Below, piece after piece: positions 1 through 60,708 of a DNA stretch of 60,708 nt. The translations under genes were made by a program, and so were the position numbers. The notes beneath the pieces were generated by a model. The model was given only the letters and a program-made list of their open reading frames with translations. It ran no database searches and was not told where the DNA came from. This stretch comes from an uncultured bacterium (GTDB taxonomy: Bacteria > Cyanobacteriota > Vampirovibrionia > Gastranaerophilales > Gastranaerophilaceae): contig CACXDL010000098.1 of NCBI GenBank assembly GCA_902766395.1, positions 1 to 60,708 on the forward strand. The letters are read 5' to 3'. Position 1 is the first letter of the stretch. Each line of letters opens with the position of its first letter.

Positions 1-995
1 GTATATATTTCTTGTCAACATTGAAAAGCCCAAGAACATCCAGTCAATTAGATTTTATTAATATTGGGAAAACTCAGTTTCGGATAGAAGCAGAAATCTT
101 AAAATCACAAACTGATATTTCTCTATCTTATTCATACACAACCGATAAGAAACGTTCTGTTATAGTAAACGGTGTGAAATCAACTCTTAAAGATTTTAAA
201 TCGATATTAAAAACTGTTTTATTTTCTTCTTCTGACTTACTCTTATTAAGAGGAGCTCCTCAGGACAGAAGGGACTGGCTGGACAGAGCTATTTCACAAG
301 TCTATCCGGCATACGATGATCGTTTAAATAAATATGACAAAATAAGAATTCAAAAAAATAATTTTTTAAAAGATGCACTCAAAAGCGGATTTTTAGACGA
401 TTCCTTGCTTGATGTATACAATGAGCAACTGTCTGTTTGTGGCAGTAATATAATATATGTCCGTAAAAAATATATAAATGAGATTGAAAAACTTGCAAAG
501 ATCAAGCATAGTACTATAAGCAAAGATGAAGTGTTATCTTTGAAATATGATTGTTCTTTTTTAGATATATATGAAGAAGATGTGACTGATATAAAAGATA
601 TTCAGTCGGCATTTCTTTCAGCTTTAGAAGAACATAAAACTGAAGAATTGAGGCGTGGGCAGGCATGTATCGGACCGCACAGAGATGATGTTTTATTTTA
701 TATAAATAATCTAGATGCCACAAAATTTGCCTCTCAGGGGCAACAAAGAACTATAGTTCTGGCGCTGAAGTTGTCTGAGTTGGATATAATTGCAGAAAAA
801 ACCGGAGAGCAGCCAATTTTATTATTAGATGATGTATTGGCAGAATTAGATGATTTAAGACAAAATTTTTTACTAAAATCCATTAATGATGAGACTCAAA
901 CGATTATTACTTCTGTGGATACGTTACTTTTTGAAGAAAATTTCTTAAAAGATGTGGATATTTTCAAGATTGAATCAGGTTGTCTTACAAAATAA
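1..995 (+). CDS. recF: DNA replication/repair protein RecF, 5'-truncated by window edge
   Basis: RecF is an SMC-like ATPase that loads RecA at gapped DNA. The reading frame is open to the left edge (codons from base 3), and the first visible residues (YFLSTLKSPRTS) match the stretch that follows the Walker A loop in RecF, so the Walker A and true start lie outside the window. The C-terminal ABC signature region (ASQGQQRT, about residue 239) and Walker B (ILLLDDVLAELD, about residue 268) are intact. The TTG at base 12 is therefore not a real start. It ends in a terminator shared with the convergent hup gene. Confidence 0.93.
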   Translation, partial: IYFLSTLKSPRTSSQLDFINIGKTQFRIEAEILKSQTDISLSYSYTTDKKRSVIVNGVKSTLKDFKSILKTVLFSSSDLLLLRGAPQDRRDWLDRAISQVYPAYDDRLNKYDKIRIQKNNFLKDALKSGFLDDSLLDVYNEQLSVCGSNIIYVRKKYINEIEKLAKIKHSTISKDEVLSLKYDCSFLDIYEEDVTDIKDIQSAFLSALEEHKTEELRRGQACIGPHRDDVLFYINNLDATKFASQGQQRTIVLALKLSELDIIAEKTGEQPILLLDDVLAELDDLRQNFLLKSINDETQTIITSVDTLLFEENFLKDVDIFKIESGCLTK

Positions 996-1033
996 AACAA
1001 GTGGTTACCAAATGTGATAACCACTTGTTTTTT
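995..1033. terminator. Bidirectional terminator between recF and hup
   Basis: A 13-bp perfect stem (995-1007 with 1018-1030) and a 10-nt loop are followed by a T run on the plus strand. The complement of the preceding A-rich bases supplies a U-rich tail for the minus strand, so it can serve both convergent genes. Confidence 0.85.
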
Positions 1034-1048
1034 CAAGTTATTCAAAAA

Positions 1049-1321
1049 CTATTTTACTAATTCTTTGAATTTTTTACCAGCTGAGAATGCAGGAACTTTT
1101 TTAGCAGCAATTTTCAATGCAGCACCTGTTTGAGGGTTTCTTCCTGTTCTAGCTGCTCTCTTGCGAGATTCAAATGTACCAAAACCAACTAAAGTAACTT
1201 TTTTACCTTTAGAAACTGTTTTTTCAATAGTTTCTAATGTAGCTGCTAAGATATTTGCAACTGCTTTTTGAGATGCTTTTGATTTTTTTGATACTTCTTT
1301 TACTAATTCTTCTTTGTTCAT
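1049..1321 (-). CDS. hup: HU family DNA-binding protein
   Basis: This is a 90-residue histone-like protein that bends and compacts DNA as a dimer. The sequence is a full-length HU: N-terminal helices starting MNKEELVKEVS, the GFGTFE turn at about residue 46, the beta-arm with RTGRNPQTG at about 59-67, and a basic C-terminus ending KFKELVK. ATG is preceded by a strong AGGAGG ribosome site. It has its own consensus promoter at 1389-1416. HU is usually very abundant, which fits the strong signals. Confidence 0.96.
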   Translation of the reverse strand: MNKEELVKEVSKKSKASQKAVANILAATLETIEKTVSKGKKVTLVGFGTFESRKRAARTGRNPQTGAALKIAAKKVPAFSAGKKFKELVK

Positions 1322-1388
1322 TACGAACCTCCTTCTTCCTATACTACGGTTAATCCATTATTCCGCAGTTTGTGTAATCGACAGATTT

Positions 1389-1416
1389 ATTATAGCACTT
1401 TCCCTCTTGCTGTCAA
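1389..1416 (-). promoter_or_regulatory. Consensus sigma70-type promoter of hup
   Basis: Read on the minus strand there is a perfect TTGACA (1416-1411), a 16-nt spacer and a perfect TATAAT (1394-1389). The transcript would start near 1382, giving a leader of about 60 nt that contains the AGGAGG site. Confidence 0.85.
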
Positions 1417-1499
1417 GCATTATAATCAATAAAAATTTAAAAACTTTATATTTTATATATTTGAGGATATATAAAGTTCGAAAAGGTTGTTATTACAAG

Positions 1500-2366
1500 T
1501 TAAACAGGGTCATTTAATTTCGCAAATTTTACATTTTGATAAAAATATTGCAAGATTTGGTATGCATTATAACCCTGTTTTGCAAGATTATTTGCTCCAT
1601 GCTGACTCATGCCAACACCATGCCCTTTTTTTTCAATTTCTTCATCAAACGAAAATACCGAATGGAGATAAGGTAAACTGCTCCCCCATGCGCTTGTATT
1701 TGTCATGCCGCCTGCGGATGCACAATAATATGCAGATATAATTTTCATATCATAAGTTAGTACAAGTCCTTCAGTCTCTTCAACTGCACGATTTGTTATT
1801 TTTGTTTCTGCCGAAGCCCCTTTATATGCCTGATCTTCGGTATTGTCTTTTAAATCATACCCGTATCTTGCTTGTTTCCCCATGTTTGCAAGTGCATAGC
1901 TCCTTGCAGCTATTGCCTGTGCTTTTAAGGCTTCAAATTCCCATGACGGAGACATTTCTGCAGGCACAACCCCTTTTAGATAATCTTCCAATGGAAGATC
2001 ATTTATCACTGTAAGCTTTCCTCCAATATTTTTTATATGTAGTTTTCCTCTGTACCAACGGCCTTTTGTGCTTACATAACCTTCTTTATCAGGTCTTAAT
2101 ACCAGTGCATCGGTTCCAAGGTTATAGTAGTAACCTCCGCTTTTTACTGCAATTCCATTTCCGTACGGCACCAGCATGTAACCTTTTAGGCCGTTTGTTG
2201 TGCAAACTGTTCTGTTTGTATGCACGCTGATCATTCTTCCATCAATGTCAGTGCCAATTCCAACTTCTTCAACCCCTGTTAATAATCCTATTTTTATTGC
2301 ATAAGTCGGATTTGAAATAATAAGGTTGGCTGCTAATATTAATATAAAAATTATAAATTTTTTCAT
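1500..2366 (-). CDS. Secreted SpoIID/LytB-domain protein (probable peptidoglycan lytic transglycosylase)
   Basis: This 288-residue protein has an N-terminal signal peptide (hydrophobic residues 3-18, cleavage likely after TYA). The SpoIID domain is recognisable by LEDYLKGVVPAEM near 127-139, whose Glu is the catalytic acid in SpoIID, then ALKAQAIAARSYAL, and a C-terminal GHGVGMSQHGAN motif. SpoIID enzymes cut the glycan backbone of stem-peptide-free peptidoglycan; outside spore formers they are thought to act in wall remodelling. There is no sporulation context here. It lacks a Shine-Dalgarno site and has a -10-like hexamer 6 nt before ATG. Confidence 0.85.
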   Translation of the reverse strand: MKKFIIFILILAANLIISNPTYAIKIGLLTGVEEVGIGTDIDGRMISVHTNRTVCTTNGLKGYMLVPYGNGIAVKSGGYYYNLGTDALVLRPDKEGYVSTKGRWYRGKLHIKNIGGKLTVINDLPLEDYLKGVVPAEMSPSWEFEALKAQAIAARSYALANMGKQARYGYDLKDNTEDQAYKGASAETKITNRAVEETEGLVLTYDMKIISAYYCASAGGMTNTSAWGSSLPYLHSVFSFDEEIEKKGHGVGMSQHGANNLAKQGYNAYQILQYFYQNVKFAKLNDPV

Positions 2367-2378
2367 AATTTTATTCTA
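2367..2378 (-). promoter_or_regulatory. Leaderless-type promoter box of the SpoIID-like gene
   Basis: On the minus strand TAGAAT (2378-2373) is separated from ATG by 6 nt. No ribosome site is present between them. Confidence 0.55.
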
Positions 2379-2486
2379 GCATTTCAGCATAATTTGTAAT
2401 AAACCATATGAATGATTTTTTGCTAAAGTTTGTTAAATTTTTTAAATCTCATTCATACGAATGTTACATATACATCTAAAGATAAT

Positions 2487-2498
2487 TATTATTCTTTT
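2487..2498 (+). promoter_or_regulatory. Leaderless-type promoter box of the YkgJ-like gene
   Basis: TATTAT (2487-2492) is followed by 6 nt and the ATG at 2499; GTTACA (2463-2468) lies 18 nt upstream as a weak -35. This geometry supports 2499 over the upstream TTG at 2430 as the start. Confidence 0.55.
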
Positions 2499-3098
2499 AT
2501 GGATGAAAAACAGGTAGAATTATATTGTCAATTTTTAAGAGTCATAATGAGTCGAATAGATGCTCATTTTGAAGATCAAAAAGATTATATTCATTGTAAA
2601 GAGGGGTGTTCTCTTTGTTGCCAAAATGGCGAATATCCATGTTCTGAGATTGAATTTGAATTTTTAAAGCTGGGTTTTATGACATTAGACCCTCAAGTTC
2701 AGCAGTTAATCGTCAATAAGATATTGCAATTAAAGGCTCAAAAAGCAAATTTCAAAGGCGAAAAATTTATTTATGAGTGCCCGTTTCTTATTGATAACAG
2801 ATGTAGTGTGTATAAATACCGTATGATTATTTGCAGAACTTTCGGGCTTACGTATTATGAAAATGAAAAAGGGAAAAATACGATAAAATCCCCATTTTGT
2901 ATGGAAAAAGGTTTAAATTACAGTGATGTTTATGATAAAGAATCAAAAACTTTTTCACCGTCTCTTTATGAAAAAAAAGGGTTTAAAAAAGAACCTACCG
3001 CCTTTAATTTGGGGCGTTATTCATTGATAGAAAAATTTGGTAAAGATATTATGAATATTGATTTTGGCGATGATAAAGCGCTATTAGATTGGCTATAA
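2499..3098 (+). CDS. YkgJ-family Cys-cluster protein (CxxCC-type putative metal-binding domain)
   Basis: This protein of about 199 residues has the cysteine signature of the YkgJ/UPF0153 family: CKEGCSLCC near residue 34, then ECPFL...CSVYKYRMIICRTFG, and a further PFC. The family is annotated as zinc- or iron-chelating, with function largely unknown; eight conserved Cys could bind Fe-S or Zn. An in-frame TTG at 2430 would add 23 residues, but the ATG at 2499 has a -10 box exactly 6 nt upstream and begins where family similarity begins. Confidence 0.82.
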   Translation: MDEKQVELYCQFLRVIMSRIDAHFEDQKDYIHCKEGCSLCCQNGEYPCSEIEFEFLKLGFMTLDPQVQQLIVNKILQLKAQKANFKGEKFIYECPFLIDNRCSVYKYRMIICRTFGLTYYENEKGKNTIKSPFCMEKGLNYSDVYDKESKTFSPSLYEKKGFKKEPTAFNLGRYSLIEKFGKDIMNIDFGDDKALLDWL

Positions 3099-3126
3099 AA
3101 AAAAGAGGGGTAAACCTCTTTTTTTT
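3099..3126. terminator. Bidirectional terminator
   Basis: An A-rich/T-rich stem (3099-3108 with 3115-3124) with a GGTAAA loop and T run sits between convergent genes. Confidence 0.8.
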
Positions 3127-3130
3127 GTGT

Positions 3131-4234
3131 TTAGAATAATTTTGGAATAAATCTGTATTTCACTTTTTGAGTGTATTCAGCATATTTTTCGTCCTCTATA
3201 AGGTTTCGTTCTTCCGTTATGGCTCTGAGGTAGTACAAATATATCCATAATATTACTCCGGTTGTTCCAAGTATTTTTGTAAAAATTGAAATATCCGGAA
3301 TGAAGTATACAGGAATAGAAGTAGCAATAATATACAAAATTTGCATTGAATAATCCGGATGTCTGACTATATTATATGGAAATCCGGTTACAATCCCTCT
3401 GTTTGTCAAATTTCCTGATTTTGTTCCAAGTCTTAGTGTTGCTATTAAAATTCCAAAATTTGCAATAAGAATAATGATATAGACAAAGGTTCGGATAGTA
3501 ATATTTTCAAGAGGAATTAATTCTCTCTGATTTAAAGGTAGCAATTTATTGGTAAATAAGATTAATGGATAGTAGCACATAAGACAAGAAATAATTCCAA
3601 GCGGGGTTGTATCAGCATACTTAATTTTATTTCCCAAAATACGGGTTTCTGTCATATAACTAAAGGTAAGTACTGCTGTAGTTATGGTAAACATAATAGT
3701 CAGCCACATATCTTGAGTATCTTCAAGATACTGTGCTATTGCCATAAAGATACCCGAATTTAATGAATATTGAGTGGCTTGTTCAAACATTGTTTTCATA
3801 AAATCTATGTCATAACCGATCATTGGCAGATATTTATTACATAATAAATTAAGACCGATTACAGTGAAAAATGCCTTTACAAACATTATCACAAAAGCTT
3901 GTTTTTCATTTTCACTCGGAGTAACGTTGTTTAAGCGTTCAGTAATTGTAATTCCTCTGTTAAATTGTTTCTTAAAATAATTTATTATTGCTACACTTCT
4001 GGAATTTAAAATTGATTCAGGTTTTCTTTTTAACAAAATAGGATATGCAAATAATATGTATAAAACATAATAAATTGATAATACCGTTATATAATTAAAG
4101 TATCCCCATTCAAAATCCTGATTGAACAGTGGGCTAATTGCGACTAATAGCAAAATAATTCCATATACCAATATTGAAGATAAATAATGCTTCAATACGT
4201 CTTTTTGGGTAACTTCTTTTAAATTTTCTTCCAT
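3131..4234 (-). CDS. Polytopic membrane protein with C-terminal isoprenylcysteine/phospholipid methyltransferase (ICMT-like) domain
   Basis: The protein has 367 residues and about eight hydrophobic segments. The last 100 residues carry the ICMT/PEMT pattern: RHPDYSMQILY near 290, then AITEERNLIEDEKYAEYTQKVKYRFIPKLF-like spacing of Glu-Glu and Tyr-x-x-Tyr typical of S-adenosylmethionine-dependent membrane methyltransferases. The N-terminal 190 residues are an additional membrane region that I do not recognise. Substrate is unknown (lipid or isoprenoid carboxylate in relatives). It lies 30 bp downstream of prfB with a GGGG ribosome site, so co-transcription is likely. Confidence 0.7.
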   Translation of the reverse strand: MEENLKEVTQKDVLKHYLSSILVYGIILLLVAISPLFNQDFEWGYFNYITVLSIYYVLYILFAYPILLKRKPESILNSRSVAIINYFKKQFNRGITITERLNNVTPSENEKQAFVIMFVKAFFTVIGLNLLCNKYLPMIGYDIDFMKTMFEQATQYSLNSGIFMAIAQYLEDTQDMWLTIMFTITTAVLTFSYMTETRILGNKIKYADTTPLGIISCLMCYYPLILFTNKLLPLNQRELIPLENITIRTFVYIIILIANFGILIATLRLGTKSGNLTNRGIVTGFPYNIVRHPDYSMQILYIIATSIPVYFIPDISIFTKILGTTGVILWIYLYYLRAITEERNLIEDEKYAEYTQKVKYRFIPKLF

Positions 4235-4264
4235 ACTAACCCCTTTTTTAATATTATACCATGT

Positions 4265-5357
4265 TTATTTTTTAGATTTTTTTCTGAGATAACATTCTAC
4301 AAAACCATCTAAATCCCCGTCCATAACGGCTTCAACATTTCCAACTTCAAACCCGGTTCTGTGATCTTTTACCATTTTATATGGGTGAAAAACATACGAG
4401 CGAATTTGGGATCCAAAGTCTATATTTGCGCTCTCTCCTCGGATTTGTGCCATTTTTCTTTCTTGTTCTTCTTCCTTTATTGCTAAAAGTTTCGAAACGA
4501 GAATTTGCATTGCATATTCTTTATTTTGAAGTTGTGAACGTTCTTGTTGGCATTTTACGACTATACCGGAAGGCTTATGCAGTATTCTTACTGCCGTTTC
4601 GACTTTATTTACATTTTGACCTCCGGCACCTCCCGAGCGCATAGTGGTAATTTCCAAATCTTCTGCAGGTATGTTAATGGTATTTTCAAAATCTTCAATT
4701 ATCGGAGAGATTTCAACGGAAGCAAAGCTTGTTTGTCTTTTCCCGTTTGCGTTAAAAGGAGAAATTCTTACAAGTCTGTGAACCCCTTTTTCAGCTTTAG
4801 CGTATCCGAATGCATATTTCCCACAAATTTTTATCGTCGCAGATTTTATGCCTGCTTCATCGCCGTCAAGTTTATCGAGTAGTTCAATAATCCAGCCTCT
4901 CTGTTGTGCCCAGCGGGAGTACATTCTTAACAGCATATTTGCCCAATCCTGAGCATCTGTGCCGCCGGCTCCTGAATTGATACTCAATATTGCGTCAGCA
5001 CTGTCATATTCTCCACAGAGCATTTGTTGTAACTCAAACTTATCAAGTTCTGAACTTAAATCCTTAGTTGCAGATAGACTAAGTTCAATTAATTCTTTGT
5101 CTCCAAGTTCTATTGAAGTTTGTGCATCATCAATTATTTGTTCCCAATGATATAATTTTTCAAGTATATCTTTTTTTTCTTTTATTTCCTGTCCGATTTT
5201 TGTAACTTTTTGATTTTCGCTCCAAATATCAGGATTTTGCATTTCCTCTTCAAGTTTTTTCAAATCTTCATTTATCCGTTTCGGGTCAAAGATACTCCTT
5301 AATAGAGTTATATCTTTGTTTGAGTATGTTGATTTCTTGTTTTAATTCTGTATCCAT
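4265..5357 (-). CDS. prfB: Peptide chain release factor 2, made by +1 programmed frameshift
   Basis: RF2 ends translation at UGA/UAA. The SPF stop-codon tripeptide ([14 protein letters not shown]) and the GGQ catalytic loop ([14 protein letters not shown]) are present. The main frame is open only from 5287, giving no proper N-terminus. Upstream, an ATG at 5357 opens 23 codons ending KEYL followed by in-frame TGA (5288-5286). The shift site is an AGGAG ribosome-like element, one codon, then CTT TGA C, as in the classical prfB shift. After slippage the protein continues DPKRINEDL and totals 363 residues, the normal RF2 length. Confidence 0.95.
5286..5299 (-). promoter_or_regulatory. prfB +1 frameshift element
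   Basis: Read on the minus strand it is AGGAG TAT CTT TGA, with C next. The internal AGGAG pairs with 16S rRNA 3 nt before the slippery CTT, and TGA is the stop decoded by RF2 itself, so low RF2 favours the shift (established autoregulation). Confidence 0.95.
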
Positions 5358-5386
5358 AATTTAATTTTAATATAAAATCAAATCTC

Positions 5387-5414
5387 TTGCAATTAGTAAC
5401 TATATTGTTATAAT
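5387..5414 (+). promoter_or_regulatory. Promoter of the membrane-protein gene at 5436
   Basis: TTGCAA (5387-5392), 16-nt spacer and TATAAT (5409-5414). The leader would be about 15 nt. Confidence 0.6.
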
Positions 5415-5435
5415 GTTATTTGAGAGTATAGTGTT

Positions 5436-6209
5436 ATGAATATTTTCAGTTATATAAAAGATTTATTTACAAGTAAAAATAATTTACTTATGCAGATAAT
5501 TATATTTTCAATTTCCGGGATTATCGCAATTTGTTTAAATAATTGTTTAGGGGTTTTGATAGGCTCTTACTATGAGTCTTTTTTGGGGTATGCTCCTGTC
5601 AGTAATATTGAGCAAACTGTCGATTTTCTTTTGGCCGTAATGATGACAATATTAATGTTTTCATATGGTTATGTATACACAAGTCGTTTTTTAAATACCG
5701 AAGGCAGTTTAAATTTACCAGAAATTACAATGGCATCTTATATCGTATTTGTACGAATTCTTCCGGTTATTGTAGTTTGGTTCTTTTATTTTTGGATTAT
5801 TCTTGTCTTGGGTAATTTTTTACTTGCAAAAAACAGTTTGCTTTATTTATTATTCGAATTTTTGTTGCTGGTGTTATTCCCGAGCATATTTTTACTGTTA
5901 GTATCTTTCTCTAAAGATTTTTTGTATAAAAAGGTCTTTTTTAAACCTTTTACTATTTTTTTAATTTTAAAAAGATATGGTTGGAAAAATATTATATTAT
6001 TATTTCAGGTTTTGGTATTAAATTTAATATCTTTGGCGATGGTTATCGGAATTTTTTATATAGCTGCAAAGTTTACAGCTCCATTAACACAAGTTTGTAT
6101 TCGTATTTTTGGCTTGTGTCTGGCAGTTTATTTAATAAATATTATAAACCTTGCTTATATGCGCGGATGCGCCGGACTTATTGTTAAAGATGATATTATT
6201 TTTCAATGA
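5436..6209 (+). CDS. Polytopic membrane protein of unknown function (possibly DUF4013-like)
   Basis: The 257-residue protein has five to six hydrophobic stretches (about 18-40, 64-82, 104-128, 132-160, 185-215, 222-240) and short charged loops. The architecture resembles small DUF4013-type membrane proteins, but no motif is decisive. Its last 14 bases overlap the convergent 5'-nucleotidase gene. It has its own promoter and no clear ribosome site. Confidence 0.65.
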   Translation: MNIFSYIKDLFTSKNNLLMQIIIFSISGIIAICLNNCLGVLIGSYYESFLGYAPVSNIEQTVDFLLAVMMTILMFSYGYVYTSRFLNTEGSLNLPEITMASYIVFVRILPVIVVWFFYFWIILVLGNFLLAKNSLLYLLFEFLLLVLFPSIFLLLVSFSKDFLYKKVFFKPFTIFLILKRYGWKNIILLFQVLVLNLISLAMVIGIFYIAAKFTAPLTQVCIRIFGLCLAVYLINIINLAYMRGCAGLIVKDDIIFQ

Positions 6210-7674
6210 TTTCAAGCCGGCCGTCATCTTTAATATCTATAGGTTTAGAGGTTTTCATAACTATATTTTTTACACATTGTGTTCCGTCAAAAGTATATTT
6301 TTTAATTATATTTTCAGGATGATATAGCATTTTAAAACCGTCATTGCCTTCTGCACAGTAGTCATTAATTACTGTTGTATAGAATTTGTCCGTTCTTGGA
6401 TTGTTTATGTCAATGGGTTGTTCTTTGCCGTTTCTGTCAATGAATGACATTGATAGAAGTTCTCCTTTGTTTGAAATGGAATATTTTAATCCTGAAGTAT
6501 ATAATATTCCAGGCTTATTTGCTGTTTGTATATATGATTTTGCGGCATGTTTAATTGCATCTACAATATCTTTTTCGCAGTAATTAATCTTTTGTAGTTT
6601 ATTTCTAAATGGCATGATATCTGACAAAATTCTGTCATCTAATTTTCCTTTTTCAAAAAATCCTCTCAGGTTAGCCGCAGGAACAATTGCAATATCGCAG
6701 TTTAAATCTTTTTTTATGCAATCTGCAATAAAATATGCATGGGGATTTTTATCTATTAAATCATTAGCATTTGGACCCGGAGCAGAATTTATGTATCCGA
6801 ATTTTTGGTTATTGCCTAAAATTTTGTCAAAAATATGCCTAATCGCCATATCTCTGTGAAAATCTTTAGTCTGCCCTATGTTATTTTGTACTTTTTTAAT
6901 AATTCCGTTATTGTCAAATTCAATGTTAAGTATCCCGAAATTTTTCCCGTCACGGCCGGCTTGGGTTATAACTACAGGTTCCTTGTCCAGATTAAAAAAG
7001 AGGTTTTTATCTTTTTTTACATCATATATTAATTCGTGAGAGTGACCGCCAATTATTACATCAAGACCTTTAGTATTTTGAGCAACCAGTTTATCTAAGG
7101 TATATCCCAGGTGTGAGAGTAGAATTATTTTGTTAATTCCCTGTTTTTTTAGTTCATTTATTTCTGTTTGAATATCGTTTAGAGTTTCTTTGGCATTATG
7201 CACACTTATGTCCCTTTGCAGAACTCCTTGTTTTGATCTTTTGTATAAATCAATTGGTGTTGATCCAATAATCCCATATTTGTGTCCATTTTTTTCTTCT
7301 ATGATAGAGGCTTTTACTATTTTGGACCATGGGCTTCTCGGGTGTATTTTTATATTATTTGAGAGTATGTTATATTTGATCAATGGTAAAACTTTATCTG
7401 CTTTATCCTGAATATCCTGCTCATGGTTACCTATTGCAGAAGCATCGATTTTTAAGAAATTTTGGAACATAATTGCGGCGTTATTTGTATTAATATCTTC
7501 TCCCAACATGATGTCGCCTGCTGAAAGTTTTAAAATATCATTATTGTTTCCTTGCTTATTATCAAATGTTTTTGAGGCAGCAAAAGCTCGTTCCATATTA
7601 AGAGTTTTGCCATGGAAATCATTGATATAAAATATACTTGTTTTCACGCTCCCCAGCGATACAGGATTAATCAT
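6196..7674 (-). CDS. 5'-nucleotidase/2',3'-cyclic phosphodiesterase family metallophosphoesterase
   Basis: It is a UshA-type enzyme of about 492 residues. The metallophosphoesterase ligands are visible: FYINDFHG near the N-terminus, SAGDIMLG, AIGNHEQD, LLSHLGY and IIGGHSHE, followed by a 5'-nucleotidase C-terminal domain. UshA relatives are usually exported, but no signal peptide is seen; the protein starts MINPVSLGSV. An ATG 9 codons upstream (7701) is possible, but the ATG at 7674 has a GGGGA site at good spacing. Substrate is not deducible; nucleotides or related phosphates are likely. Confidence 0.85.
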   Translation of the reverse strand: MINPVSLGSVKTSIFYINDFHGKTLNMERAFAASKTFDNKQGNNNDILKLSAGDIMLGEDINTNNAAIMFQNFLKIDASAIGNHEQDIQDKADKVLPLIKYNILSNNIKIHPRSPWSKIVKASIIEEKNGHKYGIIGSTPIDLYKRSKQGVLQRDISVHNAKETLNDIQTEINELKKQGINKIILLSHLGYTLDKLVAQNTKGLDVIIGGHSHELIYDVKKDKNLFFNLDKEPVVITQAGRDGKNFGILNIEFDNNGIIKKVQNNIGQTKDFHRDMAIRHIFDKILGNNQKFGYINSAPGPNANDLIDKNPHAYFIADCIKKDLNCDIAIVPAANLRGFFEKGKLDDRILSDIMPFRNKLQKINYCEKDIVDAIKHAAKSYIQTANKPGILYTSGLKYSISNKGELLSMSFIDRNGKEQPIDINNPRTDKFYTTVINDYCAEGNDGFKMLYHPENIIKKYTFDGTQCVKNIVMKTSKPIDIKDDGRLEIIEK

Positions 7675-7746
7675 TATAATTCCCCAATATGATAAAAGCA
7701 TATAAAAATAAATTATGCTAGTATATTGTGTATATGTTTACATATT

Positions 7747-7977
7747 TTAAAATTTAATCATTTGGATATCCCAGTATTTTGAAAGTTCATCATAAATATC
7801 ATTTACTTTATCTGTGACTTCAATAAGTATTAAACCATAGTTGTTGCATGTGTAGTCATTGTTTGTGTGCAGTCCAATTCTTGTGTTAATGCTGCATCCG
7901 TATTTAGTTAGTATATTTTGAAATTTAATAGCATCCTGGCTTCTGTTTTCTAATTTGATAGCAATAATAGTATTCAT
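7747..7977 (-). CDS. Small ACT-like protein resembling the TM1266 iron-only hydrogenase system regulator
   Basis: A 76-residue protein starting MNTIIAIKLENRS. The pattern of a hydrophobic strand, a region like DAIKFQNILTKYG, then RIGLH and LILIEV matches the small ferredoxin-fold TM1266 family often found near [FeFe]-hydrogenase maturation genes. No hydrogenase gene is near here, so function is open. An in-frame ATG 23 codons upstream (8046) would add a stretch that does not fit the family. Confidence 0.55.
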   Translation of the reverse strand: MNTIIAIKLENRSQDAIKFQNILTKYGCSINTRIGLHTNNDYTCNNYGLILIEVTDKVNDIYDELSKYWDIQMIKF

Positions 7978-8139
7978 AAATTTTAAATAACTTAAAATAA
8001 AAAATTTAAAATTCGCTAAGCGGGCTATTTTTAGCAGGGTGAACATTTATTTATTCTATTAAATATTGCATTGCAACAGATTAAAATATATAATGAATTT
8101 AACTTACAACATTGCAAATATATAAGAATTGGATTATTT

Positions 8140-10089
8140 ATGTTTTTCAAATTTATTAGTTTTTTAAAAAACAGGTCGTTGGTATTTAAACTCAGCGCAA
8201 GTATACTTTTAACAATTTTGATAGCCTCCTTATTGTTAAGTGTTTTTATATCAAATTATTCCAAACCGCTGTTAAAAGAACAAGTAATTTCCGCAGCGTA
8301 TAAATCATTAGGAGAGGTAAATCATAGTATTGCTCAAGGTGCTGATATTGCTGAACAATCTATAGTAAATACAGCTCGAATTTTAGAATTAAAAAACAAC
8401 TCAAATGATGAAGAATTAAAATTATTGGCAAAAGCAGGTCTTCAATCCATTAGAGAGCAATATGGACATTTTTATGAATTTTTTATATATATTCCTCCAA
8501 AACATGAGCTTGCAAATGGAACTTTGTATCACAGTTATGTCAAAAATAACAAATTTGAAGTTGTAAAATGGAAAGAAAGTGGATTTATAAAAACCCGAGA
8601 GTGGCTCAATACCGCCCTTAAAACAGGTAAGATCCATTGGAGTGAACCATATTTATCAGTCGATCCTGATGATAATAAGTTATTATCTTCAACTGTCGCC
8701 ATACCTTTCAGGTTCAAAGGCAGCACGGGTTGGGATGGTGTTATTGGCACTTCCGGTAATTTGGATGCAATGCGTGATTGGCTTAACAACTATAAATTTG
8801 AAGCTAACGGGAAATATCTTTTAACGTCTGCAAAAGGTCTGTATTTAATACACCCGGATAAAAACATTGAATTTAAGAAAACTATATCACAACTTGCAAA
8901 TGAAATTAATTCAAAGCCATTAAAGTATGTTGCGCAACAAGTTAAATTTGGTAAAAGTGGTTTTGTTACAATGCCAAAGTCTTCGGTTCACAAAGGCGAA
9001 GTTGTTTTTGTATATTCTCCAATTCCAAAAACGAATTGGAGTTCATACTTAGTATTTTCTTCCAATAATTTCTATAGACCTGTTAAACATTTTCAGTTGT
9101 TTTTATTATCTGTAACAATATTCGGAATCTTTTTACTTATCATATTTATAAACTGGATATGTAAATTTACTACAAATCCTATCGTAAAATTATCTCAAGT
9201 AGCAGAAAAATACGGTAAAGGAGAATTTGAAACTGAACTTCCGCCTGTAGAATCTCAAGATGAAGTCGGAATATTAACTCAGGCTTTTTACACAATGAGG
9301 GATAACCTTTTAAATTTATTAAAAATTCAAAAAGAAAATGCAAAAGAAGAGCAAAAAAGAGCGTCTGAGCTTGAAATTGCAACAAAAATTCAAGCTTCCG
9401 TGCTGCCGATTGATTTTCCGCAAACCAGCCATTTTGATATGTATGCCTCAATGAAGCCGGCAAAGGAAGTAGGAGGGGATTTTTACGATTTCTTCTTTAT
9501 AGATGAAAATCATTTTGCATTTTTAATTGCAGATGTTTCAGGAAAAGGCATTCCTGCGGCATTATTTATGATGAATGCAAAATCTTTATTGAAAAGCAAT
9601 TTATTAAGCGGTTATCCTTTAGATATTGCGGTAAATAAAACAAATAAGGATCTTTGTTCCACAAATAAGGCGGGAATGTTTTTGACGACATTTATCGCAG
9701 TATTAAATATCTTAACCGGAGAGCTTGAATATGTTAATGCCGGTCATAATCCTCCGCTAATCAAATTAAACAGTGAATTTGAATATATAAAATCAGGAAC
9801 AGATTTGGTGTTATCGGCAATGGAAAATTATGAATACAAATCTTCAAAAATAATTTTAAAACCTGAAAATAATATCTTAGTATACACAGATGGCGTAACG
9901 GAAGCTCAAAATTTAGAAGAAGAATTTTACGGAGAAGACCGACTTCTAAAAATCTTAAATAGTAAAGTCAAAGAATATAATGCTTCTAAAGAAATAATTG
10001 AAGTTATAAAATCTGATATCAAGGAGTTTTCAAACGATGCTTCTCAATTTGATGATATTACGATTCTTGATCTGAAATATCTGGGTTAA
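8140..10089 (+). CDS. Membrane sensor phosphatase: Cache-HAMP-PP2C (SpoIIE/RsbU type)
   Basis: It is a signalling protein of about 649 residues: TM1 (about 16-37), an extracellular Cache-like sensor to about 310, TM2 (about 322-345), a HAMP domain (TNPIVKLSQVAEKYG onward), a short coiled coil and a PP2C-SpoIIE catalytic domain with EVGGDFYDFF, ADVSGKGIPAAL, NAGHNPP, YTDGVTEA and FDDITIL metal-site motifs. RsbU-type enzymes dephosphorylate anti-anti-sigma factors; no partner gene is adjacent. An upstream TTG (8071) would add 23 residues ahead of the membrane start; the ATG at 8140 is preferred. Confidence 0.88.
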   Translation: MFFKFISFLKNRSLVFKLSASILLTILIASLLLSVFISNYSKPLLKEQVISAAYKSLGEVNHSIAQGADIAEQSIVNTARILELKNNSNDEELKLLAKAGLQSIREQYGHFYEFFIYIPPKHELANGTLYHSYVKNNKFEVVKWKESGFIKTREWLNTALKTGKIHWSEPYLSVDPDDNKLLSSTVAIPFRFKGSTGWDGVIGTSGNLDAMRDWLNNYKFEANGKYLLTSAKGLYLIHPDKNIEFKKTISQLANEINSKPLKYVAQQVKFGKSGFVTMPKSSVHKGEVVFVYSPIPKTNWSSYLVFSSNNFYRPVKHFQLFLLSVTIFGIFLLIIFINWICKFTTNPIVKLSQVAEKYGKGEFETELPPVESQDEVGILTQAFYTMRDNLLNLLKIQKENAKEEQKRASELEIATKIQASVLPIDFPQTSHFDMYASMKPAKEVGGDFYDFFFIDENHFAFLIADVSGKGIPAALFMMNAKSLLKSNLLSGYPLDIAVNKTNKDLCSTNKAGMFLTTFIAVLNILTGELEYVNAGHNPPLIKLNSEFEYIKSGTDLVLSAMENYEYKSSKIILKPENNILVYTDGVTEAQNLEEEFYGEDRLLKILNSKVKEYNASKEIIEVIKSDIKEFSNDASQFDDITILDLKYLG

Positions 10090-10123
10090 GTATTCTCTGC
10101 CAGTGATAAATTCTTTATGGTAG

Positions 10124-10834
10124 AATGTTATCAGGTATGAAAAATTCATTAAAAGATTATACGATTTATTCATTGATAATATATATTCTGAGACTGTAAA
10201 GTCTCACAATATAGGTAGTATTGTCGGAAATGGTAATTTGAATATCGATATGAACCTTGCAGGGCAAACTTCGGATAAAATAAATCTTGCAAATGCTTCA
10301 AGTGGTACTTTAACAATTAATTCTGTTAATATTATTGATCCAGCAACGACTCAAATTGATAAAAATTTCTCTGTTCAGGTTATAAATCCGGCAGTAGAAA
10401 GTACGATACAACTGGCTCTGAGTGATGCTGTTCAAACACAGTTTGCCTCACATAAATATATATCGGACTACGCAGGAGAAAGCACTACAACTGACAATGT
10501 TTTGGCAACTACGCTTTGGGCACAAGATTTTTATGAGTCGCACACAACTACTGAAAGAACCGAATACAGTAAACTTGGTTTATCAGACGATAAACGCAGT
10601 ATTACGATAACTGAAAGAAGAGAAGACGGTGGTGCACATTTTGACACATCATTAGGCGACACTCTTAAAGTTGTGAACCAAGATACTACTCTTACTGATG
10701 AATCGTTTAAAACGAGCAATGCAAGTGATGTTTATACAGAAAAAGAAGAGTTAGGTGTAACAAGAGGTAACGTTATTGTAGAGGGTGTTGTTGATTCAAC
10801 GGGTGAAAGTGTTGTTCGCTCAACTATGGACTAG
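10124..10834 (+). pseudogene. Remnant of a large surface/adhesin-like protein
   Basis: The frame is open from just after a stop at 10121-10123 to a TAG at 10832-10834 but has no convincing start; only an internal TTG (10238) is available. The first part (NIGSIVGNGNLNIDMNL and repeated SSGTLTINSVNI-like strands) looks like a beta-helical autotransporter passenger; the rest is Thr/Ser/Asp-rich. A separate 20-codon ORF begins with ATG at 10137 in another frame, suggesting a frameshifted start. It stops exactly where a different truncated gene begins. Confidence 0.55.
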
Positions 10835-11127
10835 CAGAGCCTGTCGGAACATATTTAGGTAAGAAAAAATATGTGGTACCGTCTTGGAATCTGAAAAATA
10901 GATACGTAAGATCTTATGCAGGAAGTGCGTGTGTATATATTTCTGCTGTGGTATTTTTGCTTCTATTTGGGGAACAGTTTGCTAATACAAAAGAATTTTG
11001 GACTGCAATGATATTGTTTCCTCCGGTGATGACTCTATCTGAAGCATTTGCTCCACATTCTATGGATACGCCTGTAATGATGTTAATAGGATTCTCTTTA
11101 TTGTTCGGAATTTGTGCGATATTCTAG
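10807..11127 (+). pseudogene. 3' remnant of a dolichol/phytol kinase-like CTP-dependent membrane kinase
   Basis: Without a start in the right place, this frame reads GLAEPVGTYLGKKKY, then three hydrophobic segments and a LSEAFAPHSMDT segment. In the SEC59/VTE5-like kinase and cytidylyltransferase-like superfamily, GDGLAEPVG is the conserved nucleotide/metal motif in the C-terminal half. Here the residues before GLAEPVG are replaced by unrelated sequence overlapping the end of the adhesin remnant, so the N-terminal half has been lost. A GTG at 10873 could start an 84-residue peptide but would lack the motif. Confidence 0.55.
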
Positions 11128-11160
11128 ATATTCCTTCTCTATTAAGGTCAAAACATTCTA

Positions 11161-12456
11161 TTAACCTATACCATAGTACTCAAAACCTTTTTCTTTGAGT
11201 CTTGCTTTCTCATAGAGATTACGTCCGTCAAAGATTATCGGATTTTTCATTAATGTTTTAATCCTATCAAAATCCGGTTTTCTGAATTCGTTCCATTCTG
11301 TTAAGAGTAAAAGAGCATCTACATTATCAAAAACTTCATACGATGTTTTTGTGTATTGGATTTTATCACCTATAATTTTTTTGCTGTTTTCTATTGCTTT
11401 TGGGTCATAAGCTTTTATTTTTGCACCTGCATCAATTAATGTATTTATTACTGTAATTGCGGGAGCCTCTCTCATATCATCGGTTTTTGGCTTGAATGCG
11501 AGTCCCCAGACTGCAAAAGTTCTACCCGTTAAATCTTTACCAAATCGTTTAAATATTTTATCAGTAAAATTTGTCCTTTGTTTTTTGTTAACATTATCAG
11601 TAGCTTTAATAATAGACATATCGCATCCAAAATCCGAACCGGTTTTTATTAAGGCCTTGATGTCTTTGGGAAAACAGCTGCCTCCATAACCAAGCCCAGG
11701 AAATAAAAATTTATTACCTATTCTTGTATCAGTTGAAATTCCAACTCTGACCATTTCTGCGTCAGCACCAACTTTTTCACAAAGGTTTGCTATTTCATTA
11801 ATAAATGAAATCTTAGTTGCCAAAAATGAATTTGCGGCATATTTTGTCATTTCTGCAGATTTAACATCCATTACAATAATGCGATTCCCTGTTCTAAAAA
11901 ATGGTGAATAAATTTCCTGCATAATTTCTGTTGCTTTATCAGAATTTGAACCTATAACAACTCTATCTGGATACAAAAAATCATCTATGGCATTACCTTG
12001 TTTTAAGAATTCAGGGTTTGAAACAACGTCAAACGGATATTTTGTATTTTTACGAATTATTTCAGCTACTTTTTCTGCGGTTCCAACCGGGACTGTTGAT
12101 TTATCAACTATAACTTTATAATCATTCATTGCCTTACCGATTTGTTCTGCAACTCCAAGTACATATTGCAAATCCGCAGAACCATCTTTATCCTGTGGGG
12201 TTTCTACTGCAATAAAACATACTTCAGATGCTTTAACAGCAGAATTTAAGTCCGTAGAAAAGCTCAAACGTGCTTCGTCAACATTTGATTTTACCAATTC
12301 TTCAAGTCTTGGTTCATATAGTGGAATTATACCTGCTTCCAGTTTTTCTATTTTATTTGAATTGTTATCTATACAGATAACGTCATTCCCCATATCAGCA
12401 AGGCAAGCGCCTGCTACCAGACCTACATATCCTGCTCCTATTATCGTTATCTTCAT
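11161..12456 (-). CDS. ugd: UDP-glucose 6-dehydrogenase
   Basis: It oxidises UDP-glucose to UDP-glucuronate with NAD. The 431-residue protein has the N-terminal Rossmann motif GAGYVGL, the conserved YEPRLEELV segment, DKSTVPVGTAE, and the catalytic Cys motif GYGGSCFPKD at about residue 258-267; the C-terminal domain carries WGLAFKPKTDDMREAPA. ATG follows a GGAGG site. It is downstream of the epimerase gene on the same strand with 87 bp between, and together they would supply UDP-galacturonate. Confidence 0.95.
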   Translation of the reverse strand: MKITIIGAGYVGLVAGACLADMGNDVICIDNNSNKIEKLEAGIIPLYEPRLEELVKSNVDEARLSFSTDLNSAVKASEVCFIAVETPQDKDGSADLQYVLGVAEQIGKAMNDYKVIVDKSTVPVGTAEKVAEIIRKNTKYPFDVVSNPEFLKQGNAIDDFLYPDRVVIGSNSDKATEIMQEIYSPFFRTGNRIIVMDVKSAEMTKYAANSFLATKISFINEIANLCEKVGADAEMVRVGISTDTRIGNKFLFPGLGYGGSCFPKDIKALIKTGSDFGCDMSIIKATDNVNKKQRTNFTDKIFKRFGKDLTGRTFAVWGLAFKPKTDDMREAPAITVINTLIDAGAKIKAYDPKAIENSKKIIGDKIQYTKTSYEVFDNVDALLLLTEWNEFRKPDFDRIKTLMKNPIIFDGRNLYEKARLKEKGFEYYGIG

Positions 12457-12543
12457 TATTTATCCTCCGAAGTGTTTATCTTTATTTTAATTTTAAAACA
12501 AATGAGTTTGATGAAAGATGGAATTTCCAATTACTTCTTTTTA

Positions 12544-13509
12544 TTAATCTTTCATCCCCTTTTTCAATTTCATCTCCCATTCAATAAATTCTTTAATTCC
12601 TTCTTTAAAACAGGTTTTAGGGTTGTATCCTAAAAGTTTACGGGCTTTTGTTATATCGCTAACAGTTTTATTTACATCTCCCAGCTGCATTGGTAATCTG
12701 TCAATTTTTGCTTTCTTGCCCATTACTTCTTCAATGGTAGAAATCATTTCATCTAATGTTACAGGTGAACCTCCGCCAAGGTTGATTATTTCGTAAGGCG
12801 TTTTATTATAATTTATGGCACTGCATATCCCGTCTATAATATCTTCAATAAATGTGTAATCTCTTTTGGTTGTGCCATCGCCATAAACAGGAATTGGTTT
12901 ATCTTTCTCTATCAGTTCAATAAATTTGCGTATAGCCAAATCAGGTCTTTGTTTTGGACCATATACCGTAAAAAATCTTAAACAAATAGCATTTATTCCA
13001 TATAATTTTGAGTATGTATATATGAATTGTTCACATGCAGATTTTGTTGCGGCATAAGGTGAAATTGGTTCTGTAACCTTTAAGTCTTCGCTAAATTTTT
13101 CTGCTGTACAATTTCCATAAACAGATGAAGATGATGCAAAAACTATTTTTTTTACTCCGTATTTTTTCATATTTTCTAAAATGTTTACGGTTCCGTCTAT
13201 ATTTGAACGAACATATTCCAACGGATCTTCAAGTGATGGCCTTACGCCGGCTCTTGCGGCTATATGTATAACAATATCTATTGTATTTTCGCTGAATATT
13301 TTCTTTGTTAGTTCTCTGTCACAAATATCTCCTCGAAATAATTTGTAATCAGGATTATTTAAATTTTCACTTATATTTTGTTCCTTAAGAGCAATATCAT
13401 AGTAATCGTTAAAATTATCCAATACGATAATTTTATTATTTTCTTTTATTAATCTGTCCGCAAGCGTTGAACCTATAAATCCGGCACCACCAGTAATTAA
13501 AAATTGCAT
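12544..13509 (-). CDS. NAD-dependent epimerase, probably UDP-glucuronate 4-epimerase
   Basis: A 321-residue extended SDR: GGAGFIGS cofactor motif, GDICD, HIAARAGVRPSLEDP, the SSSSVYG and YAATK catalytic motifs (Tyr/Lys), and RFFTVYGPKQRPD. The AGVRxSL pattern and pairing with ugd favour UDP-GlcA to UDP-GalA conversion rather than GalE activity. Start has an AAGGAG ribosome site. No glycosyltransferases are adjacent, so the product pool probably serves capsule or LPS genes elsewhere. Confidence 0.85.
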   Translation of the reverse strand: MQFLITGGAGFIGSTLADRLIKENNKIIVLDNFNDYYDIALKEQNISENLNNPDYKLFRGDICDRELTKKIFSENTIDIVIHIAARAGVRPSLEDPLEYVRSNIDGTVNILENMKKYGVKKIVFASSSSVYGNCTAEKFSEDLKVTEPISPYAATKSACEQFIYTYSKLYGINAICLRFFTVYGPKQRPDLAIRKFIELIEKDKPIPVYGDGTTKRDYTFIEDIIDGICSAINYNKTPYEIINLGGGSPVTLDEMISTIEEVMGKKAKIDRLPMQLGDVNKTVSDITKARKLLGYNPKTCFKEGIKEFIEWEMKLKKGMKD

Positions 13510-13828
13510 TATTTATTTTTCTCCTTTATTGTGTTAATACGAAGTCCAAAAACTGTCCAAATTTTGAATCATTTATTATTTATAGTTCCAATTTTTACAG
13601 AAAAATCTTATCTAAAAATATTCTGCATTTATGTTTATCCGGGTATTTTAATTCAAATGTAAGTCTCTTGCAACAGATTTTTTAAAATATTTTATCTGTA
13701 TTGTAGGACAAGATATATATTTTTTTTTTATACTAAATAGTATTGGTCATAAATTGAATAATAATCATGTTTAGTATATATTGTTGATGGTAATAGGTGG
13801 ATTATTAATAAAAAGGAGAAAGATTAGT
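13510..13828. other. Divergent intergenic region, no gene seen
   Basis: This very AT-rich spacer of about 320 bp separates the divergent epimerase and secreted-protein genes and must hold both promoters. I see no clear consensus pair, no tRNA and no credible small ORF; a run of T at about 13720-13730 and an AAGGAG site at 13813-13818 are the only notable elements. Confidence 0.6.
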
Positions 13829-14854
13829 ATGAAAAAAATGTTGAAAGGTTTTTGTGTCGTCTCATTACTTGTATTATTCTCTGCAACTGCAAATGCGGCG
13901 GTCATGATTAAAGATTATCACGCATACAGAATTAAAAACCAAAATATAAGAACGGTTGTTCCTGTTGTAGATAGTATTTTAGGTAGAGAAATAGAGGTTA
14001 AGAAACTTGCAAAAAATGCGTACTATGCAACATACGGGGATGAACATTATTATATGAAATTCTATCCGGCATTGTTGGATACGGATGTATATATTGTAAC
14101 AGACGCAGAATATGACAAAAGTAATAACGATGTTACAAATTTCTTTAAAAGCCAAAATTACATATACGAAACACTGGAAGATAAAGAGGCTTATAAAGAA
14201 TATAAGTTCGATTTTGTAGATTATGCAAGGTCTGGCGCATTAGACGGTTTATTCACTCTTCCTGACGGTTTGAAACCACTTAAAAAAGGTATGAGTAAAC
14301 TAAATGATAAGATGTCAAAAGGAAATGAAAAGACCTCTGCAATTCCTTATTCAGAGGATAAAGATCCGATTGATTTAACATGTGTTGATTCAGAAACATT
14401 TTATAATGCAGATGCAGGTGTTACTGTTACAGTTAACGAATATCGTTTAAAAAACAAAGAAAATAAATATGTTCATGCATTTGAATATCTGGTTAAAAAC
14501 AATTCAAATGCAGATATAAAAGTAGAAAAAGTTTATTCAGAAAGACTTGCAGGATTAAAAGATGTTACAACATCAACATTTGTAGATTTGGATAGATTAG
14601 ATCTTGCAGATAATTTGGCGATTCCTCTTGCTGTTGCTACCGGAGGTTTGTCATTTGGTTTTACCATTGCAAACAATGTAAGACTTGGAATGGTTGTAAA
14701 AGAAGCTACAAGATATGCTCATTCATTGCCTGAAAACTATGACTTAAAGGCAAATTCTACAATGAGAATACTTTGTTTAAAATTTAAAGAAGATCCGCAA
14801 CCGCTTCAATTTACGGTTAAGAAACTCGGACGGACTTATAGTTTTTCTTATTAA
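13829..14854 (+). CDS. Secreted protein of unknown function
   Basis: This 341-residue protein begins with a clean signal peptide (MKKMLKGF, hydrophobic core, cleavage near ANAA). The mature part is charged, with a hydrophobic Gly/Ala-rich segment around 255-285 (LAVATGGLSFGFTIA). No known domain is recognised. An upstream in-frame ATG at 13781 would add 16 residues before the signal peptide and is rejected because the AAGGAG site precedes 13829. A terminator follows, so it is probably monocistronic. Confidence 0.75.
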   Translation: MKKMLKGFCVVSLLVLFSATANAAVMIKDYHAYRIKNQNIRTVVPVVDSILGREIEVKKLAKNAYYATYGDEHYYMKFYPALLDTDVYIVTDAEYDKSNNDVTNFFKSQNYIYETLEDKEAYKEYKFDFVDYARSGALDGLFTLPDGLKPLKKGMSKLNDKMSKGNEKTSAIPYSEDKDPIDLTCVDSETFYNADAGVTVTVNEYRLKNKENKYVHAFEYLVKNNSNADIKVEKVYSERLAGLKDVTTSTFVDLDRLDLADNLAIPLAVATGGLSFGFTIANNVRLGMVVKEATRYAHSLPENYDLKANSTMRILCLKFKEDPQPLQFTVKKLGRTYSFSY

Positions 14855-14864
14855 TAAATTTTTA

Positions 14865-14905
14865 TATCGGGTTGAGTATTGGTTATTCAACCCGATACTT
14901 TTAAC
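14865..14905 (+). terminator. Terminator after the secreted-protein gene
   Basis: A 14-bp stem (14865-14878 with 14884-14897, one G-T) is followed by a short T-rich tail CTTTTAAC. Confidence 0.7.
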
Positions 14906-14938
14906 TTAAATTTCTGTTTAAAATTTCTATTTTTGTAA

Positions 14939-14950
14939 TATTATATTTAT
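14939..14950 (+). promoter_or_regulatory. Leaderless-type promoter box of the AsmA-like gene
   Basis: TATTAT (14939-14944), then ATTTAT and ATG at 14951. No ribosome site. Confidence 0.6.
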
Positions 14951-17548
14951 ATGCAAAAGATTTTTAAAATAATTCTGAGTGCTTTATTATTACTAGTGGT
15001 TGGTTTGTATCTGGGAATAGTATTTTTACTTCCTCAGATAATAAACAGTAAAATTACAATAAACAAACTACAATCATTAATTTTAAAAAAAACAGGAATG
15101 GAAACGAATATTACGGGATTAAATTTAAAAATATCCCCGAAGTTATTTGTTACTTTAAATGTTGAAAGCATAGATGCAAAAAATAATAATGTTTCTGTTG
15201 CTGATATTAAAAATATTGCAATTAACTATAAACTCTTGCAAAAGCATCTGACATTAGTAAGTGCAGATAATATATTTCTTGATGGAAATTATTTAAAACA
15301 ATTCAAAAAAGAAAGAAAAAATAAAAAGAAAAACAAAAAAAATTTAGATTTAAGTAATATTCCGGAAATTCATATAAAAAATATTGTTTTTAAATCGGAT
15401 AAAGTAAATGTAAATGTAGAAAATATTGACACTGAAGATAGTTTTATAAAATTAAAAGCTTCAATCAATACTCCGCTTTTTAAAGAAAAACTAAGCTTGG
15501 GAGATTCAGGTTCTTTTCGAGTTGTAAAAAACAACCTTATGGCAAATGATTTCAGGATAACATTGGGGAACTCCTATCTGTATTTAAATGGAACTATGCT
15601 TAATAAGGATAAATTACCGGATTTGTCTATTACCGGCAAAAATCTTCCAGTATCCGAAATAATGTCTGTTGTAAAGCAAATTCAAAAAGCAACAGAGACT
15701 GAAAGAAAGTTTATCGAAAATTTCAAAAATTTTAAAGGAACAGCTAATGTAAATCTGAAATTGAATAAAGATGGCTTTTGGGGAACATGCGTTGGAAATA
15801 ACCTTTCAGCAAATGCCGTATGGTTTGATATTCCGTTGTACTTTAAAGAAGCCGTTTTCAATTTTAGAGGGCAAACAGTTGAATCAGTAGCCGAGGGTAT
15901 ATTAGGGAAAGAAAAAGTTATCCACACTCTCAATATTACAGATCTGCTAAATCGTCAAAAGAAATTGGTCGTAGGAACAATGAAAACAACTCTTACCAAA
16001 AAATTTGATTATGTTCCGAATCTTACGGTTTTAAATTCTGTTAATGTAGGTTTAGTCTACAAGATAAAACTTAAAAAGCCTGATGTATATTATGATATAG
16101 ATATCCCAACAGGCAGTGATTTAATCTACAATTCTTTTTATTTTGGGCTAAGAGATTATAAAAGAAAAATATATGGTAACACATTCAAAGATAACAGCCA
16201 TTTGTATTTAAAAAAATATAAATATTATTATTTAAATTCAAATAAAGAAAATGTTATTATTTCAGGTGACGGTTTGTTTATAAAAAATATAGATAAAAAC
16301 GATCCTGACCGATTTGTTCCTCAATACGTAACCATTCGTACTAACGGATATGCTCCGACTTCAGTAATCGGCTCTTTCAGAGACAAGATAAGTGGGGGAG
16401 AATTTAAAGGTGATTTAAAATATGATTTTAACATTAATCAGGTTTTGGGAACTTTTGACATAATAAAAGCAAGCCATAAAGCATTTCATATTGAGCAGGC
16501 TCATGTGGTATCAAAAGATGGCGTACTAAATGTAAAATCAAGCGGCAAGTTTAAAGGTGAAAAATATTCGGCTGAACTCAGCGCTAAAAATAATATCTTC
16601 GGCGAGAATCTAATTTATGATATGAAACTGTTTCTTGATAAACTGATTTTTGAAACAACTCCTAATACAAATAAAACAAGTAAAAAAATAGATTCAAAAG
16701 AGATTTCAAAAAAGGTGAAAGATGTTGCTATTACGATTAATAATTGGGAAATCGCAATTAATGAGATAAAAAGAGATAAATTTATACTTCAGAACGTAAA
16801 ACTGTTTGGCAGTATGAAAAATAATATATTTAATTTCAAAATGCCGGAACTCAAATTTGCTGATGGAACAGTGCATGCAAATGGTCTTTATGATTTTACA
16901 AATAACAAATCCAAAATGACATTTGAAGCAAAAAATATAAATTCAAATAAGGCCGCAAACATGATGCTTAATCTTCAGGACCAAATAGAAGGAACAGCTA
17001 ATGCAAGAGTAGAACTTGATGCAAGAGATGTTTTCAGGTTTATAGATGCTCATTCTGTATTTGAAGTAAAAGAAGGATTCCTGCCAAGATTAGGAGACAC
17101 AGAATTTGCATTAAATAAAACAAGATATAAATTATCACAAATAACAAATTATGATTTAGCAAAAAGAGATGAAATGCAGTTTGACATAAAAGGTTCTTTT
17201 GATGTTCATGACACAGAAATAAAGAATGTAGATGTCACTTCTTGGAGTCCTGATTCTGCAATGTATTTAGAAGGCAATTATGAAATGGAAAAGCAGTATG
17301 CAGATTTGCATTTATTCTGGAAGTACAGCAAACATTCACCAAAAGGAATAAGAATATTTTTCATCCCTTTAAGCTGGGTTTTAAAAGTGGCATTCAGGCC
17401 TGAAAAATCAAAGGCATTATATCAATCTAAACTGGCAAAAGTTCCGGCTATCAATACGGATGATAAGCACACAAGTTACTACAGACTTCAGTTAAAGGGT
17501 GACATAAACAGTAATAAAATTGATTTGATACTAAAAGAACTAAAATAA
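14951..17548 (+). CDS. AsmA-like envelope protein
   Basis: This 865-residue protein has one N-terminal membrane anchor (about 5-30) and then a long repetitive beta-rich region. The start region (LPQIINSKITINKLQSLILKKTG followed by a strand with NLKISP) is the AsmA N-terminal pattern, and the C-terminal DAHSVFEV...GDTEF...GDINSNKIDLILKEL matches the AsmA C-terminal type. AsmA/TamB/YhdP proteins form bridges for phospholipid transport between inner and outer membrane, which would imply a diderm envelope. Residues 117-133 are an unusually Lys/Asn-rich stretch. Confidence 0.75.
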   Translation: MQKIFKIILSALLLLVVGLYLGIVFLLPQIINSKITINKLQSLILKKTGMETNITGLNLKISPKLFVTLNVESIDAKNNNVSVADIKNIAINYKLLQKHLTLVSADNIFLDGNYLKQFKKERKNKKKNKKNLDLSNIPEIHIKNIVFKSDKVNVNVENIDTEDSFIKLKASINTPLFKEKLSLGDSGSFRVVKNNLMANDFRITLGNSYLYLNGTMLNKDKLPDLSITGKNLPVSEIMSVVKQIQKATETERKFIENFKNFKGTANVNLKLNKDGFWGTCVGNNLSANAVWFDIPLYFKEAVFNFRGQTVESVAEGILGKEKVIHTLNITDLLNRQKKLVVGTMKTTLTKKFDYVPNLTVLNSVNVGLVYKIKLKKPDVYYDIDIPTGSDLIYNSFYFGLRDYKRKIYGNTFKDNSHLYLKKYKYYYLNSNKENVIISGDGLFIKNIDKNDPDRFVPQYVTIRTNGYAPTSVIGSFRDKISGGEFKGDLKYDFNINQVLGTFDIIKASHKAFHIEQAHVVSKDGVLNVKSSGKFKGEKYSAELSAKNNIFGENLIYDMKLFLDKLIFETTPNTNKTSKKIDSKEISKKVKDVAITINNWEIAINEIKRDKFILQNVKLFGSMKNNIFNFKMPELKFADGTVHANGLYDFTNNKSKMTFEAKNINSNKAANMMLNLQDQIEGTANARVELDARDVFRFIDAHSVFEVKEGFLPRLGDTEFALNKTRYKLSQITNYDLAKRDEMQFDIKGSFDVHDTEIKNVDVTSWSPDSAMYLEGNYEMEKQYADLHLFWKYSKHSPKGIRIFFIPLSWVLKVAFRPEKSKALYQSKLAKVPAINTDDKHTSYYRLQLKGDINSNKIDLILKELK

Positions 17549-17563
17549 AAAATTGGTTTATAG

Positions 17564-17575
17564 TATAATTAAATC
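17564..17575 (+). promoter_or_regulatory. Leaderless-type promoter box of the HAD phosphatase gene
   Basis: A perfect TATAAT (17564-17569) is followed by 6 nt and ATG at 17576. Confidence 0.6.
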
Positions 17576-18205
17576 ATGAAAAAATTTGACGCAATATACT
17601 GTGATTTTGACGGAACAATAACAAAAGAGGATTCAGTTAACAGTTTTTTTGAAATGTACGCCCCAAATTGGATGGAATCTGAAAAACTGTGGATTGAGGG
17701 TAAAATATCATCAAGGGAAAATGCGATTATTCAGGTTGGCTTACTGAAGAATGTATCTCAAAAGCAATTAGAGGATTATATTAATGCTATTGAAATAGAT
17801 GATTATTTTTTAGATTTTGTGGATTTTGTAAAATCAAAAAATATCAAATTAACTATTCTAAGTGACGGATTTGATTTATTTATTCAAAAAATTCTTGAAC
17901 GTTACAATTTGGATATTCCATATTATGCAAATAAACTTATTTACAAAAATGGTAATTTTAGTATTGAATTCCCATATTACAATGAAAATTGTGATAAAAA
18001 AGCAGGAATGTGTAAATGCGAAAAAGTTCAGGAAAAAAGATTTTGCTACATTGGGGATGGGACAAGTGATTTGTGTATAGCCTCAAAAGCAGATCTTCTT
18101 TTTGCATCAAAAAATTTACATAAATATTGTGAAAAAAAATTAATAAAACATTATAATTTTGAATCTTTTAGTAGTATTATTAAGAAGTTAGAAGATGAGG
18201 TTTAA
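17576..18205 (+). CDS. MtnX-like HAD-IB phosphatase
   Basis: A 209-residue haloacid dehalogenase phosphatase. Motif I is CDFDGTIT (nucleophile Asp), motif II ILSDGFD, and motif III/IV CYIGDGTSDLC, plus a conserved-looking CDKKAGMCKCEK loop typical of MtnX-like proteins. MtnX acts in methionine salvage on 2-hydroxy-3-keto-5-methylthiopentenyl-1-phosphate, but no other salvage gene is near, so substrate is open. It stands 2 bp before the M48-like gene, with which it forms a likely operon. Confidence 0.82.
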   Translation: MKKFDAIYCDFDGTITKEDSVNSFFEMYAPNWMESEKLWIEGKISSRENAIIQVGLLKNVSQKQLEDYINAIEIDDYFLDFVDFVKSKNIKLTILSDGFDLFIQKILERYNLDIPYYANKLIYKNGNFSIEFPYYNENCDKKAGMCKCEKVQEKRFCYIGDGTSDLCIASKADLLFASKNLHKYCEKKLIKHYNFESFSSIIKKLEDEV

Positions 18206-18207
18206 GT

Positions 18208-18909
18208 ATGAAAAGAATATTTTTTATTATTGGACTTATTTTAATGATGACTATATCTGTTGCAAAACCGTCTTATGCCTGGGATGTAACAACAACTAAC
18301 GAACTTCAGCAAAGAATGAATGAAGTCGGTTTTAAAATTTTAAATACTAATCGTATTGAAAAAAGATTTATGTTTATGGCAATAAACAGAGTTTATACAA
18401 GAGACATTTGGACTGATGTAAGTTCTGTTAACCGAATTGTTTGGGTAAAACCGACAGTTTTGCCTTATATTGATGACGATAACGAACTTGCTGCAATTTT
18501 AAGCCATTCTCTTGCACATGGTGTTGACACATATGAAGGAGTGCTTAGAGGTTATATTTCAATTTTAAATTATTGGGTTGCACCTAATAAATATGATATG
18601 AAAGCCGACAAAACGGCAGTAGATTTTATGGTTAATGCAGGATATAATCCGCTTGCACTAATTACCATATTAAATAAAATAGGGAAACAATACAGATATG
18701 ATGTATTCTCAAATCACATGCTTGCATCCCGCCGCATGATGATGATTTATGAATACATTTATACAAAATATCCTGCAATTCTTGTTGAAAATGAATACAA
18801 AGATAATATTTATTACCAAAACTTTTTGTTAACATCAAGACAAAACCGCATGTTGTTACTGGAAAAAGTAAAATCAGGTTCAACTAAAAAGATAAATTAC
18901 AAATACTAA
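18208..18909 (+). CDS. Secreted M48-like metalloprotease homologue with degenerate zinc site
   Basis: A 233-residue protein with a signal peptide (cleavage near SYA). The segment ELAAILSHSLAHG at about 93-105 aligns with the M48 motif ELAAVLGHExAH, and KADKTAVDFMVNAGYNPLAL matches the downstream EADxxAxxxMxxAGYxP region. The catalytic Glu of HExxH is Ser (HSLAH), and the Glu that would be the third zinc ligand is Lys. The fold is likely kept but proteolysis is probably lost. A GAGG site precedes ATG. Confidence 0.75.
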   Translation: MKRIFFIIGLILMMTISVAKPSYAWDVTTTNELQQRMNEVGFKILNTNRIEKRFMFMAINRVYTRDIWTDVSSVNRIVWVKPTVLPYIDDDNELAAILSHSLAHGVDTYEGVLRGYISILNYWVAPNKYDMKADKTAVDFMVNAGYNPLALITILNKIGKQYRYDVFSNHMLASRRMMMIYEYIYTKYPAILVENEYKDNIYYQNFLLTSRQNRMLLLEKVKSGSTKKINYKY

Positions 18910-18910
18910 T

Positions 18911-19648
18911 ATGAAAAAAATATTTTTAATTTTAGCATTAATAACATTTTGCCTGCCTGCATTTGCAAGCAGTACAGAGTCTATAACAGATGAACTTTTA
19001 GACCCTGGCATGTATGAAGACAGCAGCTCTCCTATCTTCAAACTTGGAATATATGAAAAAGGAGAATATAAATATATTCCTATAGAAGATGAACTGCTTG
19101 ATGGTGAGTTTATTTCAAAAGCGGCAGATTTTGTTATACCTCAAAAAGAACATTTTGATGAGTACTTTCTTGAAAAACAGGTTGATTTATCAAAAGTTCG
19201 CCATATAAAATCAAAAACCGAATATGATTTTACAAAACAATTTGTACCAATTCACATACAACTGGCAAAGCACATAAAATCTACAAAAGAATTGTCAGAA
19301 GGTAGGGATATTCCATTTATTGCAACGCATGACTTTGAAATAAACGGTAAAAAATTTGAAAAAGGGACGACAATATTTGGCAGAGTTGAGACTATTTCAG
19401 CCTCAGATAAAATGGGTACACCGGAAAGTTTGAAAATTAGTAACTTTTTTATACCTGACGAAGAAGACATTGATCTTTCCGGATCTATATCAAAAACAGG
19501 GGCAAACAGATCAATTTGGGTTTATCCGCTGTATCAGGCCGGCAATATTACTTTTTATGTAGCAGGATTTGTGTTTGTACCTATTCACGGAGGAAGAGTA
19601 AAACTTTCCGCAAAGGAATCTTTTACAATTTTTTATGAAAAACAATAA
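18911..19648 (+). CDS. Secreted protein of unknown function
   Basis: A 245-residue protein with a signal peptide ending near AFA. The mature half contains VPIHIQLAKHI and beta-rich GTTIFGRVETISA and GGRVKLSAKESFTIFYE segments, giving an all-beta look. No family is recognised. It begins 1 bp after the M48-like stop with no ribosome site, so translational coupling is likely and the two proteins may work together in the envelope. Confidence 0.7.
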   Translation: MKKIFLILALITFCLPAFASSTESITDELLDPGMYEDSSSPIFKLGIYEKGEYKYIPIEDELLDGEFISKAADFVIPQKEHFDEYFLEKQVDLSKVRHIKSKTEYDFTKQFVPIHIQLAKHIKSTKELSEGRDIPFIATHDFEINGKKFEKGTTIFGRVETISASDKMGTPESLKISNFFIPDEEDIDLSGSISKTGANRSIWVYPLYQAGNITFYVAGFVFVPIHGGRVKLSAKESFTIFYEKQ

Positions 19649-19758
19649 AGTTTGTAGTTTTGTAATATTTATTAGCAAAAAATTTTTTTTACAGTGTTTT
19701 AGTAGTAATATAATGAATATAAATGTAGAAACAACACTTTTTGAATAGGATGAGAATT

Positions 19759-21189
19759 ATGAATTTAATGGAACTTAAAACAAACATTGAAAATGTAAAT
19801 GATGTAACTTCTTCAGAAGACATAAGTTATACCGATGAACAATTGCGTGAAATTGGTTCTGTGTACTGCTCCCACGGGGATAAGGTTTATGCAGATCCGG
19901 TACCGAAAGTTTTTAAAGATTGCAACGGTGTATATATGTATGATTCAGATGATACACCTTATTTAGATTTAGAAATGTGGTTTGCAGCATGCAATTTGGG
20001 TTATAAAAATCAGCGAATCAGGGATGCTGTCGTAGACCAAATAGATACATTACCTCAAATTTCATCCCATTTTTTATATGATTATAAAGTTTTATTATCT
20101 GAAAAAATTGCGAAAGCAAATATAGAAAGATTTGGTTATAAAGGCCGTGTACAATACAATGTAGGTGGTTCACAGGCAACAGAAGATGCTTTAAAATTAG
20201 TCAGAAATTATACTCACAAAAACAGAGTATTCTCTTTCTTTGGTGGATTTCATGGAAGAACATTGGGTGCAAGCTGCTTAACTGCAGGTTACAGATACAG
20301 AAAACCATTTGGTCATTTTGGAGACGAAGCTCATTTTGTACCGTATCCATATTGTTTTAGATGTCCATATGGTAAAAAATGTGATTCTTGTAACTACTAT
20401 TGTGTTCAACAATTAAGACGCGAATTTGAAGACAATTGCGCAGGTTTATATGACCATTCATCAAAGGACTGTGCTTTTGGCGCATTCTTTGTAGAACCGG
20501 TACAAGGTTCCGGAGGTTATATAGTTCCACCTAAAGGTTACTTTAAAGAACTTAAAAAAGTTTTAGATGATTTTGGAGTGCTTTTTGTTGCGGATGAAAT
20601 TCAAATGGGCTTCTACAGAACAGGAAAATTGTGGTCAATTGAGCATTTTGATGTTAAACCTGATGTAATTACATTTGGAAAATCATTAACAAACGGATTA
20701 AACCCTCTTGCAGGCATGTGGGCAAGGGAAGAAATTATAAACCCTGAAGTATGGCCAAACGGTAGGACACACTCTACATTCTGCAATAACCCTGTTGGTA
20801 TGAGAGCAGGATATGAAGTTATGAAAACCTTTGAAGAAGAAGATTTTGAAACACAGGTTTCAAATAAAGGAAAATACTTCCTTGAAGGCTTAAAGTCTTT
20901 GGAAAGAAAACATAAGAGAATCGGAACTGTTGACGGTTTAGGTTTAGCATTAAGAATTGAATGCGTAACAGAAGATGGTTATACTCCGGATTCAAAACTT
21001 TGCCATGACATCTTAGCTGAAGGCCTAAAGGGTGATTTAACATATAATGGTAAGAAATGTGGAATTATTTTAAATAAAGGCAGTCACTATAACAATTCAA
21101 TCACACTTGTTCCAGCCGTTACAATATCTTATGAAGAAATTGATATGGCTATTGAACTTATAGACCAGTTATTTACGAGGATGTCGTAG
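19759..21189 (+). CDS. Class III PLP-dependent aminotransferase with internal Cys cluster
   Basis: A 476-residue fold-type I aminotransferase. The PLP lysine lies in TFGKSLTNG, the Asp in VADEIQMG, and GGSQATEDALKLVRN and FGGFHGRTLGASCLTAGYR are class III landmarks. An insertion at about 200-215 carries CFRCPYGKKCDSCNYYC, a five-Cys metal-site-like cluster known from some archaeal and bacterial GABA/ornithine-type homologues. Substrate is not deducible. A TTG at 19741 would add six residues; ATG at 19759 has an AGGA site. The next gene overlaps its stop by 1 base. Confidence 0.88.
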   Translation: MNLMELKTNIENVNDVTSSEDISYTDEQLREIGSVYCSHGDKVYADPVPKVFKDCNGVYMYDSDDTPYLDLEMWFAACNLGYKNQRIRDAVVDQIDTLPQISSHFLYDYKVLLSEKIAKANIERFGYKGRVQYNVGGSQATEDALKLVRNYTHKNRVFSFFGGFHGRTLGASCLTAGYRYRKPFGHFGDEAHFVPYPYCFRCPYGKKCDSCNYYCVQQLRREFEDNCAGLYDHSSKDCAFGAFFVEPVQGSGGYIVPPKGYFKELKKVLDDFGVLFVADEIQMGFYRTGKLWSIEHFDVKPDVITFGKSLTNGLNPLAGMWAREEIINPEVWPNGRTHSTFCNNPVGMRAGYEVMKTFEEEDFETQVSNKGKYFLEGLKSLERKHKRIGTVDGLGLALRIECVTEDGYTPDSKLCHDILAEGLKGDLTYNGKKCGIILNKGSHYNNSITLVPAVTISYEEIDMAIELIDQLFTRMS

Positions 21190-22031
21190 TGACAAGCAGT
21201 ATAGACTTTGAATTCCTTCACACAGAAATTCAAGATAAACAAAATAAAAAAGCGGTTTTGTTATTTCACGGGCTTACCGGAAGCCCGTTTGAGATGCGCA
21301 AATACGGAGACTTTTTGTTTAAAAATGGGTACGATGTATTCTGCTATTCTTTTCCTGGTCATGGAGACAGAATTAGTGAAATTGAAACAGTTACTTGGAC
21401 CGATTGGTGCGATTTTGCGCAGGATAAATATCGCAAATTAAGAAATAATTATAATGAATTTTTCGTGTCGGGCTTGTGTCTTGGAGCTTCTATGGCTGTA
21501 TATTTGGCAGAACATAATGATGATATTACAGGTGTAATTGCGCTTTCAACTACATTATTTTTGGACGGCTTCTGTATACCTTGGACAATATCATTGCTTC
21601 CTTTTGCTCTAAGTACTATTACAAAATTTTATTATACTTTTCCTGAAGATGATTGTTTTGGTGTAAAAAATGAAAGAACAAGAAAAAGTCTGGCAAAAAT
21701 TACGGCAAAAGCAGATATCGGAATGGATAATTATCCTTTAAACTGTGTTGAGGGACTTTTAAAACTGTCAAAAAATGTTAGGCAGAATCTAAAAAAAGTT
21801 AATTGTCCTGTATTGTGTATTCATTCAAAATATGATAATCTATCCAGCCCAAAAGGTGCAAAAGTAGTTTTAAATGGTATTTCCTCAAAAATAAAACAAT
21901 ATGTCGAACTTAATGACAGTTATCATATGGTTCTGTATGACAATGAAAAAGAATTTGTTATGAATACGGTTAAAGATTTTTTAAGTAAACTTGTATGTAC
22001 AACAAACGAGAAAGAGGTTGTATGTATATAA
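21189..22031 (+). CDS. Alpha/beta hydrolase with Cys at the nucleophile position
   Basis: This 280-residue protein resembles Est30-type carboxylesterases: HGLTGSPFEMR oxyanion region, nucleophile elbow SGLCLGAS (about 96-103), acid Asp in HSKYDNLSSP, and His in NDSYHMVLYD. The elbow is GxCxG instead of GxSxG; among relatives only dienelactone-hydrolase-like proteins use Cys. It starts at GTG overlapping the TAG of the aminotransferase with a GAGG site, so the two are translationally coupled and may act on related substrates. Confidence 0.82.
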   Translation: MTSSIDFEFLHTEIQDKQNKKAVLLFHGLTGSPFEMRKYGDFLFKNGYDVFCYSFPGHGDRISEIETVTWTDWCDFAQDKYRKLRNNYNEFFVSGLCLGASMAVYLAEHNDDITGVIALSTTLFLDGFCIPWTISLLPFALSTITKFYYTFPEDDCFGVKNERTRKSLAKITAKADIGMDNYPLNCVEGLLKLSKNVRQNLKKVNCPVLCIHSKYDNLSSPKGAKVVLNGISSKIKQYVELNDSYHMVLYDNEKEFVMNTVKDFLSKLVCTTNEKEVVCI

Positions 22032-22354
22032 TTTTACCGGCAATTATCGTAAATATATTATCTATAATTATACTATCTGTTGGAATTTTTTATAATTTTG
22101 AAAACCCTAGGGGAAAGGCTATATACGGATATTTTGTTGTTGGTAGCATGCTTTTGTATATCATATCATTATGTTTTGCAGTAATATATGGCCTGTTTAT
22201 GAAACATAATTTTTATAGCTATATATTGATTCTATGTATAATTTCACCATTTATAATAGGAAAACTTGTTAAATACGAAACATTAAAAAAATATACAATA
22301 GCTCAAGTAGCCTGTTTTATTGTTAGTCTTGCAATCCTACTATTAAAATTCTAA
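22022..22354 (+). CDS. Small membrane protein of unknown function
   Basis: About 110 residues with four predicted membrane helices and few charged residues. The ATG at 22022 follows GAGG in the end of the hydrolase gene and overlaps it by 10 bases, so it is the third gene of that operon. No family is recognised. Confidence 0.6.
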   Translation: MYIILPAIIVNILSIIILSVGIFYNFENPRGKAIYGYFVVGSMLLYIISLCFAVIYGLFMKHNFYSYILILCIISPFIIGKLVKYETLKKYTIAQVACFIVSLAILLLKF

Positions 22355-22473
22355 TTAAATATATTATGAAGCATGTAAGCACAATAATGCATCAAATGGT
22401 TTATTTACATGTTTGAAATTTATCGTTTAAATAATGAAATTATAAATATTTTGCCTTAAGATACATATTTATC

Positions 22474-22485
22474 TATAATATTTAT
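22474..22485 (+). promoter_or_regulatory. Leaderless-type promoter of the cstA-like gene
   Basis: TATAAT (22474-22479), then ATTTAT and ATG at 22486; TTGCCT (22451-22456) lies 17 nt upstream as a -35. Confidence 0.65.
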
Positions 22486-23925
22486 ATGATTACATTTATT
22501 TTAGGAATAATAATTCTATTAATAGGTTATATTTTATATTCAAGGTATATTGAGAGAGTTTTTGAACCAGAGGATGAACCGACTCCGGCACATAAATATG
22601 AAGATGGAGTCGATTTCGTTCCAATGTCAAAAAATCGTAACGCTCTTATACATCTTTTGAATATAGCAGGAATGGGTCCTATTATAGGTGCAATTCAGGG
22701 TATTTTATTTGGTCCGATTGCTTTTATTCTTATACCGCTGGGGTGTATTTTGGCTGGTGGTGTACACGATTATTTTGCAGGAATGCTTTCAATCAGAAAT
22801 AAAGGCTCTCAAATAACGGGATTAATTCACAAATATATAGGCAAAAGATTTTTTAAGATTTTTATGGTCATCGTATCTGTAATGCTTCTTTTGCTCGCGA
22901 CTGTTTTTGTTTACACTGCAGGAGATTTATTTGTGGAAAGATTTTTTGGAGTTAAAGATTTTGCTATAACAAATCCGATTGTACTGTGTTCATACATAGT
23001 AATTCTTGCATATTTTGTCTTCGCAACTCTGTTTCCTATTGATAAGATAATCGGGAAATTTTATCCTGTGTTGGGATTATTATTAATTCTTGGAACAGGA
23101 CTTGTCCTTATTGGATTTTTCTTGAAAGGAATAAATTTAGAAAATTTCTCTTTGGCAAATTTCAATTTACATCCTAAAAAACTCCCTCTGATACCAATGT
23201 TTTTTATGACCGTAAGTTGCGGACTGCTTTCTGGATTTCATTCTACTCAAGCTACAATAATTTCAAGAACTGTTGACAAAGAAAAAGACGGAAAACAAAT
23301 TTTTTACGGAATGATGTGCCTTGAGTCTTTAATCGCAATAATATGGGCTGCTGCTGCAATGGATGTATACAGCACCAATGTTGTTCCTCAAAACCTCGTT
23401 GGTACAGTTAATGTGGTAAATATCATTGCAAATAAGTTTGTTCCGTTTAATTTGGCTTTTCTGGTAACTCTGGCAGTAATAATATTACCTATAACTTCAG
23501 GGGATACAGCATTGAGAGGTTTAAGGATTACAATCGCAGACGCTCTGAATCTCGAGCAGAAAAAAATTATTAATAGGCTCGCAATTGTTATTCCGATAGT
23601 TTTTAGTGTTCTTGTCATTCTTTTTTGGGCAAAAACAAGTAGTGACAGTTTTTCACTAATATGGAGATATTTTACATTCTTCAACCAGTTAATCGCAATA
23701 CCAACATTGTGCTGTGCTACGGTATTTTTGGCTTTGAAAAAGAAGAATTATCTGATAACACTTTTACCTGCTCTATTTTATGTATTTATAACAATGTCAT
23801 TTATTTTTAGTGAAAAAATAGGGTTTAATTTGCCACTAAAATATGCGGAAATAATTGGCATTATAATAACACTAGTTTCACTTATTTACCTTATAAAAAT
23901 AATAAGAAATAAAAAAGAACAGTAA
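22486..23925 (+). CDS. cstA: Carbon starvation protein A family transporter (short form)
   Basis: A 479-residue polytopic protein of the CstA/pyruvate-peptide transporter family. The N-terminal segment with ERVFEPEDEPTPAHKYEDG and the following HLLNIAGMGPIIGAIQG and GGVHDYFAGMLSIRNKG are family hallmarks. It is shorter than the roughly 700-residue E. coli CstA, like short homologues in anaerobes. The likely role is uptake of peptides or pyruvate. It stands alone with its own promoter. Confidence 0.88.
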   Translation: MITFILGIIILLIGYILYSRYIERVFEPEDEPTPAHKYEDGVDFVPMSKNRNALIHLLNIAGMGPIIGAIQGILFGPIAFILIPLGCILAGGVHDYFAGMLSIRNKGSQITGLIHKYIGKRFFKIFMVIVSVMLLLLATVFVYTAGDLFVERFFGVKDFAITNPIVLCSYIVILAYFVFATLFPIDKIIGKFYPVLGLLLILGTGLVLIGFFLKGINLENFSLANFNLHPKKLPLIPMFFMTVSCGLLSGFHSTQATIISRTVDKEKDGKQIFYGMMCLESLIAIIWAAAAMDVYSTNVVPQNLVGTVNVVNIIANKFVPFNLAFLVTLAVIILPITSGDTALRGLRITIADALNLEQKKIINRLAIVIPIVFSVLVILFWAKTSSDSFSLIWRYFTFFNQLIAIPTLCCATVFLALKKKNYLITLLPALFYVFITMSFIFSEKIGFNLPLKYAEIIGIIITLVSLIYLIKIIRNKKEQ

Positions 23926-23973
23926 TTATATAACAAATTCGTTATATAATAAAAAAAATAGCAGAGGTAAAAA

Positions 23974-24195
23974 ATGAAAAATTTTGTAGGTTTAGTTATA
24001 GGAATAGTTTTATTTTTTGGTTCATTTTGTCTTTTATGGTGGAATGAAGGTAATAGTGCAAAAAAAATAAATATTGCAAATTTTGCAAACAAATATGCAA
24101 TCGAAGTAAATTCTAATATTATTCAAAGAGATAACGATGATAAATTAATTGCAGCAAACGACCCGGCACAAACATCTTCAACTTTTATAGAATAA
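23974..24195 (+). CDS. Small TMEM43-like membrane protein
   Basis: A 73-residue protein with one N-terminal helix (about 5-22) ending in LLWWNEGNSAKK, which resembles the first helix and FWNEGRAV signature of the TMEM43/DUF1625 family. Members are normally about 300-400 residues, so this is either a truncated relative or a convergent mini-protein. It has a GAGG ribosome site and its own terminator, which suggests a real expressed gene. Confidence 0.55.
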   Translation: MKNFVGLVIGIVLFFGSFCLLWWNEGNSAKKINIANFANKYAIEVNSNIIQRDNDDKLIAANDPAQTSSTFIE

Positions 24196-24204
24196 AAATC
24201 AATA

Positions 24205-24236
24205 AAAAAATAATACCTATTCAGGTATTATTTTTT
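24205..24236 (+). terminator. Bidirectional terminator
   Basis: A 14-bp stem (24205-24218 with 24223-24236) with a tetraloop is flanked by A and T runs, between convergent genes. Confidence 0.8.
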
Positions 24237-24255
24237 GTATTGTAGTGATAATCTA

Positions 24256-24573
24256 TTATTCAATGTCAAGATTATCTGAGGCTTGAAGCTGTTTTTTCAT
24301 GATGTTGTTTTTTACAGCATCCACTAACAACTCGAAAGATTTTTTGTTCTCAATTCCAGGGAACTCTTCCATAAGTTGACTTCTGACCATTGCTTCGAGC
24401 TCATCGTTGCCAGAAAACATTCCAAGATCGTCTACACCACTTATAGATTCTAAATAATCTACGGTGCTCTTATCTAATTTATTTTTATTTGAAAATGCCA
24501 ACCATCTTAGCTTCGGGCTAACACTTTCCTGTAATTTTTTTATAACTTTTAGATTTTTAATTCGGTCAAACAT
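24256..24573 (-). CDS. Hypothetical cytoplasmic protein
   Basis: A 105-residue protein, starting MFDRIKNLK, mostly helical and rich in Lys, Asp and Ser; no domain recognised. A GTG three codons upstream (24582) is possible, but the GAGGTGG element sits at good distance only for the ATG at 24573. It follows glyS by 109 bp on the same strand. Confidence 0.55.
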   Translation of the reverse strand: MFDRIKNLKVIKKLQESVSPKLRWLAFSNKNKLDKSTVDYLESISGVDDLGMFSGNDELEAMVRSQLMEEFPGIENKKSFELLVDAVKNNIMKKQLQASDNLDIE

Positions 24574-24682
24574 CCTGTCCACCTCTACATTTCACTACTT
24601 CTATTATTTTAAACTATGCTGAAAAAAATAATTGACTTATTAAGCGTGTTTCTTTACAAAAATTAACAAACCTTTCAAATAC

Positions 24683-26674
24683 TTATAGTTTGGCAAAATC
24701 TGTCAAATATTCATACTTATATTTTAGCAAATTTAATAAAGAAATTCTATTATTTTTAATATTTTCATCTTTGTCCATGACAAGAACATCTTCAAAGAAC
24801 TTTGAGACAGTAGGATTTAATTTCACTAATTCTTGGCAGTATGTTCTGTAATCAGGAGTTTCTTTAATACTTAAAATCTCGTTATATAATGTTTTCTCGA
24901 TATTTTCTACAAAATATTTCTCGTTTATATCTGAGATATTTTTGTCTTTTATTATTCTGATAACCCTGTTAGCATTTTCCAAAAGTGCTTCAGAGTTCAG
25001 ATTTTTAACCGCTTCAACTCTTGCAACGTAATCAGAAAGGTCGACAAGAGGGTTTTTAGAAGAGCATGCTTCTAATATATTTTTAGGATATTTATCAGAC
25101 AAGAATATAATAAGTCTTTGTATGAAAAATTCTTCAATGTCCTCGCAACATTCATTTTTTACAGGTAAGGAATTTAATGCGATATTTATATATTTTTTAA
25201 TATCAATTTTCAAATTAGCATCAAGAATTGTTTTTATAACTCCCAATGCTGCACGTCTTACTCCAAGCGGGTCTGACGAGCCGGTTGGCTTTTTCCCTCC
25301 TGAAAATACTGCACATACAGTATCAATTTTGTCTGCAATACCAACAATTTGACCTTCTATTCCTTTAGCCGTTTCGCTTTCTGCATTGAGAGGGAAATAA
25401 TGTTCTTTTATAGCCTGAACAACCTTATCGTTTTCTCCTGAAACTTTTGCATAATCTGAACCTATATAACCCTGTAATTCTGTAAATTCAAATACAAGAT
25501 TTGTTGTTAAATCGGCTTTACATAATAATGCACTACGTTCAATATCTTTAGTTTCAGAAATACCCAAATCAGTTGCAATTTCTCTTGATAATGAAATTAA
25601 TCTTTGAGTTTTATCATACATTGAGCCCATACCTTTTTGGAATGTGACGCCTTTAAGGTTTTCAACATAATCTTCTAAAGATTTTTTAGTATCTTCTTTG
25701 AAGAAGAAAACTGCATCATCAAGTCTTGCTTTTATTACTCTCAGATTTCCTTCTTTGATATTTTTAAATTCATTACCAAGATAATTTGTCATTGTAATAA
25801 ATTTGTTTATCAATTTTCCGTCTTTATGCAATGCAAAATATCTTTGATGAACAGCCATAACCGTAACTGTTACTTCTTCCGGAATTGTCAAAAATTCTTC
25901 ATCAAATTCGCATAGTGCCGGAACGGGGTATTCTGTAATAAATGTAACTTCTTCAAGTAAATCATCTGTATAATATGGTACAGCGCCTATTTTTGATGCT
26001 TCTTCCTTTGCTCGTTTAATAATTAATTCTTTACGTTCGTTCTGATTAACTATAACGTGTGCATCTCTCATTAATTCAATATAATTTTCAGGTTTATCTA
26101 TAACAACTTCCTGTTTGTCAAATCTGTGGCCTCGTGAGATTTTACCGGACTCTTTATCAATAATTTTTATCTTAACTTCGTTTTCATCTAAAATTGAGAC
26201 TATCCATTTGATGGGACGTGAGAATTTTTCATCATTGTAACCCCATCTCATAAAGTGAGCACCCTGAAGTTTCATAAAAATTGATGGTACATTTTGAGCT
26301 AAAGATTCGGCTATACTTTTCCCTTTTATCGTAATTTTTGCGTATACATAATTATTTTCAACATACAAATCTGCAGGATTAACACCGTTTTTCTTTGCAA
26401 AGCCTTCTGCAGCTTTTGTCAAATTCCCGCTTGAGTCATATGCAATATTTGCGATAGGTCCTTTAACAATTTTTTCTTCATTTGTTGTTTTTTCTACAAG
26501 ACCATAAACCAACACAGCAAGTCGTCTTGGGGTTGCATATACCTCAATATTGTTATAATCAATTTTGTTATCTTCAAAAAACTTTTCGAAACCGCATCTT
26601 AATTGGTCTATAGCCTGGGGAATAAACTTATAAGGTAGTTCTTCAGTTCCAACTTCCAATAAATATGTACTCAT
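24683..26674 (-). CDS. glyS: Glycyl-tRNA synthetase beta subunit
   Basis: This subunit binds tRNA-Gly in the alpha2beta2 enzyme. The 663 residues begin STYLLEVGTEELPYKFI, the standard GlyS start, and end with the anticodon-binding region containing FFEDVLVMDKDENIKNNR. KKPTGSSDPLGVRRAALG and MRWGYNDEKFSRPIKWIVS are family motifs. Length is slightly below the usual 680-700. The partner glyQ is not in the window. ATG follows GAGAGG. Confidence 0.95.
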   Translation of the reverse strand: MSTYLLEVGTEELPYKFIPQAIDQLRCGFEKFFEDNKIDYNNIEVYATPRRLAVLVYGLVEKTTNEEKIVKGPIANIAYDSSGNLTKAAEGFAKKNGVNPADLYVENNYVYAKITIKGKSIAESLAQNVPSIFMKLQGAHFMRWGYNDEKFSRPIKWIVSILDENEVKIKIIDKESGKISRGHRFDKQEVVIDKPENYIELMRDAHVIVNQNERKELIIKRAKEEASKIGAVPYYTDDLLEEVTFITEYPVPALCEFDEEFLTIPEEVTVTVMAVHQRYFALHKDGKLINKFITMTNYLGNEFKNIKEGNLRVIKARLDDAVFFFKEDTKKSLEDYVENLKGVTFQKGMGSMYDKTQRLISLSREIATDLGISETKDIERSALLCKADLTTNLVFEFTELQGYIGSDYAKVSGENDKVVQAIKEHYFPLNAESETAKGIEGQIVGIADKIDTVCAVFSGGKKPTGSSDPLGVRRAALGVIKTILDANLKIDIKKYINIALNSLPVKNECCEDIEEFFIQRLIIFLSDKYPKNILEACSSKNPLVDLSDYVARVEAVKNLNSEALLENANRVIRIIKDKNISDINEKYFVENIEKTLYNEILSIKETPDYRTYCQELVKLNPTVSKFFEDVLVMDKDENIKNNRISLLNLLKYKYEYLTDFAKL

Positions 26675-26755
26675 TTTAAATCCTCTCTATGTAGGCATAT
26701 TATATAAAAAGCAAAAAATAAATACAAGCAACATATTTATTACTTGTATTGTAGC

Positions 26756-27007
26756 TTATATTACCATTTTGAACTGTATAGCTTTTTCTTTTAATTTATT
26801 TTTAAATGTTTCAATAAGACTTTTCTGTAATTTACTATCTTCAAAAATGATGTCAATCTTGTCAGTGCCATAGTTTGCCGGAAGTTTTAAATCTGTAACA
26901 ACTTTAGAAACTTCATTGTATAAAAAATCTTTATTCTTATTATATTTGTAGCTCTTTGCAATTCTAAAATGCGTGCTGCCGGTAAAATTAATTGGATAAG
27001 TGTACAT
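26756..27007 (-). CDS. Small hypothetical protein with N-terminal INFTG motif
   Basis: An 83-residue protein beginning MYTYPINFTGSTHF, then a Lys-rich alpha/beta region. No domain is recognised. It has a strong AAAGGAG site and stands between glyS and the glycosidase gene. The short N-terminal motif recurs in modified form (VSFKG) in the protein encoded at 48034-48807. Confidence 0.55.
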   Translation of the reverse strand: MYTYPINFTGSTHFRIAKSYKYNKNKDFLYNEVSKVVTDLKLPANYGTDKIDIIFEDSKLQKSLIETFKNKLKEKAIQFKMVI

Positions 27008-27144
27008 TTTACACTCCTTTCTGATTTTATTATATTTGCTGAATATAATTTGTAAAAAAAAATGTGTAGATAAATATTTATATTACACAAAATGTTACAT
27101 ATTTTATTTTGTAAATACCCAAGTCCCTTTAGGGGTAGTTTTTA

Positions 27145-29043
27145 TTACTGTTTGGCGCTTGCTTTTATCTTCTTGTTTTTTCTGCGGAATGGCCACCAGT
27201 TTTTTTTTTGTGCAATGCGCACATCTTTTTTAGAGGTATTATTAAATGCTCCGGCCATAAGCGTTGTTGTGTATACCGGTGTTGTATGTGCATAATCGAA
27301 TAAAATTACACCGTTAGCCTTCATTTTTCTTGTTTCAAAAATTTGTCTTATTAAATCCTCTGCAGATCCACCCATAAAAGTTACGAACAACCCTGCATAT
27401 AATTCTGTCTCCGGCGCTTTTACCCTCAAAACATCACTCATCATTGATGAAAGCATTTTAGAGTCATAGGTTAAAAATAATGGCGTAAATCCGTCTATAT
27501 ATCCATAATATGACCAACTTCTCCAATCTTGTTGTTTTGTAGATAATGCAGATGCTATATCAGGGAATATAACGGTGCTTATGTATGTTTTATTTTCTTT
27601 ACCAATTTGCCCTACAGACTTCACAAATTGAGATATTTTATTTCTTCTGTATTCATTCCAATCATACCACTGTGCATCGGAGATATTTAAATCTATTGGA
27701 TCTGAACCATACATACTTTTAAATTCGTTTCTTGCATATTCGCTAAATCCCCAAGCAGCCATGTCATTTCTAGGATTTGCATTTGGATATCGGATGTAAT
27801 CAAGATTGATTCCGTCTGGCTTATAAACCGTAATTATTTCAGTAATCAGTTCTCTTAAGAAATCCTGAACACTCGGATTTGCAGGATCAAGAAAATATCC
27901 GTTGTGCTCGGAAGCAGATTTTGTTGCTCCCGGAACATCTGCAAACTGTTTTGTTTTATTCCCCCATTCCGGATGAACAGACAATATGTGTGCAGGATTA
28001 TACGCAGGGTTTTTGTTGCCTACATAAAATGACTGGAACCATATATGGACTTTTATTCCTCTTTTATGTGCTTCTTTTATCCATATTTCAAGAGGATTGA
28101 ATCCGGTAAACTCTTCATTCTGAACAATAAACCCGTATTTATTCATAGTATCACTCGGGAAAATTGTTTTTCCGTGATAGTAAGTTTCTAAAAATACACT
28201 GTCAAAACCGTTGTCTTTAAGTTTATCCAGAGTTGCAATAATTTGTGTTTCATTTTTTTCGGTTGGTCTGATCCATACACCTTTTAATTCGGAAGAAACA
28301 TATGGAAGAGCAGATTTAATAGCCATATTTGCAGCATCTATCGCTTCTTTTGAGTATTGATGCATCAAGGAAGGATTTCGCTTTGAATTTTGTGCAAGCT
28401 GCAAATAATTTTGTGCGGTTTGTATGCTTTTTTCAGTTTGGTAAGAAGAATATCCCGAAATATATCTTCTGTAATAATCCATTATTGATTTTGCTTCGTT
28501 TATTTTTGAGTTTGCTTCAAATGTGTAGCTTTCTGATGTTGTATATACGGTAATTGTACCATTTAATCTGTCAATATATATTTTAGCACCAGTATTTATA
28601 TTTTGGGAAATCCAATTTTTGGCAACTCCATGTCCACTGATAACAACTCCATCTTGTGGGATTGAAGAATCTGCTCCGCTTAGTGATGTTACGATATTGC
28701 CTTCAACAATTGCTTCTGTTCCAAATTCATTGGTGCCGGTGTGTTCTCCATAATTTTTAGTATATATAACAAGTTTGTTAGCTCCTCTTCCCCCGGGAAA
28801 ACTGTTTGTTGTGCTTACCGGATCTATTACATCAATTTTTCTTGATACTTGTTTAAAAACTTCTTCTCCATCATTTAAAATCATAGGCTTAAATGATAGT
28901 GGCAAATTTTCTTCATATATTTCTTCTTGCACTAGTGTATTTGGATCATTGTTATCAACAAAACTAATGCTTTCTTGGGCATATGCTTGGGTTGTTGAAA
29001 GTATTAACATTGCAAATAGTATGATTCCTAAATTATTTTTCAT
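27145..29043 (-). CDS. Secreted GHL10/DUF187 family glycosyl hydrolase-like protein
   Basis: A 632-residue protein with a signal peptide (cleavage near AYA). Residues about 30-190 form an exo-domain with GRGANKLVIYT and a VVISGHG motif similar to phosphodiester glycosidase-like N-terminal modules. From about 255 the TIM-barrel GHL10 domain starts (ELKGVWIRPTEKN), with FNPLEIWIKEAHKRGIKVHIWF and DGINLDYIRYPN, the conserved Asp-containing strand. The C-terminus is very basic. GHL10 proteins are thought to act on cell-wall or extracellular polysaccharide. A TPR lipoprotein-like gene precedes it by 4 bp. Confidence 0.82.
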   Translation of the reverse strand: MKNNLGIILFAMLILSTTQAYAQESISFVDNNDPNTLVQEEIYEENLPLSFKPMILNDGEEVFKQVSRKIDVIDPVSTTNSFPGGRGANKLVIYTKNYGEHTGTNEFGTEAIVEGNIVTSLSGADSSIPQDGVVISGHGVAKNWISQNINTGAKIYIDRLNGTITVYTTSESYTFEANSKINEAKSIMDYYRRYISGYSSYQTEKSIQTAQNYLQLAQNSKRNPSLMHQYSKEAIDAANMAIKSALPYVSSELKGVWIRPTEKNETQIIATLDKLKDNGFDSVFLETYYHGKTIFPSDTMNKYGFIVQNEEFTGFNPLEIWIKEAHKRGIKVHIWFQSFYVGNKNPAYNPAHILSVHPEWGNKTKQFADVPGATKSASEHNGYFLDPANPSVQDFLRELITEIITVYKPDGINLDYIRYPNANPRNDMAAWGFSEYARNEFKSMYGSDPIDLNISDAQWYDWNEYRRNKISQFVKSVGQIGKENKTYISTVIFPDIASALSTKQQDWRSWSYYGYIDGFTPLFLTYDSKMLSSMMSDVLRVKAPETELYAGLFVTFMGGSAEDLIRQIFETRKMKANGVILFDYAHTTPVYTTTLMAGAFNNTSKKDVRIAQKKNWWPFRRKNKKIKASAKQ

Positions 29044-29047
29044 TTAA

Positions 29048-29707
29048 TTATTTTGACCTCTTGTAGTATCCGGTGTTTTGGTACTTTATCTCTTCTAATT
29101 CTCTTATTTTATCTGGAGTATCTGCGTCATTTGGGTTTGTCAGAAACAATTTTTTATAATAAGTGTTTGCTCTTGCTAAATCTCCAAGTTTTTCGTATAT
29201 ATCTGCCATTTTTTTTAGATTTTCAGGGCTCTCCTTCATTCCGTACTCAAAGGCATGTCTATAAAGTTTTAATGCTTTTTTATAATTTCTTCTTTTGTAA
29301 AAATAGTCTCCGAAGTAGTAATTAGCATCTATGTTTTTGTAATTTATTGCTAAAGCTCTGGAAAAATACGATTTTGCGTATCTGTCATTTTTTTGAATAT
29401 CGTATATCCTTGCAAGTTGTATTATTGAATATATATTGCCTTTGTCAATTGTAGTTGCTATATAATAGTTATCTCTTGCTTGATCAAGATCCTTACTGTT
29501 ACAAGAATCCTTATTTTTTTCGCAAGCCAAAAACTTTGCATCCGCACTTTTTATTACGTCAGAAATGTTAACTTTTGGCTTTGTAATTTTTTCGACGTAA
29601 TCATCCTCTGCCATACAGGTTATGTTGCATATGCTAAGCAGCACAAAAACAATGTTTATTGCTATCAGATTATAAATCTTTAATTGTCGGTGTTTCTTTA
29701 ATGTCAT
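29048..29707 (-). CDS. TPR-repeat protein with N-terminal membrane or signal segment
   Basis: A 219-residue protein: basic N-terminus, one hydrophobic helix (about 12-30, ending ITCMAED) and then at least four TPR-like repeats from about 70 to 205 (A-x-x-Y-F-x-x-A patterns). It probably acts as an envelope scaffold. Its start overlaps the preceding secreted-protein gene by 38 bases and it ends 4 bp before the glycosidase gene, so all three form one operon. Confidence 0.72.
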   Translation of the reverse strand: MTLKKHRQLKIYNLIAINIVFVLLSICNITCMAEDDYVEKITKPKVNISDVIKSADAKFLACEKNKDSCNSKDLDQARDNYYIATTIDKGNIYSIIQLARIYDIQKNDRYAKSYFSRALAINYKNIDANYYFGDYFYKRRNYKKALKLYRHAFEYGMKESPENLKKMADIYEKLGDLARANTYYKKLFLTNPNDADTPDKIRELEEIKYQNTGYYKRSK

Positions 29708-29972
29708 GATGATAGAATGAATAATCGTCCATTGCAGGATCTATATATCCGTGTAGCCTTTTCCAAAAACCTGCCCTTTTTTCTCCCGGAGTATAATATT
29801 CTTCTCCAAGAGCTCTGGATCTTACGACCTTCATAGATTCATAAATCTGTGAAGAATAACCGTTGTTGATAACATAATCTCTTGATAATGTCTGATCTAT
29901 CGTGACGGCAGCATTTGATTGCAAGTTCAATGTTACTGTAAGGAGTGCTACTAATAATAATTTAATTTTCAT
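29670..29972 (-). CDS. Small secreted protein of unknown function
   Basis: A 100-residue protein with a signal peptide ending near SNAA and a mature part rich in Tyr, Arg and Gly. No family is recognised. A GTG two codons upstream (29978) is possible; ATG at 29972 has the better-spaced GAGG. It is the first gene of the operon with the TPR protein and glycosidase. Confidence 0.6.
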   Translation of the reverse strand: MKIKLLLVALLTVTLNLQSNAAVTIDQTLSRDYVINNGYSSQIYESMKVVRSRALGEEYYTPGEKRAGFWKRLHGYIDPAMDDYSFYHHDIKETPTIKDL

Positions 29973-30056
29973 ATTCACCTCTTTAACATATATTATAATG
30001 TATTTTTTTAATGGTGCAATATTATTATAAATTATTTACATTGTTAATGTAATAGA

Positions 30057-31115
30057 TTATTTGAATGATTTAGTGATTACTTCTTCTAATTTATCTAATA
30101 GTTGATCTTCCTTTACACGACAAATTATTTCACCTTTTTTAAAAATATATCCTTCCCCAATTGCTCCGGCAATACCAAAATCTGCGTGTTTTGCTTCCCC
30201 TGGACCATTTACCGGACAACCCATAACAGCAATTGTTATACATTTATCAAAGTTTTTAAACCTTTCCTCAACTTTTTTGGCCAAATTAATCAAGTCTATT
30301 TGGGTTCTGCCGCAAGTAGGACAAGAAATAAAATTAACTCCTCTTTTTCTTAAATTCAGACTTTTTAAAATATCATATCCCGCATGAACCTCTTCCACAG
30401 GATTTTCAGTCAGAGAAACTCTTATTGTATCCCCAATTCCTTCTGATAATAATGCCCCTATTCCTATGTAAGATTTTATCAACCCTCCACGCATTGTCCC
30501 TGCTTCTGTTAAACCAATGTGAAGAGGGTATTCAATCATTTGAGCAATTTTTCTGTATGCTTCAATTGTAGTGAAAACATCGGATGATTTTAAAGAAATT
30601 TTTATCAGATCAAAATCCAAGTCTTCAAGAATTTTTATGTGATTCATTGCGCTTTCTACCATTTTATCTGAAAGCGATAAGTTTTCCTGTTGTTCCAGTT
30701 TTTTTTCCAGAGAGCCGGCATTAACACCTATACGGATTGGTATTTTCTGTTGTTTGGCAAGCTCTACAACCTTTTGGGTGTGCTCAATTTTTCCAATATT
30801 GCCGGGGTTTAATCTTAATGCCGAAATTCCGTTATTTATGCATTGTATTGCGAGTCTGTAATCAAAGTGAATATCCGCAATAAGAGGAACAGGTGAAATT
30901 TTTACAAGTGATTTTATTGCTTCTGCGGCATCTTTATTTAACACCGCAAGGCGAATCAATTCACAACCGGCATCAGCAAGTTCTTTAATTTGCGCTGAGG
31001 TTGATTTAATATCTCTTGTGTCAGTATTACACATTGATTGAACTGAAATTGGGTTATTATTACCAATTTTTACATTTCCAATGTAAATTTCTTTTGAATT
31101 TCTTCTTTTTATCAT
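30057..31115 (-). CDS. ispG: 4-hydroxy-3-methylbut-2-en-1-yl diphosphate synthase
   Basis: This is the penultimate enzyme of the MEP isoprenoid pathway, a [4Fe-4S] enzyme. The 352 residues contain QSMCNTDTRD, the TIM-barrel ADIHFDYRLA, LRLNPGN, and the cluster-binding Cys in CPTCGRT and MGCPVNGPGEA near the C-terminus. Length is the short bacterial form. It has a TACAAT box 6 nt before ATG and no ribosome site, and is divergent from the phosphodiesterase gene with only 40 bp between. Confidence 0.96.
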   Translation of the reverse strand: MIKRRNSKEIYIGNVKIGNNNPISVQSMCNTDTRDIKSTSAQIKELADAGCELIRLAVLNKDAAEAIKSLVKISPVPLIADIHFDYRLAIQCINNGISALRLNPGNIGKIEHTQKVVELAKQQKIPIRIGVNAGSLEKKLEQQENLSLSDKMVESAMNHIKILEDLDFDLIKISLKSSDVFTTIEAYRKIAQMIEYPLHIGLTEAGTMRGGLIKSYIGIGALLSEGIGDTIRVSLTENPVEEVHAGYDILKSLNLRKRGVNFISCPTCGRTQIDLINLAKKVEERFKNFDKCITIAVMGCPVNGPGEAKHADFGIAGAIGEGYIFKKGEIICRVKEDQLLDKLEEVITKSFK

Positions 31116-31127
31116 AAAATGATTGTA
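31116..31127 (-). promoter_or_regulatory. Leaderless-type promoter box of ispG
   Basis: On the minus strand TACAAT (31127-31122) is followed by 6 nt and ATG. Confidence 0.55.
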
Positions 31128-31155
31128 TCACATAATTTAAGAAAGGGAGAATCAT

Positions 31156-31890
31156 ATGAGAATTGCCGTATTATCGGATATACACGGGAATGTTCAGGCA
31201 ATGGAGTCGGTAATGACTGATGTTATAGAGCAGGGTTGTGAGCATGTGTTTTGCCTTGGGGATTTGGTTTTAGCCGGTCCGCAGCCGCTTGAGATAATGG
31301 AATATGTTACATCTCAGGAAAATTGGACTGTAATACAAGGGAATACTGATAAAATGCTTGCTAATTTTGGACAGGATGTGATGGACTTTCTTGAGGCTCA
31401 ATATCCGGTTATGGCAAACGCAGCCTTGGCTGATGCAAATCTTTTAAGTGAAGAATATAAAGCTTATCTGGCGAACTTGTCACCACAATTGTCATTAGAT
31501 GTAGAAGGATGTCCTGTGTTATTAGTTCATGGTTCTCCAAGAGCAAATAACGAGGATATTCTCCCGGCTATGCCATTAGAAGAAATTGAAGAAATTATTG
31601 CCGGTACCACAGAAAAACTTATTTTTTGTGGTCATACACATATCCCTTGCGGGTATCAAACTAGTTCAGGGCAAACAGTTGTAAATGTTGGCAGCGTTGG
31701 GCGCCCTATGACAGAAAAACCTTTAGCATGTTATGTAGTTGCAGATTTTGAACAGGGTGATTTTGAGATAAAGCACAGATTTGTTCCATATGACTACAAA
31801 ACCGCGGCAAAAATTATGTCTTCAAGAGATTTTATTGGCTCTGACAGAATTGCGGATTTAATACTAAACCCTGTAGAAAGACATGTCTAG
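31156..31890 (+). CDS. YfcE/MJ0936-like metallophosphoesterase
   Basis: A 244-residue calcineurin-like phosphoesterase. Metal ligands are seen in SDIHGN, LGDLVLAG, QGNTDK, VHGSPR and CGHTHIP. NVGSVGRPM is typical of the YfcE/MJ0936 group of cyclic-nucleotide or phosphodiester hydrolases. A strong AGGGAG site precedes ATG. It overlaps rlmN by 8 bases. Confidence 0.85.
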   Translation: MRIAVLSDIHGNVQAMESVMTDVIEQGCEHVFCLGDLVLAGPQPLEIMEYVTSQENWTVIQGNTDKMLANFGQDVMDFLEAQYPVMANAALADANLLSEEYKAYLANLSPQLSLDVEGCPVLLVHGSPRANNEDILPAMPLEEIEEIIAGTTEKLIFCGHTHIPCGYQTSSGQTVVNVGSVGRPMTEKPLACYVVADFEQGDFEIKHRFVPYDYKTAAKIMSSRDFIGSDRIADLILNPVERHV

Positions 31891-32911
31891 TATGCATGTT
31901 TTATCTGGTTTGAATTTAGAAGAAATAGAAAGTGTGACTTCTCAGTTGGGGGCGTCTAAATTTCGTGCACGTCAAATTCATAACTGGATTTACTTAAAAT
32001 CTGTCAGCTCAATAGATGAAATGACTGATCTTTCAAAAAAGTTTCGTGATGAACTAAATAAGGTTGCAAAGGTTTCGGAAATAAAGATAAAAGTCAAACA
32101 GGAAAGTGCTGACGGAACTATAAAATACTTACTTGAATATCCTGATGGTGAATGTGTCGAAACTGTTTTGATGAGATTTGATAACCGTGCAAATCTAACT
32201 GCATGTGTAAGTTCTCAGGTTGGTTGTGCAGTCAATTGTTCTTTTTGCGCAACAGGAAAAAGAGGTTTTATACGCAATCTTACTTATAAAGAAATTGTAG
32301 AACAAGTTTTAACGATTCAGCGAGATACGGGTTTAAAAGTTACAAATATTGTATTTATGGGGCAGGGTGAACCATTATTAAACCTTGATAATGTCCTCAA
32401 GGCTATGCAAATTTTTAATGAAGATTTCCAGATAGGGGCAAGGCGTTTAACAGTGTCGACATCGGGAATTATTCCTAAAATCAGAGCACTCGCTGATTTG
32501 GATATGCAATCTACATTAGCGCTATCTCTTCATGCCCCAAATCATGAAATTCGTTCAAAACTAATGATGATTGAAGAAAAATATCCTATGGACGAACTTA
32601 AAAAAGCTTTAAAATATTATGTAGACAAAACAGGAAGACGTATTACAATAGAATATTTATTGATAAAGAATTTGAATGATACCGCAGAATGTGCAAAGCA
32701 ATTAGCCATATATTTAAAAGATGTCAAGTGCAATATAAACCTTATTCCTTACAACCCGACAGAAAAAAATGATTATCAGCGACCTTCAAATAATTCAATA
32801 ATGAAATTCAAATATTTAATGGAACATTCCGGCAAAAAAGTTACTGTTCGTCTTGAACGCGGAGCTGATATTGATGCAGCCTGCGGCCAATTAAGGGGCA
32901 AAGTTGATTAA
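31883..32911 (+). CDS. rlmN: Dual-specificity RNA methyltransferase RlmN
   Basis: This radical SAM enzyme methylates A2503 of 23S rRNA and A37 of some tRNAs. The 342 residues include the CxxxCxxC cluster (GCAVNCSFCATG), GQGEPLLN, the STSGI motif, the helper Cys near the C-terminus (DIDAACGQLRG) and the conserved N-terminal region KFRARQIHNWIY. Its start overlaps the preceding gene; a second ATG at codon 4 is also possible. Confidence 0.95.
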   Translation: MSSMHVLSGLNLEEIESVTSQLGASKFRARQIHNWIYLKSVSSIDEMTDLSKKFRDELNKVAKVSEIKIKVKQESADGTIKYLLEYPDGECVETVLMRFDNRANLTACVSSQVGCAVNCSFCATGKRGFIRNLTYKEIVEQVLTIQRDTGLKVTNIVFMGQGEPLLNLDNVLKAMQIFNEDFQIGARRLTVSTSGIIPKIRALADLDMQSTLALSLHAPNHEIRSKLMMIEEKYPMDELKKALKYYVDKTGRRITIEYLLIKNLNDTAECAKQLAIYLKDVKCNINLIPYNPTEKNDYQRPSNNSIMKFKYLMEHSGKKVTVRLERGADIDAACGQLRGKVD

Positions 32912-33585
32912 TCTTTGTAAATTGGAATTCTGATTTCAAATAGGGTTTCACTTTTCGTAGAACGAATTAATCTGATTTCTGAATTTTGACTTTCCAAATA
33001 CTGTTTACATATATGTAAACCCAATCCGCAACCGTTTTTCTTGTCTGTATAGCCACATTCAAATATTGTTTCTTGTTTACTTTGAGGAATCGGCTTCCCG
33101 TTATTTGAAATTTTTATTATTCCTGTGTCATTTTTAATTTCTGCAAGTATTGAGATTTTGCCTTTTACTTCTATAGATTCAATTCCATTTTTGATAATAT
33201 TTACCATAGATGCAAGTAATTTATTCTCATCCATAAAAATTGATGCTGTATTTTTAACAAATACTTCAAATTTTATATCTTTGTCAAAAACGTATGCTTT
33301 TGACAGTTCTGCACCTTTGATTATCTCTTTTTCAAAATCATATATTTGAGGTTTTGTTTGATCTGTTGATTTTAATTCAAGCAAATTTGCATTTATTATT
33401 TGAATTGATTTTTGAATGCATTCCAGGGCATTTTCTACGGATTCGTTTTTTATTCCATCCTTTTCGAGATTACGCTTAATTATTTGTGAGTACATATCAC
33501 AGATAGAAAGGTGATTTCTTATCTCGTGTGAAATGCATCTTATTTGAGTTTGATATTCTTGCTTAAAAGTTTCTATATTAGTCAT
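32908..33585 (-). CDS. Cytoplasmic sensor histidine kinase
   Basis: A 225-residue minimal kinase without membrane helix or sensory domain. The H box is CISHEIRNHLS, the N box NIIKNGIESI, and the ATP lid contains CGYTDKKNGCGLGLHICK. It probably takes input from a partner protein. A 12-codon upstream extension to 33621 is possible but starts before the hairpin and is disfavoured. It lies downstream of the response regulator, separated by a terminator-like hairpin, and overlaps rlmN by 4 bases at its end. Confidence 0.82.
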   Translation of the reverse strand: MTNIETFKQEYQTQIRCISHEIRNHLSICDMYSQIIKRNLEKDGIKNESVENALECIQKSIQIINANLLELKSTDQTKPQIYDFEKEIIKGAELSKAYVFDKDIKFEVFVKNTASIFMDENKLLASMVNIIKNGIESIEVKGKISILAEIKNDTGIIKISNNGKPIPQSKQETIFECGYTDKKNGCGLGLHICKQYLESQNSEIRLIRSTKSETLFEIRIPIYKD

Positions 33586-33608
33586 TTTTTCTCTCTTTGG
33601 GTAAAATA

Positions 33609-33637
33609 AAAGGTTCTGCAAAATTTACAGAACCTAA
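33609..33637 (-). terminator. Terminator or attenuator between response regulator and kinase
   Basis: An 8-bp inverted repeat (AGGTTCTG at 33611-33618 with CAGAACCT at 33628-33635) is followed, on the minus strand, by a T-rich tail. It would separate the regulator transcript from the kinase gene or limit kinase expression. Confidence 0.6.
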
Positions 33638-33656
33638 AAATTGAAGTGTCAGTCTA

Positions 33657-34370
33657 TTATGCTGCCGTAGCAATAGCTTCTGATTTTGCTGAAGTATTCA
33701 CTTTAAATCCATGACTTAAAGCATATAATACTGCGTTTGTTCTGTCATTAACCTGTAATTTTTGGAAAATATTATTAACGTGGGTTTTAACTGTAGTTTC
33801 TGAAATAATTAGTTTTCCTGCAATACTCTTGTAGTTAATCCCTTGTGTTAATAATTCTAATACTTCGTTTTCTCTAATAGTTAAAGTTGAGAGTAAATTT
33901 TCTTCTGATGATGATGCAGAATTTTCTTTTGCGCAATTTTGGAAATATTCGAAGAACCTTGTTGATAATATCGATGGTAAAAAGATTTTACCCTCTGAAA
34001 CGGCCTCGACAGCGTCAATAAGTTTTGAAGAGGCCATAGTTTTTAATACATAACCTTTTGCTCCAAGTTTCATTGCTCTATATATTAAATCAGAATCATC
34101 GTAACCACTTAATATAACAACTTTTGTTGAAAGACCTAACTTATTAATAGTTTGAAGAGTTTGTAGCCCATCTTTTTCCGGCATATTAATATCCATCAAG
34201 ACGATATCAGGATGGTATTTTTTGATTAAATTAATTCCCAAATTTGCACTTCTTGTTGCGCCAACAACATTGTAACTGCTCTCAAGGGTGATCAATTCTT
34301 TTATCCCTCTCAAGTGATTTGCATTGTCATCAATTAATAAAACTCTCAGTTTTTTTGTAAAGTCTCTCAT
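33657..34370 (-). CDS. NarL/FixJ-type response regulator
   Basis: A 237-residue regulator: receiver domain with phosphoacceptor Asp in VLMDINMPEKDG and Lys in YVLKTM, then a LuxR helix-turn-helix (LTIRENEVLELLTQG, VKTHVNNIFQKL). The C-terminus is a short Ala/Ser-rich tail. An ATG five codons upstream (34385) is possible; the ATG at 34370 has GGGGGA at good distance. The kinase gene downstream is the likely partner. Confidence 0.9.
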   Translation of the reverse strand: MRDFTKKLRVLLIDDNANHLRGIKELITLESSYNVVGATRSANLGINLIKKYHPDIVLMDINMPEKDGLQTLQTINKLGLSTKVVILSGYDDSDLIYRAMKLGAKGYVLKTMASSKLIDAVEAVSEGKIFLPSILSTRFFEYFQNCAKENSASSSEENLLSTLTIRENEVLELLTQGINYKSIAGKLIISETTVKTHVNNIFQKLQVNDRTNAVLYALSHGFKVNTSAKSEAIATAA

Positions 34371-34525
34371 TATTATTTCCCCCATATGTATAATTTGTTT
34401 TCTACACTATACATACTAATAAATTTTTTTTTTGTTTAAATCCATGTAGCGGCTGATTAATTTAAAAATAAAGATTTAAGAACTTATCTAAACCGATGGA
34501 TTTAGATTTTCTCTAAACCATGCTC

Positions 34526-34552
34526 TACACCATGATTTCGCCGCATGGTGTA
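34526..34552. promoter_or_regulatory. Palindrome upstream of the response regulator gene (possible operator)
   Basis: A perfect 9-bp inverted repeat (TACACCATG with CATGGTGTA) around a 9-nt centre lies about 155 bp upstream of the regulator start. NarL-type dimers bind such sites, so autoregulation is possible; this is inference. Confidence 0.4.
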
Positions 34553-34592
34553 TTAATTTTTGCATCTCATCTTAAAGCAGTATTGCTAAAAT

Positions 34593-34635
34593 AAAAACAT
34601 CATATTTAAAGTTTAAATTTAAATGTGATGTTTTT
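34593..34635 (-). terminator. Terminator of panC operon
   Basis: A near-perfect 18-bp stem (34593-34610 with 34618-34635, one wobble) with A/T runs at the ends lies 25 bp after the panC stop. Confidence 0.8.
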
Positions 34636-34660
34636 CATTCAAAAAATGTATATATTTTTA

Positions 34661-35518
34661 TTATTGGTTAAGAAGGATATTATCAATCAATCTTACACCT
34701 CCAACTTTGCAGGCAATAAAGACCCTTGTATTATTATCCGCTTGCTGTTTTTCTTCTAAATTGTCAGCATCTGCGAATTCAAGATATTCTAACTCGTGTT
34801 TATCATTTAAATAATTGAATGCTGTTTCTTTTAACGATTTAACATCAGTTACACCATTTTGATAGCAGGTTTTGATGTTATTTAAAATTTTACTGAGAAC
34901 AAGTGCTTCTTTTTTATCCTCATCAGAAAGATATTTGTTTCTTGAACTTAAAGCCAAACCTGATTTTTCCCTTATTATAGGACAAGAAACTATTTCTACC
35001 GGAATATTCAGGTCTTTCACCATCTTTTTTATTATTATTAATTGCTGAGCATCTTTTTCTCCAAAAAACGCGTAATCCGGTTGTACAATGTTAAACAATT
35101 TATTTACCACGGTGCAAACTCCATCAAAGTGTCCTACTCTTGATTTCCCGCAGAGTTTGTTTACATAAAAAAACGGAGGTACTACATATGTTAAAAAATC
35201 ATTGGTTTTTGGAGTTTCGTTTCCATACATTTCTTCAGGACTAGGAGAAAAAACAATATCAACTCCATTTGATTCACAAAGTTTGACATCTTCATCCAGA
35301 GTTCTTGGGTATTTATCCAAATCCTCACCGGGGCAAAATTGTATAGGATTGACAAAATCCGAAACAACAACTTTATCGCAAGATGACAGAGCCTTTTTTA
35401 TTAAACTCATATGACCCTCGTGAAGCGCCCCCATTGTAGGAACAAGACCTACGATAAAACCTTCTTTTTTCCATTCTTTAATTTGTGCTCTTACTTCACT
35501 AATTGTTTTTATCAACAT
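34661..35518 (-). CDS. panC: Pantothenate synthetase
   Basis: It joins pantoate and beta-alanine with ATP. The 285 residues include VPTMGALHEGHMSL (HxGH nucleotide site), FVNPIQFCPGEDLDKYPRT, FGEKDAQQ and the KMSKS-like REKSGLALSSRN. The ATG at 35518 is one base after the panB stop; the longer frame to 35554 would run inside panB. The genes are cotranscribed with panB, yvcK and probably pxpA. Confidence 0.95.
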   Translation of the reverse strand: MLIKTISEVRAQIKEWKKEGFIVGLVPTMGALHEGHMSLIKKALSSCDKVVVSDFVNPIQFCPGEDLDKYPRTLDEDVKLCESNGVDIVFSPSPEEMYGNETPKTNDFLTYVVPPFFYVNKLCGKSRVGHFDGVCTVVNKLFNIVQPDYAFFGEKDAQQLIIIKKMVKDLNIPVEIVSCPIIREKSGLALSSRNKYLSDEDKKEALVLSKILNNIKTCYQNGVTDVKSLKETAFNYLNDKHELEYLEFADADNLEEKQQADNNTRVFIACKVGGVRLIDNILLNQ

Positions 35519-35519
35519 T

Positions 35520-36320
35520 TTAATATACCTCGTTTTCGTTTGGATAATCCCCATTTTTTATATCTTGTATGTATCTTTGTGCACTTTCTGTAATAAGTGT
35601 TTTCATATCCCCGTATTTGCGTGCAAACTTTGGAGTAAAAGAGTCGAACTTGCCAAACAAATCATCACATACCATTACAAAACCGTCACAATACCTTCCG
35701 GCTCCGCAAGATATAGTTGGTATACTGATTTCTTGTGTGATGACTCTTGCAACATTTTCAGGGACCATCTCAAGTACAATAGAAAATGCTCCTGCCTTCT
35801 CAAGCCTTTTTGCTTGTTTTAAAAGTATTTCCGCTGCTTCTTCTGTTTTGCCTTGAATTATATGTCCCCCGATAACATTTTGAGATTGCGGTGTAAATCC
35901 TATATGCCCCATAACCGGAACTCCCATATTAATTGTGCATTCAATTAGTTTTGCAATATAATCATTACAACCCTCGAGTTTAACGGCATTTGCTCCGTTT
36001 TTCACCATATTGCCAATGTTTGTCAGCGCAGAAGGGATATCTACTGTATAACTCATAAATGGCATATCCGTTACAACCATTGCTCTTTGAACGCCTTTTG
36101 CAACTGCGCGGGTAAAAATAGTCATTTCATCAATTCCTATACAATTGGTGCTTTCATAACCCAATGCTGTCATTGCGAGACTATCCCCAATTAAAACAAC
36201 ATCTATTCCTGCAGCATCCAGATATTTTGCAGTAGAGTAATCATATGCTGTCAGCATTGAAAACTTTTCGTTGTTGTCCTTTATTTTTTTTAATGTTCTT
36301 ACGGAAACCTTATTGATCAT
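35520..36320 (-). CDS. panB: 3-methyl-2-oxobutanoate hydroxymethyltransferase
   Basis: This is the first step of pantothenate synthesis. The 266-residue protein shows MLTAYDYSTAKYLDAAG, GDSLAMTALGYEST, VKLEGC, MGHIGFTPQS and the catalytic Glu region. ATG at 36320 overlaps the end of yvcK by 11 bases; a longer in-frame start at 36362 would be inside yvcK and is unlikely. Confidence 0.95.
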   Translation of the reverse strand: MINKVSVRTLKKIKDNNEKFSMLTAYDYSTAKYLDAAGIDVVLIGDSLAMTALGYESTNCIGIDEMTIFTRAVAKGVQRAMVVTDMPFMSYTVDIPSALTNIGNMVKNGANAVKLEGCNDYIAKLIECTINMGVPVMGHIGFTPQSQNVIGGHIIQGKTEEAAEILLKQAKRLEKAGAFSIVLEMVPENVARVITQEISIPTISCGAGRYCDGFVMVCDDLFGKFDSFTPKFARKYGDMKTLITESAQRYIQDIKNGDYPNENEVY

Positions 36321-37611
36321 TTTTTTGCTCTTTTCTAAACCAGTAATACACAGCTCTTGCAACTTTTTGAGAACTATGGCGGATTAAACCCTCTTTGTTT
36401 GATTTAATCAAATTTTTTGCAAAAACTTTGATTCCAAGTTTTTTTATTTCCTCAATATCGAGTTTAATAGGGTACGAACCTTGTTCTTTGTATTTATCTG
36501 CAAGATTATCCGGCAAATAATCATTAACTAAAACAGCATCTACAAGATTACTTTGTCCGGAATGTTTCAAAAGAGCCTTGATGTGATCAGATGCGGTGTA
36601 TTCGTCTGTTTCTCCGGGTTGAGTCATAATATTGCAGACATATATTTTTTTAGCTTTTGATTTTGCGATTTCTTCAGATATTTCCTTAATTAGCAAATTC
36701 GGGATTACACTTGTGTAAAGACTCCCTGGCCCAAGAATAATCAACTCTGCATTTCTTATTGCTTCTATAACTTCAGGCATTGCTTTACAATCATGAGGTT
36801 CTGAAAATAATGTTTCAATTTCTCCGCCGGCTTCAGGAATGTTAGATTCTCCGTGTATAATTCGGCCGTCTTTCATTTTTGCGGCTAATTTCATATCATC
36901 AAGAGTTGCCGGTAAAACTCTGCCACGCATTGAAATTACGTTAGCGCTCGCTTTAACCGCGGATGCCATATCACCTGTAATTTCACACATTGCGGTAAGA
37001 AATAAATTCCCAAAACTGTGGCCTTCTAAACCTTCGCCATTATCAAAACGAAATTTAAAAAGTTTTGTAACCAAATCTTCGTCATCCGCAAGCGCCGTCA
37101 TACAGTGCCTGATATCTCCCGGGGGAAGAATCCCTAAAGATTCTCTTAATCTGCCGGAGCTGCCACCGTCATCTCCTACGCTGACAACAGCGGTGATGTT
37201 GTTTGTAATATTCTTTATTCCGCTTAACAACATAGATAAGCCAGTTCCACCACCTACAGCAACAACTCTTGGCCCTCTGCTAAGTTTTCTTCTGCGGTAT
37301 AAGTTTTCTAACAAGATGTCGCTGTTTCTGTCATCAGGTAAATCTAACATTGTAAGATTCGTCATTTTCCAACCTTTAAAGAAAAATGCCGCACCAAACA
37401 TGACAATACCGAAAGCAAGCCATTCTGTAGATATTTTGGTTGCAATTTTACTTATAAACTGCATTGTATAGAATATTGGTTTTATATCAAAGAGTATAAG
37501 TATTCCGATGGTTATAAGAATTGCACCCATTAAAATCATTGCAAACCATCTTTTTACTTGTAATCCCGGAATTAACCAACCTATCTGTTTTGGTATTTTT
37601 ATCTTATTCAT
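36310..37611 (-). CDS. yvcK: YvcK/CofD-like gluconeogenesis factor with N-terminal membrane region
   Basis: A 433-residue protein: two membrane helices at about 22-45 and 60-82, then the CofD-like Rossmann domain with VVAVGGGTGLSMLLSG, VVSVGDDGGSSGRLR, PPGDIRHCMTAL and GPGSLYTSVIPNL. YvcK proteins bind UDP-GlcNAc and affect cell-wall synthesis and growth on gluconeogenic carbon. A membrane-anchored form is known in cyanobacteria and others. ATG has an AAAGGAA site. Confidence 0.9.
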   Translation of the reverse strand: MNKIKIPKQIGWLIPGLQVKRWFAMILMGAILITIGILILFDIKPIFYTMQFISKIATKISTEWLAFGIVMFGAAFFFKGWKMTNLTMLDLPDDRNSDILLENLYRRRKLSRGPRVVAVGGGTGLSMLLSGIKNITNNITAVVSVGDDGGSSGRLRESLGILPPGDIRHCMTALADDEDLVTKLFKFRFDNGEGLEGHSFGNLFLTAMCEITGDMASAVKASANVISMRGRVLPATLDDMKLAAKMKDGRIIHGESNIPEAGGEIETLFSEPHDCKAMPEVIEAIRNAELIILGPGSLYTSVIPNLLIKEISEEIAKSKAKKIYVCNIMTQPGETDEYTASDHIKALLKHSGQSNLVDAVLVNDYLPDNLADKYKEQGSYPIKLDIEEIKKLGIKVFAKNLIKSNKEGLIRHSSQKVARAVYYWFRKEQKNDQ

Positions 37612-37627
37612 ACAGTTCCTTTATGTT

Positions 37628-38422
37628 CTATTCAACCCAGCCTGATTTCATTGCATTTTTATAATTATAAGGTAACGGTGTAATTATATTTTTGGTCTGA
37701 ATAATTAATTCCTGTGCGTTTGGTAACTTATTGGAGAAGTGAATTGTATCAGCTTCTACTATAGTTTTTCCTCCAATGTTATTAGCCACCTGTGAATTTT
37801 GAAGCAGATCTTTTAATCTTTGAATTGAGATATTCGTATTTTCTAAATCTTTTGCATTGAAAATTATGTTACCTGATTCATCATAAATTTTTTCCAAATG
37901 GACTTCGTGTGCAACCTGAATATTTTCCTCTTCACCGACCTGTGTAAGATTTTGACCTGTTGCGCCATAATATACAAGCCAATTTGAACATTTTTTAATT
38001 GCTCTTGCTATTGTTCTTGAGGTTTCAAGATCTTCCATAGCTTTACGGTACATTGCACCATGCGGTCTGACATGTTCTATTTCCATGTTATAAGCTTTCG
38101 CAAATGTCATTAGTGCTCCGACTTGATACATTACAATTGCTTCTAATTCATCATTGTCCATATCCATTTGTCTGTAACCAAAGCCTGAAATATCTTCGTA
38201 ACCGATATGGGCACCCACAACAATATTCTTTTCTTTAGCAGCCAAAAGAGCTTCTTTTATTGTCACAGGATCTCCGGCATGGAAACCGCAAGAAATATTA
38301 ACAGAACTGACATAATCAAGCAGATTATATTCTGAATTATTTCTGTAGACTCCGAAACTTTGTGCCAAGTCGCAGTTAAAATCTATATTTTTTATTGATT
38401 TTCTATCTAATACATTTTGCAT
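37628..38422 (-). CDS. pxpA: LamB/YcsF family protein (5-oxoprolinase subunit A-like)
   Basis: A 264-residue protein with the PxpA motifs: DFNCDLAQSFG, VNISCGFHAGDP, GAHIGYEDISGFGYRQM and the HVRPHGAMY stretch. PxpA works with PxpB and PxpC to open 5-oxoproline to glutamate; no pxpBC genes are nearby, and several residues differ from the usual DLNCDLGESFG and HVKPHGALYN, so activity is less certain. A GAGAGG ribosome site is present. It is 16 bp upstream of yvcK in the same run. Confidence 0.8.
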   Translation of the reverse strand: MQNVLDRKSIKNIDFNCDLAQSFGVYRNNSEYNLLDYVSSVNISCGFHAGDPVTIKEALLAAKEKNIVVGAHIGYEDISGFGYRQMDMDNDELEAIVMYQVGALMTFAKAYNMEIEHVRPHGAMYRKAMEDLETSRTIARAIKKCSNWLVYYGATGQNLTQVGEEENIQVAHEVHLEKIYDESGNIIFNAKDLENTNISIQRLKDLLQNSQVANNIGGKTIVEADTIHFSNKLPNAQELIIQTKNIITPLPYNYKNAMKSGWVE

Positions 38423-38488
38423 ATAATTAAACCTCTCGTTTTGATTATACTATCAAAAAATTATTAATATATCCTATTTTACAAAATC

Positions 38489-39898
38489 TTAATTTAGCAG
38501 TTGTTTTATATAATTTATTGCCTCGTCTTTTGTCTGAACATCTCCGTTAATTTGTGCTTCATGCAAACCTTTTAAAATCTTTCCTAATTCCGGAGACGGT
38601 GCAAGATTAAATAATTTCATAATATCATTACCGTCAAGCAATTTTGGCAACGGTTTCAGAGTTTCCAAAGTTTCAATATAAAAATTTTCTAACCTGCAAA
38701 GCAGGTCTATATTTTCTTCAACTATTTCCGGTGTTATTTCAGGGCCTAATGCTGATAATCTGTCGGCTTTTGCTATTTCAATCATATCAATAGCGTTATC
38801 CTGAGCTTTTCTTACGAACCTCATCATCACTTTGTCGTTTAATTCAGGAGAACACACAACTGCTGTAGCATACATATGATGCTTTATAATTGTTTTGATA
38901 TAGTCAATTTGTTTATTAGAAAAAGCAAGTTTTTTTAGTATTTCAGGAGCCATTTTTGCTCCGGCTTCATCATGCTTGATAAACCTGTGTCTGCCTGTGT
39001 TTTCTTCAATTACCCAGCAGGAAAATTTACCTATATCATGCATAAAAGCTGCAAGTTTTAAATGTGCAAGTCTTGAAAAACCTCCGAAATCAATTTTATC
39101 AAGATGCTCTTTTACTTTGTCTGGAGAATTTTTATATAAAATCCCAATTTGTTTGACAGTTTCTATGCTATGACAGAATAGATCCAAATGGTGATGTGCA
39201 TTAGGCGGAACTTGTTTAAGTTCTCTTACAAACGGGAAAATATATTCTAACAGTCCGGCTTTATCCATTTTCAATAAAGCAGAATGCGCAAATTCTCCGT
39301 TAAATAGTTTCATAAGTTCATATTCAATCCTTTCTTTTGCAGGTTTTTGGATTAATTCTGCATATTTTTTTGAGATATTCATAAGTTCTTCGGATATCTC
39401 AAAACCCAAAACAGAGTGAAATCTGAAAATCCTTAAAAGTCGCAATGGATCATCTGTAAAATTTTCTTCTCTTATTCCGTTTAAAATTTTATTCTCAAAG
39501 TCTTCTAAGCCTCTTGTCAAATCAATAACTTCTCCACTTCGGATATCAGCCAATATTGCATTAATTGTAAGGTCTCTACGTTCAATATCTTCTTTTAATG
39601 AATTATTAATTGGATTTGTTACATCTAGATAGTTAATTTTGTCTTTTAAAACTATGCGGTATATTTTATTTTCAACATCCAAAGGAATAAATTTTCCATC
39701 CAAAAAATCTGCAACTTTTTTTGAAAAACTACCGGCATCTTCGTCTGTTACAATTAAATCTCTGTCAAGAATATCTTTTCCTTGCAAAATATCCCGAACC
39801 GCACCTCCGACAAGATAAATTTCATTGTCAAAAAAACTTGCGATATTATTTAGAATTTCATCATTTTGAATTTTATTTTTTATAATTTGTGTATTCAT
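38489..39898 (-). CDS. cca: CCA-adding tRNA nucleotidyltransferase with HD domain
   Basis: A polymerase beta-type nucleotidyltransferase of about 469 residues. The GGAVRDILQGKDILDRDLIV catalytic motif, DVTNPINNSLKEDIERRDLTINA and DDPLRLLRIFRF motifs are present. A C-terminal HD domain (HHHLDLFCHSIET, AAFMHDIGKF) follows. It could add CCA or only A/C; the tRNA-Asn gene in this window does not encode CCA, which fits a need for it. A start three codons upstream (39907) is equally possible. It overlaps rsmE. Confidence 0.92.
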   Translation of the reverse strand: MNTQIIKNKIQNDEILNNIASFFDNEIYLVGGAVRDILQGKDILDRDLIVTDEDAGSFSKKVADFLDGKFIPLDVENKIYRIVLKDKINYLDVTNPINNSLKEDIERRDLTINAILADIRSGEVIDLTRGLEDFENKILNGIREENFTDDPLRLLRIFRFHSVLGFEISEELMNISKKYAELIQKPAKERIEYELMKLFNGEFAHSALLKMDKAGLLEYIFPFVRELKQVPPNAHHHLDLFCHSIETVKQIGILYKNSPDKVKEHLDKIDFGGFSRLAHLKLAAFMHDIGKFSCWVIEENTGRHRFIKHDEAGAKMAPEILKKLAFSNKQIDYIKTIIKHHMYATAVVCSPELNDKVMMRFVRKAQDNAIDMIEIAKADRLSALGPEITPEIVEENIDLLCRLENFYIETLETLKPLPKLLDGNDIMKLFNLAPSPELGKILKGLHEAQINGDVQTKDEAINYIKQLLN

Positions 39899-40616
39899 AA
39901 ATAACATTTCCTAAGGCAACGGTTGTTGCAGTTTCAGCTTTGAGAATAAGGTTTCCCAGTGTCAGCATTTCTAATTTTTGCTTTTCAAAAAAGTCAAATT
40001 CCCTTTGAGAAAAACCGCCTTCAGGACCTATAATTACAAGAACCTTTTCGCCTTTTTTAACAGGATTTTCTTTAAAAGAATCTCTAATTGTTTTGTTTGC
40101 AATTCTTTCACAGAATGCATAAACTTTGTCAAAATGTTCTTGTTGTAACAGTTTTTCTATTGTTGTTCTTTCAAAGCATTTTGGAATGAAGGCTCTTTCG
40201 CATTGTTTTGATGCTTCGTACATTATCTTTTGCCACTTATCAATTTTTTTATCAATTATTTCATTATTCAGAGCACAATTATCAGTTTTTATAGGGTAAA
40301 TTCCGTATACTCCAAGTTCTGTTGCTTTTTCTATCAGAATATTTTGAGAATCACTTCTTAAAGGACTTTGTGCAAGATAAAGCTCAAAATCAAGAAATCT
40401 TTTGCTTGGATAAGACTTATTAATTTTTACAGTGATTTCGCTATTTGTAATGCTTTCAATAGCAGTTTCGTATTGTATTTGTTTTTTATCAATAAGTAAA
40501 AGATTCTCGCCAACTCTTGCACGTAAGGATCTTGCGATGTGAAAATAATTTTCTTTATCACTAATTGTAATTTTTTTGTTTTCTATCTGATTTGAATTTA
40601 TAAAAAAGTGCGGCAT
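39873..40616 (-). CDS. rsmE: 16S rRNA m3U1498 methyltransferase
   Basis: A 247-residue SPOUT methyltransferase. The knot motifs IGPEGGFSQREFDFF and LTLGNLILKAETATTVAL are at the C-terminus, and SPLRSDSQNILIEKATELGV and ASKQCERAFIP are typical of RsmE. AAAGGAA precedes ATG. The stop overlaps the start of cca. Confidence 0.94.
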   Translation of the reverse strand: MPHFFINSNQIENKKITISDKENYFHIARSLRARVGENLLLIDKKQIQYETAIESITNSEITVKINKSYPSKRFLDFELYLAQSPLRSDSQNILIEKATELGVYGIYPIKTDNCALNNEIIDKKIDKWQKIMYEASKQCERAFIPKCFERTTIEKLLQQEHFDKVYAFCERIANKTIRDSFKENPVKKGEKVLVIIGPEGGFSQREFDFFEKQKLEMLTLGNLILKAETATTVALGNVIYEYTNYKK

Positions 40617-40668
40617 AAAACGTTCCTTTTATTGATGCAAGTATAATAACATAAATATGCATTTCCCC

Positions 40669-42123
40669 CTAATCAATAACAATTTCTTTTTCGTTTCTGT
40701 AGGTAACGTAGCCTAAATTAGCCTTTGGCGGTTTGCGAAGGTATTTGCGTCTGGTATAAATAACACCGATTTTTGAGGAATCTGCTCCCTGGGAATTTTC
40801 TTTGGCAAGTTTTGCACATCTCAAGATTAATTCATCTGACAATTTTTGAGTCTTTAGCAAAACATGGGAGCCGGCGCAGTCTTTTGTATGAAACCATAAA
40901 TCGTCTTCATCTGCCAGTTTTGAAACTATATAATCATTTTGTTTATTATTTTTACCTATGTATATTCTGGTTTGATCTGCCAACTCAATATACATTATTT
41001 TCTCGCAGATATTAGAATGTTTTTTTGACTCATTATTAATTGATAGCGAACTTGGAATTTCTTGCTCAATTTCTTTCAGGTCATATATATTTTTTGAAAT
41101 TTTTAATGAGTATAAAATTTGTTCAAAGTACTGTTTTTGTTGTTTTTGAAATTCAATCAATTCTTCAAGTTTTGTGTTTGCGGTTTTTGATTTGTTATAT
41201 TTTTTATAAAAAATATTTGCGTTTTCTTTTAATGTTTTTTCTTTTTTTAATTTGATTTTGGTCTTGCAATTATTTTCATAATTAAAAACCTCAACTTCAG
41301 AAGAATAATCATGCAAATTATATAAATTCGCCATTATTAAATCACCCCAAAGTCTGTATTTATCCCCTTCGTTATTTTTTAATACCTGATATTCCATTTC
41401 TTTAAGTGATTTTGTAACTTTATTAAGATGCGTGTTTATTTCTGTTTGGTATCTTGATTTAAGGGATTTGAATATATTTTTCTCTATCTGAAGAGCATAA
41501 TAATTATCTATTATCGAATTAACTTCTCCTTGGGGATAAAGATTATTTTGGAAAGAAAACAAAAAAGCATATCTTTCGTTTAAAAAATTGTTTACTTTAG
41601 CTATTGGAGGATAAGTATAAGGAATTTGTCCGTAAACTTCTCTTACCTGACTTTTGTCTGCTCCAACGTTATGAGCACAGCCTAAAATTATATTTGTATC
41701 TGTATTATACAAAATTACATTTGAGTGTTTTCCCATAAGTTCAATTGCAAGGCATAGATATATTTTATCCCCTAATTCATTGTATGTTTCAAAATATAAT
41801 TCTAAAATTCTTTCGTTTTGAGGTTGTTCAATTCTTGCAATTCTTGAATTGTTTAAATATTTTCTTAACAGCATACAAAACATCGGAGGTTTTAAAGGGT
41901 TTTGAATTTGACGTTTTTTATAATTTTCATCAGACATAAAACATATATGATAAAATTGAGGGTAAATATTTATATATAATTGTCTGCTTTTTCCGTTATT
42001 GCGTAAAGTGAAAATAATTTCACGTCTTGTCGGTTGCTGAATTTTATTTATTCTTGCACCCTGAATGAAGTTTTTTTCTTCGCTGACAAAAGCCTGCAGC
42101 ATTAAACTGTCAAATGTAATCAT
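40669..42123 (-). CDS. rqcH: NFACT family protein, RqcH-like ribosome quality control factor
   Basis: RqcH binds stalled 50S subunits and recruits Ala-tRNA for C-terminal tailing. The 484-residue protein has NFACT-N (from MITFDSLML; ELMGKHSNVIL at about 128), a long coiled coil (about 270-340) and the NFACT-R domain (LWFHTKDCAGSHVLL, GYVTYRNEKEI). It is shorter than the usual 560-580. The Asp-Arg pair needed for tRNA use in RqcH/Rqc2 appears here as Glu-Arg (QNERILEL). Confidence 0.88.
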   Translation of the reverse strand: MITFDSLMLQAFVSEEKNFIQGARINKIQQPTRREIIFTLRNNGKSRQLYINIYPQFYHICFMSDENYKKRQIQNPLKPPMFCMLLRKYLNNSRIARIEQPQNERILELYFETYNELGDKIYLCLAIELMGKHSNVILYNTDTNIILGCAHNVGADKSQVREVYGQIPYTYPPIAKVNNFLNERYAFLFSFQNNLYPQGEVNSIIDNYYALQIEKNIFKSLKSRYQTEINTHLNKVTKSLKEMEYQVLKNNEGDKYRLWGDLIMANLYNLHDYSSEVEVFNYENNCKTKIKLKKEKTLKENANIFYKKYNKSKTANTKLEELIEFQKQQKQYFEQILYSLKISKNIYDLKEIEQEIPSSLSINNESKKHSNICEKIMYIELADQTRIYIGKNNKQNDYIVSKLADEDDLWFHTKDCAGSHVLLKTQKLSDELILRCAKLAKENSQGADSSKIGVIYTRRKYLRKPPKANLGYVTYRNEKEIVID

Positions 42124-42188
42124 AAAGAAAAATTACCAAAAATAAATATTTTTGTCTATGATTATTTTGTTCATGTTATTATATATAC

Positions 42189-42264
42189 GTCATTCTGAAT
42201 TTATTTCAGAATCTGTTTATTGTAGTAATAAAAATGTTAGATCCTGAAACAAGTTCAGGATGAC
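42189..42264. repeat. Imperfect inverted repeat (REP-like GTCATTCTGAA element)
   Basis: Two 26-bp arms, 42189-42214 and 42239-42264, match in inverted orientation with 4 transitions around a 24-nt centre. The arm core GTCATTCTGAA and its partner TTCAGGATGAC resemble short palindromic intergenic repeats widespread in many bacterial genomes. It sits 20 bp before aspS. Confidence 0.75.
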
Positions 42265-42284
42265 AGAAAAAGGAAACTTAAGAG

Positions 42285-44066
42285 ATGATTGAAACAAATT
42301 ACAAAGACCATGAATGTGGCAAATTAAATTTAAACAATATTGATCAGACAGTTACTCTTTCCGGATGGGTATCAACTGTCAGAGATTTGGGTGGTATTTT
42401 ATTTATAGAACTTCGTGACAGAAGCGGTTTCTTCCAATTGGTAGCTAATCCTCAGATTAATCCGTCTGTTCATGAAGTGTTTGGAAAAGTTAGATCTGAG
42501 TATGTTATAAAAGTTTCAGGTAAAGTTACAAGACGTCCGGAAGAAACATATAACGAGAAATACCCTACGGGACAAGTTGAAATGTATCCGGATTCGGTGG
42601 AAATTCTTTCTGAATCCAAAACATTACCTTTTGTTTTAGATGATGAAAATGTTTCTGAAGATATTCGTTTAAAATACAGATATTTAGATTTAAGACGTGA
42701 ATCAATGCTTTCAAAATTAGTTTTGCGTCATAACATTGTTCAGGCTATCAGAAATTATATGAACAATTTAGACTTTTTGGAAGTCGAAACCCCAATATTA
42801 ATTAAAACAACTCCGGAAGGGGCAAGAGATTATTTGGTGCCTTCAAGAGTTCAGGAAGGTAAATTCTTTGCGTTGCCTCAATCTCCACAAATCTTTAAAC
42901 AACTTTTGATGGTTGGGGGTATTGAAAGATATTACCAAATCGCAAAATGTTTCAGAGATGAAGATTTAAGAGCTGACAGACAACCGGAATTTACTCAGGT
43001 TGATATAGAAATGTCTTTTGTTGAACAAAAAGATGTTATAAAAGTTGTTGAAGGCTTGATTGTAGATGCATTTAAAGCTGCCGGAGTTGAGGTTAAACCT
43101 CCATTTACTCAAATAACCTGGCAGGAAGCTATGGACAGATTTGGCTCAGATAAACCTGATACAAGATTTGGCTTGGAATTGTTTGATATAGGCGACATCA
43201 TTATGCAATCAGATTTCCAAATTGTTAAAAACACATTACAACAAGGCGGAATTGTTCGTGGTATCAGAATCCCCGGCGGAGCTAAATTCTCAAGAAAAGA
43301 AATTGACGATATTACAAAAATCGCTGTTTCATTTGGAGCTAAGGCTCTTGCAAATATTATTTATCAAGAAGACGGAACTCCAAAATCTCCTGTATTGAAA
43401 TTCGTAACAGATGAACAGGCTAAAGCAATTCAAGAAAGAGCCGGTGCTCAAGCAGGCGATATAATTTTCTTCTTAGCTGATAAACCAAAATTGGTTTATG
43501 ACATTATGGGAAGATTAAGATTACATTTTGGTAAAATGCTCAACCTGATTGATGAATCAAAACACGCATTACTTTGGGTTGTTGATTTTCCAATGTTTGA
43601 ATGGAGTGATGAAGAAGGCAGATTTATGGCAATGCACCATCCGTTTACTTCTCCAAATCTTGAAGATCTTGATAAATTAAAATCAGGAGATTTGGGTAAT
43701 GTTAAATCTATCGCTTACGATATAGTTTATAACGGAACAGAATTGGGTGGCGGTTCAGTTCGTATTCACTCATCTGAAGTTCAACAAGAAATCTTCAAGG
43801 CTTTAGGTTTAACACAAGAAGAAGCTGAAGAAAAATTCGGATTTATGGTAAATGCGTTGCAATACGGTACTCCTCCTCATGCCGGTTTGGCAATCGGTTT
43901 AGACAGGTTAGTCGCATTATTAGCAAGAACAGACTCTATTAGAGATGTAATTGCATTCCCTAAGAATGCCGGCGCTAAATGTCTTATGTCAGGTGCTCCA
44001 GGGGAAGCTTCAATTCAGCAATTGAGAGAACTTCATATAAAAAGTACGGTTCAAACAAACAAATAA
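42285..44066 (+). CDS. aspS: Aspartyl-tRNA synthetase
   Basis: A 593-residue bacterial-type class II synthetase: N-terminal OB fold (VTLSGWVSTVRDLGGILFIELRD), motif 2 FRDEDLRADRQPEFTQ, the GAD insertion at about 280-420, and motif 3 AIGLDRLVALL. ATG has a GGAAA-rich site. Whether it is discriminating or makes Asp-tRNA-Asn cannot be settled by eye; no gatCAB genes are here. Confidence 0.96.
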   Translation: MIETNYKDHECGKLNLNNIDQTVTLSGWVSTVRDLGGILFIELRDRSGFFQLVANPQINPSVHEVFGKVRSEYVIKVSGKVTRRPEETYNEKYPTGQVEMYPDSVEILSESKTLPFVLDDENVSEDIRLKYRYLDLRRESMLSKLVLRHNIVQAIRNYMNNLDFLEVETPILIKTTPEGARDYLVPSRVQEGKFFALPQSPQIFKQLLMVGGIERYYQIAKCFRDEDLRADRQPEFTQVDIEMSFVEQKDVIKVVEGLIVDAFKAAGVEVKPPFTQITWQEAMDRFGSDKPDTRFGLELFDIGDIIMQSDFQIVKNTLQQGGIVRGIRIPGGAKFSRKEIDDITKIAVSFGAKALANIIYQEDGTPKSPVLKFVTDEQAKAIQERAGAQAGDIIFFLADKPKLVYDIMGRLRLHFGKMLNLIDESKHALLWVVDFPMFEWSDEEGRFMAMHHPFTSPNLEDLDKLKSGDLGNVKSIAYDIVYNGTELGGGSVRIHSSEVQQEIFKALGLTQEEAEEKFGFMVNALQYGTPPHAGLAIGLDRLVALLARTDSIRDVIAFPKNAGAKCLMSGAPGEASIQQLRELHIKSTVQTNK

Positions 44067-44081
44067 TCAATACATAAAAAT

Positions 44082-44114
44082 AATAAAAAGCGATGCGTAG
44101 CATCGCTTTTTATT
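44082..44114. terminator. Bidirectional terminator after aspS
   Basis: A 15-bp perfect stem (44082-44096 with 44100-44114) with a GTA loop and A/T flanks lies between aspS and the convergent small gene, overlapping that gene's stop. Confidence 0.85.
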
Positions 44115-44370
44115 ATTTAAATTTTTTCATCATATTAAATCCTCTGCGGGTAAATGTATCAATATCATTATTCATTGCTTTAAATTTTTTTAGTACCTTA
44201 TCTGATAGAATCCTATTGTAAATCGAAGGATTTTTATCCGGACCATTAGGAGGAGTAAGAGATCCTCCTGCAGTTGCAAAGATTAGTTGTTTAGGTTTTG
44301 CTTTTGGTCGGAAATCTTGATATCCGTCAGATTTTAATTTGCATGAATGCGGAACAGCAATTTTAATCAT
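44113..44370 (-). CDS. Small basic hypothetical protein
   Basis: An 85-residue Lys-rich protein (MIKIAVPHSCKLKS...), with a flexible Gly/Pro/Asn-rich middle (GGSLTPPNGPDKNPS) and a helical C-terminus ending KKFK. No domain is recognised. A GAAAGGA site precedes ATG. Confidence 0.55.
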   Translation of the reverse strand: MIKIAVPHSCKLKSDGYQDFRPKAKPKQLIFATAGGSLTPPNGPDKNPSIYNRILSDKVLKKFKAMNNDIDTFTRRGFNMMKKFK

Positions 44371-44445
44371 ATTTATCCTTTCATATATTATTTACAAATT
44401 CATAAAACATAAGAACATAATTAATTACCTGAATGTAAAGTTATT

Positions 44446-44733
44446 TTATAAATTTTTTTTGATGAATTCATGTGCGTTAAGAACGTCATCAGTAGAAATC
44501 GGCGGAGGGCCTTCAATTACTTCAAGGGGGGTATGCATTTTGGTATTTTGATTGTATTTTAAAACAATATCTCCAAAATCTGCTCCGCATTTTTTACAGG
44601 ATAATCTGCAAATCAATATACCATTTTGTTGTTCCATAATTTCTAAAGATTCTGTTGTAAAATCATTTCTGCATTTCGAACAACATAATTCTGAAAATAA
44701 TAGTTTAAATTCCTTCTCATTTACTATTGTCAT
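44446..44733 (-). CDS. Small zinc-ribbon protein
   Basis: A 95-residue protein with two Cys pairs (CSKC at about 18-21 and CKKC at about 46-49) plus extra Cys at 17 and 42, consistent with a zinc ribbon. The C-terminal half contains LEVIEGPPPISTDDVLNAHEFI. No function is assigned. It has no ribosome site but a TAAAAT box 6 nt before ATG. Confidence 0.65.
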   Translation of the reverse strand: MTIVNEKEFKLLFSELCCSKCRNDFTTESLEIMEQQNGILICRLSCKKCGADFGDIVLKYNQNTKMHTPLEVIEGPPPISTDDVLNAHEFIKKNL

Positions 44734-44768
44734 AATTTTATTTTATATAGTCTTAGAGGCATATTCAA
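44734..44768 (-). promoter_or_regulatory. Leaderless-type promoter of the zinc-ribbon gene
   Basis: On the minus strand TTGAAT (44768-44763), 17-nt spacer, TAAAAT (44745-44740), then 6 nt to ATG. Confidence 0.6.
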
Positions 44769-44831
44769 CTTTTTATATTATAAATGTTATTTTTCTTTAA
44801 AATTTGGGATTAATATGAATGGATGGTCTTG

Positions 44832-44900
44832 TGTCATTCTGAGCATTAAATGAGATTCTTCGGGCTGATGCCCTCAGGATGACGGAATGCGAAGAATCTC
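44832..44900. repeat. Interlocked inverted-repeat element (GTCATTCTGAG / GAAGAATCTC family)
   Basis: GTCATTCTGAG (44832-44842) pairs with CTCAGGATGAC (44873-44883), and GAGATTCTTCG (44852-44862) pairs perfectly with CGAAGAATCTC (44890-44900), in crossing order. The sequence strongly resembles the common intergenic repeat of that type and is distinct from but related to the one at 42189. It lies 30 bp upstream of the 30-residue ORF. Confidence 0.7.
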
Positions 44901-44928
44901 AAAAGTTGAATAACCAAAGGAGGTTATC

Positions 44929-45021
44929 ATGGCTATTAACTTAATACTATTCGGTTTTATAGTTTATACCGCACTTATTGTAATCCCAAGCATATGGGAA
45001 GAATTGACCGCTGAAGGATAG
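44929..45021 (+). CDS. 30-residue single-helix membrane peptide gene
   Basis: ATG is preceded 5 nt upstream by a perfect AAAGGAGG (44916-44923), the strongest ribosome site in the window. The 30-codon product starts MAINLILFGFIVYTALI and ends WEELTAEG: one hydrophobic helix (about 4-22) with a short acidic tail. The size and shape resemble small subunits of membrane complexes, but no known family is recognised. It stands between the repeat at 44832 and mnmG. Confidence 0.6.
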   Translation: MAINLILFGFIVYTALIVIPSIWEELTAEG

Positions 45022-45136
45022 TTTGAAAATTGGCAATAAAAGTTTGAAGGTGTAGGATTACGATTTGTTTTTAGTGTTTAAGTTACGCTTAATTTATTAA
45101 GTGTATGTCATGTGCTGTCAAATATTATGTTTAGAT

Positions 45137-45148
45137 TATAATATTTAT
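45137..45148 (+). promoter_or_regulatory. Leaderless-type promoter box of mnmG
   Basis: TATAAT (45137-45142), ATTTAT, ATG at 45149; CTGTCA (45115-45120) is a weak -35 at 16 nt. This sets the start at 45149 rather than 45101. Confidence 0.6.
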
Positions 45149-47029
45149 ATGTTTACAGGATATCTGGATAATAAGTTTGACGTAATAGTAGTTGGCGGCG
45201 GGCATGCAGGGTGTGAAGCAGTAATGGCTTGTGCACGTTTAGGATTAAAAGTTTTGCTTACTACTTTAAATGTTGAAAATATTGCCCTGCAACCGTGTAA
45301 TCCTGCTGTCGGAGGTCCTGCAAAATCAACTTTGGTAAGAGAAATTGACGCCTTAGGCGGAGTTATGGGAGAGGTTACTGATGCTACTTATTTGCAAATG
45401 AAGGTTTTAAATTCTTCAAAAGGACCGGCCGTACGCGCTTTGCGAGCTCAGTCAGATAAAGCAGAATATTCAAGATATATGCGAAATCTCTTGGAATGTA
45501 ATGATAATATTTTTATAAAACAATGTTGTGTAGTTGATTTAAAAGTTGAAAATGATGAAATTGTTGGTGCAATTGATGAATATGGAACGGAATATTCATC
45601 AAGAGCAGTTGTCTTAACAACAGGCACATCATTAGAAGGCAAAATTTTTGTCGGATTACGTTCATACAGCGCAGGACGTTTGGGTGAAAAAGCTGCAATA
45701 GGTTTGTCAGATGCATTGCACAGGCTTGGTATTGAAACAAAAAAACTCAAAACAGGAACTCCTGCAAGGGTAGATAAAAGAACGATTGATTATTCGAAAA
45801 TGATTATTCAGCCGGGAGATGAAGAATTAAACTTTTTCTCATTTAAACCAAATCGTCCGATTAGAAAAACATATCCATGCTATTTGACAAAAACAAATGA
45901 AGAAACACACAAAATCATTAAAGAAAATCTTGACAAATCTCCTATGTATCAAGGTTTGATACATGGCGTAGGCCCTCGTTATTGCCCTTCAATTGAAGAT
46001 AAAGTTGTCAGATTTGCATCAAATCCTTCTCATCACATATTTATTGAGCCTGAGGGACTTGGTACTTATGAAACATATATTCAGGGTTTTTCTACAAGTT
46101 TGCCAATTGATGTTCAGATCAGAATGTTAAGAACTCTTCCGGGGTTAGAAAAATGTCATATGATAAAACCTGCTTATGCCGTTGAATATGATTATGTTCC
46201 TGCAATACAAACTACTCATTCTTTAATGTCTAAAAAAATCAAAGGCTTATTTTTTGGTGGTCAAATCAACGGAACAAGCGGTTACGAAGAAGCAGCTGCT
46301 CAAGGTTTAATTGCGGGTATAAATGCGTTTAATTATATAAACGGCTCTGAAATGCTGGAATTATCAAGAAGTTCTTCTTATACCGGAACATTAATTGATG
46401 ACTTGGTAACAAAAGATATTCAGGATCCGTATAGAATGCTGACATCTCGCTCAGAGTACAGGCTACTTTTAAGGCAGGATAATGCTGATGAACGCTTAAC
46501 ACCTATTGGGCATAAATTAGGACTGATTGATGATGCTCAATATTTCAGATTTGAAGAAAAACAAAGATTAATAAAAGAAGAATCACAGCGTCTTGAAAAT
46601 GTAAAAATTCCTGCAAACGATGAAACAAAATCAATACTTGCTAAATATGGAGAGCATATAGATCGTGGTATGAGAGCCTCGGAACTTTTAAAACGTCCAA
46701 ATATAGATTATAAAATCATTTGTGAACTTGATAAAAATACTGCCACATTGCAAGTTCCAAGAGATGTCTACGAACAAATTGAAGTTATTATAAAATATGA
46801 AGGCTATTTGAAACGTCAGGAAGAGCAAATATCTCAGGCTTCAAAACTTGAAAAATTCAAAATTCCTGAAGATATTGATTATTCCAAAATCGAACATATT
46901 TCTTCCGAAACAAAGGATAAACTATCAAAAATCAGACCTAAAGATTTGGCTCAGGCTTCTCGTATTGGGGGAATCAAACCTGCTGATATTTCTATTTTAA
47001 TGGTTCTTTTGGATAAGCACAGAGTTTAG
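45149..47029 (+). CDS. mnmG: tRNA uridine-5-carboxymethylaminomethyl modification protein MnmG
   Basis: This FAD protein acts with MnmE on U34 of tRNA. About 626 residues: FAD motif VVGGGHAGCEA near the start, PCNPAVGGPAKSTLVREIDALGG, TGTPARVDKRTID, GLFFGGQINGTSGYEEAAAQGL, and a C-terminal helical domain (SRIGGIKPADISIL). The partner mnmE is not here. The upstream in-frame ATG (45101) adds 16 residues that do not fit the family. Confidence 0.95.
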   Translation: MFTGYLDNKFDVIVVGGGHAGCEAVMACARLGLKVLLTTLNVENIALQPCNPAVGGPAKSTLVREIDALGGVMGEVTDATYLQMKVLNSSKGPAVRALRAQSDKAEYSRYMRNLLECNDNIFIKQCCVVDLKVENDEIVGAIDEYGTEYSSRAVVLTTGTSLEGKIFVGLRSYSAGRLGEKAAIGLSDALHRLGIETKKLKTGTPARVDKRTIDYSKMIIQPGDEELNFFSFKPNRPIRKTYPCYLTKTNEETHKIIKENLDKSPMYQGLIHGVGPRYCPSIEDKVVRFASNPSHHIFIEPEGLGTYETYIQGFSTSLPIDVQIRMLRTLPGLEKCHMIKPAYAVEYDYVPAIQTTHSLMSKKIKGLFFGGQINGTSGYEEAAAQGLIAGINAFNYINGSEMLELSRSSSYTGTLIDDLVTKDIQDPYRMLTSRSEYRLLLRQDNADERLTPIGHKLGLIDDAQYFRFEEKQRLIKEESQRLENVKIPANDETKSILAKYGEHIDRGMRASELLKRPNIDYKIICELDKNTATLQVPRDVYEQIEVIIKYEGYLKRQEEQISQASKLEKFKIPEDIDYSKIEHISSETKDKLSKIRPKDLAQASRIGGIKPADISILMVLLDKHRV

Positions 47030-47038
47030 CAAATAATT

Positions 47039-47962
47039 TTAAAAAATATTTTTGATAAATTTTTTCAAAATATTATTTCTGTAAAGTTTGATGTCTTGAA
47101 AGTTAATGGCTTTTTTGTCTTTGCATACAATAGTTAATGAAGATTTCGTTTTTGAGATAATCTCAGCCGGTTGTCCGCATACAGTGTCAACAACTTGAAA
47201 ATTATATGGATTTACTATATAAAACTTATTATTATATGTAATATAGGTTGGTAAAAAAGGATGGAGTGCTCTTATAGTTCTGGAGATTTCATCTGAAGTT
47301 TGATTTTTAAAATCAAGCATGCGTTCTTCACCTGAAATGTGAGGGTAATACGAAGCATATCTCTCATCTTGATTTATGGGGGCAATGATTTTGTAATTCA
47401 TGTCGTTAAGTAATTCTGTAAGTGTTGTTCGGGCGGTAATAACAGTTCTCTCTCTTAGTTCTTTTGAGGTATCTGTTTCATATATTGGTACTCTCTCTTG
47501 TCTAAGTATTTCTCCAGCGTCATAACGTTCATTTACAAGATGAATTGTTACACCAGAGAATTTTTCCCCGTGTAAAATAGTTTGCATATAAGGGTTTGGC
47601 CCTCTGTATTTTGGTAAAAGTGACGGATGAATATTAATTGTTGCGATCGTAGGTACTTTGTATGTCTCAGGGGTTATTTTTTCTTTCCATGTTCCGACAA
47701 TTAACAAATCAACGTTTAATTTAATTAGTAAGTTTCTGAATTCTTTGCTGTTTACTGACTTAAATCTGTATTCAGGTATTTTGCTTTCTTTTAGGAGTGT
47801 GACTTCCGGAGCAGGTTTAAAAAAATCTCTGAAAAAAAGTCTGATTTTAGACATTGTAGTTTGTTCATATCGTAATACCCCGCAAATTTTAGCCCCGGCC
47901 TCCTGAGCGCCAAGTATAATATTTGCAAGCATTATTCCTTTCCCAATAATAAATACCTTCAT
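47039..47962 (-). CDS. Formyltransferase family protein (Fmt/ArnA-like)
   Basis: A 307-residue protein with the catalytic formyltransferase motif INIHPSLLPKYRG (Asn, His) and VTIHLVNERYDAGEIL (Asp), followed by a C-terminal beta domain like FMT_C. The N-terminus (MKVFIIGKGIM) is not the usual Fmt start (MGTPxFA), so it may formylate a sugar nucleotide or other amine rather than Met-tRNA; no sugar genes are adjacent. ATG at 47962 has TATAAT 6 nt upstream, which supports it over 47989. Confidence 0.75.
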   Translation of the reverse strand: MKVFIIGKGIMLANIILGAQEAGAKICGVLRYEQTTMSKIRLFFRDFFKPAPEVTLLKESKIPEYRFKSVNSKEFRNLLIKLNVDLLIVGTWKEKITPETYKVPTIATINIHPSLLPKYRGPNPYMQTILHGEKFSGVTIHLVNERYDAGEILRQERVPIYETDTSKELRERTVITARTTLTELLNDMNYKIIAPINQDERYASYYPHISGEERMLDFKNQTSDEISRTIRALHPFLPTYITYNNKFYIVNPYNFQVVDTVCGQPAEIISKTKSSLTIVCKDKKAINFQDIKLYRNNILKKFIKNIF

Positions 47963-47974
47963 AAGACTATTATA
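47963..47974 (-). promoter_or_regulatory. Leaderless-type promoter box of the formyltransferase gene
   Basis: On the minus strand TATAAT (47974-47969) is followed by 6 nt and ATG; it directly abuts the terminator of the upstream gene. Confidence 0.6.
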
Positions 47975-48016
47975 AAACAAAAAGAGCAATGAAATAAATC
48001 ATTACTCTTTTTGTTT
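47975..48016 (-). terminator. Terminator of the gene at 48034
   Basis: An 18-bp stem (47975-47992 with 47999-48016, one wobble) with a 6-nt loop and T run on the minus strand. Confidence 0.85.
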
Positions 48017-48033
48017 ATGCAATTTTAATAACC

Positions 48034-48807
48034 TTAATAAACTTCTTCTTCAACAGCTTCTTTAATCAAGTCTTGACGAATCATTTCTTGTGCAATTTTT
48101 AAATCATTGTAATTTTTTGCAAATTGTTTAGCCTTAACACTGTCATGATTTATTTGGTGAATAAGGCTTGTTGCAATAAATATAACAGGAGCAAAAGCTA
48201 ACGCTCCCTTGCCAGCTGTTTTTATAGATGATGGAGTTTTGGCAAGTATCTCTACTGCTTTATTTAGAACCTTACTATTATTTAATACATTCTTTGCTTT
48301 TGCTAAAATCTTCAACGAACCGTATGAAAATCCTTTTGCAGCCTGCTTCTCTGCCAATTTTGCAAAACCGTTATTAATTCCTACCATTGCAGCTATACCA
48401 CCAACGAATGTTCCAATCGTAGAAATGAGCGGATGTTTTTCTGAAAAATCTCTTGCTGTTTTGCTGTGTTTTTCAACTAAATTTTTAGCGCCCCAAACCG
48501 CAGAGAAACCTGCAAGTGTTGCACCCCATGACGCCGTTGTTCCCAATGCTTTTAAGGCTTTGAAGCCTCTAATACGGTCAGCCTTAATTCCTTGAACGGC
48601 GATTTTATCAGCTAATGTCGCAGCACCGGCAGCCAAAGGTAAAGAATAAAATATAGCATTGTCAATTCTTCTGTGCTTCTTATCATTCGTTTGTTTAGAA
48701 GCCTTGTTATATGCAATTTCTTTAAGATCTTTGTCGCTTAAATTTGCGAAACGCTCTTCAAATGGGCTCCCTTTAAAAGATACCGAATTGATTGAATTAA
48801 CTTGCAT
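48034..48807 (-). CDS. Membrane-associated protein of unknown function with N-terminal VSFKG motif
   Basis: A 257-residue protein starting MQVNSINSVSFKGSPFEE. It has several Ala/Gly-rich hydrophobic segments (about 55-72, 90-110, 128-150, 205-222), a basic middle and an acidic C-terminus (EAVEEEVY). No domain is recognised. The ATG at 48807 has GAGG at good distance; an upstream ATG at 48825 is less likely. Own terminator follows. Confidence 0.6.
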   Translation of the reverse strand: MQVNSINSVSFKGSPFEERFANLSDKDLKEIAYNKASKQTNDKKHRRIDNAIFYSLPLAAGAATLADKIAVQGIKADRIRGFKALKALGTTASWGATLAGFSAVWGAKNLVEKHSKTARDFSEKHPLISTIGTFVGGIAAMVGINNGFAKLAEKQAAKGFSYGSLKILAKAKNVLNNSKVLNKAVEILAKTPSSIKTAGKGALAFAPVIFIATSLIHQINHDSVKAKQFAKNYNDLKIAQEMIRQDLIKEAVEEEVY

Positions 48808-48896
48808 GCACACCTCAACTTTCACACTTTAATTATACATATATAAAGGTCGAATGTAAAATTTTTTGCCATTTTAATTATATAAATACACAAATA

Positions 48897-48931
48897 TTTA
48901 CAATTCCCCATGTTTCCGATATTATCGGACT
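48897..48931 (+). promoter_or_regulatory. Promoter of mtaB, leaderless type
   Basis: TTTACA (48897-48902), exactly 17 nt, TATTAT (48920-48925), 6 nt, ATG at 48932. The predicted start site coincides with the A of ATG. Confidence 0.7.
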
Positions 48932-50215
48932 ATGAGCAGATTTTACATACATACCATGGGGTGCAAATCCAACCAGTTTGAGACCTCCATTATAAAAGAA
49001 AATTTGATTTTAAATAATATGCAGGAAGTTTCAAAGATAGAAGATGCAGATTATTATATTTTAAATTCCTGCTCTGTAACGCATAAAAGCGATAATGAAG
49101 CTTTTTATCTTTTGAGAGCTGCAAAAAATAAAAATAAAGATGTAAAAACAATTATAACGGGTTGTATCGCTCAAATTGAAAAAGAAAGACTTTTGAATAA
49201 TGATTTCATCGATTATGTAATAGGAAATGACGAGAAATTACGCCTTTTTGACTATATAAGTAACGATAGCAATTTTGTTGCAAAAGATGTAATGACATTA
49301 GACAAATTTACAGAAATTGAACTTTTTGATACGTCAAAAACAAGAGCGAGCCTAAAAATACAGGATGGTTGTGACAACCGTTGCACATACTGCATTATCT
49401 GGAAAGCCAGGGGAAAAAGCAGAAGTGCAAGTCTTGAATTTATAATTAAACAGATAAACGATTTTGCAAATTCAGGATTTAAAGAGGTTATTTTAACAGG
49501 TATTCATATTGGCCAATGGGGAAAAGATATAGGTAAAACTCTATTAGATTTGGTTAAAGCAATAGAAAGTGACACAAAAATTCAAAGATACAGACTTGGT
49601 TCACTGAACCCAACTGAAATTAATGATGAGTTATTAAACTTTCTTCAAAAATCCAATAAATTCTGCCCTCATTTTCATTTATCACTGCAGTCTGCTAATG
49701 ACAAAACTTTAAAATCAATGAACAGATTTTATAAAACAGATTTTTATTTATCTCAAATCGATAAAATTAATGAAATGTTTGAAAATCCATTTTTGGGAAG
49801 CGATATAATTGCGGGATTTGCCGGAGAAACCGATGAAGATTTTGAAATAACCCGTCAAAATCTTGAAAAATCAGGACTAACCCAAATTCATACTTTCCCG
49901 TATTCTGTGCGTAAGGGTACTATTGGCGAGAGTTTACCCGATCAAAATTCAGATAAAATAAAAGAACAACGCGCAACGGTTATAAAAGAAATTTCAAAAA
50001 GGAAGTATAAATCGTTTATTGAAAGGAATATTGGGAAAACTCTGGAGGTCTTGATAGAAAAGCACAGAGACAAGCATTCCAATAATTTAAAAGGAATTAC
50101 CAGAAATTATTTGACGGTACAAATCATTTCAGGCAGAGAAGATTTATATAACTCTTTACAAACAGCAAAAATTACAAAATATGAAAAAGGCATAATATAT
50201 GCTGAATTTATATAA
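48932..50215 (+). CDS. mtaB: tRNA t6A37 methylthiotransferase MtaB
   Basis: It converts t6A to ms2t6A at position 37. The 427-residue protein has the N-terminal UPF0004 Cys (TMGCKSNQFET, NSCSVTHKSD, TGCIAQIE), the radical-SAM cluster DGCDNRCTYCIIWKARGKSRS, LTGIHIGQWG and a C-terminal TRAM-like part. The variant WKARG in place of PxARG is minor. It belongs to the MtaB branch rather than MiaB or RimO. Confidence 0.9.
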   Translation: MSRFYIHTMGCKSNQFETSIIKENLILNNMQEVSKIEDADYYILNSCSVTHKSDNEAFYLLRAAKNKNKDVKTIITGCIAQIEKERLLNNDFIDYVIGNDEKLRLFDYISNDSNFVAKDVMTLDKFTEIELFDTSKTRASLKIQDGCDNRCTYCIIWKARGKSRSASLEFIIKQINDFANSGFKEVILTGIHIGQWGKDIGKTLLDLVKAIESDTKIQRYRLGSLNPTEINDELLNFLQKSNKFCPHFHLSLQSANDKTLKSMNRFYKTDFYLSQIDKINEMFENPFLGSDIIAGFAGETDEDFEITRQNLEKSGLTQIHTFPYSVRKGTIGESLPDQNSDKIKEQRATVIKEISKRKYKSFIERNIGKTLEVLIEKHRDKHSNNLKGITRNYLTVQIISGREDLYNSLQTAKITKYEKGIIYAEFI

Positions 50216-50263
50216 TTGCAAATAAATTGACCGATAAGAGGATACATTTGCCATATTTTATGG

Positions 50264-50275
50264 TATCCTAGTATC
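50264..50275 (+). promoter_or_regulatory. Leaderless-type promoter box of the binding-protein gene
   Basis: TATCCT (50264-50269), 6 nt, ATG at 50276. Confidence 0.5.
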
Positions 50276-52123
50276 ATGACAAGGAGAGGTTTTTGGGTTT
50301 TATTATTTTGGTTGTTTATAATTGCGCTACTGTGCAAGGCTTGTATTGTGCGTGATGTAGAGATTGACAACAATTCGAAGAAAGAAGCATCGCAAACAGC
50401 TTTAACTCAAAGCTATCCGACCCCAAAAAATATTAATTTAAACGGGATTGATTACCTTCAATCACAAGCTCCTGTTGGTATTTTTGGAGGGACTTTAATT
50501 TCTTCAACAATAGGTGAAGGTCCTAAAACTTTTAATCCTTTTAATGCAAAAGATAACACCTCAGCGATTATGTCAGGAGTTATGTATGACGGGCTTTTAT
50601 CCTCTGATCCGATTACCGGAGAGCCTGTTCCAAAACTGGCAAAGGCTTTTTCTATATCACCGGATGGTAAGGCTTATACAATTTATTTAAGGGAAGGGAT
50701 AAAGTGGTCTGATGGCAAGCCTATAACTGCAGATGATGTTGTTTTTACCTGGAATAACATTATTTTTGGAGGTTATGGAGACACCTCACTTAGAGATTCA
50801 TTATATATTGAAGGGAAACTACCTACTTGCAGAAAATACGGAGATTATGTTGTTGTATTTTCTGTCCCAAAACCTTTTGCACCGTTTATCAGAAGTTTAT
50901 CTGCTTCAATTGCACCAAAGCATATATTTCTTCCTGCTGTTCAAAAAGGTAAAAAATATTTTGAGAGTTTTCTTTCGACAACAACCAAACCTGAAAATTT
51001 TGTAACATCAGGAGCCTTTAAATTAAAGGAATATGTTCCTGCACAAAGAGTTGTATTTGAACGCAACCCAAATTATTACGAAATAAATACTAAAGAAGAA
51101 AAGTTACCGTATTTAGACAGATTGGTTTATTTAATTGTAGGAGATTTGAATAATCAGGTTTTAAAATTTGAAGCGAAGGAGCTTGATATTATTTCGCTAC
51201 AAGGTTCAAAAGTTGCAAGATATAAATCACTAGAACATCATTCAGATTATAAATTATATAATTTGGGCCCTGATACAGGAACTATGTATATATCTTTGAA
51301 TTTGAACACAAGAAAAGATTCAAAAGGTAAATATTATGTAAAACCTATAAAGCAAAAATGGTTTAATGATTTAAATTTCCGCAAAGCAGTAGATTATGCT
51401 ATTGACAGAAAAAATATGGTTCTGAATATTGCAAACGGTATTGGAGAACCTTTATTTACACCTGAAAGTTTAAATTCTATATATCGAAATAAAAAACTAA
51501 AATCATACGACAAAAATTTAAATGAATCTAAAAAATTACTCAAGAAATCAGGTTTTTACACAGATAAAAAAGGCCGATTATATGATAAAGACGGGAATCG
51601 TGTAGAATTTGACTTATATACTAATGCGGGAAATACCGAGCGAGAAGCCATCGGAGTTATGGTAAAACAAGATTTGGAAGATCTTGGTATGAAAGTCAAT
51701 TTTAAGCCAATAGAGTTTAATTCCCTTGTAAATAAACTTGTTTCAACATTTGATTGGGATATGGTTATTATGGGCTTAACTGGTTCACCTTTAGAGCCAA
51801 ATGGCGGCAAAAACGTCTGGATGTCAGACGGACGTTTGCACATGTTTAATATGAGAACTCCACAGGAAGGTAAAACAGGAATTTTACCTTGGGAAAAACA
51901 GTTAGATGAAATGTTTGAAAAAGGCGCGTTAGCTACAAAATTTGAAGACAGAAAAGTTTATTACGACAAATACCAAGAAATTGTTTATAACCAAAAACCT
52001 ATGATTTATATTTATTCACCGACTCAGATTTTTGCAATTAGAAATAAATTTAAAAATATTTATCCGTCATCATTAGGTGGCTTAACTCATAATATTGAGG
52101 AGATTTATATTGGACACGATTAA
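50276..52123 (+). CDS. ABC transporter periplasmic binding protein, OppA/DppA type
   Basis: A 615-residue SBP_bac_5 family protein with an N-terminal hydrophobic segment (about 7-23) that could be a signal or anchor; the following Cys residues do not form a clean lipobox. GPKTFNPFNAKDN, YDGLLSSDPITGEPVPKLA, GIKWSDGKPITADDVVFTW and NFRKAVDYAIDR are family signatures. It captures peptides or similar ligands and delivers them to the two permease genes that follow. Confidence 0.88.
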   Translation: MTRRGFWVLLFWLFIIALLCKACIVRDVEIDNNSKKEASQTALTQSYPTPKNINLNGIDYLQSQAPVGIFGGTLISSTIGEGPKTFNPFNAKDNTSAIMSGVMYDGLLSSDPITGEPVPKLAKAFSISPDGKAYTIYLREGIKWSDGKPITADDVVFTWNNIIFGGYGDTSLRDSLYIEGKLPTCRKYGDYVVVFSVPKPFAPFIRSLSASIAPKHIFLPAVQKGKKYFESFLSTTTKPENFVTSGAFKLKEYVPAQRVVFERNPNYYEINTKEEKLPYLDRLVYLIVGDLNNQVLKFEAKELDIISLQGSKVARYKSLEHHSDYKLYNLGPDTGTMYISLNLNTRKDSKGKYYVKPIKQKWFNDLNFRKAVDYAIDRKNMVLNIANGIGEPLFTPESLNSIYRNKKLKSYDKNLNESKKLLKKSGFYTDKKGRLYDKDGNRVEFDLYTNAGNTEREAIGVMVKQDLEDLGMKVNFKPIEFNSLVNKLVSTFDWDMVIMGLTGSPLEPNGGKNVWMSDGRLHMFNMRTPQEGKTGILPWEKQLDEMFEKGALATKFEDRKVYYDKYQEIVYNQKPMIYIYSPTQIFAIRNKFKNIYPSSLGGLTHNIEEIYIGHD

Positions 52124-53081
52124 ATACATAATAAAACGAATACTTCAAACAATACCACTATTGATAATAGTGTCATTTGTAAGCTTTTTTATAATAAGAT
52201 TATCACCTGTCGATCCGTTGGCAGAATTAAAACTTAACCCTTCTGTTTCCCCTGAAACAGTTGAAAAAGAAACTCAAAGACTTGGGTTGGACAAACCTAT
52301 CATTGTTCAGTATGGGAAATGGGCAATTTCTTTTGTTAAAGGAGATTTAGGGGTTACTTCAAGCGGGGAAAAAGTAAGTACAAAGTTAGCAGAACGAATA
52401 CCAAATACATTGCTTTTGACAATAATTGTAATTTTACTGACATGGCTTGTCGGAGTTCCTTTGGGAATTATTGCAGCTGTACGCTGGAAAACCTCGCTCG
52501 ATAGGGTCTTAACTGTTTTAACAAGTATCGGAATGGCTATTCCGTCATTTTTCTTTGCTGTTTTGATGCTGATGTTCGCGGTCAAAACGGGCTGGTTTCC
52601 TATCGGTGGATTAACAAGCTCAAACTTTGCAGATATGTCCTTTGGGGGTAAATTTTGGGATATTACACATCATTTGATTTTGCCTGTATTGGTATTATTC
52701 ACAATATCTCTTGCCGGCTTACAAAGGCAAATGAGAGCAAATATGCTTGACGTCTTGGATAGTGATTATGTGAAATTTGCACGTGCAAAAGGTTTATCTG
52801 AAGGAGTTGTAATTTATAAACACGCATTAAGAAATGCTGTTAACCCTATGATAACTCTTTTAGGTTTTGAATTTGCCGGTTTATTATCCGGTGCGGCTTT
52901 AACAGAATATGTTTTTCAGTATCCTGGTTTAGGGCGACTGATATTGGAAGCTGTTTTGAAATCTGATATAAATTTAGTTATGGCATCTTTAATGATGGGT
53001 GCTATTATGTTGATTTTAGGTAATTTAATTGCGGATATTCTTTTAATAATGACTGATCCGAGAATAAGGAGTAAGGCATGA
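52110..53081 (+). CDS. Peptide ABC transporter permease, OppB type
   Basis: A 324-residue membrane protein with six helices, N-terminal segment IIKRILQTIPLLIIVSF and the ABC-coupling EAA loop (FARAKGLSEGVVIYKHALRNA). The start is TTG at 52110, preceded by GAGGAG 7 nt upstream; it overlaps the binding-protein gene by 14 bases. An earlier TTG at 52095 contains the ribosome site itself and is rejected. Confidence 0.9.
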   Translation: MDTIKYIIKRILQTIPLLIIVSFVSFFIIRLSPVDPLAELKLNPSVSPETVEKETQRLGLDKPIIVQYGKWAISFVKGDLGVTSSGEKVSTKLAERIPNTLLLTIIVILLTWLVGVPLGIIAAVRWKTSLDRVLTVLTSIGMAIPSFFFAVLMLMFAVKTGWFPIGGLTSSNFADMSFGGKFWDITHHLILPVLVLFTISLAGLQRQMRANMLDVLDSDYVKFARAKGLSEGVVIYKHALRNAVNPMITLLGFEFAGLLSGAALTEYVFQYPGLGRLILEAVLKSDINLVMASLMMGAIMLILGNLIADILLIMTDPRIRSKA

Positions 53082-54145
53082 TAAAAGAGGTGTTACGTCA
53101 ATTATGGAAAGATAAATTTGCAAGAATTGCATTAATTGTTTTAGGTTTAATTTACTTTGCTTTATTATTTGCTGATTTTATAGCTCCTTATACAAAGGAT
53201 TTTTCCGATAGAACTATGGCATATGTCCCACCATCAAAAGTTTTTACAATTGATGAGAACGGAAAATTTTCTAAACCTTATACCTACAATTACGTTAGAG
53301 ATTTTGATCAGGACAATTTGGAAATAAAATATTCTTTAGACAGAAGTCAAAAGCATTATATAAAATTCTTTGGAAAAGGCCAGCCATACAAGTTTTTAGG
53401 TCTGATAAAAATGAACAGGCACTTGTTTACAACAGACAATAACGGAAGAATCTTTATACTCGGAACAGATATCAATGGGCGTGATGTTTTTTCAAGATTA
53501 CTTTTTGGCGGCAGAATTTCAATGACAATTGGATTTCTGGCATTGTTTGTACTTTTTCCTATAGGACTTTTATATGGGGGAATATCCGGGTATTTTGGCG
53601 GGAAAGTAGATATGATTATGATGCGATTTGCTGAAGGAATTATGTCTATTCCAAGTTTTTACCTGTTAATTATCCTTGCCTCAATTTTACCTTCAGGAAT
53701 GACAAGTACACAGCGATTTTTACTTATAGTAATCATATTAGCTTTAATAGGGTGGGCCGGATTTGCCAGAGTTGTCAGAGGAATGGTTTTGTCTATTAAG
53801 AACGAAGATTATGTATTAGCAGCAAAATCCATTGGAGCTTCGAAATTCCGGATAATTACAAAACATATTTTGCCTCAAACAACTAGTTTTGTAATTGTTG
53901 CAATGACATTATCCGTTCCTTCCTATATTTTATCTGAATCAGGGTTAAGCTTTTTAGGGTTGGGTATTCAACAGCCGGATGCAAGTTGGGGTAATATGCT
54001 TAAAGAAGCGCAAGAATTTACAAATATATTATATCGCCCTTGGCTTTTAACTCCGGGATTTTTAATTTTTGTATCTGTATTGGCTTTTAATTTGATAGGT
54101 GATACAATAAGAGATGTTTTAGATCCTAAAAGTAAAGTCAGGTAG
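53078..54145 (+). CDS. Peptide ABC transporter permease, OppC type
   Basis: A 355-residue permease with an N-terminal helix, a long periplasmic loop (about 40-130), GTDINGRDVFSRLLFGGRIS and the EAA loop AAKSIGASKFRIITKHILPQ. It overlaps oppB by 4 bases and has an AAGGAG site. No ATPase (OppD/F) gene follows; an mgtC gene does. The ATPases must be encoded elsewhere. Confidence 0.9.
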   Translation: MIKEVLRQLWKDKFARIALIVLGLIYFALLFADFIAPYTKDFSDRTMAYVPPSKVFTIDENGKFSKPYTYNYVRDFDQDNLEIKYSLDRSQKHYIKFFGKGQPYKFLGLIKMNRHLFTTDNNGRIFILGTDINGRDVFSRLLFGGRISMTIGFLALFVLFPIGLLYGGISGYFGGKVDMIMMRFAEGIMSIPSFYLLIILASILPSGMTSTQRFLLIVIILALIGWAGFARVVRGMVLSIKNEDYVLAAKSIGASKFRIITKHILPQTTSFVIVAMTLSVPSYILSESGLSFLGLGIQQPDASWGNMLKEAQEFTNILYRPWLLTPGFLIFVSVLAFNLIGDTIRDVLDPKSKVR

Positions 54146-54172
54146 CTATTGGAATGAAAAGAGGGATAATAA

Positions 54173-54898
54173 ATGCATATAGGTGATTTGATAAATTACG
54201 AATATATAATAAGGGTGGCTGCTGCCGTAGCATTCGGATTTTGTATAGGGTTGGAAAGAGAGATAACAAACAAATATGCAGGTTTGAGAACCCATATTAT
54301 GGTTGCACTTGGTGCGTGTATATTTACTTTGATTTCAATATACGGATTCCCGACATTTGCAGATGGTGATAATGTCATAGTAACACAGGCTACAGGCATA
54401 AGGGATACTGGCAGGGTTGCGGCTCAGGTTGTTACAGGTATCGGTTTTATCGGAGCTGGAACAGTGCTAAGAAACGGACCTATGGTATTAGGTTTGACGA
54501 CTGCTTCAACTTTATGGATTGCTGCAAGTATAGGTATGGCATGTGGTGCAGGCATGTACGATATAGCTTTTGCAGGAACGGCATTAGCTATTTTAACTCT
54601 TGTAATCATTAGAGTTTTTGAACGCAATGTTCTTCCTTCAAGTACAAAAAGAACACGTATGGTGAAGGTTAATATTATTTGTCCAAATGACAGTACTCAG
54701 ACTGTACAAGACTTTATTATATCTAAATTTAGTGATATTTCTGAATTCAAAAAACGTTTGTTAAGTGCTGAGGGTAATATAACAAAAATTACATGTGTAA
54801 TTGGTGTTGCTGATAAAAAACCAATTATAAAAATAAATAAGGTGTTTTCAGAGTTGAATGACGTCGAATCGGTATCAATTGAAGAATATAATGAATAA
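54173..54898 (+). CDS. mgtC: MgtC/SapB family membrane protein
   Basis: A 241-residue protein: four or five N-terminal helices with GLEREITNKYAGLRTHIMVALGA and GIGFIGAGTVLRNG, both MgtC hallmarks, and a C-terminal ACT-like domain (about 160-240). In pathogens MgtC supports survival at low Mg2+ and modulates ATP synthase. Here it stands as a single gene after the permeases, with a GAGGGA site. Confidence 0.9.
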   Translation: MHIGDLINYEYIIRVAAAVAFGFCIGLEREITNKYAGLRTHIMVALGACIFTLISIYGFPTFADGDNVIVTQATGIRDTGRVAAQVVTGIGFIGAGTVLRNGPMVLGLTTASTLWIAASIGMACGAGMYDIAFAGTALAILTLVIIRVFERNVLPSSTKRTRMVKVNIICPNDSTQTVQDFIISKFSDISEFKKRLLSAEGNITKITCVIGVADKKPIIKINKVFSELNDVESVSIEEYNE

Positions 54899-54976
54899 AA
54901 TATATTACAGAAGTTAAGAATGGCTTTACAACAACATGTTTTTGAAGTATAAGTTTTAGTTAAAGAGGGTATTAAA

Positions 54977-55687
54977 TTGAAATATAACAGAATATTGTTA
55001 AAAATAAGCGGGGAAGCATTATTAGGAGACCAACAATTTGGTATTGCTCCGGAACCTGTTACTATGATGGCCAATGAAATTAAAAAAGTGGTAGAACTCG
55101 GAGCGCAAGTTGCAGTTGTAGTCGGGGGCGGTAACATTTTTAGAGGAATGAAAAACAGTACAAAAATAGGCCTGGACAGAGCAACCGGAGATTATGTCGG
55201 AATGTTGGCAACTGTTATGAATGCTATTACTTTGCAAAGTGCATTAAACCAAATTGGGGTAGATTGCAGGGTGCAAACTGCTATTGCAATGAATCAAATT
55301 GCAGAACCTTATATAAGACACAGAGCTATTAGACACCTTGAAAAAGGCAGAGTTGTTATATTCGCTGCAGGAACAGGAAATCCGTTTTTTACCACAGATA
55401 CCGCTGCTGCCTTAAGAGCTTCTGAAATTGATGCTCAGGCAATGCTAATGGCTAAAAATGGAGTTGACGGAGTCTATACAGCTGACCCTAAAGCAGACCC
55501 GAATGCAAAAAAATTAGATATTATGAAATATGATGATATTATTAAAAACGGTTTAAAGGTTATGGATACTTCAGCCTGTGACTTGTGTAAACAAAATAAT
55601 ATTCCAATTGTTGTCTTTGATTTTAAAAAAGAAGATGGTATAAAAGATATTCTTAATGGTAAAAATTTAGGAACATATATAAATTAG
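54977..55687 (+). CDS. pyrH: UMP kinase
   Basis: A 236-residue amino-acid-kinase family enzyme making UDP from [20 protein letters not shown] at the start, [27 protein letters not shown] and [17 protein letters not shown] are all present. The start is TTG at 54977 with AGAGGG 7 nt upstream. First gene of the pyrH-frr-cdsA-rnc-rpe operon. Confidence 0.96.
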
Positions 55688-55700
55688 AAAGAGGTATAAA

Positions 55701-56267
55701 ATGTCAGAAGCTTTAGACGAAATGTTTTTATTTGGCGAAGAAAAAATGGAAAAAGCTATTTCTCAGTTGCAAAAAGAATTTGGTTCAATACGTTCAGGAC
55801 GTGCGAATCCTGCAATATTGGATAAAGTTATAGTTGAGTATTATGGAGCTCCTACTCCATTAAGACAAATGTCTCAGGTTTCTGTACAAGATGGTACAAC
55901 ACTTGTTATAACACCATATGACAAAACTATTATGAAGGATATTGAAAAAGCAATTATCAAAGCTGAAATTGGTATAACCCCAAATTCAGATGGTATTTGT
56001 ATTCGTTTGCCATTCCCTCCTTTGACTGAAGACAGACGCCGCGAAATTGCAAAAGATGTTAAAAAATTAGGTGAAGATGCAAAAGTTGCGATCAGAAATA
56101 TCCGCCGTGATATGGTTGATAAGCTGAAAAAAATCGAAAAAGATGAAAATCTTCCTGAAGACATCGCAAAAGATAACCAAGACAAAATTCAGAAATTAAC
56201 AGATAAATATATTGCAAATATCGATAAGGCTGTTGAAGTTAAAGAAAAAGAGGTTATGACTGTATAA
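55701..56267 (+). CDS. frr: Ribosome recycling factor
   Basis: A 188-residue protein releasing ribosomes after termination. ELQKEFGSIRSGRANPAILD-like segment (here LQKEFGSIRSGRANPAILD), GTTLVITPYDKT, IRLPFPPLTEDRRREIAKD and RNIRRD are standard. AAAGAGG precedes ATG. Its stop overlaps the start of cdsA by 1 base. Confidence 0.97.
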   Translation: MSEALDEMFLFGEEKMEKAISQLQKEFGSIRSGRANPAILDKVIVEYYGAPTPLRQMSQVSVQDGTTLVITPYDKTIMKDIEKAIIKAEIGITPNSDGICIRLPFPPLTEDRRREIAKDVKKLGEDAKVAIRNIRRDMVDKLKKIEKDENLPEDIAKDNQDKIQKLTDKYIANIDKAVEVKEKEVMTV

Positions 56268-57136
56268 TGATAGATTTAGGTTTGAATAAAAACGCTACAA
56301 GAATGCTCACAGGTTTTATAATGGGTACCATAGTGATGCTCTGTATTATGAAAGGCGGAATCGCTCTTTTATTGATGCTTGCCGTGATTTTGGCATTTGC
56401 ATCAAAAGAGTATGTTCAAATCTTAAATCATAAAGGTTTTTATCCAAGCTTAAAAGTAATTTATTTTACCGAAATAATCTTAGCCGCAGTTGTATATTTT
56501 AAACGATTTGACTTAGTTGCAATTACATTAACGATATGCGCTATGTGTTCATTTTTGTGGGTATTATTTGTAGGACGTCAGCCATATATTGCAAATGTTG
56601 CTACAACATTGCTAGGGATGGTGTATTGTGGTTGGTTCCCGCTACATTTGATATTTTTAAGAGATTTATCCGGAAACGGATATGATTCCGGGCTAGGGTT
56701 TGTTGTATTAATGGTTGCAGCAATTATTCTAACTGATGTCGGTTGTTATTATGTTGGAACAAGATTTGGTAAACATCAGTTAGCACCTACTGTTAGTCCA
56801 AATAAAACAATAGAAGGTGCTATTGGAGGTATTGTTTGTGCAATTGCAGGCTCTATGATAATAGGTTTATACTTAGGTTTATCCTGGTATATGTGTATCA
56901 TTGCAGGCTTATTATGTGCAATATTTGCCCAACTTGGAGATTTAGGCGAATCTCTGATAAAACGAGACGCAGGAGTTAAAGATTCCGGAGATACTCTTCC
57001 GGGGCACGGAGGTTTTCTTGACAGAACAGATAGTTTTGCTTTTACAATTCCTATAATGTACTACTTTTTCAAATGGTTTGTGTTTAAACCTGAGGATTTG
57101 CAAAGACTTATAGAACAGTTTAAAGGATTGTTCTGA
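56267..57136 (+). CDS. cdsA: Phosphatidate cytidylyltransferase
   Basis: It makes CDP-diacylglycerol for phospholipid synthesis. The 289-residue polytopic protein carries SPNKTIEGAIGG and the CdsA signature KRDAGVKDSGDTLPGHGGFLDRTDS at about 230-255. The uppS gene that commonly sits between frr and cdsA is absent here. ATG overlaps the frr stop, so translation is coupled. Confidence 0.95.
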   Translation: MIDLGLNKNATRMLTGFIMGTIVMLCIMKGGIALLLMLAVILAFASKEYVQILNHKGFYPSLKVIYFTEIILAAVVYFKRFDLVAITLTICAMCSFLWVLFVGRQPYIANVATTLLGMVYCGWFPLHLIFLRDLSGNGYDSGLGFVVLMVAAIILTDVGCYYVGTRFGKHQLAPTVSPNKTIEGAIGGIVCAIAGSMIIGLYLGLSWYMCIIAGLLCAIFAQLGDLGESLIKRDAGVKDSGDTLPGHGGFLDRTDSFAFTIPIMYYFFKWFVFKPEDLQRLIEQFKGLF

Positions 57137-57819
57137 TGAAAACTGTTGCTGAAATTTTTGGTGTAGAAATCACAAATCCATCGCTTTACAATACTGCATT
57201 AACTCACTCTTCATATACTCAGGATAATAATCTTCCTTATACTGAGTGTAATGAGCGTTTGGAGTTTTTGGGAGATGCTGTTTTAAAATTAACGGTATCA
57301 AATGTTTTGTTTAAAATGTATCCCCAAACAAATGAGGGAGAAATGTCAAAAATACGTTCGATTGTTGTTTCGGATAATACTCTTGCAAAAATCGCAAAAG
57401 AAAAAGGGCTTGATAATTTGCTAATAATGAGTAAAAGTGAAGAAAAACAAGGAGGACGCAAGCTGGATTCTCTTTGTGCTTGTGCCTTTGAGGCTATATT
57501 AGGGGCATATTATTTAGATGGGAAATTGAGTGAAATTTGTTCTTTTATCGAAAAAACTTTTACCCCTTACATAGTTGAGGTGAAAGATAATTTCGTAAAA
57601 TATAATGCAAAAGAGATTTTGCAGGAATACACTCAGGGACTAACGAAAACTCGTCCTGTATATGAAGTCGTGAGTGAAACAGGTCCGGAGCATAAAAAAG
57701 AATTTGAGGTTTCGGTTTCATATAATGATGAAATTCTTGCAACCGAAAAGGGCAGTACAAAGAAAGATGCAGAACAAAAAGCTGCATACAGTGCATGTAT
57801 AAAATTAGGGGTTGTGTAA
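57136..57819 (+). CDS. rnc: Ribonuclease III
   Basis: This dsRNA endonuclease matures rRNA. The 227-residue protein has the catalytic signature NERLEFLGDAVL at about 36-47, a second acid pair (CAFEAILGAYYLDG) and a C-terminal dsRBD (KEILQEYTQG, KKDAEQKAAYSA). It overlaps the cdsA stop by 1 base. Confidence 0.96.
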   Translation: MKTVAEIFGVEITNPSLYNTALTHSSYTQDNNLPYTECNERLEFLGDAVLKLTVSNVLFKMYPQTNEGEMSKIRSIVVSDNTLAKIAKEKGLDNLLIMSKSEEKQGGRKLDSLCACAFEAILGAYYLDGKLSEICSFIEKTFTPYIVEVKDNFVKYNAKEILQEYTQGLTKTRPVYEVVSETGPEHKKEFEVSVSYNDEILATEKGSTKKDAEQKAAYSACIKLGVV

Positions 57820-57820
57820 T

Positions 57821-58453
57821 ATGACTATAATATCTCCGTCAATATTATCTGCAGATTTTGCAAATCTTGAAAGAGATATAAAAATTGTTGAAAATGCAGG
57901 AGCAGACTGGATTCATGTGGATGTAATGGACGGGCATTTTGTTCCTAATATTACAATTGGGGTTCCTGTAGTAAAATCACTCAAAAAAGTAACTACATTA
58001 CCATTAGATGTTCATCTGATGATCGAAAATCCTCAGAATTATATAGATGCATTTGCCCGTGCAGGTGCTGATATTTTAACATTTCACTATGAAGCAGTTT
58101 CAGATCCTGTTAAGGTAGTTGATTTAATAAAAACAAAAAATATAAAGGCAGGAATTTCTATCAAGCCAAAGACAAGTCCTGAGGTTCTTTTGCCTTATTT
58201 AAATAAAGTTGATATGATCCTTGTGATGACGGTCGAACCAGGTTTTGGCGGACAGGAATTCATGAGTGATTGTGCAAAGAAAATTGAATACCTTCGCAAA
58301 AATGCTTCTGAAGATTTGATTATTCAGGTTGACGGTGGTATCAATGCTCAAACAGGAAAAATATGCAAAGATTACGGTGCAAATTCATTAGTGGCAGGGA
58401 GCTACATTTACAATTCGTCTGATATAAAGGCTGCTATTGATTCTTTAAAATAG
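57821..58453 (+). CDS. rpe: Ribulose-phosphate 3-epimerase
   Basis: A 210-residue TIM-barrel enzyme of the pentose phosphate pathway. SPSILSADFANLERD, WIHVDVMDGHFVPNI (metal ligands), LDVHLMIENP, MTVEPGFGGQ and QVDGGINAQT are present. The ATG at 57821 follows the rnc stop; a GTG three codons earlier (57812) lies inside rnc. Last gene of the operon. Confidence 0.96.
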   Translation: MTIISPSILSADFANLERDIKIVENAGADWIHVDVMDGHFVPNITIGVPVVKSLKKVTTLPLDVHLMIENPQNYIDAFARAGADILTFHYEAVSDPVKVVDLIKTKNIKAGISIKPKTSPEVLLPYLNKVDMILVMTVEPGFGGQEFMSDCAKKIEYLRKNASEDLIIQVDGGINAQTGKICKDYGANSLVAGSYIYNSSDIKAAIDSLK

Positions 58454-58936
58454 TTACTTACATTTTCCACAAGCGCTACAACCGTTTCCGCGTGAACAAT
58501 TGTGACTATATAAATCTTGGAAATCAAATAATCTGTCATTCAAAAAAGCGTCTACAATTGGAACAATAAAGTATTTTTCCAGATTTATAATATTTTCTTT
58601 CAATTCGTCTAAATGAGTATCAATCCCAATTAATACAGGATATTGGGCAATTATTCTTTCTGAATTATAGAATGTTACACCACTAACTTTTACACCTGAG
58701 AGATATGCTTTTTCTATTGCATTTTCTTCATCAAATGCAGGTAACAGAGAAGGATGAATTACAATTGTTTTATCCGGCAAATTTTCTCGCTTTCCATTTG
58801 AAATAATTAAATCAAATTTACCTTTTAAATCTTCAATATTCGCGAATTGTGTTATTTTAATTTCTTTATCTGCTGCATATTTATTCAAAGCTTGAAATAT
58901 GTAATTTTCATTATCTACAATAGCAATTTGTTTCAT
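58454..58936 (-). CDS. PurN-like formyltransferase homologue with C-terminal Cys cluster
   Basis: A 160-residue protein. VIHPSLLPAFDEENAIEKAYLSG and VSGVTFYN match the centre of PurN (phosphoribosylglycinamide formyltransferase), but the N before IHPSLLP is replaced, the Asp that follows VTF in the active enzyme is missing, and the N-terminal nucleotide-binding half is reduced. The C-terminus has CSRGNGCSACGKC, a metal-cluster-like motif absent from PurN. Probably not a normal transformylase. Its ribosome site AAAGAGG lies in a hairpin. Confidence 0.7.
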   Translation of the reverse strand: MKQIAIVDNENYIFQALNKYAADKEIKITQFANIEDLKGKFDLIISNGKRENLPDKTIVIHPSLLPAFDEENAIEKAYLSGVKVSGVTFYNSERIIAQYPVLIGIDTHLDELKENIINLEKYFIVPIVDAFLNDRLFDFQDLYSHNCSRGNGCSACGKCK

Positions 58937-58943
58937 AATAAAA

Positions 58944-58970
58944 CCTCTTTAATATATTACTATAAAGAGG
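58944..58970 (-). terminator. Hairpin: terminator of the EF-hand gene and ribosome-site mask
   Basis: An 8-bp stem (CCTCTTTA 58944-58951 with TAAAGAGG 58963-58970). On the minus strand its last arm, AAAGAGG, is the ribosome site of the PurN-like gene and is followed by TTTTATT, so the same hairpin can end the upstream transcript and cover the site. Confidence 0.55.
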
Positions 58971-59002
58971 CTCTATTATAAAATTTTTAGAAAATAAAAA
59001 AA

Positions 59003-59557
59003 TTAATCTTTGTATTTATAGCTCAAAAGACTGTATGAATCAGGCTCTGAAGATGATTCGCTGCCATAAAACACTGTCATATCTGATGTTGCTTTTCTAT
59101 AGTTTGCCTGATCCAATTTTTCTTGTTTTTGACTATCGTAAGTATATGCAGCGATTTCTGCGTTAGAAACCCTTCCATCATGATTTTTATCAATATCATT
59201 AAAGTGTTCAAGAATTTTATTTATTGTCGCGGTTGAAAAAGCACCACTCGCAGCCAATTGTGTTAATTCATTTCTTGTAATTCCGGAAGTCGAAAGAGTT
59301 TGTGTAAATTTTTCCATTTCTTTTGCACTTATTTTTCCGTCCTTATCCTTATCAAGATTTGCAAAATTATTTTGCAAATATGCGGCAAAAGGCTGATTTA
59401 GTGTTAAATAATTTGTATTATCCTTCTGTGCTGCGGCGATATTTTTAGATGTAACACCATCTTTCGGATACAATGATGCTAAATATGCATATGTATTGTT
59501 TAATCCCGCATTGATGCTGTTAATAATAGATGTTCCTGCTGATGGTGATAAAGCCAT
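59003..59557 (-). CDS. EF-hand calcium-binding protein
   Basis: A 184-residue protein with two canonical EF-hand loops, DKDKDGKISAKE (about 70-81) and DKNHDGRVSNAE (about 123-134), both with Asp at 1, 3, 5 and Glu at 12. The remainder is helical and Ser/Thr-rich; no signal peptide is seen. Calcium sensing or buffering is inferred. It has an AAGGA site and follows the BI-1 gene, from which a terminator separates it. Confidence 0.85.
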   Translation of the reverse strand: MALSPSAGTSIINSINAGLNNTYAYLASLYPKDGVTSKNIAAAQKDNTNYLTLNQPFAAYLQNNFANLDKDKDGKISAKEMEKFTQTLSTSGITRNELTQLAASGAFSTATINKILEHFNDIDKNHDGRVSNAEIAAYTYDSQKQEKLDQANYRKATSDMTVFYGSESSSEPDSYSLLSYKYKD

Positions 59558-59631
59558 AATATATATCCTTATATTTACTACCTTCTTTACTATAATAATT
59601 ATGTTTTATAAAAAGTCAACATATATTCAAA

Positions 59632-59662
59632 ATAAAACCACTCTTTGTAGGAGTGGTTTTAT
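59632..59662 (-). terminator. Terminator of the BI-1 family gene
   Basis: A 12-bp stem (59632-59643 with 59651-59662) with a 7-nt loop, 6 bp past the stop at 59669, with a T-rich tail on the minus strand. Confidence 0.8.
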
Positions 59663-59668
59663 CAATAT

Positions 59669-60415
59669 TTATCTTCTGCTGTTAAGTTTCATCAACAGAT
59701 TTAGAATTTCTATGTAAAGCCATACAATTGTAACCATAAGAGAAAAGCCTCCGAACCATTCGAAATATTTAGGTGCTTTTCCAGAAAATCTGTCGATAAA
59801 ATCAAAATCTATAATAAGGTTAAAAGCAGCAATTGCTACTACAATTACACTAAACCCAATACCAACAGGACTATTTGAAAAAATTCCCGGAATTGTTATG
59901 TGGAAAAAGTTTAAAATTAATTGTGTAAGATATATCCCAAAGACAGAAAAAGTTGAAATATAGATTACTTTTCTAAAGGTATCAGTGCATCTTAGAATTT
60001 TAGAAGAATATAATAAAAACATTCCAAAGATAGCAAATATTGTTCCTAAAACGGCTTGTGACACGATTCCGGGATAAAATTTATTTGCAATAGCCGAAAA
60101 GCTTCCTAAAAGCAAGCCTTCAAACAATGCATATAAAGATGTAGTTAAAGAAAGCAAGTTATTTTTTGGTGCAAAAGAAATAATTAATACCATAATTAAG
60201 CTTCCTGCAAAACCGACCATTGTAAGCATTCCAGCCTTATCTGCGAATCCGGATATTTGTAAATACCAAGTGTATGAAAAAGTTAGAGCAAGCAATAACC
60301 CTAAAATACATGTTTTTACGAGTGTTCCTCCGGAAGTCATAACATGCCCAAGTTCAAGTGAATTGATATTAAGATTTTTAGAAAAAACTTCTTCTTTAAG
60401 AATAGGATTAGCCAT
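59669..60415 (-). CDS. Bax inhibitor-1/YccA family membrane protein
   Basis: A 248-residue protein with seven hydrophobic helices, the LYALFEGLLLGSFSAI segment and a C-terminal FDFIDRF...EWFGGFSLMVTIVWLYIEILNLL that match the YccA-type BI-1 superfamily. Bacterial members act as pH-sensitive calcium leak channels or protease modulators. It stands next to an EF-hand gene, which may be a calcium link but is inference. GGGAG precedes ATG. Confidence 0.9.
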   Translation of the reverse strand: MANPILKEEVFSKNLNINSLELGHVMTSGGTLVKTCILGLLLALTFSYTWYLQISGFADKAGMLTMVGFAGSLIMVLIISFAPKNNLLSLTTSLYALFEGLLLGSFSAIANKFYPGIVSQAVLGTIFAIFGMFLLYSSKILRCTDTFRKVIYISTFSVFGIYLTQLILNFFHITIPGIFSNSPVGIGFSVIVVAIAAFNLIIDFDFIDRFSGKAPKYFEWFGGFSLMVTIVWLYIEILNLLMKLNSRR

Positions 60416-60506
60416 AGAATTATCTCCCTTTAAATATTAAAACACCTTGTAATTATAGCATACAAGGGCAAAAATCTCAAGAAGCTTTTGATTAGTAAAA
60501 AAACAC

Positions 60507-60535
60507 TTTACAATATTTTTTTTGTGTTATATAAT
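60507..60535 (+). promoter_or_regulatory. Promoter of tRNA-Asn
   Basis: TTTACA (60507-60512), exactly 17 nt, TATAAT (60530-60535); the start site would be near 60542, about 24 nt before the tRNA. Confidence 0.8.
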
Positions 60536-60565
60536 ATTTTTGAGCCGAGTATAAAGGCTATGTAA

Positions 60566-60637
60566 TCCTCAGTAGCTCAATGGCGGAGCATTCGACTGTT
60601 AATCGAAGGGTTGCTGGTTCGAGTCCAGCCTGGGGAG
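60566..60637 (+). tRNA. tRNA-Asn (GUU)
   Basis: A 72-nt cloverleaf: acceptor TCCTCAG with CTGGGGA (one wobble), D arm with AGCTC/GAGC, anticodon stem TTCGA/TCGAA with loop CTGTTAA (GUU), and T arm GCTGG-TTCGAGT-CCAGC. CCA is not encoded; the discriminator is G. Confidence 0.95.
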
Positions 60638-60651
60638 TTTTTTATATATTT

Positions 60652-60680
60652 AGGGGTTGAATCAGTTTCAACCCCTTTTA
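60652..60680 (+). terminator. Terminator after tRNA-Asn
   Basis: A 10-bp perfect stem (60652-60661 with 60667-60676), 5-nt loop and T-rich tail. Confidence 0.85.
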
Positions 60681-60708
60681 TTGGGTTTTAATGGGACATT
60701 TGAAAAAA

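Follow-up and report, generated by a model that had tools for sequence, protein, structure and literature searches.

A Cys-tailed PurN-like protein of Gastranaerophilales as a candidate metal-binding pseudoenzyme

The locus, the predicted fold and the active site

The window, i.e. the whole stretch of 60,708 nucleotides that was analysed, carries on its minus strand (58454..58936) the coding sequence of a putative Cys-tailed, PurN-like pseudoenzyme of 160 aa, as judged from the open reading frame, its homologues, an AF2 model and a fold search. The frame starts with ATG and its C-terminal end is CSRGNGCSACGKCK. It has been confirmed as a genuine gene, conserved in Gastranaerophilales ("Melainabacteria"), whose product has the PurN/GART fold. 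The convergent rpe gene for ribulose-phosphate 3-epimerase (57812..58453, plus strand) abuts it end to end. Upstream on the same strand, across a gap of 66 bp, lies a gene for a protein with two EF-hand regions (59003..59557, minus strand), which is possibly co-transcribed with it and which adjoins it only in its own genome among those compared. In the promoter and terminator scan, promoter-like sites were found at chance level and the sole terminator-like site does not adjoin the gene. Elsewhere in the window (47039-47989, minus strand) a second formyltransferase is encoded; it is 316 aa long, combines a Formyl_trans_N with a Formyl_trans_C domain, and is not the fmt-like gene that this genome carries on contig C54.

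Residues 41-120 of the protein matched PF00551 (Formyl_trans_N) with an E-value of 1.2e-8 and 35.3 bits, against a Pfam cut-off of 26.1, whereas the PurN profile TIGR00639 gave 38.3 bits against an NCBIfam cut-off of 150.1 and the PurU profile TIGR00655 gave 27.9 bits against 286. PurN chains were the first matches in the PDB by phmmer. Structure prediction, which the earlier note had proposed as a check, gave a GART core with a mean pLDDT of 89.4 (from an alignment of 33 same-genus sequences), and the values fell below 50 only at residues 148-158, inside the Cys tail. GAR formyltransferases were placed on top by Foldseek (3p9x, E 7.1e-9), and the best PDB match by VIA-align was also a GART (3av3, Z 14.0 over 132 residues, rmsd 2.5). 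With GART top matches and high pLDDT, the GART fold appears in the model to outlast the deletions described below, while the tail is disordered.

The central PurN motif claimed by the earlier note is present (H61-P-S-L-L-P66, in the kept core H61-PSLLPAF at 58733..58756, minus strand). His108 and Asp144 of PurN have catalytic roles and form a triad with Asn106 (PMC3261824, PMC4786211). In the alignment the equivalent of His108 is kept, Val59 stands at the position of Asn106, and the loop bearing Asp144 is deleted at S92-E93-R94-I95 (58652..58663, minus strand), so that the triad reads Val, His, deleted. The reported absence of the catalytic Asn and Asp thus holds for this protein, but the loss of Asn106 is no feature of the family, as 28 of 33 same-genus homologues retain it. 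The N-terminal half is reduced as had been described: about 45 residues are gone at 58811..58843 (minus strand) when short and long forms are aligned, and the GxGSN loop, which holds the GAR phosphate, is absent, with DNENYI in its place. The AGYMRIL segment has also been lost. Outside the active site, the segments AQYPVLIG, THxDE and VFDFxDLF are conserved.

The C-terminal cysteine tail

The protein ends in the cluster C147-x5-C153-x2-C156-x2-C159 (58460..58498, minus strand), which is conserved across family members. C156 and C159 do not vary in the 33 same-genus sequences, and C147 is kept in at least 90% of them. The earlier note had asked for a check on all four Cys; what is supported is a core of three, C-x(2-6)-C-x(2-3)-C, present in 58/58 homologues classed as purM-less, most of which hold four Cys. 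At least three Cys were present in the last 30 residues of all 67 tailed family members, whereas among the 659 other ORFs of 100 aa or more from the same loci just 2 had three or more Cys in their last 20 residues, which argues that the tail is not due to chance. The tail codons are mixed across the family (TGT 136, TGC 124; Gly by all four codons), which indicates that the constraint acts on the amino acids. A cause at the DNA or RNA level, through the overlap with the purD start seen in some genera, was considered and rejected, because same-genus loci have no purD at that place and the codons are mixed. The spacing C-x(2-6)-C-x2-C, often followed by His, would suit metal ligation better than a simple disulfide, and the tail may plausibly bind Zn or an Fe-S cluster.

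A search of 383 genomes of the order placed tailed members in many of the family's genera; a contig search with the window protein alone gave 0 matches and the family alignment gave matches. Among 80 retrieved loci, the tailed records were labelled Gastranaerophilales, Melainabacteria, 'uncultured bacterium', Heliobacteriaceae, Clostridiaceae or Clostridia, and at least one record under such another label (JAISCP010000028.1) is a Gastranaerophilales genome in this study. In contrast, the PurNs of Bacillus type and those of Paenibacillus, Enterococcus, WOR-3 and others among these loci, ordinary PurNs of other phyla, have no Cys cluster at their end. Within the genus the gene is present in 32 of 36 genomes, own genome included, and absent from G005, G020, G030 and G034; further absences in the family include G067, G074 and others. 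One relative (G001) possesses, besides its syntenic copy, a second and more diverged tailed PurN-like gene (L039:3224-3772, G001:C27).

Purine synthesis and gene order among the relatives

PurM, PurF, PurT and PurN gave no match above cut-off in any of the 36 genomes of the genus, own genome included; the rest of the purine pathway, represented by PurF and PurM, was thus not found in these genomes. The own genome is a 92.8% complete MAG, and the 35 relatives agree with it on the missing PurF and PurM. The same searches recovered PurM, PurF and full PurN in outgroup families and therefore work. The PurF matches in the genus span some 200 residues of ORFs that are about 620 aa long; this size and coverage suggest another glutamine amidotransferase. 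PurT as a substitute GAR formyltransferase was rejected, as no genome had it above cut-off.

Gene order in the relatives supports descent of the family, in place, from the purN of a purM-purN-purD operon. In g27 (L155) an intact tailed PurN is encoded in the order oadA-oadB-purM-purN(Cys)-purD-glgC; g25 (L150, L151) has this order minus purM, with purD decayed to about 250 aa, and g22 (L147, L148) and g26 have lost purM as well as purD, which leaves the tailed purN between oadB and glgC. Likewise, glgA-purM-purN-purD of L159 in g30 is matched by glgA-[short tailed PurN]-[short PurD] in L160. Most loci of the window's genus read birA-oadG-oadA-oadB-[gene], and the neighbours in the genus, partly named by eye, are birA-oadGAB, ATP synthase genes and an acetolactate-synthase-like gene. 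The own-genome copy has been relocated beside rpe and the EF-hand gene, so its orthology rests on its sequence, which is 54% identical to that of L002 in the ancestral place. By synteny and alignment, the family is orthologous to an enzyme with an intact active site and has lost catalytic residues.

Several observations were made on the genes around these loci. In purM-less g25, g28 and g30 a truncated and strongly diverged PurD of about 245-283 aa directly follows the tailed relic (L151:3117-3854, L150:1753-2508, L156:3316-4023, L160:3017-3808, L161:1806-2657, L162:1856-2707), its frame overlapping the Cys-tail codons in several of these loci; no match to it was found in the own genome. PurN-PurD fusions of 574-689 aa stand beside purM in g36, g33, g43 and g38 of the same family (L175:2933-4657, L176:1840-3585, L177:3162-5231, L178:2253-3992). 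The tailed relic of G022 is preceded, at a distance of 1 bp, by a dihydropteroate-synthase-like (Pterin_bind) gene (L080:2076-3221) that is possibly co-transcribed with it; in G026 the homologue of this gene adjoins the relic on the opposite strand.

In the classification by alignment, the purM-containing class comprised 12 untailed and 8 tailed PurNs, and all 20 have GxGSN (or GTN) together with Asn-His-Asp. In the purM-less class the Cys tail was present in 58/58 and GxGSN was intact in 0/58. The triad was kept in 7 of the 14 long tailed forms of this class, whereas the 44 short tailed forms showed one apparent triad and 43 of them miss Asp144. These rows are related by descent, so the counts are not independent trials and the repeated losses in place are the stronger argument. 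G362 was classed as purM-containing by the intact purD after its purN, at which its contig ends, and G203 and G059 were classed as purM-less by locus and genus, purM having been searched in all other classified genomes; minus these three, the figures are 19/19 against 0/56 for GxGSN and 6/12 for the triad in long forms. Several of the PurM matches scored as present fall short of the curated cut-off, yet they extend over the full protein with E < 1e-50. Since tailed PurNs with an intact active site occur in purM-containing relatives, the tail came first, while the enzyme was still active, and the loss of the active site followed. The view of the earlier note that the cluster is a new C-terminal feature needs correction, as relatives with an intact active site already bear it.

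Retention of the gene goes with the tail, all PurNs seen in purM-less genomes being tailed. Among 10 loci with untailed or fused PurN (four from genomes outside the tabulated set) purM lay within 1.5 kb in 10/10, and every outgroup genome with PurN above cut-off also has PurM. In G201 an untailed, intact PurN stands beside purM, and elsewhere a tailed copy, counted in neither class, has a broken GSN loop and carries Gly in place of Asp144. Homologues without the Cys motif and homologues with intact catalytic residues, both of which had been named as possible evidence against the pseudoenzyme, do occur in distant relatives; the former are ordinary PurNs of purM-containing genomes, and the latter are tailed proteins that also keep the GAR loop, again in purM-containing genomes, so the reading is not refuted by either. 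Taken from the sequence data, the fold, the lost GAR loop and Asp144, the lost pathway and purifying selection in relatives strongly support a PurN-fold pseudoenzyme.

Same-genus pairs of short forms gave dN/dS values of 0.118-0.281, which indicate maintenance by purifying selection in these relatives; the window gene was left out, its nearest relative being too distant. The short forms are all united in the tree (100/99), on long branches; taken by itself, this would point to one truncation. A single truncation for all of them was nevertheless distrusted, as long and short forms of g30 share one operon site and, on the core columns alone, holding g30 together gave a slightly higher likelihood and was not rejected (p-AU 0.53). 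Holding g22 together, on the same columns, was likewise not rejected (p-AU 0.18), and its long and short forms also occupy the same site. Truncation has thus probably occurred more than once.

Proposed function and competing explanations

Our preferred explanation, held with moderate confidence, is that the tailed PurN gained a second, tail-dependent function, probably the binding of a metal or Fe-S cluster, which has outlived purine synthesis. In the ancestor purN would have lain within the purM-purN-purD operon, and a PurN with an intact GAR formyltransferase site would have acquired the short C-terminal Cys-cluster tail. The de novo purine pathway would have been lost later, with purM and purD deleted or shrunken, while the tailed PurN stayed under purifying selection and gave up the GAR-phosphate loop, the Asp144 loop and part of the N-terminal half, most likely more than once. 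What remains would be a folded GART core with a Cys cluster whose kept function is to ligate a metal (Zn) or Fe-S cluster; the inert core may serve as a carrier or docking platform, and the protein may act as a sensor, as a store of metal or as a small metal chaperone. The wider proposal, of a new metalloprotein family in which a second, metal-dependent function was gained with the Cys cluster while the enzyme was active and then outlived the pathway, the enzyme being stripped in parallel to a minimal GART scaffold in several genera of gut Gastranaerophilales, we regard as evenly poised. Against the preferred explanation, no conserved neighbour gene indicating metal or Fe-S metabolism was found in the compared loci, the function is dispensable since the gene has been lost from several species and genera, and Asn-His-Asp survives in some purM-less long forms, which may thus retain a residual folate chemistry. 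A conserved partner gene was sought and rejected, the oad part being old synteny shared with purM-containing genera and lost in the own genome.

A regulatory or scaffold pseudoenzyme, in which the GART core binds a partner (e.g. another protein related to folate or purines) and the cysteines of the tail form a redox switch or disulfide handle, is unlikely, though it is the strongest competitor. It agrees with the core conservation outside the active site, with the truncated PurD that stays beside the gene in g25, g28 and g30, and with the persistence of a PurD-like protein (about 415 aa) in most of the genus's purM-less genomes; but the genera share no conserved partner gene, the truncated PurD is unmatched in the own genome, and the tail spacing would fit a metal better than a disulfide. 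It is improbable that the protein still works as an enzyme, be it a minimal 10-formyl-THF hydrolase or a formyltransferase acting on another amine, with no need of the GAR loop or of Asp144. His108 persists in most members and Asn106 in most of the genus, half of the purM-less long forms retain the triad, and PurU (TIGR00655, formyl-THF deformylase), with a related catalytic domain, does not need the GAR site. The window protein, however, is far shorter than PurU and has neither Asn106 nor the catalytic Asp, the latter being gone in nearly all short forms, and AGYMRIL has been lost. A functionless relic decaying since the loss of purine synthesis would explain the missing pathway, the eroded active site and the relatives without the gene, but it is the least probable reading, given dN/dS of 0.12-0.28 in same-genus pairs, open frames with tail cysteines in every purM-less member and no untailed PurN seen in a purM-less genome.

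Returning to the metal-binding explanation, the closest known system by ancestry is PurN itself (TIGR00639; PDB 3av3, 3p9x, 1cde), with the same fold, the core HPSLLP and orthology through purM-purN-purD synteny in relatives; unlike it, the window protein lacks GxGSN, Asp144, about 45 residues of the N-terminal half and the pathway. For the tail, the His/Cys-rich C-terminal tail of SlyD binds Ni and Zn, and H. pylori HspA has been described as a nickel chaperone via its C-terminal extension (PMC10653786). These are likewise folded domains of other ancestry with a short Cys-containing C-terminal tail, and a conserved terminal Cys cluster was found here in 58/58 and 67/67 sequences; the likeness is one of analogy and not membership, as the folds differ and the putative metal site here is a cluster of 3-4 Cys.

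Pseudoenzymes are a known kind of protein, and to our knowledge most of them have been seen only after the fact. Here the living relatives show each of the stages, from an ordinary PurN to a Cys-tailed one, then a tailed one whose site erodes after pathway loss, and then a minimal tailed core. This makes it testable whether a moonlighting function shields an enzyme from loss when its pathway goes. If the proposal is true, a new metalloprotein family with living enzyme-to-non-enzyme intermediates would be at hand. The family also flags proteins that annotation pipelines may name formyltransferases though the required residues are absent. Neither a PurN relic nor a Cys-tailed PurN was found in the open-access literature searched. 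The 'extra' archaeal PurD-like proteins, judged not to be GAR synthetases (PMC3261824), are likewise homologues of a purine enzyme and not the enzyme; they differ in deriving from another enzyme and in that no Cys tail is described for them there.

As a minor observation, the PurD-like protein of about 415 aa scores below the PurD cut-off and occurs in nearly all genomes of the genus (own copy G000:C4:16962-18164); the copy at L266:4448-5683 gave 148 bits against the PurD cut-off of 288. Several outgroups carry it in addition to a normal PurD, and in L267 and L268 its gene adjoins dnaJ-like and queE-like genes, named by eye.
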